Virus record (IMG/VR): IMGVR_UViG_3300023180_000467
Coordinates: 1-21,576 of that record
Length of the DNA stretch: 21,576 bases
Source: a virus
Reading direction: 5' to 3' (one strand)
Made by a program: the position numbers and the translations under genes. The notes beneath the pieces were generated by a model. That model ran no database searches, was not told where the DNA came from, and saw only the letters and a list, made by a program, of their open reading frames with translations. Each line of letters starts with the position of its first letter. Position 1 is the first letter of the stretch. Positions 1 through 21,576 of this stretch are shown piece after piece.

Positions 1-90
1 GCTCCGACCATTCTCCCGGAAAACCGTCAACAGGAGTCCAATGGACAAGCATCAGAGGGAGAACTGGGCGAAGATCTACAAGCATCTTGA
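1..90 (+). CDS. C-terminal fragment of an upstream gene (possible)
   Basis: Frame 1 is open from the window edge to a TGA at 88-90 and would encode about 29 residues ending in a Glu/Gln/Ser-rich acidic tail. It overlaps the better-supported small gene that starts at 41 in another frame. A disordered acidic C-terminus is plausible for a phage gene reading in from the left, but the piece is too short to recognise. The frame of the gene at 41 is also open back to the window edge, so this entry could be a chance open frame. Confidence 0.25.
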   Translation, partial: APTILPENRQQESNGQASEGELGEDLQAS

Positions 91-217
91 GGAGGTCGGG
101 GCAACCGACAACGACTACTACAAGAGAGCAAAGGCGATCACTGAGGGGAAAAAGGACCCCATCAACGTGTTCGAGCCTGTGATGAAACTAGATTTTCTTC
201 GAGAGGATCAGGGCTAG
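41..217 (+). CDS. Small charged protein, unknown function (58 aa)
   Basis: This 58-residue protein starts with ATG at 41, preceded by a good Shine-Dalgarno-like AGGAG at 32-36. It begins MDKHQRENWAKIYKHLEEVG and is predicted to be mostly helical and hydrophilic, with a YYKRAKAI segment around residues 26-33. There is no signal peptide or membrane segment. Its stop TAG (215-217) shares the palindrome CTAG with the stop of the opposing minus-strand gene, so the two coding regions overlap by four bases. Small soluble proteins of this kind are common in T4-like cyanophages, but I do not recognise a defined family and assign no function. Confidence 0.7.
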   Translation: MDKHQRENWAKIYKHLEEVGATDNDYYKRAKAITEGKKDPINVFEPVMKLDFLREDQG

Positions 218-357
218 CTCCTGTCCTCTTTCTTTTTGACCCAAGTTTTATCGCCAGGAATCACCTCGGTGCCATACTCGAAGTCGTCGTAATCTTTTTG
301 ATTCCGGAGAAAACGGGCAAGCGACTCAAGGTAAGCCTTGATACGTTGGGTAGGCAT
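214..357 (-). CDS. Small unknown protein, last gene of minus-strand cassette (47 aa)
   Basis: This 47-residue open frame reads from ATG (357-355) to TAG (216-214). The N-terminal half is a basic amphipathic helix (MPTQRIKAYLESLARFLRN), followed by an acidic DYDDFEYGTE stretch and a Lys-rich end. The start lies two bases after the TGA of the gene at 695-360, in the junction TGATCATG. The same eight bases occur at the next junction upstream, which supports translational coupling within one transcript. The stop shares CTAG with the convergent gene ending at 217. Function is unknown. Confidence rests on spacing and composition, not on homology. Confidence 0.6.
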   Translation of the reverse strand: MPTQRIKAYLESLARFLRNQKDYDDFEYGTEVIPGDKTWVKKKEDRS

Positions 358-359
358 GA

Positions 360-695
360 TCAGACAAAACCTGGAAGTTGAGGACCAGACTGGGGTTTTG
401 CAGGAAGGTTTGGACGCTTGAAGCCCCGCTCGAGCAGTTTATCCATATAAGGAGAGTCGATGTGCGGAGCCTTGATGATCGCATTAGCAGGCGTCGCACC
501 CGGCAGGCTGCGGATCTGCCCCGCAATCTCCACTTCACCGGTCAAGGGTCCACCGAGCTGCTGCTCAACCACATAACGCATGGAACCACCAGGGATATCA
601 GTCCCTTGCTCCTCGTAAAGACCTTTGCGCTTCATGTAACCGCTCAGGAACTGGCCTCCATTGGCCATGACTGGCGGAAAGTCGTTGTCACCCAT
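360..695 (-). CDS. Unknown protein, Gly/Pro-rich (111 aa)
   Basis: The preferred start is ATG at 695-693, two bases after the upstream stop. A TTG two codons earlier (701) would overlap that stop and is less likely. The protein begins MGDNDFPPVMANGGQFLSGY and ends in a Pro-rich tail (PNLPAKPQSGPQLPGFV). It has no membrane segment, signal peptide or recognisable catalytic motif. It is the third gene of a minus-strand series (1857 to 214) whose members all carry Gln/Pro/Gly-rich low-complexity stretches, as many phage internal or structural accessory proteins do. A structural role is only an inference. Confidence 0.7.
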   Translation of the reverse strand: MGDNDFPPVMANGGQFLSGYMKRKGLYEEQGTDIPGGSMRYVVEQQLGGPLTGEVEIAGQIRSLPGATPANAIIKAPHIDSPYMDKLLERGFKRPNLPAKPQSGPQLPGFV

Positions 696-697
696 GA

Positions 698-1099
698 TCA
701 ATACCCCATCTGACGCAGCTGTTCCATCTGCTTCTGCCGTGCACGAAGAATGCTGTTAGCAGCCCCAAGGCCAGTATCAGGCTCCTCTTCTAACTGTCCA
801 CGGCGTGCTTTGTCGCCCTGCTCCATAGCCTGACCGCCGAAGTACTTGAACGGATTGAAGGCAGTCTCACCTTGCTCTGCTCCGGCCTTCTGCATGTACT
901 GATCGAGAAACGCCTTGCCAGGCTCTTGAGAGATGGCATTCATCTCATTGGTTTTCTCGGCTGCAGCCATGTTTGCCTGACGGTAAGGAGCACTCACCAT
1001 CTCGCCCTGGTTGGCGTAACCACCGGGAAGCGCCCGTTGACGGGCCTGGGGATCTGAAATCAGATCGGTGTCATCAAAACCTGCGGGATTGTACATCAT
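698..1099 (-). CDS. Unknown Gln/Met-rich protein (133 aa)
   Basis: Starts with ATG at 1099-1097, which overlaps the TGA of the preceding gene in a four-base ATGA arrangement, so the two are probably translationally coupled. The protein begins MMYNPAGFDDTDLISDPQAR. It is rich in Gln, Glu, Ala and Met, with a C-terminal helix around residues 112-133 (ILRARQKQMEQLRQMGY) likely to form a coiled coil. There are no transmembrane or catalytic signatures. It belongs to the same minus-strand cassette as its neighbours on both sides. I do not recognise it. Confidence 0.7.
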   Translation of the reverse strand: MMYNPAGFDDTDLISDPQARQRALPGGYANQGEMVSAPYRQANMAAAEKTNEMNAISQEPGKAFLDQYMQKAGAEQGETAFNPFKYFGGQAMEQGDKARRGQLEEEPDTGLGAANSILRARQKQMEQLRQMGY

Positions 1100-1857
1100 T
1101 TTTGAAGTCCTGCTTTTTTCTTAAGGAAGTTCACTGCATCAATAATTTCTTCCCCTTCTTTCGGCTCACCGCCGCCGTAGGCCTCGATCAACTCCTCACC
1201 CTCAGGGCGAGCACCCATCTTCTGGATGGACTTCATGTACTCGCGTTGCGCCAAATCGGGGTTGGCTTCCGCCCACTTGGCCAGATCGGGGCGCCCTTGT
1301 TCCATGTACATCCTTTGGATCTCAGGCATGTTGTACTGACCCGCCGAACGCTGGGCTGCATACATCTTGACCAGATCCTTACTCGTCCCTGCTTTGTCGA
1401 GCTGCAATTGACTACCTAAAGCCAGGGTTGCGGCGTCCGGCTCAACTGCTTTTACGGGAGCACGATCTCGCGTGGGTTCTAGGGTTGTTTTCTTTGGAGG
1501 CTCTTGACTATCATCAACAGTTACAGGCTTACCTTTAAAGGGATCACTTTCGGGAGCGCCTCCATACTGACTTGAGATGTTGTAAGAACCTAATGTTACC
1601 AAATCTTTCAAAAACTGGTCGACATATTCAGTAATACCTAGTTCAGGCAATATCCCGCGAGCACCTCTTTGCCTGGCTTGTTCCGCAGCGTAATCAGCCC
1701 TTTTGCCAAGTTCACCTGCGCGCACAGTGCCTTCGCCTAACGGGTTTCTCCATGACTGTTCAACACCTGCTTGGACAGCTGCCGAGAAACTTTCATAGAG
1801 CTTTCCGTCGTCAGCTTTATAGAGTTGCCTTCCCTCTCGAGAAACGTACTGACCCAC
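1096..1857 (-). CDS. Unknown protein, first gene of minus-strand cassette (253 aa)
   Basis: The start is a GTG at 1857-1855 with a purine-rich AAGGAAA directly before it. The protein begins MGQYVSREGRQLYKADDGKL and has a helical N-terminal part (about 1-100). A Pro/Lys/Asp-rich linker follows (about 105-140), then a helical C-terminal part with short repeats (EGEELIEAYGGG near 217, EGEEIIDAVNF near 234). There is no signal peptide, membrane helix or enzyme motif. Only 34 nt separate its start from the TTG at 1892 of the divergent plus-strand gene, so both promoters must lie in or near that gap. Size, low-complexity linker and context would suit a virion-associated protein, but no family is recognised. 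Confidence 0.75.
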   Translation of the reverse strand: MGQYVSREGRQLYKADDGKLYESFSAAVQAGVEQSWRNPLGEGTVRAGELGKRADYAAEQARQRGARGILPELGITEYVDQFLKDLVTLGSYNISSQYGGAPESDPFKGKPVTVDDSQEPPKKTTLEPTRDRAPVKAVEPDAATLALGSQLQLDKAGTSKDLVKMYAAQRSAGQYNMPEIQRMYMEQGRPDLAKWAEANPDLAQREYMKSIQKMGARPEGEELIEAYGGGEPKEGEEIIDAVNFLKKKAGLQK

Positions 1858-1878
1858 TTTCCTTCAAAATAGCCTTTC

Positions 1879-1884
1879 TACAAT
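1879..1884 (+). promoter_or_regulatory. Candidate -10 element TACAAT
   Basis: TACAAT matches the bacterial -10 consensus at five of six positions and lies in the 34-nt gap between two divergent genes. No convincing -35 box is present at the expected distance (1856-1861), so this would have to be an activator-dependent or phage-modified promoter. It is weak evidence, given mainly because the gap is too small to hold much else. Confidence 0.25.
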
Positions 1885-1906
1885 AGTAACATTGGCTATC
1901 AGATCA

Positions 1907-2092
1907 ATGAAACTGCTAAAGGTTTTCCCGAAAGGTTCGACAGTCGAAGTAGACAACAGTCCAAGTTATCCGGAATACAGAAGCTGCTCCTCCACCGGTT
2001 CCGTATGCAAATACTCGAGAGATATTTACAGCGCTATGCACTTTGCTCAGATGTTCGAGGACTATCACACACTGAACCGTGTGAAAGAGTAG
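1907..2092 (+). CDS. Small unknown protein (61 aa)
   Basis: The ATG at 1907 gives 61 residues (MKLLKVFPKGSTVEVDNSPS at the N-terminus). An in-frame TTG at 1892 would add five. The ATG is preferred because a TACAAT at 1879-1884 could serve as a -10 element with transcription starting near 1891. The protein has a short basic N-terminus, a central Ser/Cys patch and a C-terminal helix (AMHFAQMFEDYHTLNRVKE). It is followed by a 310 nt non-coding region. Function unknown; it could be a chance frame, though it fills the otherwise empty space in a densely coded genome. Confidence 0.5.
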   Translation: MKLLKVFPKGSTVEVDNSPSYPEYRSCSSTGSVCKYSRDIYSAMHFAQMFEDYHTLNRVKE

Positions 2093-2232
2093 ATCTGGCT
2101 AACAACGAAGTGAGGGGCAACCCCGCACGGAGTAGTTCTGCCTCACAGAAAACGCTTGCGCTGCAAGGGATTTGGCCTTGCGTCTTCCAAACATAGTTTT
2201 AGAACCGGGTTTTTATTTAGACGTATAGGAAA

Positions 2233-2284
2233 GGGGTCTAGGGGATTGTGGGATAAAAAATGAACGCACAATGACCTAGACCCC
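2233..2284. repeat. Two-part inverted repeat (10 bp + 6 bp arms)
   Basis: A perfect 10-bp inverted repeat, GGGGTCTAGG at 2233-2242 and CCTAGACCCC at 2275-2284, encloses a second 6-bp inverted repeat, ATTGTG at 2245-2250 and CACAAT at 2267-2272. The two stems are separated by a symmetric 2x2 internal loop and close on a 16-nt A-rich loop. There is no U-tract after either arm, so it does not look like an intrinsic terminator on either strand. It could be an RNA processing or stability hairpin, an operator for a dimeric protein, or a nuclease target beside the HNH gene; the sequence does not say which. Confidence 0.7.
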
Positions 2285-2348
2285 CTCTCTATAGAAAGAA
2301 GTAAAAAGGACGTTTTAAAATCATGTTTGGTGGACGCAACGAGAACCG

Positions 2349-2377
2349 TTGACACGACTGGGTTCTCTGGGTACGGT
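2349..2377 (+). promoter_or_regulatory. Candidate sigma70-like promoter for the HNH-type gene
   Basis: A perfect TTGACA at 2349-2354 is followed by a 17-nt spacer and TACGGT at 2372-2377, which keeps the TA...T positions of a -10 box. Transcription would begin near 2384, about 20 nt before the ATG at 2403. The same TTG could be read as a start codon for an 18-residue extension of that gene, but a promoter is the simpler reading. The -10 match is only partial. Confidence 0.4.
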
Positions 2378-2402
2378 ACGGCCCTACCCCCAAATCCCCC
2401 TC

Positions 2403-3533
2403 ATGGAGACCCTGGAATTCTTTCGCGACAACGGCCTGATTCCCCCTGACGTCATCGTTTTCGCCAAGGCCTTCCAGGTCCTGATGAAGATCTCTGGAAA
2501 GAACTCCTGCTGGGACCTCAACAAGTCCAGGCACAACATCTTTTCTGGTTTCGTCAACAGCAAACGAAACCATCTGTTCTACAAAACGTTGGACGCCAGG
2601 CCTTTTCTCCTGGCGATGATCGGTCAATACCCCGATGAAGAGAACCGAGTGATTGTTCGCAGGCACGTCTGCGATTGCAAGTTTTGCCTCAACCCGTCGC
2701 ACTACTACTACGGGACAATGGCCGACGTACGACTTGAAACGAACCAAAGGAACGGCGACGCCCTTACCCCGGACCTGGTTACGAAGATCAGATCTGTGGA
2801 CCACGGACTCTCCAATAAGGAAGTCGCTCGCAGATTCAACCTTTCGTATCAAAGAGTAAGAAAAATTCGCAGAGGCTACACCTTTGATGGGATGCCAGAA
2901 CCCCTAAGCGGCCCTAACCTCAGCGAAGGTTGGGACAACCTTGATGCCGTGCTGCAGAAGCTCGCTCTCAGCCACCCAGCAGAGGTTCGCCGGTACGAAC
3001 TCGACTACCACATGGCCAACGAGATGGAGTGCCCCTGGCACCGCAACGGCACGAAGGAGCACAAGGGCCATTTCGGCCACATGGGTGAGTGCCTGGACTG
3101 CCTAGAGGAGCTCAAGCAGGGGCGTTGCACAGTTGACGTCACCCAGTTCGACTACCGCTGGTATTGGACCGTCAAGCGGTTCTGGGACCAAGTCGACGTG
3201 CGTGGTGAGGACGAATGTTGGCCCTGGCTTGGAGCCACGAAGAAAGGTGGCACTGAGTCGGTTGCCTACTGCCCTTCACCCGTCCACTCAGGAGCGACTC
3301 AATCAGCGATGAGGGTTGCTTTTTGGTTGAGCCGTGGCTTTGTTGGGAAGTATCGGATACATACAAAGAAAGGTTGCCAAAAATACTGCTGTAATCCATT
3401 ACATCTTGAAGCCCGTGGGCTTGACGATGTGATTGCTCCCTCTAAGATTGAGAACATTCAGCTTAATTATGTCAACATCTTCGAGCACTTCAAGGAAGCC
3501 AACTCAAAAAACCAGCCAGGTTTTACCGAGTAA
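2403..3533 (+). CDS. Tandem HNH-type nuclease/regulator with HTH and Cys/His clusters
   Basis: Numbering from the ATG at 2403 (376 aa), the protein has two similar modules. The first carries C36-W37 and then RRHVCDCKFCLNPSHYYYG (86-104). The second carries ECWPWLG (271-277) and then IHTKKGCQKYCCNPLHLEARG (319-339). The pattern CW...H...C..CxNPxHL...G is that of HNH_3-like homing endonucleases and related regulators. Between them lies a helix-turn-helix (about 121-158, LSNKEVARRFNLSYQRVRKI) and a likely zinc site made of CPWH (209-212) and CLDC (230-233). It therefore looks like a site-specific DNA-binding protein, either a free-standing homing endonuclease or a transcription factor derived from one. 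A TTG at 2349 could extend it, but that TTG is part of a likely -35 box. Confidence 0.75.
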   Translation: METLEFFRDNGLIPPDVIVFAKAFQVLMKISGKNSCWDLNKSRHNIFSGFVNSKRNHLFYKTLDARPFLLAMIGQYPDEENRVIVRRHVCDCKFCLNPSHYYYGTMADVRLETNQRNGDALTPDLVTKIRSVDHGLSNKEVARRFNLSYQRVRKIRRGYTFDGMPEPLSGPNLSEGWDNLDAVLQKLALSHPAEVRRYELDYHMANEMECPWHRNGTKEHKGHFGHMGECLDCLEELKQGRCTVDVTQFDYRWYWTVKRFWDQVDVRGEDECWPWLGATKKGGTESVAYCPSPVHSGATQSAMRVAFWLSRGFVGKYRIHTKKGCQKYCCNPLHLEARGLDDVIAPSKIENIQLNYVNIFEHFKEANSKNQPGFTE

Positions 3534-3564
3534 CTTCCATCTCCCTACTCGTCAGTACGCGGCA

Positions 3565-3810
3565 ATGGTTTCGTACGGCGGGGTCGCAGAGTGGAGCCAG
3601 TGGTTCGACTCTGAGGATGAAGCCAAGCTTGAATTGCGTTGCCTTGAGAAGCGTCATAGCTACGAAGTTATCGAGACAATGGTCGATGAAGGCTTCTATC
3701 CTGAGCGGGCTATAATTATGGAAGAAAAATATCAACAATCCGGAAGGACTAACGGTCTTTATACCGGATTAATGTCTGAAGATGGCCAGATTTCTAACGA
3801 CAATCCCTAG
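3565..3810 (+). CDS. Small unknown acidic protein (81 aa)
   Basis: The ATG at 3565, 31 nt after the HNH-type gene, gives MVSYGGVAEWSQWFDSEDEA and a helical body with SYEVIETMVDEGFYPERAI. In-frame starts at 3469 (ATG) and 3433 would add a Ser/Thr-rich stretch that lies wholly inside the preceding gene, which is less likely. No good ribosome-binding site is visible for any start. The 3' end overlaps the next gene by 29 nt. It is an acidic soluble protein with no recognised domain. Confidence 0.6.
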   Translation: MVSYGGVAEWSQWFDSEDEAKLELRCLEKRHSYEVIETMVDEGFYPERAIIMEEKYQQSGRTNGLYTGLMSEDGQISNDNP

Positions 3811-4462
3811 CAATTCAGGTTTTGTTAACTTTGGAACTGTCGAAGCTTATCCTACCGGAGGTACAGGACCTACTGCTTATGGTCCAACCTCCTACTTCGG
3901 CTCTGATCCGCTCCCTGCACAGCCTGGAGATAGCCTCTATACTCCTATTGATCTGGGCGATTTCACTTCTCCATTTCGCACGCTCACGCTGAGAAATTCT
4001 CACGGTGGCCTGAGCCGCAAGACGACGACGTTCTACAAGATCTCCACCAGAGGTCCTCGGTCTTTCCAATTCACCCAGGACCTGAGCCAATTCAGCTACG
4101 AGCGCGAGACCAACAGGAACACGCTCCTTGCCTTCTATCGCCTTGAGAAGGATGGGCGTCGGACTGAGCTCCCGATCAACGACCTCGGCTATGTATCGCC
4201 TGAGAGCTCGATTGACTACAACCAAGAAGAGCTCAGGCTCGAAGACTATCCAACCACCACACTGCCCAAAGGCGATTATCTATTCCTAATAACTAACGAT
4301 ATTAGGTATATAGAAACCACTTATTCAATCACAATCAACGTCAACATCATCGACTGGCGTTTTGTTGACGAGCCAGTCGAAGAATCCCTGAACTTTGAAT
4401 CAGTGACGGATGATATAGATAGCTTCCTTGACTTTGGTTCTGTAACTAGTTCTATTACTTGA
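3782..4462 (+). CDS. Unknown beta-rich protein, possibly structural (226 aa)
   Basis: Starts with ATG at 3782 inside the end of the previous gene. The N-terminus MARFLTTIPSNSGFVNFGTV and the alternating hydrophobic and Ser/Thr pattern suggest a beta-rich fold. The motif FVNFGTVEAYP near residues 14-24 is echoed at the C-terminus by SFLDFGSVTSSIT, and the phrase LNFESV occurs near 203, so short 'hydrophobic-F-G/E-S/T-V' repeats are visible. There is no signal peptide or membrane helix. The stop overlaps the opposing gene at 4455 by eight bases. Composition fits a virion or adhesin-like protein, but this is inference. Confidence 0.7.
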   Translation: MARFLTTIPSNSGFVNFGTVEAYPTGGTGPTAYGPTSYFGSDPLPAQPGDSLYTPIDLGDFTSPFRTLTLRNSHGGLSRKTTTFYKISTRGPRSFQFTQDLSQFSYERETNRNTLLAFYRLEKDGRRTELPINDLGYVSPESSIDYNQEELRLEDYPTTTLPKGDYLFLITNDIRYIETTYSITINVNIIDWRFVDEPVEESLNFESVTDDIDSFLDFGSVTSSIT

Positions 4463-4988
4463 TCTCGCCCAGGTTCTTCATGGCGTAGACCTCATCACCA
4501 CGCTTAGCCCAAGAGGGGTCAAACTCAGGCTGATCGGCGGTGGGGTCTTTCTTGGCTTTCTGTGCTTGAGCCTTTTTGAAGGCTTCTTTTGCAGCGGCAA
4601 AGCCTTCTTTACCTGCTTCTAGGGCGGGAGCCATGCCACCCTGCTGGAAGGTGGAAGGAAGAGCAGTCTGTTGTGCAGCTGGCCGCTCATCCTGACCCAT
4701 GGCTACACCCATGAAACCGGGGTCCTTCATCTGACCAGGTAGGGACGCCAGGTAAGAAGCCTTTTCCTGGAACTGACGAAGCTTCTCACGCTCACGCAGC
4801 TCCGCAGAGCTACCAACTTCCATCCGCCGCTCTTCAGCAAGAGCTTGAGTCTGGGCATCTAAACGCTTGCCGAACTCCGCGAGATCCTGATAGCTCTCTT
4901 GAGGCACAAAAGTCCGATACTGCCGAGGCGCAGTCGGCTTCGGCATCATAATTGTTGGGGGTGTATAACTCGGTGCGCGTCCACCCAT
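4455..4988 (-). CDS. Pro-rich/coiled-coil protein, unknown (177 aa)
   Basis: Starts with ATG at 4988-4986. The N-terminus is Gly/Pro-rich (MGGRAPSYTPPTIMMPKPTA). Residues 33-80 form a charged coiled coil, and the C-terminal half is rich in Ala, Gln and Lys, ending DPSWAKRGDEVYAMKNLGEI. There is no membrane segment. The start is only three bases after the stop of the small membrane-protein gene at 5120-4992, so the two form an operon. The octamer TATAAATA (5000-4993) just before the start spans that stop codon. The Pro-rich head and coiled coil suit a scaffold-like or internal virion protein; function is not established. Confidence 0.7.
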   Translation of the reverse strand: MGGRAPSYTPPTIMMPKPTAPRQYRTFVPQESYQDLAEFGKRLDAQTQALAEERRMEVGSSAELREREKLRQFQEKASYLASLPGQMKDPGFMGVAMGQDERPAAQQTALPSTFQQGGMAPALEAGKEGFAAAKEAFKKAQAQKAKKDPTADQPEFDPSWAKRGDEVYAMKNLGEIK

Positions 4989-4991
4989 TGC

Positions 4992-5120
4992 CTATTTATA
5001 CTTAATTTCTATACTGATTCTATCTGTCACAAACCCGTACATATGTTGGGCAGCGTAGAACCCGACGGGGGCAAGAATCAGCACCAACAACAGCTCTGCG
5101 TAGGTGATGGAGCGCCGCAT
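4992..5120 (-). CDS. Small single-span membrane protein (42 aa)
   Basis: The ATG at 5120-5118 gives a 42-residue protein. A short basic N-terminus (MRRS) is followed by a hydrophobic helix at about residues 6-24 (TYAELLLVLILAPVGFYAA) and a polar tail ending ISIEIKYK. The positive-inside rule predicts a cytoplasmic N-terminus. It lies directly before the gene at 4988. A longer frame starting at 5207 exists, but its extra part is polar, lacks a better start signal and would cover the divergent promoter space. Tiny inner-membrane proteins are frequent in phages, with roles such as lysis control or superinfection exclusion; none can be assigned here. Confidence 0.65.
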   Translation of the reverse strand: MRRSITYAELLLVLILAPVGFYAAQHMYGFVTDRISIEIKYK

Positions 5121-5174
5121 GGAAATGAATACCCTTTTATTCAAGAGTTTAGCGAATTGATCTCTGATCTGTCT

Positions 5175-5444
5175 ATGAAGGAGCTGGAGCAGCTCATGAC
5201 CAATCAACAGAAGACGTTCGCAAAATCCTTATGGGAAGCTGAAAACTACGGAGGATGTACTGAAAAGGCCAAAAAACGGCTTACAGAAACTCACGGCCCT
5301 CAATGGTTCAAGAGCATACGTTTTAAAGAGCATTTCAGCGTCATCAGGGACTACTACGAATACGTCCTTATCTTGGAACACCAGAGACAATGGGACGGAT
5401 ATAAAAAAGTCGCTAAGCTTTACCAAGACTCCGTTCTCGAATGA
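5175..5444 (+). CDS. Small helical protein, unknown (89 aa)
   Basis: The frame is open from 4899, but upstream of about 5120 it is antisense to two minus-strand genes, so the real start is probably ATG 5175 (MKELEQLMTNQQKTFAKSLW) or TTG 5157 six residues earlier. The protein is hydrophilic and helical, with aromatic clusters (DYYEYVLILEHQRQWDGY). Its stop overlaps the next start in an ATGA. No domain is recognised, and no clear Shine-Dalgarno sequence settles the start. Confidence 0.6.
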   Translation: MKELEQLMTNQQKTFAKSLWEAENYGGCTEKAKKRLTETHGPQWFKSIRFKEHFSVIRDYYEYVLILEHQRQWDGYKKVAKLYQDSVLE

Positions 5445-6037
5445 CTTCGTCTCCAGAAGAGGACTGGCTAGATGTCCTGGACCGGACGAATTTCGAGCCC
5501 GATCCCTCCACCGCGAACTCCTATCAGAGTTACCGATTCGTAGATTTAGACATCAGCACAGTAACGATCGAAAACTACCAAGAGATCCTAGTTCCTTCAC
5601 TCGCTCAGCAGGTGGAGATGTTTATCCCACCCTCAGGAAGTTTCGAAACCCCTGATTTGAGGCGGTATCTGGAGCTTGTTTGTAGCTACGAGACGAGTAC
5701 TTCTGATCTTGTTCTCGGCCTGTCACTTGCTGATCAGATCCGGATCACTTTCAGTGACATGAAGATCAGCACCATCTGCGATCGGTATCCAGACATTAAC
5801 CTTGCCGAGAAACGCAGGTATCGCTGTGTCGCGGAATACCTAATCCGTCAAGGTGAGCTCACCAAGCTGCGGGACGAGAATGGCAAGCTTATTAAGAAAA
5901 TTGGAAACATGCAGAAGGCAGTCGTGTTGTATAAACCGCTCCCTAAGTTACTGGAAACCCTAAAGCGCTCTGGGTTGAGTCATTTTATTAAGTTAAACGA
6001 AGAGAAAAAAGACAGTTCCGCTCTTCAACCTTGCTAA
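5441..6037 (+). CDS. Unknown protein (198 aa)
   Basis: Starts at ATG 5441 in an ATGA overlap with the preceding gene, so it is probably co-translated with it. The protein begins MTSSPEEDWLDVLDRTNFEP. Residues 80-135 contain a compact helical part (DLVLGLSLADQIRITF, ICDRYPDINLAEKRRYRCVA). A short coiled coil follows at about 138-160 (LRDENGKLIKKIGNMQKAVV) with a basic C-terminus. The segment around 107-135 reads somewhat like a helix-turn-helix, which would allow a DNA-binding or regulatory role, but the match is too loose to name. Confidence 0.7.
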   Translation: MTSSPEEDWLDVLDRTNFEPDPSTANSYQSYRFVDLDISTVTIENYQEILVPSLAQQVEMFIPPSGSFETPDLRRYLELVCSYETSTSDLVLGLSLADQIRITFSDMKISTICDRYPDINLAEKRRYRCVAEYLIRQGELTKLRDENGKLIKKIGNMQKAVVLYKPLPKLLETLKRSGLSHFIKLNEEKKDSSALQPC

Positions 6038-6059
6038 AATTGATCATCTGGAGTCGAAC

Positions 6060-6458
6060 ATGACAAGCCGACGTAACAAGCTTCTCGCCCGAATGATGCT
6101 GAACAGCACTGGGGAGACTGAGCAGACCTTAATGAAGCTCACTATCGAACGTATCTGCGCTGATATGTGCGAGTACTTCGAGAAGTTTTACCGCTTCGAG
6201 GGTCCAGGGGTCGTTGTCTTCAAGCCAACGGCTGACGACAAGGAGAGCATGTTCTATCTCACGGTGGACGCCCTGATCTCAGCTCTTGATGACTATCGGG
6301 ATCAGGAGAGCGTTTGCGAGGTTCTTCAGGGTGCAATCCGTCGCGCAGAACAAATTGATCCTGCCAGGGAGTCGTTGTTCCTGATTCAAGACGAGAACGA
6401 GCTTGCGCTTGTCCACTACAAGCACGATGATGTCAACAGCGAATTCCTCATGCTGTGA
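6060..6458 (+). CDS. Conserved-type acidic phage protein, unknown (132 aa)
   Basis: Starts at ATG 6060 with a GGAGT at 6050-6054 as a reasonable ribosome-binding site. It begins MTSRRNKLLARMMLNSTGET, then is helical and acidic (ERICADMCEYFEKFYRF), with a hydrophobic strand GVVVFKPTAD near residue 50. There are no catalytic or membrane signatures. The stop codon overlaps the GTG start of the Dam-like methylase gene (GTGA), which suggests the two are expressed together. The N-terminal motif RRNKLLARxxLNSTG is reminiscent of small T4-like cyanophage proteins, but I cannot place it firmly. Confidence 0.7.
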   Translation: MTSRRNKLLARMMLNSTGETEQTLMKLTIERICADMCEYFEKFYRFEGPGVVVFKPTADDKESMFYLTVDALISALDDYRDQESVCEVLQGAIRRAEQIDPARESLFLIQDENELALVHYKHDDVNSEFLML

Positions 6459-7078
6459 GTAAAAAGCGGAGTTGGAAGTCTCTTCGCCACATCCAAGGCA
6501 AGATCTTCCACGTCAAGGACGATTGGCTTACGCCGATCGAGTACCTGCCGCATATTCGCACTGTGCTTGGGGAGATTGATCTGGACCCGTGCTCAACGCA
6601 TGATGCCAACCAGCAATTTCTCCAGGCTCGAAAGATCTACAACCTGGATGACGACGGCCTGAACATCGAAGAGCCTTGGAAGGGCAAGACTTACCTCTTT
6701 CCACCGACTTATGGCCGTTGCTCCTTCAGCAAGAAACGCGGAACTTGGCGGTGGAGCGCCAGGGGAGGCTCGCATGGAGGCACGCCATCGGTGATCTGGT
6801 TTCGGCGTTTGCTACGGGAGTGGAAGCTGAGGAACATTCCCGAGGCTATCTTTTATACGATCTACCCCGAAATGCTCAGATCTTGCCCAGAGATCTGGGA
6901 TTTCCCAATCTGCTTCCCTAAGGAAAGGGCTCATCTTATCCACGGGGGAAAGTACTTCACCCACAAACAGCCCATGTATTGGGGCTACTTCATTTACCTA
7001 CCCAAAATGGAGTTTGGTTTCAACCAAATTGATCATTTTGTGGACGTCTTTTCCGATCTTGGAAGAGTCGTCACCTAG
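6455..7078 (+). CDS. Dam-like DNA N6-adenine methyltransferase family protein
   Basis: GTG start at 6455. The 207-residue protein has the layout of phage N6-adenine methyltransferases of the Dam family (PF05869): DDWLTPIEYL at 22-31, IDLDPCSTHDAN at 41-52, DDDGLNIEEPWKGKTYLFPP at 65-84, and a later PSVIWFRRLL and CFPKERAHLI at 153-162. The usual catalytic NPPY is replaced by FPPTY at 82-86, so activity or substrate may differ, and it could be an inactive or RNA-directed relative. The family transfers methyl groups from S-adenosylmethionine to adenine N6, usually to protect phage DNA. It is followed, after one opposing gene, by an Nmad1-type protein. Family placement is good, catalytic competence uncertain. 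Confidence 0.65.
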   Translation: MSKKRSWKSLRHIQGKIFHVKDDWLTPIEYLPHIRTVLGEIDLDPCSTHDANQQFLQARKIYNLDDDGLNIEEPWKGKTYLFPPTYGRCSFSKKRGTWRWSARGGSHGGTPSVIWFRRLLREWKLRNIPEAIFYTIYPEMLRSCPEIWDFPICFPKERAHLIHGGKYFTHKQPMYWGYFIYLPKMEFGFNQIDHFVDVFSDLGRVVT

Positions 7079-7310
7079 CCCTGAAAAGGTTTCTAAAGGT
7101 TCCGTCGTATCCGAAGTCAAATCTCCCTTCTGATGCGGTCTCTACCGTCATATCTGGGTTCGCTTTATCGCGTTTTGCCTCCACAAACTGGGCAAGAAAG
7201 TCTTTGGCAGCTTCGTTATCTTCGGCTTGAATCGGTTGTCCAGGTTTGCGAGTATATGTACCTGCACGACGGTTGTCGATATCGTATGCTTGGCTTAATT
7301 GGTCGTTCAT
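7071..7310 (-). CDS. Small unknown protein (79 aa)
   Basis: The ATG at 7310-7308 gives MNDQLSQAYDIDNRRAGTYT. A TTG one codon earlier is possible. The protein is polar, with a helix in the middle (EAAKDFLAQFVEAKRDK) and an aromatic/basic end (FGYDGTFRNLFRAR). It is a single minus-strand gene inserted between plus-strand genes. Its stop overlaps the Dam-like gene by eight bases, and its start is 12 nt from the start of the divergent Nmad1 gene. Function unknown; the Gln-rich polar composition resembles the other minus-strand cassette proteins. Confidence 0.65.
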   Translation of the reverse strand: MNDQLSQAYDIDNRRAGTYTRKPGQPIQAEDNEAAKDFLAQFVEAKRDKANPDMTVETASEGRFDFGYDGTFRNLFRAR

Positions 7311-7322
7311 CAAACTACTCTA

Positions 7323-7610
7323 ATGCCACTCAATGAAACCCAAGCTCAGATTAGTTCGATCTGCGACGACATCAAAGAGCTCCTCCTATATAAGAACATA
7401 AAGTATGGGAACTCTGCGCTCAACCCTGTCCGCATCTTTAGCAAATCGGACGAAGTAGAGCAGATCCTTGTAAGGATTGACGATAAACTAAATCGTATCA
7501 AACAAGGGGCCGGCCTTATCGATGAGGACGAAGATGTCCTGATTGACCTGATTGGCTACCTTGTTCTTCTCAAAATCGCCCTAAAGAATAAGCCGAAAGA
7601 TGGAGTATGA
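7323..7610 (+). CDS. DUF1599/Nmad1-type protein (nucleotide-modification associated)
   Basis: The preferred start is ATG 7323 (95 aa). A TTG at 7299 would run through the opposing gene's start. The sequence matches the Nmad1/DUF1599 pattern: LLLYKNIKYGN (20-30), ILVRIDDKLNRIK (48-60), acidic IDEDED (66-71) and DLIGYLVLLKIAL (75-87). The family has an all-alpha fold related to MazG/dUTPase-type nucleotide pyrophosphohydrolases and is found in phages with modified DNA or altered nucleotide pools. The acidic residues in the RIDDK and EDED segments are the likely metal-binding positions. It lies near the Dam-like methylase. The biochemical role is not proven for most members. Confidence 0.7.
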   Translation: MPLNETQAQISSICDDIKELLLYKNIKYGNSALNPVRIFSKSDEVEQILVRIDDKLNRIKQGAGLIDEDEDVLIDLIGYLVLLKIALKNKPKDGV

Positions 7611-7773
7611 GGAGTTTCTAGATGCCTATAGCGAAGAGCTGAGAATCCTTGACGCTATTGATCTTCTTCGACATTTTGACCTGGACGCTGTGGACACCCT
7701 AAACCAGCTGGGGGTTGGGTCCAAGTCCGATAAAACCGACGAATCACATGACCAGAAGGGTCCCACTCCTTAA
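7600..7773 (+). CDS. Small acidic helical protein overlapping an opposing gene (57 aa)
   Basis: ATG 7600 lies 11 nt inside the end of the Nmad1 gene. The first 30 residues are a typical acidic helical sequence (MEYEEFLDAYSEELRILDAI, then DLLRHFDLDA). The rest is polar and lies antisense to the last 39 codons of the lysozyme-like gene. The acidic helical N-terminus and tight coupling argue for a real gene; the 119-nt overlap with a recognisable protein argues for caution. Function unknown. Confidence 0.45.
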   Translation: MEYEEFLDAYSEELRILDAIDLLRHFDLDAVDTLNQLGVGSKSDKTDESHDQKGPTP

Positions 7774-8404
7774 TCTTTTTCTCTAAGTATTCGATTGCTT
7801 TTATCTGAGTCGGTGCGCCAGTGTAGGTATCAGCCAGATTTAGGAGACAAGCCGCTGTATGGCAGTTGTGCTTGGTGAAAGTTGGGATCTCCTTGTCACC
7901 CGCTAGGTAGATGTTGAGCTCGGTGCGACGGCGATCTCTCATCTGGTCCCCACCACACAGCCAATATGTGTTGATGTAAGGGCTCCACTCCTTGATGACC
8001 TCAGTCTTCGAGGCGTGACGATTGATCAGCTCGAGCAGTCGAGAGTTCTTAAAAGCAAGCAAACCGATGCTGTGAGCAAAGCTAAGAACTGCTCCTTTAC
8101 GGTTTCGATTGAGGGGAACATGGACGTACTCCGCGACTTGGTCAGAAAAAGACTTTAGATCTTCTTCAAGTTGTCGCTCGATTTCTTCAGCTGTCGCCTT
8201 TTCATGGAAGCCGACACGCCTTTTACCAAGCTTCAAACTGCCGTAACCTATCCGGTAATCAGCTTCACCGTAGTCCTTATACGAACCAAAACGCCCCATA
8301 CCTAAATAAGTATGAGGCGTCGTATAGGTCTTGATGATTTGAATACCGGCTTCCGTAAGGAACGGATGTTCCTTCCAGGTCCGTTGTCCTTTACGGGACG
8401 TCAA
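7655..8404 (-). CDS. Lysozyme-like (GH24 fold) protein with altered catalytic positions
   Basis: The 249-residue frame keeps the scaffold of T4-lysozyme-type (GH24) muramidases: EAGIQIIKTY (18-27), YKDYGEADYRIGYGS (42-56), VPLNRNRKGAVLSFAHSIGL (96-115), SRLLELIN (121-128) and GGDQMRDRRRTELNIYL (151-167). At the positions corresponding to the T4 catalytic Glu11 and Thr26 it appears to have Thr28 and Arg51; an Asp in YKD (44) may correspond to Asp20. It may therefore be a non-lytic structural derivative or use other residues. The C-terminal third is not part of the lysozyme core. The start is a TTG at 8404 inside the preceding gene; no earlier ATG exists before residue 36, so the exact start is uncertain. 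Confidence 0.65.
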   Translation of the reverse strand: MTSRKGQRTWKEHPFLTEAGIQIIKTYTTPHTYLGMGRFGSYKDYGEADYRIGYGSLKLGKRRVGFHEKATAEEIERQLEEDLKSFSDQVAEYVHVPLNRNRKGAVLSFAHSIGLLAFKNSRLLELINRHASKTEVIKEWSPYINTYWLCGGDQMRDRRRTELNIYLAGDKEIPTFTKHNCHTAACLLNLADTYTGAPTQIKAIEYLEKKIKEWDPSGHVIRRFYRTWTQPPAGLGCPQRPGQNVEEDQ

Positions 8405-8774
8405 CGATGGCGTCGTAGCTCATCTCAGAATAGCCATCACTGTAGATATAAACAAGATAGTCTTTTGAAGCATCGGTAACAGCCACACCGACTTTGCCCT
8501 TGCCTTTACCAGATTGGGAGATGTTGGTGTCCTTGGAAAGTCCGGTGGGTGCGCTGCCTCCAGTGAAGTTATCTTCTTGGAAGATTTGTACGCGGCTCAC
8601 ACCGGTCGAACGAACAATGTCAACCGTAAGGTCGCCAGTGCTACCAGGGTTGCACTTGAAGCAGCGGATGTTGGACGAGCGATCGAGACCAGGACCTGCA
8701 CCTTCGTTGGTGATATCAGACCCAGTGCTAACGGAGAAGGTGGTACGAGTACCCTTAACAGTGCGTTCTGCCAT
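8391..8774 (-). CDS. Beta-rich unknown protein, possibly virion component (127 aa)
   Basis: ATG at 8774-8772. The protein begins MAERTVKGTRTTFSVSTGSD and is rich in Ser, Thr, Gly and Val, with alternating hydrophobic residues typical of a beta-sandwich. It has a CFKC pair at residues 38-41 and a Gly/Lys-rich loop (SGKGKGKVGVAV). There is no signal peptide or membrane segment. It ends DYLVYIYSDGYSEMSYDAIV and overlaps the lysozyme-like gene by 14 nt. It may be a small head or tail decoration protein, but that rests only on composition and on the neighbouring lysozyme-like gene. Confidence 0.65.
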   Translation of the reverse strand: MAERTVKGTRTTFSVSTGSDITNEGAGPGLDRSSNIRCFKCNPGSTGDLTVDIVRSTGVSRVQIFQEDNFTGGSAPTGLSKDTNISQSGKGKGKVGVAVTDASKDYLVYIYSDGYSEMSYDAIVDVP

Positions 8775-8779
8775 GGTGC

Positions 8780-8995
8780 TTAGGAGATTTGCCCGATAGT
8801 GGAGAAATTAAATTTGATATCGGCATCGATGCCGTGATCTTTGAGAACGCCTAGGAACATTTGCTTGTCCATGGCCTTTTGATGGAGCATCTCGATGAAG
8901 GCCTCTTCGAGCTCGTCACGATCCATTGCTTGAATGGCAATTGATGCTGCGTGGATCTGAAATTCCACGTCCACTGGAAGCCCTAATGCATCCAT
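8780..8995 (-). CDS. NblA-like small helical protein (candidate phycobilisome-degradation adaptor)
   Basis: The ATG at 8995-8993 gives 71 residues; a TTG at 9007 would add four. The pattern VEFQIHAASIAIQAMDRDEL then EEAFIEMLHQKAMDKQMFLG and VLKDHGI resembles NblA: a short lead, helix one ending in M-x-R-(D/E)-E, helix two with L/M-x-x-L-x-x-Q-x-M, then LLK-x-x-G. NblA is a roughly 60-residue cyanobacterial protein that brings phycobilisomes to Clp protease, and phage copies are known in freshwater and marine cyanophages. A phage copy would feed pigment-protein amino acids into phage synthesis. The similarity is in pattern only, and other small two-helix phage proteins could look alike. Confidence 0.5.
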   Translation of the reverse strand: MDALGLPVDVEFQIHAASIAIQAMDRDELEEAFIEMLHQKAMDKQMFLGVLKDHGIDADIKFNFSTIGQIS

Positions 8996-9051
8996 GGTAA
9001 TTCTCAACCTTAAAGGTATCCTAACAGCGCTGAATTAACTAGCAACTGGAG

Positions 9052-9210
9052 CTAGTCTTCGTCTTCGTAGCCAAGACCAGCGGTCTGTTTTTCGAGCTTC
9101 ATCTTAGGGAGTCCAGTCTTCTCGTCAATATCTTCCGGGCGCAGCACTCCTGCGTTTTCCTCGATATACCTCGCCAAGAACTCGTCGGCTGGGTTGTCGA
9201 TGTCCATCAT
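9052..9210 (-). CDS. Small acidic protein, unknown (52 aa)
   Basis: The reading frame runs from ATG 9210 (a second ATG follows at once at 9207) to TAG 9054-9052. It encodes MMDIDNPADEFLARYIEENA and ends in a run of acidic residues (GYEDED). It is soluble and acidic with one predicted helix. It lies 56 nt upstream of the NblA-like gene on the same strand and is likely in the same transcript. A different frame starting at 9298 encodes a hydrophobic segment but runs into this gene; I prefer the present frame because its composition is natural to the end. Function unknown. Confidence 0.6.
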   Translation of the reverse strand: MMDIDNPADEFLARYIEENAGVLRPEDIDEKTGLPKMKLEKQTAGLGYEDED

Positions 9211-9346
9211 CTGAGAAACCTTTCAGGGAATAGTTGCCTATACCAAGTGCTCCACTGAAAAGCAAAGCAAATGTTAAGGCGCAGAACTCCACTGTCATGT
9301 AAGTGTTCTATCAATATATTGTACGTGAGGTCTGTCGTAAAAAACC
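9211..9346. promoter_or_regulatory. Divergent intergenic region with 10-bp palindrome
   Basis: This 136-nt gap separates the minus-strand group (9210 downward) from the plus-strand hydroxylase gene. It contains a perfect AT-rich palindrome CAATATATTG at 9312-9321 that could act as a symmetric operator or supply -10-like hexamers on both strands. No matching -35 boxes are obvious. Confidence 0.35.
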
Positions 9347-10138
9347 TTGGATCAGGTACTCATAGAGCACTTCATGAAGGGTGCTATCAGTGGCGTCAGC
9401 AAGACCCAACTACTCCGTACTTACGAGAAAGACTACGGCTGGACCAAAGAAGAGGTCAATCAAGCGCTTGAGTTCTCGGAATTCAAGTCCAGGCCTGATC
9501 GCATCGACTACAAATACTTCTACAACCTACCCATAAAAGATAAGGCAGAACGTATAAAGTTCCCCTTCACGCAGATGTATAAACGTGAAGACTTCTTATC
9601 AGAAGAAGAGTGTGAAAAGCTGATTGATTACATCGATCAAGGCCTGAAACCGTCAACCGTATCCGATCTCCGGGACACAGGTAAGGTATCAGACTACAGG
9701 ACAAGTAGCACAGCAAACCTACACTACTTTGATGATAATTACTACCTATATATCGATAAGAAGATCACTGAGTTTATGGGTCTCGATCCATTTTTAGGGG
9801 AGTCGCTCCAAGCTCAGAAGTACCTACCAACCCAATACTACAAGGAACACTGGGACTTCTTTGATCCCTTTACCAAAGAGTACAAAGTTTATTGCGAATG
9901 GATGGGCCAGCGAACCTGGACCGTCATGATCTACCTCAATGACGTCGCCTCTGGAGGGGAAACCTACTTCAAGTACTTAAAGAAGACCTTCCAGCCGAAG
10001 CGCGGGATGCTTTTGGCCTGGAATAACCTTTACAAAAACGGAATACCAAACTACAAAACGATGCACGAGGCACTGCCCCCGGTCAGCCATGACAAGTACA
10101 TCCTCACCAAGTGGTTCAGAAGCTGGCCGCTTATCTAG
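9347..10138 (+). CDS. 2-oxoglutarate/Fe(II) oxygenase, prolyl 4-hydroxylase type
   Basis: 263 residues from a TTG at 9347; an in-frame TAA at 9338 excludes earlier starts, and ATG 9374 would remove nine residues. The C-terminal two thirds are a prolyl 4-hydroxylase-type double-stranded beta-helix. The iron ligands are H168 and D170 in EHWDFFDP plus H240 in MHEALPP, and K250, ten residues after the distal His, is placed to bind 2-oxoglutarate. YLNDVASGGETYF (196-208) is the typical core strand. The N-terminal 50 residues are a helical extension. Such enzymes hydroxylate prolyl or other residues using O2 and 2-oxoglutarate and are common in T4-like cyanophages, where the substrate is unknown. 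Its stop shares CTAG with the opposing gene. Confidence 0.88.
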   Translation: MDQVLIEHFMKGAISGVSKTQLLRTYEKDYGWTKEEVNQALEFSEFKSRPDRIDYKYFYNLPIKDKAERIKFPFTQMYKREDFLSEEECEKLIDYIDQGLKPSTVSDLRDTGKVSDYRTSSTANLHYFDDNYYLYIDKKITEFMGLDPFLGESLQAQKYLPTQYYKEHWDFFDPFTKEYKVYCEWMGQRTWTVMIYLNDVASGGETYFKYLKKTFQPKRGMLLAWNNLYKNGIPNYKTMHEALPPVSHDKYILTKWFRSWPLI

Positions 10139-10281
10139 CCCTTCTTTCCTTTCCGAGCTTTCTGCTGCATGGCCAAAGCGATAGCCAAGGCCTGCTTCCT
10201 GCTAGTGACTTTCTTGCCGCTGCTTGACTTGAGTTCACCTTCTTTGAACTCAGACATCACCTTCTTTACTTTATCTTCCAT
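10135..10281 (-). CDS. DUF6496-like small basic protein (48 aa)
   Basis: ATG 10281-10279 to TAG 10137-10135. The sequence has the DUF6496 pattern: KVMSEFKEGELKSSSGKKVT followed by SRKQALAIALAMQQKARKG. It is a short, very basic protein, probably one helix-turn unit with nucleic-acid-binding potential. The stop codon shares CTAG with the hydroxylase gene, and the start is six bases downstream of the next basic-protein gene, so it ends an operon of small basic proteins. DUF6496 proteins occur in phages and bacteria and have no established function. Confidence 0.7.
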   Translation of the reverse strand: MEDKVKKVMSEFKEGELKSSSGKKVTSRKQALAIALAMQQKARKGKKG

Positions 10282-10287
10282 CTTGGG

Positions 10288-10575
10288 TCACCATTTAACT
10301 TTGTGGCTCCAGTAGCGAGCCGACATCTTGTCAGGATCAGCGTCCTGGGCATCATGCCTTGCGTAGTAAGAAGCCTTGCGGGCTTTCTCTTTTGCAGTCT
10401 TGGGGTTCTTGCCAGCGCCTTCCACGCCCTGCTGCCCAAAGCGAATGATCTTCTCCTCACCGTCCTCACATGCTTTAACCACATGAGACTTGGTCTTGTG
10501 GTCAGGCGTGCGACGAGGCTTGTTGCACTTCATCCGCTCTTTAGCGAGTGCCTTAGCTTTGGCGCGGTCAGCCAT
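10288..10575 (-). CDS. Conserved small basic phage protein (95 aa)
   Basis: ATG 10575-10573. The protein is strongly basic with recognisable blocks CNKPRRTPDHKTKSHVVKAC (17-36), EEKIIRFGQQGVEGAGKNPK (40-59) and a C-terminal RYWSHKVKW (87-95). This block pattern is one I associate with a small conserved protein of marine and other tailed phages, of unknown function. C17 and C36 with nearby histidines could bind a metal. The gene is tightly spaced between two other small genes on the same strand. Confidence 0.75.
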   Translation of the reverse strand: MADRAKAKALAKERMKCNKPRRTPDHKTKSHVVKACEDGEEKIIRFGQQGVEGAGKNPKTAKEKARKASYYARHDAQDADPDKMSARYWSHKVKW

Positions 10576-10576
10576 A

Positions 10577-10744
10577 TCAGACCTTCAGAACGCCTCGGTC
10601 GACCTTGCCGACAATGTCATTACGGACTTCGCCCTTAAGAGCAGCATCGCCAGCTCCAGGGACACGCTCTTCTTTGAGTTTTTCTAGGTAACCCTGGAGA
10701 AAAGCACCAGAATCACGCTGCGATCCAGCTGATGAAGAGGTCAT
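10577..10744 (-). CDS. Small unknown protein (55 aa)
   Basis: ATG 10744-10742 lies within the last codons of the HNH gene (32-nt overlap in another frame). The stop TGA (10579-10577) is one base before the next ATG. The protein begins MTSSSAGSQRDSGAFLQGYL and continues EKLKEERVPGAGDAALKGEV. It is polar and helical, with no recognised domain. Tight packing between a recognisable endonuclease and a conserved basic-protein gene supports it as a real gene. Confidence 0.6.
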   Translation of the reverse strand: MTSSSAGSQRDSGAFLQGYLEKLKEERVPGAGDAALKGEVRNDIVGKVDRGVLKV

Positions 10745-11165
10745 TGTCGATATAAGGGTGGGCGTTTTCTGTGCCCGTTAATTTTATTGAGCTTGTCTTT
10801 TGATCAAGCCATAACTTGATTTTATCAAACCTTTCTTTTGTGAAATGATCGTTAGTCTCTGTGTACCAATTTTCAAGCAAGCTGGAGCCTTTGGAACGGT
10901 TGCAGCCACTGCAGCAGCAACACATATTCGATCTAACGTTGTGCCCGCCTTTGTGTTTCGGGAGAATGTGGTCAATCGTTGCAGTGTCAGGAGTCAGATC
11001 CTTTTCGCAGTAAGCACATTTCCAGTCCCAAGCTTCGAAGATGTAATGCCTAAATTTCTTTCGGGCATGTTTCGGGCTTAGAACAATGAGGTTGATTAAA
11101 AGATCTTGCTCGCAATGAAACACTTTTGGTATTCCAGCCTTGTCAAAACTGTAGGCTGCACACAC
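10713..11165 (-). CDS. HNH endonuclease
   Basis: 150 residues from a GTG at 11165; an in-frame TAG at 11180-11178 limits extension. It is a typical small HNH nuclease with two zinc-binding CxxC pairs. C50-x2-C53 (KCAYCEKDL) comes first, then T64-D66 region TIDHILPKHKGGHN with the catalytic His, and N80 before CCCCSGCNRSKG, where C85 and C88 form the second pair. The family cuts double-stranded DNA and in phages is usually either a free-standing homing endonuclease or a packaging-associated nicking enzyme. The HNH start and the divergent tRNA-Leu are only 28 nt apart. Confidence 0.85.
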   Translation of the reverse strand: MCAAYSFDKAGIPKVFHCEQDLLINLIVLSPKHARKKFRHYIFEAWDWKCAYCEKDLTPDTATIDHILPKHKGGHNVRSNMCCCCSGCNRSKGSSLLENWYTETNDHFTKERFDKIKLWLDQKTSSIKLTGTENAHPYIDNDLFISWIAA

Positions 11166-11193
11166 TTGTATTTTTAGCTAAGCTCTGCGCCAA

Positions 11194-11278
11194 GGGAGCG
11201 TGGCGGAATCGGTAGACGCACCAGATTTAAAATCTGTCGGCCACTGTGGCTGTGAGGGTTCAAGTCCCTCCGCTCCCA
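11194..11278 (+). tRNA. tRNA-Leu, anticodon UAA
   Basis: The 85-nt sequence folds as a class II tRNA. The acceptor stem is GGGAGCG/CGCTCCC with discriminator A, and the D arm has GCGG...AATCGGTAGA. The anticodon loop is TTTAAAA (anticodon TAA), the long variable arm pairs GCCAC with GTGGC, and the T arm is GAGGG-TTCAAGT-CCCTC. The 3' CCA is not encoded and must be added by the host enzyme. There is no intron, unlike the trnL-UAA of many cyanobacteria. The gene ends exactly one base before the stop codon of an opposing gene. Confidence 0.96.
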
Positions 11279-11506
11279 TCAATCAGTCAACCCGATCTGC
11301 TCGAAGTCATCGTGAGCAGGGTCGTAATCCGACTCCTCAAGCAGCTTCAATACGTAAAAATGAAGCCTTTCTGAGACCCACTTAAGGTCTTCATCGGAGA
11401 CATCCTGGATGATCGCATCGAGCCGCAGCTCACGAGACGGAGGGTTGAGGTGTTCTGAGATCAAACAGAGCGCTTTGTACCGGCCATGGTTCAAGTCACT
11501 CAGCAT
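11279..11506 (-). CDS. Small unknown protein (75 aa)
   Basis: The preferred start is ATG 11506-11504, one base after the upstream TGA; a TTG at 11521 would overlap the upstream gene. The protein begins MLSDLNHGRYKALCLISEHL. It is helical with an acidic tail (SDYDPAHDDFEQIGLTD), and carries IIQDVSDEDLKWVSERLHFY in the middle. It stops directly against the 3' end of the tRNA gene on the other strand. No family is recognised. Confidence 0.65.
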   Translation of the reverse strand: MLSDLNHGRYKALCLISEHLNPPSRELRLDAIIQDVSDEDLKWVSERLHFYVLKLLEESDYDPAHDDFEQIGLTD

Positions 11507-11507
11507 G

Positions 11508-11720
11508 TCAGATACCCGCAATCTCTAGGTTTCCATCGGATTGCTTGGCCTCTTCTTCTGTGCGCTGCTTAAGGATTGCCACGCATTCGAGGGCTCCGGT
11601 CACCTTCAAATACAGCTCCTTGTCACGCATGAGTGCCTCTTCAGTGGCACGAATACGGTCTGCCAGTTCTTGCTGTTGAGCGCGGAGCTGCTCTTCAGTA
11701 TCCAAGAGGATCTTATCCAT
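11508..11720 (-). CDS. Small coiled-coil protein (70 aa)
   Basis: ATG 11720-11718. Residues 1-45 form a long amphipathic coiled coil (MDKILLDTEEQLRAQQQELA, DRIRATEEAL), followed by a shorter helix around VTGALECVAILKQRTEEEA. The protein is acidic and soluble. It lies between the C39-like gene and another small gene on the same strand. Small coiled-coil proteins of this kind are common in cyanophages; the role is unknown. Confidence 0.65.
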   Translation of the reverse strand: MDKILLDTEEQLRAQQQELADRIRATEEALMRDKELYLKVTGALECVAILKQRTEEEAKQSDGNLEIAGI

Positions 11721-11750
11721 TAGCCGGAAAAACTTCGAACCAACTATAGC

Positions 11751-12545
11751 TTAATTTTCTTTAAAGTTAACCCAACCGACACCGCTGGCGCCCCCACCAC
11801 GGAACAACCTGTTTTCGATCTCTGAGCGGCTGTAGAGGATCGACTCGCCACTTTCACGCGACTCCGAGGCCCAGAACCCATTCACCAGGTCAAGGCGCCC
11901 GCAGGGGTCATGACAGAGCCAATGCGTGGGGGTGTAGCCGTGGATCAAGACGTAATAGTTGAAGCCATAAGGAGTCTTCTGCGTTCCCCTGTAGGCAACC
12001 TGAAGAACTGCTGGGATGCCTGCATCGATCGCGTCCTGGACTTCTAGTGGTCCAATGCTGCTGCTAAATGCAAACGTCAGTCCCCTTTCAACGAAAGCAT
12101 GACGGTGGTCAGCCCGGAAAGAGCCGTCACCGTGCTTAGATAACATCTCTAAATAATCTTCATAGCTTTCAATATTGCCTATACCTAAGTAGATGAGGAC
12201 CGCCGAAAGAGTGCAGACCAAAGAGTGACGTACGTTATCTCTATCGGCTTCTATGTGCTGGAAGTAAGGGACGTTGGGTAGGTAGCGAAGATCTCCTTCC
12301 TGAACATACGGCGTAACAACTTCTTCATCTTCTGGGCAGCTCCAGTGGCTCTTCTCAATCCACCAGACACCAAGACCTGTTCCAATCTTTAAGAAGCCAT
12401 CGACCTCATAAAGAAAGGTGCAACTTGGGCAGAACCAGCCTTGACTGATGCTGGCTTCACCTTCTGTGACTCCAGGAGCTACCAGTAGGCTCGTATCGCA
12501 AACTGCGCGGATGCTAAATACGTCGCCTACTTTCTTTGGGTTCAC
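11751..12545 (-). CDS. C39-like papain-fold peptidase domain protein
   Basis: GTG start at 12545 in a GTGA overlap with the preceding gene. The N-terminal 85 residues form a domain with GWFCPSCTFLYEVDG (36-50), GTGLGVWWIEKSHWSC and TPYV. After that, YLPNVPYFQ (88-96), VCTLSAVLIYLG (110-121), GIPAVLQVAYRG (176-187) and YYVLIHGYTPTHWLCHDPCG (197-216) match a C39-type cysteine peptidase fold. The expected active-site Cys could be C111, but the usual catalytic His before the hydrophobic strand appears to be a Tyr (Y197 or Y198), and D213 is the likely third residue. Activity is therefore doubtful. Next to a holin-like gene it could act in lysis as a peptide-cutting endolysin or be a virion-associated relative. 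Confidence 0.6.
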   Translation of the reverse strand: MNPKKVGDVFSIRAVCDTSLLVAPGVTEGEASISQGWFCPSCTFLYEVDGFLKIGTGLGVWWIEKSHWSCPEDEEVVTPYVQEGDLRYLPNVPYFQHIEADRDNVRHSLVCTLSAVLIYLGIGNIESYEDYLEMLSKHGDGSFRADHRHAFVERGLTFAFSSSIGPLEVQDAIDAGIPAVLQVAYRGTQKTPYGFNYYVLIHGYTPTHWLCHDPCGRLDLVNGFWASESRESGESILYSRSEIENRLFRGGGASGVGWVNFKEN

Positions 12546-12796
12546 TTAATGATCGGTGGTTCGTCCTTCGGCTCGATGATAGGTGGTTTCTTCTCGGTTT
12601 TCTTGCCGTCTTCCTTGCGGCTGATTCCGTAGACTGCCAGAACAGACGTCACCAAAGACGAGATGAAAGCCGCGTCGATCTTGATCTGCCCCATGTAGCT
12701 GGCAGTCAACATCGCCAAGGCCCAGGAGAGAACACCTGCAGGCACTAAGGTCGCAAGTAAATCCCTAAGAGAAAATTGAGATTCTTCATCTTTCAT
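12542..12796 (-). CDS. Holin-like protein with two membrane segments (84 aa)
   Basis: ATG 12796-12794. A charged N-terminus (MKDEESQFSLRD) is followed by membrane helix one at about 13-33 (LLATLVPAGVLSWALAMLTAS) and helix two at about 42-58 (AAFISSLVTSVLAVYGI). A Lys/Glu/Pro-rich tail (RKEDGKKTEKKPPIIEPKDE) completes it. Size, two helices and highly charged C-terminus are typical of class II phage holins. It overlaps the peptidase-like gene by four bases, an order common in lysis cassettes. Holins are too diverse for certainty; it could be another small membrane protein. Confidence 0.55.
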   Translation of the reverse strand: MKDEESQFSLRDLLATLVPAGVLSWALAMLTASYMGQIKIDAAFISSLVTSVLAVYGISRKEDGKKTEKKPPIIEPKDEPPIIK

Positions 12797-12855
12797 GTGA
12801 ACATTTTAAACTAAATGTGCCTCTACTAATATCAAAGTAAGAACGAGAATTTACC
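12797..12855. promoter_or_regulatory. Divergent promoter region
   Basis: This 59-nt AT-rich gap separates the holin-like gene (-) from the first exported-protein gene (+). TAATAT at 12827-12832 is a possible plus-strand -10 box, without a convincing -35. On the minus strand TTGATA and AT-rich hexamers occur at non-ideal spacing. Both transcripts must start in or near here. Confidence 0.3.
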
Positions 12856-13338
12856 ATGCGGCGTTTGTTAGTTATTCTCGCATTTGCGGGGGCGCCTGCA
12901 TATGCCGATATCACACATAAACTTCAAAGCTCAGTCCAACTTACCGTTGATGCTGCTGCAACAAATGTAAGCAGGATCGGCAATTCATATAGTGTATCTG
13001 GCTCAGGGATTGACACCACAGACGGAACCACATCCGGTTCGGTTGGTTCCTTAGCTATCACCACTGGTGTTTCCGCAGGTCCTTCTATCACCGCGACTCA
13101 GGCAACCAGCGGCAACACTTTCAGCTTCTCTCAATCCTATACGCAGGGCGATGCGATTCCCACCGCAGCCGTGACGACAGGTGATGTCGCTAACTTCTCC
13201 GACATCACCTCAACCTCTGCAGGTACTGCAGGAACCTTGGCTGGAACAATTACCTCTGCAGGCGCTGTCAGCGTGACCGCAGGTGGGGCCGGAACCAGTG
13301 CAACCGGGCAATACGTTAGCGAGATCACTGTTAGATAA
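12856..13338 (+). CDS. Exported virion-type protein A (160 aa)
   Basis: ATG 12856. A clear signal peptide (MRRLLVILAFAGAPAYA, cleavage before DITHK) is followed by a Ser/Thr/Gly/Ala-rich beta-type sequence with almost no Cys or Lys. SSVQLTVDAAATNVSRIGNS and YSVSGSGI are visible near residues 26-52. Proteins of this type occur as neighbouring genes in T4-like cyanophages, where relatives are called virion structural proteins. The signal peptide implies export across the host inner membrane, unusual for a capsid-assembly protein. It is the first of three similar plus-strand genes, with the next ATG directly after its stop (TAAATG). Confidence 0.75.
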   Translation: MRRLLVILAFAGAPAYADITHKLQSSVQLTVDAAATNVSRIGNSYSVSGSGIDTTDGTTSGSVGSLAITTGVSAGPSITATQATSGNTFSFSQSYTQGDAIPTAAVTTGDVANFSDITSTSAGTAGTLAGTITSAGAVSVTAGGAGTSATGQYVSEITVR

Positions 13339-13794
13339 ATGGATCGCCTCCATGAAGGCATAGGTCTAGGTTTAGTCCTTGGCATCCTTCATGGAGTGCT
13401 GCAGCCGAGTGCTGCTGTCCCGGTGGTGCCGAACTTCACGCAAGGAAGTCTTACCTCGAAGACAGAGACGACATCTGTCGTTACTGAGGTGATAAATTCT
13501 ATGGATTACAACACAGGATACCAATATTCTGTGACAGGCACTAATATAAAGCACACAGGCGATAGCATCGCGCCAGGTACGACTGCCGGTGCCAGCAATA
13601 CCATCAACGGTGTCACGAGCACATGGACAACACTGGATGGGGCGAACAAACCAAACTGGACGATCGTAGATCAGGGTCAGGGTTTCCAGTTCACGGAGAC
13701 TCTTCGAGGCCCCGGCCTCTCGAATCAAACGATTATCAACAGAACGACGGAAATACGCAGCGTTACAGAAAGTACCTCTATCTTTTCTCAGTAG
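13339..13794 (+). CDS. Exported virion-type protein B (151 aa)
   Basis: ATG 13339 directly follows the stop of the previous gene. The N-terminus has a hydrophobic segment (GIGLGLVLGILHGVL, 7-21) followed by PSAAVP, a likely signal peptide, though the leading MDRLHEG is less basic than normal. The mature part is Thr/Ser-rich, with GYQYSVTGTNI echoing the YSVSGSGI of protein A, then WTIVDQGQGFQFTETLRGPG and a C-terminus VTESTSIFSQ. It probably belongs to the same surface or virion group as A and C. The last 40 nt overlap the coding region of protein C in the -1 frame. Confidence 0.7.
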   Translation: MDRLHEGIGLGLVLGILHGVLQPSAAVPVVPNFTQGSLTSKTETTSVVTEVINSMDYNTGYQYSVTGTNIKHTGDSIAPGTTAGASNTINGVTSTWTTLDGANKPNWTIVDQGQGFQFTETLRGPGLSNQTIINRTTEIRSVTESTSIFSQ

Positions 13795-14624
13795 GTGTAC
13801 TATCTCTACTTAATACTCCTGCGTTGGCTGGGGATGTCGGTGGGGTTAGTGCTACTGCTAATCCTATTGCAAATAGTAGTGGGAGCGTAACAAATCAAGC
13901 TATTCAGGTATTGCAAGGTCCGTACATTACTAATACATATGGCGGAGGAATCCAGTGTCAAGGGCCGACACTAAATGTAACTCCATTCATGACACGCACT
14001 GGGTCTTTCCAGACTCCTTATGAAGATTATTACAACGATCCTGTCTATGACACCAGTGATTTGAATGATGATGGTGTCATCGATAATCCCGGTAAGGTCT
14101 TGTACTACAAACCTGTGAGAACAGGGCAAAAGAGTAACTACAGCTGGAATGGGGGTCTCTCGGCTACCCTTTCTATCCCTCTTGACGGTGGTCTTCAGTC
14201 GAGATGTAAGCGTGCTGTAGAGGCTCAAATTGCACTGCAAGAGCAAACACTTGCTAATCGACGCCTTGATTTTGAGATTGCCAGATTAAAAAATTGCGGT
14301 GAGTTAGCTAAGGCTGGTATCACTTTCCGTCCCGGATCGCAATTTGCAAAAGTATGCGCTGACATTGTGGTGAAGATGCCAGGGGAAACGATTGCTCCTC
14401 ATGTTCATCCTATTTCTTTAAGGCCCGCCTCAACTGACGAAGTGCACGGTTCCGGTCACGCTGAGCAAGACGTCTCTCTTGAAGTGATTCCATTTTCTGG
14501 GGCTTCCCACGCAAGGCAGCAATCTTCTTCATCGTCTTCTTCACTGCAGGCTTCACCAGCTTTAGAAGCAAGTCGGCAAGCGGCTTTGCTAGGAGGGCCG
14601 CTGAGGTCGCAACCACAGCAATAG
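13623..14624 (+). CDS. Exported virion-type protein C; start codon unclear, 3' overlap with opposing gene
   Basis: The frame is open from ATG 13623, but its first 46 residues lie inside gene B and look unnatural. The real N-terminus is probably the signal peptide beginning near RYRKYLYLFSVGVLSLLNTP (13761 on), cleaved after ALA. No ATG, GTG or TTG is available there; ACG at 13755 is the nearest candidate. The mature part has IQVLQGPYITNTYGGGIQCQ, a GLSATLSIPLDGGLQSRCKR block, and a helix LDFEIARLKNCGELAKAGIT, matching what I know of T4-like cyanophage structural proteins. The last ~70 residues, Ser-rich, are antisense to the gene ending at 14410. The natural end may be near HVHPISLRPAS. Protein identity is fairly sure, boundaries are not. 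Confidence 0.65.
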   Translation: MDNTGWGEQTKLDDRRSGSGFPVHGDSSRPRPLESNDYQQNDGNTQRYRKYLYLFSVGVLSLLNTPALAGDVGGVSATANPIANSSGSVTNQAIQVLQGPYITNTYGGGIQCQGPTLNVTPFMTRTGSFQTPYEDYYNDPVYDTSDLNDDGVIDNPGKVLYYKPVRTGQKSNYSWNGGLSATLSIPLDGGLQSRCKRAVEAQIALQEQTLANRRLDFEIARLKNCGELAKAGITFRPGSQFAKVCADIVVKMPGETIAPHVHPISLRPASTDEVHGSGHAEQDVSLEVIPFSGASHARQQSSSSSSSLQASPALEASRQAALLGGPLRSQPQQ

Positions 14625-15132
14625 AAGCTGTCGTCGTAACCTGTTCGGGAGCCGGAAGATAATCAGTCAGCTTTAGTTCTGTTTTTGTTGTCTCTACAGG
14701 TGCAGCCGGCTTCTTTACCTCTATCTGCTCGGGCTTCCTGTCCTCAGGTGGGGTTTCAGATCGTGTTCCTGGTATTGGCGCCGGATTAGGTATCTCTGGA
14801 GTGCTTTCGGGCTTCGGATTGTCCTCTTTATAGGGAGGGACCGGCGCTTCAGTCGTAAGGATTAGGTCCTCTGGGGCGTAGTCCAGGGGCGTAAAAGATG
14901 GTGCGTTTGCATCGCAGTAAGTTCTGACCCCATTTGGGTCATCGGCTGTGATGGTATTTGACTTGCCCGACTGTGGATGAGTCTTTATGCAGCCTGGTAA
15001 AAGCACTACAGGCTTGCTCAGATTTACCGTCACGGGGACCTGAATGGCATTCACCACAGGAGGTGCAACCATCCAGCTATGGATTTGGATGGGTTTAATG
15101 CTGTTGATACCTACATCAGGTATGTCAGCCAT
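14410..15132 (-). CDS. Virion-type protein with Pro-rich linker and membrane segment (240 aa)
   Basis: ATG 15132 overlaps the preceding stop by one base (TAATG). The N-terminal 95 residues (MADIPDVGINSIKPIQIHSW; VTVNLSKPVVLLPGCIKTHP; ITADDPNGVRTYCDA) form a compact domain with two cysteines (C48, C73), of a type I associate with T4-like cyanophage structural proteins. A long Pro/Glu/Lys linker (96-152) leads to a hydrophobic helix at about 168-193 (ASIAVVATSAALLAKPLADL). A very basic end follows (KKTMKKIAALRGK to RALRQLRRALKK). The last 71 codons lie antisense to the end of protein C. It is the last gene of the tail-fibre operon. Confidence 0.75.
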   Translation of the reverse strand: MADIPDVGINSIKPIQIHSWMVAPPVVNAIQVPVTVNLSKPVVLLPGCIKTHPQSGKSNTITADDPNGVRTYCDANAPSFTPLDYAPEDLILTTEAPVPPYKEDNPKPESTPEIPNPAPIPGTRSETPPEDRKPEQIEVKKPAAPVETTKTELKLTDYLPAPEQVTTTASIAVVATSAALLAKPLADLLLKLVKPAVKKTMKKIAALRGKPQKMESLQERRLAQRDRNRALRQLRRALKK

Positions 15133-15413
15133 TACCCCATGGGAATTGCGGGACCAGTCTGCTTGGGGAGCACATTGAGCTGTTGATCGTGCTGCTTCTG
15201 CATTTCGGGTTTGATTTTGTCGGAGAACATGGAGTCCATGTTTCCGGTCAAGGCTTTCGTCTGCTTGCCAAGCTGGTCCGTCAGCTGTCCACTGATGGTT
15301 TTGATCAGTGCATCCTTTTGCTGCTGGATGATCGCGTCTTTATTCACAAAGACGTAACCAATCAGGAGATTGGGAAACAGTGCAAGGACTGTGATAAGGA
15401 TTTTGAAGATCAT
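15132..15413 (-). CDS. Small membrane-anchored coiled-coil protein (93 aa)
   Basis: ATG 15413 overlaps the previous stop (TGATG). Residues 1-24 form a hydrophobic anchor (MIFKILITVLALFPNLLIGY). The rest is a hydrophilic helical region rich in Gln and Lys (KDAIIQQQKDALIKTISGQL, LTGNMDSMFSDKIKPEMQKQ), with a Pro-rich end. It is probably anchored in the host inner membrane with the coiled coil on one side. It sits between the fibre partner and the membrane-segment protein at 15132, so it may assist their assembly. Function unknown. Confidence 0.7.
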   Translation of the reverse strand: MIFKILITVLALFPNLLIGYVFVNKDAIIQQQKDALIKTISGQLTDQLGKQTKALTGNMDSMFSDKIKPEMQKQHDQQLNVLPKQTGPAIPMG

Positions 15414-15568
15414 CAGTCGTCAGCAGGAAGCGGTTCGTTGCCTTCTGCTAGCCAGGCAAGGTACTCCTGGTAGTCGGTGTTGCCAGGATCTAAGGGGATA
15501 AATGCGTCATCCGAAATCCGGTGAATAGAAGAAAGTTCTCCCATCAGGTTGTTAATTAGTTTGTACAT
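15413..15568 (-). CDS. Short tail-fibre partner/chaperone-like protein (51 aa)
   Basis: ATG 15568-15566 to TGA 15415-15413; a second ATG at codon 9 is possible. The end DDAFIPLDPGNTDYQEYLAW and LAEGNEPLPADD is a motif very common in small phage proteins next to tail-fibre genes (P-x-D-x-x-N-x-D-Y-x-x-Y-L-x-W-L-x-x-G-N). These are thought to be fibre-assembly or fibre-tip partners. It starts three bases after the end of the fibre gene at 15572 and is the third fibre/small-protein pair in this operon. Confidence 0.8.
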   Translation of the reverse strand: MYKLINNLMGELSSIHRISDDAFIPLDPGNTDYQEYLAWLAEGNEPLPADD

Positions 15569-15571
15569 TTT

Positions 15572-16747
15572 TTACAACTCCGCACTTGCAGTGTAAACAG
15601 TTGCTGTACTATAACCATACACGTTTGTTGCCGCTCCAGAAGTCCATCCTGAAGCACTATAACCTGAAGCTTTAAATCTAAAGCCGTAAGTAGTTATTGA
15701 CAAAGCCTCATGACTTCCTATTGTTGAAGGTGTGCCACCGCCTGTAGTAAGGAAGGCTACATTGCCTGCACTACTTCCCGCAGTTGCAAGTGTTATTGTC
15801 GGTGCCGCTCTCATTTCATTTACAAATGCTAGACCAGTATTAGCACCACTAGAGCTAGTGACACAGGCAGTGACAAATTCTTCATTTCTTATGCAAACTT
15901 GGAAATACCGCTGACACCTCGCCAGCTCATCGCCGTAGCTCCGGTGTTCAAACGGTGTGGCGACGGATCCGACTTCTAATTGGACGCCGGTAACGTCAAA
16001 GGTGGCTCCGTTGGTAAGCACCCAGTCTGTAGCCATATCGGGAGCACGGGTGCCGCCGCTATAAGCTTGCCACGCATCTACGTTGACACCTGAATCTGTA
16101 TAGTTGGTGCCCATGAACGGATATATGACCAATTCAGCGCCACGTCCATTGTCGTTGTTAATTGTTACGTTGCTGTTCCCTGGAATAGTTTTCGTAACCT
16201 TGGTCCATGTGTCAGCACTTAGTGCAAACGAAAAGACGTAATTTTGAGCCGTACCGTCAACGGTTTTAAGTGCGCCATAAAAAGTTTGAGCAACGCTGGA
16301 GCGAACCCAAAAACTGACGGTTACATCGCTATCAGCAGAAGCATACTGCCACCCACTGGTTGCAATGTTTTGAGCTTCAATTCCTTGAATCAGTTGGCAG
16401 TAAGTGCTCGTTGCTGATCCAACTGTGCTAATAGCAAAACGATAGAAGTTCCTGAAACCTTCGTTATAGGGTGTTCCGCTGGACAAAGTTTGCTGGCTTT
16501 GCGTCCCAGCCAAGGTGTTGCCAAAGTTGTAATAGAATCTGTCAACAGTTCGTAAATCGCTGCTAGTGCTACTCGTCCCCCGTTGAGCCACCTGCATCGC
16601 ACCGTTGATGATCAGGTTGCGGTTACTAAGCGGTCCAGCAGAAGGGAGTGTCTGGCCTTCAATACTTACGTGACCAGAGCCATCAATAGCGATACCACCA
16701 TCAGTAGTGTTGGTATTTTGAATGGCATTTACGCGGATTGTACTCAT
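15572..16747 (-). CDS. Tail fibre protein with carbohydrate-binding-like domain (391 aa)
   Basis: ATG 16747 overlaps the preceding gene in an ATGA. The N-terminal MSTIRVNAIQNTNTTDGGIA and GHVSIEG segment is a typical fibre connector. LSNRNLIINGAMQVAQRGTS (residues 41-60) and VDRFYYNF mark the start of a beta-sandwich domain, and SFWVRSS, WTKVTKTIPGN and VTGVQLEVGSVATPFEHRSY (254-273) its later strands. YGDELARCQRYFQ follows, a sequence seen in many phage fibres. The last 110 residues are a Gly/Ser/Thr-rich beta tip that likely contacts the receptor. It would form trimers on the virion tail and determine host range. Family recognition is good; the receptor is unknown. Confidence 0.88.
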   Translation of the reverse strand: MSTIRVNAIQNTNTTDGGIAIDGSGHVSIEGQTLPSAGPLSNRNLIINGAMQVAQRGTSSTSSDLRTVDRFYYNFGNTLAGTQSQQTLSSGTPYNEGFRNFYRFAISTVGSATSTYCQLIQGIEAQNIATSGWQYASADSDVTVSFWVRSSVAQTFYGALKTVDGTAQNYVFSFALSADTWTKVTKTIPGNSNVTINNDNGRGAELVIYPFMGTNYTDSGVNVDAWQAYSGGTRAPDMATDWVLTNGATFDVTGVQLEVGSVATPFEHRSYGDELARCQRYFQVCIRNEEFVTACVTSSSGANTGLAFVNEMRAAPTITLATAGSSAGNVAFLTTGGGTPSTIGSHEALSITTYGFRFKASGYSASGWTSGAATNVYGYSTATVYTASAEL

Positions 16748-16998
16748 TCTGCGTCTCCAGGATATGGATAACGGGTACGGATTTCAGCGACCTTTGCGGT
16801 CCATTCATCCATAGTAGCTTCTCCACGCTGTGCCTGGAAGAACAGTGGGTCGGCTTCTGCGGCGTAGGCAGAGGCGCGGTTGCCTCTTTGTTCTTTTTCG
16901 GTAAAAACTCTAGGTGGCTGAAGAATAGATACTTCTTCAGCAGTCAGCTCTACTTCGCTGACCTCTCCAGTCTGTGCGTTAATTTGTTTAATAAACAT
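16744..16998 (-). CDS. Tail-fibre assembly chaperone-like protein (84 aa)
   Basis: The ATG at 16998 follows the upstream stop by two bases; a TTG at 17004 would add two residues. It begins MFIKQINAQTGEVSEVELTA and ends with a helix-turn pattern ADPLFFQAQRGEATMDEWTA then KVAEIRTRYPYPGDAE. That C-terminal motif, with the spacing RGxAT-xx-EW-xAKVxxIRxRYP, is typical of small proteins encoded after phage fibres. The protein encoded at 18043 ends in a related motif. It lies between two fibre genes and presumably assists one of them in folding or trimer formation. Confidence 0.75.
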   Translation of the reverse strand: MFIKQINAQTGEVSEVELTAEEVSILQPPRVFTEKEQRGNRASAYAAEADPLFFQAQRGEATMDEWTAKVAEIRTRYPYPGDAE

Positions 16999-17000
16999 AA

Positions 17001-17723
17001 TCAAGAAAGGTATTTAAAACGAACGTCGCCGTTATCAAAGGTCCCAGCGGAGGGATAAAGCTGAACTTGAGTCAAAACATCAGACAAGGACTTTTCGCCC
17101 ACGCATACACCTACGCTGTCCGATGTAGTTTCACTTTGGTTCCACATTACGGTCCATCCAGTGTTCGAGCGCCTAGTAATAAATACAGTTCCGGCGTATG
17201 AGTTTGAAGCACTAGTGAAATTTTCCATACCCCAGAACGAAGTAGTTGCTGCGCCACCTCCAGTGCTGGTTCCAAAAAATCCTCTAAACATATTATATCC
17301 ACTTGTTTCCAGACCTCCGCTATCGCCAATCTGAATACGTACTGATCCAGTCGTGCTGACTGATAAATTGCTATAAGCAATAATAACTTGCTCAACAGAG
17401 GGAGGTATGCTGCTTAAAAGGAGTCCTGTTGATCCGGTTGCATCTTCCTGTTGTGTTGTCCAAGTAGTACCCGCAGTAACCGTCTGCCAACTCGACCCAC
17501 CTACTCCATCGGTCTGCAGGTATTGACCGCTAGTGCCGTTACCACTAGGAAGCGTCAACCCGTACTCAAGTGTTCCAGCTGTTGCGCTGTTTTTTAGTAC
17601 CTGATGAGCACTACCCGCGCTAGTCGGCAGGGTCAGGGTAACGTCAGTTCCCGTCGGACTGGTGTCCGCAGGAGCGTCGATAGATACCGAGCCGGCGCTA
17701 CTACCGTTTAACTTAAGTGTCAT
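17001..17723 (-). CDS. Tail fibre/virion protein with tip domain (240 aa)
   Basis: ATG 17723. The N-terminus MTLKLNGSSAGSVSIDAPAD and VTLTLPTSAGSAHQVLKNSA followed by SGNGTSGQYLQTDGVGGSSW is the repeating connector seen in many marine phage fibres (L-P-x-x-x-G-x-x-x-Q-x-L-x-T-D-G-x-G-x-x-x-W). After residue 85 comes a beta-rich domain with VEQVIIAYSNLSVSTTGSVR and FKYLS at the end. It shares an ATGA overlap with the upstream small gene. It is likely a trimeric tail fibre or tip component used in receptor binding. Confidence 0.82.
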   Translation of the reverse strand: MTLKLNGSSAGSVSIDAPADTSPTGTDVTLTLPTSAGSAHQVLKNSATAGTLEYGLTLPSGNGTSGQYLQTDGVGGSSWQTVTAGTTWTTQQEDATGSTGLLLSSIPPSVEQVIIAYSNLSVSTTGSVRIQIGDSGGLETSGYNMFRGFFGTSTGGGAATTSFWGMENFTSASNSYAGTVFITRRSNTGWTVMWNQSETTSDSVGVCVGEKSLSDVLTQVQLYPSAGTFDNGDVRFKYLS

Positions 17724-18043
17724 TCCGCACCTCCGGTCGGCTTCGGATACTTAGCTTTCACAGCTTCACACGCCGCATAATATTCTTCTATTTTAGTATC
17801 ATCCCCCTTGCTTGACCAGTACAAGGCGTCGGCAAGGTCGGCCAGTGAGGGGTACTCAGGTTGGCGGTTGCGTTGGTATTGTTTGGATTCGTATTCAGCC
17901 TGAAGGCGAACCACTTCTGCTTCAATTTCAGCAGCACTTGGCTGAGTTTGTTTGGCATCTAGCCATTCCAAATCATCATCACGCAGCACCCAATCAGCGC
18001 CAGGGCAGAGAGAATGAAGTGCATCAACTTTAGTCGGGTTCAT
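17720..18043 (-). CDS. Tail-fibre assembly chaperone-like protein (107 aa)
   Basis: ATG 18043. The first 30 residues (MNPTKVDALHSLCPGADWVL) are followed by a coiled coil (SAAEIEAEVVRLQAEYESKQ) and the block YQRNRQPEYPSLADLADALY then WSSKGDDTKIEEYYAACEAV and KYPKP. The block is widely found in small proteins beside phage fibres, and its end resembles that of the protein at 16998 (A-D-x-L-F/Y-x-x-x-x-x-G-D/E-x-T...K/R-Y-P). The gene overlaps the genes on both sides by four bases. It probably helps assemble the adjacent fibre. Confidence 0.78.
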   Translation of the reverse strand: MNPTKVDALHSLCPGADWVLRDDDLEWLDAKQTQPSAAEIEAEVVRLQAEYESKQYQRNRQPEYPSLADLADALYWSSKGDDTKIEEYYAACEAVKAKYPKPTGGAE

Positions 18044-18567
18044 CCTGCCACCTCCACAAGAATAAGCTGGTGTAGTCTGCTGTCCGTGCTTACGCTGGTA
18101 GTGCCTGAGGATCCTCTTCTGAAAGCGAGCACATAAGTTTGTTCATCCGTCGATGAGGGTGCGTGTCTGCCCAAACAAGTAAAATTATAATCACTATTCA
18201 CGTTTTCATTCTGGCCGTTAAATACCTGAACAACTTGTGTGCCTGATGTGTCGGTATGATAAATCGCTACATCTCCATAAGCGTTAGTATTCTGGTTCAC
18301 CCGCAGACTTATTGAGGCGAAAGCCAAGACATAATTACTCGTGCTTGACAAAGTAATTGTCTGTGAAAGCAGGGTTGCGTATGTTGACGTACTGTTGGTT
18401 GTATTTGTACTGCTTGAAGTGTGCTGTACCTGCAAAACTGTCCCAGTAGGCAGTGCAGCCGAATTAGGCGTTCCTGCCGCAAGCATATCGTTATCGACGA
18501 TGCCGTCAGGCAATCCCCCGACTGATATTCCAGTAATCGTTCCGTCGCCGTTAATAGCAATAGGCAT
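18040..18567 (-). CDS. Tail fibre/virion surface protein (175 aa)
   Basis: ATG 18567. The N-terminal PIAINGDGTITGISVGGLPD and GIVDNDMLA are typical of a fibre connector ('G-x-G-T-I-x-G-x-x-x-G-G-L-P-D-G-I-V'). From about residue 42 a beta-sandwich follows (GTVLQVQHTSSSTNTTNSTS, YATLLSQTITLSSTSNYVLA, YVLAFRRGSSGTTSVSTDSR) ending LILVEVAG. A Ser/Thr/Asn-rich patch at 50-65 may be a surface loop. It is in the fibre operon and probably forms part of a fibre tip or side fibre. Confidence 0.8.
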   Translation of the reverse strand: MPIAINGDGTITGISVGGLPDGIVDNDMLAAGTPNSAALPTGTVLQVQHTSSSTNTTNSTSTYATLLSQTITLSSTSNYVLAFASISLRVNQNTNAYGDVAIYHTDTSGTQVVQVFNGQNENVNSDYNFTCLGRHAPSSTDEQTYVLAFRRGSSGTTSVSTDSRLHQLILVEVAG

Positions 18568-18581
18568 GATCTTAATTTACC

Positions 18582-19079
18582 TCAAATAACAGTCCAGGTA
18601 GAACCCGAAGGTATGGTGACCGTGACCCCGGAGTTCACAGTACAGGGGCCAAATGTGCCGGCGTTCTTCCCAGTCGGAATCGTATAGTCAGTATCTACAG
18701 CCTGCTCATTAAGGAGAAATACGTGGTTGCCTGCACCACCTGTCGCTCCAGTGAAGTTAGAAGCTAGTTTCGCCTCGGTAACCGAACCATCAGCCGGTGT
18801 GTTGATATCGACCGCATCGCCCTGCATGATGGCGAAGAAGTCCAAACCACTAGCCGGAGCAGTGGTAAAGGTGATCTGATTACCCGATACGGTATAGTCA
18901 ACGCTGGGGTTCTGAATCACACCACCAACGGAAACAACCAGCTGGCTAGTGCTTGCTGGGTAAACAGCAGTGCCGCTTACCTCAAGATCAAATGATGTTA
19001 ACGTCCCGTTAAAAGAGCCCGAGATGTCATCAATCTCACGGTTCTGTCCACGGGCTGGTTGTCTCCCGATGTATGACAC
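18582..19079 (-). CDS. Tail fibre/virion connector protein (165 aa)
   Basis: GTG start at 19079 (MSYIGRQPARGQNREIDDIS). The pattern SFNGTLTSFDLEVSGTAVYP then SQLVVSVGGVIQNPSVDYTV, ITFTTAPASGLDFFAIMQGD and SVTEAKLA is that of a widely shared phage fibre module in marine phages. It ends in a short beta-helix-like part (GPCTVNSGVTVTIPSGSTWT). The protein is likely an adaptor or short fibre on the tail. It is separated from the next upstream gene by 48 nt containing palindromic short repeats, one of the larger gaps in the operon. Confidence 0.85.
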   Translation of the reverse strand: MSYIGRQPARGQNREIDDISGSFNGTLTSFDLEVSGTAVYPASTSQLVVSVGGVIQNPSVDYTVSGNQITFTTAPASGLDFFAIMQGDAVDINTPADGSVTEAKLASNFTGATGGAGNHVFLLNEQAVDTDYTIPTGKNAGTFGPCTVNSGVTVTIPSGSTWTVI

Positions 19080-19127
19080 AGTGGACTAGTTCTAGATAGT
19101 CTAATTGTAATCGAAGGATTCTTTCAA
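19080..19127 (-). other. Fibre-operon spacer with small palindromes
   Basis: This 48-nt gap between two fibre-operon genes contains GACTA (19084-19088) facing TAGTC (19097-19101), and the hexamers ACTAGT and TCTAGA. A weak hairpin could form. No promoter with a good -35/-10 pair and no U-tract terminator is seen. Confidence 0.3.
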
Positions 19128-19703
19128 TCAACCCTGCTCGGGCCAGGGTGTGATGAATGGCTCGGTATTAACGACCATCTCACCAGCGTCATTCATGACC
19201 TCAGGCTGGTTGGTCAGTAATGCCCTCAGCTCGTCGGTGGTGGTACAGGCTTTGATCTCTTCTTCACGGATTCCGCAGGTGGTGCGGACAGCAGCGCGAT
19301 AAGTCGAAACCGCAGCAGGGATCTCAGCGGTCGGATCCTCCGCCTTACGGGTGACATACCAATCAGAAGATGCCAGAAGTGAACCTGCAATTTCCTTTTG
19401 TTGCTTGACCCACTGAGTCTTCAGGCCAGTATTGATGATTTGCTCACCATCACCATCAAGAACTGCATCTCCATTCTCATCAACTGCAGGTTCATCCTCC
19501 AGTCGTTTGGGGAGGAGGGTGCCCGATTCATTTCGGCCCCAGTAGAAGCGGCCATCATAGGGTTCTGGATCAGGAACCCAGGAGATGCCGGCCAGCTCTT
19601 TATCTCTCTCGGTGGCAAGACGAAGCCAGTTCGCAGGGTACTGAATGCCGTTTAACGTAAAGGCCTTACCTACACGGATAGTTTTTCCGTCAGCGACAAA
19701 CAT
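19128..19703 (-). CDS. Tail-fibre associated accessory protein (191 aa)
   Basis: The ATG at 19703 gives MFVADGKTIRVGKAFTLNGI; a TTG two codons earlier is possible. The first 50 residues (IQYPANWLRLATERDKELAG, then GRFYWGRN) form a small domain frequent in fibre-associated proteins. From about 105 the sequence is helical: LLASSDWYVTRKAEDPTAEI, PAAVSTYRAAVRTTCGIREE. The W-Y-x-x-R-x-x-E...V-x-x-Y-R block is widespread in small proteins next to phage tail fibres. An acidic internal repeat (DENGDAVLDGDGEQI) may bind calcium. Its position directly after the large fibre fits a chaperone or attachment role. Confidence 0.75.
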   Translation of the reverse strand: MFVADGKTIRVGKAFTLNGIQYPANWLRLATERDKELAGISWVPDPEPYDGRFYWGRNESGTLLPKRLEDEPAVDENGDAVLDGDGEQIINTGLKTQWVKQQKEIAGSLLASSDWYVTRKAEDPTAEIPAAVSTYRAAVRTTCGIREEEIKACTTTDELRALLTNQPEVMNDAGEMVVNTEPFITPWPEQG

Positions 19704-19748
19704 AACCAATCTCTTTTACTTCTAGTTTAGTGGATCTTACTTTAGATC

Positions 19749-21576
19749 CTAGCGAGCAGTGGCGGGCGAAACACCGGAGCCGCCGAATGGGTGTTCACTA
19801 AACGCCATGAATATAAAACTACCGCCTGAAGCGTTCATACTTGCTCCGCTTTCTCGAATCTTGAATCCGTTGGAAAGCAAGTCTTTCCCTGAAGATGAAG
19901 TCTCTTTAGTATCGGAGTCTGCAAACAAATCTTGGTCAGAAGGGTTGTAAGGATTTCTAGAAGTGTCAACCATAAACCATTCTCCTGTTCCGTCTGTCCG
20001 CTTGATTATCACCCACGCAGGTCTAAATCCGCAGTACACGAACGGACCGTCCAATGACCCGTTGCCGGTGTAGCTGCCGAACTTGCTGTAGTTTTCGACT
20101 TCGGCAAAGCAGTAGGCGATCATGCTATCAGTTGAACTACCCCACCAAGAAGCGTCTCCGACCGTAAAAACAGTGGAAGTTGGCTCCGTGTTGTTCCAAG
20201 CTATTGAATTTGTAACAGGAGTATTTGATGTATCTAATGTTAGATATTTGGTTGCTCCTAGAGGTGAGTGATAGGTTGCCCATCCATATCCGGTATCCCT
20301 ATTTTTAGTAATAATTAAATCGGGCGGCACACCGAGACCATGCGCAACCGTTTGATTGTCCGTTGATCCGACTGTCCAGTTAACAATCGAGAACCCAGCG
20401 GTGGGGTTGGCGCTTACCGTGCTGTTGATGCTGCCAGCGTCAAGGACTTCGGTGCCGTTTGCTGCGAGCCAGTTCCAAGAAACGTAAGCCTGATTCAGAT
20501 AGTTAGTCAGGTTTGCAGAATCAAGCGTAAATCCATCGGAGTTGAAAGATGTCAGGCTGTTTGCCAATGCCGCTTCCACATTGGTTCTGTTACTAGAAAT
20601 ATAATTCAAAACACCCCTGACGGAATCAAACCAAGCATGGTGATCCGTGATATCTCTATTCTTGATCCACACCAAATCAGGTTGCCAAGCATTATCAGTG
20701 TTGTCTGCAACAGTTATATCTCGGGTGGCTCCAGTGCCGCTGTAGGTAACCGTCTGGAAATAATCCGACCCATCCTTAACCGTCGGCGCGGGCAGGTTGG
20801 CGGTGTTCAGTGCGTTGAAGCCGGTCGGTGGGGTGTAGGCAAAGTCGCGTTGTCCGAAGTTGGTATAACCGTCCCAATTAAGTCCCGCATGGCTCCGCCA
20901 AGGAGTCATTGGAATACTGGCATCGGGCAGGGTAAAAACGGGATTGCTTCCTGATCCGGGATTGCCAGTTGTTCCGCCAGAACCATCCATCCAAGTATTG
21001 TCAACACCAAACCACACCTCGCCAGAGTCGGCGTCATAGGCGACTTGCAGAATGTCGCCAATATCAATATCGCGAATAGATGCTGGCATTGATACCTGCG
21101 CAACATTTGAATTATTTGCATATCGACGAACCTGACTGTTTGATGATGCGTCGGTATAAAACCAAACTGCTTGAAGCCTGAAATCTGAAGTTACCGAAGC
21201 ATTGTGGATGCCATGAGCTAATGGCTGTCCGCCCGGACCAATGTCGGTACGGCATTCAATTTCCCAATACCATTTACCACTTGCAACCGCGAAAGTACCT
21301 CCGCAATCATTTGAAGAACCACCACTAAAATCAAGATTGCCATTAGCAAGCGTGACGCCAGTGTTGTCTAGTGGGTTCCAAGTTGCGTAGTTAGTCGTCG
21401 GCGTGTCGCTCATCACGTCCGTACCAGTGCCGGAGGTGGTGAAGCCAGTAGGCGTAAAGTTATTGCCGTTGCCGCTGTGGTCGTGACCGATGCCGTTGGT
21501 GGCACCAGGGTCAAACTTTAGATATACACCGTTTGTCCCATAGCTAGAAACGCTCGCCTGAATCGGACGCCACACG
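19749..21576 (-). CDS. Large tail fibre with SPRY domain and three repeated C-terminal modules (partial)
   Basis: The 5' end lies outside the window; 608 codons are present. Residues 1-50 contain YLKFDPGATNGIGHDHSGNG, a common fibre motif. About 70-240 form a SPRY-type beta-sandwich (KWYWEIECRT, LQVAYDADSGEVWFGVDNTW). The rest holds three similar modules at about 297-372 (PDLVWIKNRD), 417-491 (PDLIITKNRD) and 512-598 (PAWVIIKRTD), each followed by W/F...strands and ending with an aromatic A-W/F-x-E-like strand. This module is frequent in cyanophage fibres (DUF7483-like). The protein would trimerise and bind host surface glycans. It is the first visible gene of the fibre operon. Confidence 0.9.
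   Translation of the reverse strand, partial: VWRPIQASVSSYGTNGVYLKFDPGATNGIGHDHSGNGNNFTPTGFTTSGTGTDVMSDTPTTNYATWNPLDNTGVTLANGNLDFSGGSSNDCGGTFAVASGKWYWEIECRTDIGPGGQPLAHGIHNASVTSDFRLQAVWFYTDASSNSQVRRYANNSNVAQVSMPASIRDIDIGDILQVAYDADSGEVWFGVDNTWMDGSGGTTGNPGSGSNPVFTLPDASIPMTPWRSHAGLNWDGYTNFGQRDFAYTPPTGFNALNTANLPAPTVKDGSDYFQTVTYSGTGATRDITVADNTDNAWQPDLVWIKNRDITDHHAWFDSVRGVLNYISSNRTNVEAALANSLTSFNSDGFTLDSANLTNYLNQAYVSWNWLAANGTEVLDAGSINSTVSANPTAGFSIVNWTVGSTDNQTVAHGLGVPPDLIITKNRDTGYGWATYHSPLGATKYLTLDTSNTPVTNSIAWNNTEPTSTVFTVGDASWWGSSTDSMIAYCFAEVENYSKFGSYTGNGSLDGPFVYCGFRPAWVIIKRTDGTGEWFMVDTSRNPYNPSDQDLFADSDTKETSSSGKDLLSNGFKIRESGASMNASGGSFIFMAFSEHPFGGSGVSPATAR
19782..20687 (-). repeat. Three tandem protein-level modules in the large fibre
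   Basis: Modules at 20687-20460, 20327-20103 and 20042-19782 encode the same opening motif (P-D/A-L/W-V/I-I-x-K-N/R-x-D) and similar strands, at roughly 75-90 residues each. They have diverged in DNA, so this is a domain repeat, not a recent nucleotide duplication. Confidence 0.65.

Follow-up and report, generated by a model that had tools for sequence, protein, structure and literature searches.

A convergent gene overlap of variable length in T4-like marine cyanophages, with signs of selection on both frames

Introduction

Convergent overlapping genes lie on opposite strands and share their 3′ ends. Among the short convergent overlaps of prokaryotes the phase termed (123:132) is the commonest, and stop-codon movement is the likely mechanism (PMC2174442). 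Antisense overlaps with selection in both frames have been little studied, even in viruses (PMC7457138). The passages of PMC7457138 that cite laoB and ano present them as overprinted antisense open reading frames of enteric bacteria, in which constraint on the younger frame tends to be weak.

The closest described relatives of the two genes treated here, C and D, are T4-GC 235 and T4-GC 234 of marine cyanomyoviruses, which are the same two families in the same tail-to-tail arrangement. In the passages searched, a 2010 paper on these genomes treats the genes as a hypothetical cassette that bears signatures of mobility; neither the overlap nor its age nor any selection acting there is mentioned in them (PMC3037559). 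A literature search also found no discussion of the C/D overlap.

C and D share with the genes surveyed in PMC2174442 the opposite strands and the overlap at the 3′ end, but differ in that one gene pair occurs with many different overlap lengths, the longest of 275 nt, in one phase and with selection in both frames. With laoB and ano, as these are portrayed in the passages citing them, they have antisense coding in common; those are separate antisense genes, whereas here the antisense segment is the C-terminal tail of a conserved protein and has a strongly frozen end. As far as sequences can tell, C and D are convergent overlapping genes, a known class, and the evidence they offer is unusually direct. 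They represent an unusually clean natural experiment, where sister clades have the same D and different C stops, and the frozen sites move with the end of C.

The overlap and the two proteins

The window, i.e. the whole stretch of 21,576 bases that was analysed, is a virus record from a T4-like marine cyanophage. Gene C (13623–14624, plus strand) encodes 333 amino acids and gene D (14410–15132, minus strand) 240. Their tail-to-tail overlap is exactly 215 nt with both stop codons counted in, and neither frame has an internal stop across it. The opposite strands, shared 3′ ends and two open frames are those of a convergent overlap. Codon positions pair as C1–D1, C2–D3 and C3–D2, which is phase (123:132) in the notation of PMC2174442. 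The TAG stop of C (14622–14624, plus strand) lies over the D codons TCT ATT for Ser-Ile, and the TAG stop of D (14410–14412, minus strand) over the C codons CCT ATT for Pro263-Ile264, where the C core ends. This xCT-A stop geometry is found repeatedly across the family and not only in the window. The Lys-rich D codons (V-K-K-T-M-K-K-I) give poly-Ser in the C frame. Both this relation and a 215-nt tail-to-tail coding overlap with two open frames had been claimed in the initial annotation, and the sequence, the open reading frame coordinates and the frames bear them out.

Gene D, the ortholog of T4-GC 234, matches phrog_570 over nearly its full length (residues 4–240, E=1e-63), and 407 cyanophage records carry the family. 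The protein has a proline-rich N-terminal part, a conserved hydrophobic helix and a basic C-terminal helix. A structure model, usable for the C-terminal helices only, together with the alignment places the conserved hydrophobic helices at model residues 162–207, ASIAVVATSAALLAKPLADLLLKLVKPAVKK (14512–14649, minus strand). The predicted basic C-terminal helix, residues 217–239 with the pattern ERRxxQRxRNRAxRxLR (14416–14484, minus strand), has pLDDT values of 85–95 and is present too where D is far from C.

Gene C, the ortholog of T4-GC 235, matches phrog_848 (E=2e-119) and phrog_1755 (E=7e-83) over its core; 443 phage records, from cyanophages, match the family, and C is annotated as ‘similar to gp165’ in S-IOM18 and S-RIM2. 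A hydrophobic signal-like segment is followed by a highly conserved core and then by a variable Ser/Gln-rich tail. The core runs from about residue 60 to P263 (13800–14411, plus strand), and an alignment of 57 sequences shows 64 invariant columns in it. The tail encoded in the overlap consists of 70 amino acids, residues 264–333 (14412–14621, plus strand), is Ser/Gln-rich and is predicted to be disordered (pLDDT about 40); the AlphaFold model of C as a whole is of low confidence, with a mean pLDDT of 56 and a pTM of 0.29. The last 24 codons of the tail, ASPALEASRQAALLGGPLRSQPQQ (14550–14621, plus strand), are those under which the synonymous sites of D are frozen. They include AALLGGPL (14580–14603, plus strand), which resembles the terminal A-x-x-L-G-G/A-P-L/I of C in non-overlapping relatives. 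Searches of Pfam and NCBIfam gave no match for C or D, and profile searches found no solved-structure relatives of either; both are known but uncharacterised families.

C has a second overlap, of 172 nt and on the same strand (13623–13794, plus strand), with the upstream gene B (13339–13794), a DUF6322 gene; the C frame is open here and the ATG is kept. This ATG at 13623 is the putative start of C. Its position is kept in 206 of 219 loci, the first C-frame ATG being 166–178 nt inside B. No common start codon adjoins the signal-like segment, and the candidate starts are the internal ATG, a rare start codon or a frameshift from B. In four distant relatives the B/C overlap is just 4 nt.

The C open reading frame is unannotated in 7 of the 16 GenBank cyanophage records inspected, those of S-T4, S-H9-1, S-H25, S-MS29, S-RSM4, S-H9-2 and S-BM3 (loci L122, L124, L312, L313, L315, L316 and L318), and D is missing in the records of S-8S56 and S-H68. 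Gene callers probably discard one of the genes on account of the double overlap. Any family count or list of ‘core genes’ that relies on such annotation will miss C, despite its 64 invariant core positions.

Distribution and age of the overlap

The locus set comprises 307 C genes (231 distinct) from IMG/VR loci, the window and a few GenBank records; the majority are metagenomic contigs. Across these, C and D share between 0 and 275 nt, and the lengths fall into three classes: none, where D is separated or the stops abut at 0–4 nt; 53–125 nt, with 110 the commonest; and 140–275 nt. The phase is the same in 145 of 146 distinct overlaps of at least 20 nt. Overlaps are also found in cultured phages (S-ShM2, 218 nt; S-H9-2, 224 nt; S-T4, 110 nt; S-RIM2, 101 nt), and S-IOM18 has one of 101 nt. 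In the GenBank record of S-ShM2 (GU071096) the overlap of 218 nt is already present, the two genes being annotated as T4-GC 235 and 234.

C tails of 68–103 amino acids occur in many clades. On a tree of C cores the starred clade that holds the window has 10 rows, each with an overlap of 209–215 nt and a tail of 68–70 amino acids, and the sister clade has tails of 45 amino acids. Overlaps in the wider starred clade of 17 around it are all 140–215 nt. The C cores of the window clade have diverged by about 25% in DNA. On the whole tree the long overlap requires at least 10–16 changes, and the position of the C stop shifts among clades to give overlaps of 110, 140 and 215 nt. Nearest relatives, at no more than 16% core divergence, have the same overlap class in 16 of 16 long-overlap pairs.

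In one relative (L116) the C tail has only three residues, KIP, with the D stop abutting, which suggests that C is able to exist nearly tailless. Eight loci (L123, L133, L134, L142, L147, L053, L051 and L230) have other genes between C and D, mostly of unknown function; the insert in L053 and L051 looks like a gene for what we take to be a 2OG-Fe(II) oxygenase. Recombination is frequent in cyanophages.

Openness of the C frame

With the D protein held fixed and viral codon usage applied, about 3% of synonymous resamplings leave the C frame of the window open across the 215 nt, and the median for all long-overlap loci is 0.3%. In relatives where the genes do not overlap, this phase is the richest in antisense stops, 7.6 per 72 codons vs 1.3 in the emptiest phase, and this load agrees with the prediction from codon usage. 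An open frame is by itself no proof of coding, because the long overlaps are defined by openness. Among D-synonymous changes in 15 long pairs, about nine stop gains are expected.

Selection on the two frames

Counts of the Wei-Zhang type over 39 independent pairs give an omega for D of 0.39 [0.30–0.49] in the overlap. For C, the NN/SN comparison in these pairs gives 1.03 [0.85–1.24] over the whole overlap. Synonymous variation of D codons is halved inside overlaps (odds ratio 0.52, z −7.9); the last codons of D are mildly suppressed even in genomes that have no overlap (odds ratio 0.71), and part of the suppression is therefore owed to location. On the family average, as these comparisons indicate, D dominates the overlap and the C tail is weakly constrained.

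The window clade reveals where in the tail constraint resides. Among D codons with an invariant amino acid, 70 of 75 vary synonymously beyond the overlap, as against 16 of 30 under tail residues 1–46 of C and 3 of 23 under residues 47–70 (Fisher 2e-13); the clade choices and pair counts behind these comparisons were set after inspection. Nucleotide divergence between subclades follows the same course, at 0.33 for tail residues 1–46, 0.02 for residues 47–70 and 0.40 in the 75 nt past the C stop. Within the clade, 33 of the first 46 tail residues vary. In the sister clade C stops 75 nt earlier, and of the D codons that match the frozen ones of the window clade 19 of 20 are variable (p=4e-8 vs the window clade). 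This sister clade, with its 140-nt overlap, has a freeze of its own, with 1 of 11 codons variable, under the codons that end its C. Synonymous divergence outside the overlap is equal in both clades (0.41 and 0.44).

The same C gene provides a control. In its overlap with B, the synonymous sites of B in the window clade are not suppressed (30/45 vs 51/74), so the freeze at the C/D overlap is no by-product of the method. The constraint is lineage-dependent rather than universal, since the end of C is unfrozen in two other long-overlap clades (15/23 in L222–231 and 13/17 in the L240 group).

The freeze under the C tail in the window clade, and its absence where C ends earlier, argue that both frames are functional. 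Purifying selection is seen on both frames, and for C at the tail end only, not over the whole tail; in the lineage of the window, these comparisons show strong purifying selection on the last 24 residues of C. The initial annotation had offered a real and constrained tail as one of two alternatives, and for the end of the tail the codon counts of both clades agree with it. A comparison of synonymous rates in both frames, which it had proposed as a check, finds constraint on D in the overlap and constraint on C at the last 24 residues, and does not find it over the C tail as a whole.

The terminal motif of C

Genomes with C and D 0.2–2 kb apart retain both ends: a motif such as AEDLGGPIQT closes C, and a basic helix such as ERRNEQRDRNRAIMALRQ closes D. 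Where the overlap is 110 nt, close relatives encode the C motif and the D helix on the same DNA. In the overlap frame the motif is present in 50 of 68 mid loci and 22 of 58 long loci, where synonymous resampling of D leads one to expect 0.01 and 0.04, respectively; these counts come from related loci that are not independent, and the motif pattern was defined after the fact. The window C ends in AALLGGPLRSQPQQ, a near-match to the motif at the new protein end, and its terminal LGGPL sits within the extension and not at the older motif position. Sequences that may be motifs formed near a new end are AALLGGPLRS in the window clade and ALLGGP-I/M in L033, L070, L076 and L282.

These examples permit a tentative and rather doubtful reading, in which A-x-x-L-G-G/A-P-L/I is a functional peptide that formed anew at least twice within sequence dictated by D. 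The old motif might have decayed as the C stop moved deeper, and a new one might have arisen near the new end, antisense to the conserved hydrophobic helix of D. If this is so, the overlap is a site where the end of one protein was repeatedly rebuilt from the wobble positions of another gene. A search for direct-repeat remnants of a duplicated shared segment in genomes with separated genes gave nothing above shuffled controls; a high direct-repeat score in L152 is an artefact of overlapping windows.

Origin of the overlap and alternative explanations

It is very probable that C and D are genuine genes of a T4-like cyanophage cassette which have their 3′ ends on opposite strands of one DNA, with an overlap that is old, slides in length and is selected in both frames. 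The geometry and phase are read directly from the sequence; age and selection are gauged from comparisons among relatives. Each gene runs on into the other and terminates at an in-frame stop placed over an xCT-A codon pair of its partner, the TAG of D being held by the conserved Pro-Ile of C and the TAG of C by the conserved Ser-Ile of D. With movement of the C stop, presumably by ordinary stop-codon loss or gain together with cassette recombination, the length slides between clades from 0 to 275 nt. The basic C-terminal helix of D sets most of the sequence, which the disordered C tail mostly follows. Both tails are probably translated, and that of C may serve as a flexible linker with a short docking motif at its tip. 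We propose that the overlap persists and slides because a flexible tail tolerates the sequence dictated by the D helix, except at the motif. C may be exported or membrane-directed via its hydrophobic segment, and D may be a membrane-associated protein with a basic helix.

The drift of most tail residues 1–46, the omega of C near one across the entire overlap and the unfrozen C end of some long-overlap clades could also mean that D alone is selected, and that C, having lost an older stop, reads through a frame which happens to be open, with a tail that is translated but meaningless. Yet the D synonymous freeze lies under the last 24 C residues, ends at the C stop and is missing in the sister clade that stops earlier; no other phase carries as many antisense stops; some nine stop gains were expected, and overlap class differs in none of the 16 nearest pairs; and the C motif is far commoner than expected. 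Such read-through noise is improbable in general and largely refuted for the window clade. The other alternative of the initial annotation, in which the window C gained its tail lately by stop loss, so that the tail is new and perhaps adaptive, is the least probable explanation of all those weighed. The differing stop positions of clades would agree with it, as would the placement of LGGPL in the extension, away from the older motif position. But close relatives have the tail, with 209–215 nt in the 10 rows and 140–215 nt in the wider 17, among C cores that are some 25% apart; long tails occur in many clades, S-ShM2 and S-H9-2 included; and the tail end is under purifying selection. Comparison of tail lengths among homologs, again a check suggested at the outset, found conserved tails, the outcome named there as refuting a de novo origin, and a recent extension is excluded. 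An older extension with a single origin is possible, and loss of an older C stop codon is plausible as a step, because the C stop moves among clades.

The frozen block itself might have another cause. Local recombination or gene conversion in the window clade could have homogenised 75 nt and mimicked constraint, which would suit a C/D arrangement that often changes on the tree and a cassette with the signatures of mobility described in passages of PMC3037559. The block edges, on the other hand, coincide with the C stop in two clades, the clade with the 140-nt overlap has an independent freeze, and the D amino acids at the block are conserved family-wide, yet their synonymous sites are free where there is no overlap (odds ratio 1.01). 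Conversion is judged slightly less probable than read-through noise. Lower again we place a nucleotide-level element (RNA structure, terminator or DNA site) in lieu of dual coding. Divergence of 2% in the block is extremely low, and such elements suppress synonymous change as well; folding of the overlap, though, is ordinary on either strand (z 0.21 and 0.43), neither an Rfam match nor a terminator-like site was found in the overlap, and in two sister clades the block coincides with the end of each clade's own C, at D positions that differ between them.

Neighbouring genes

On the minus strand of the window, positions 11754–12796 encode an endolysin-like protein, which belongs to phrog_10051 and weakly matches C39 peptidases, and a small DUF6450 membrane protein; the two are possibly a lysis pair. 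A tRNA-Leu gene (anticodon taa) is located near the cassette, at 11194–11278.
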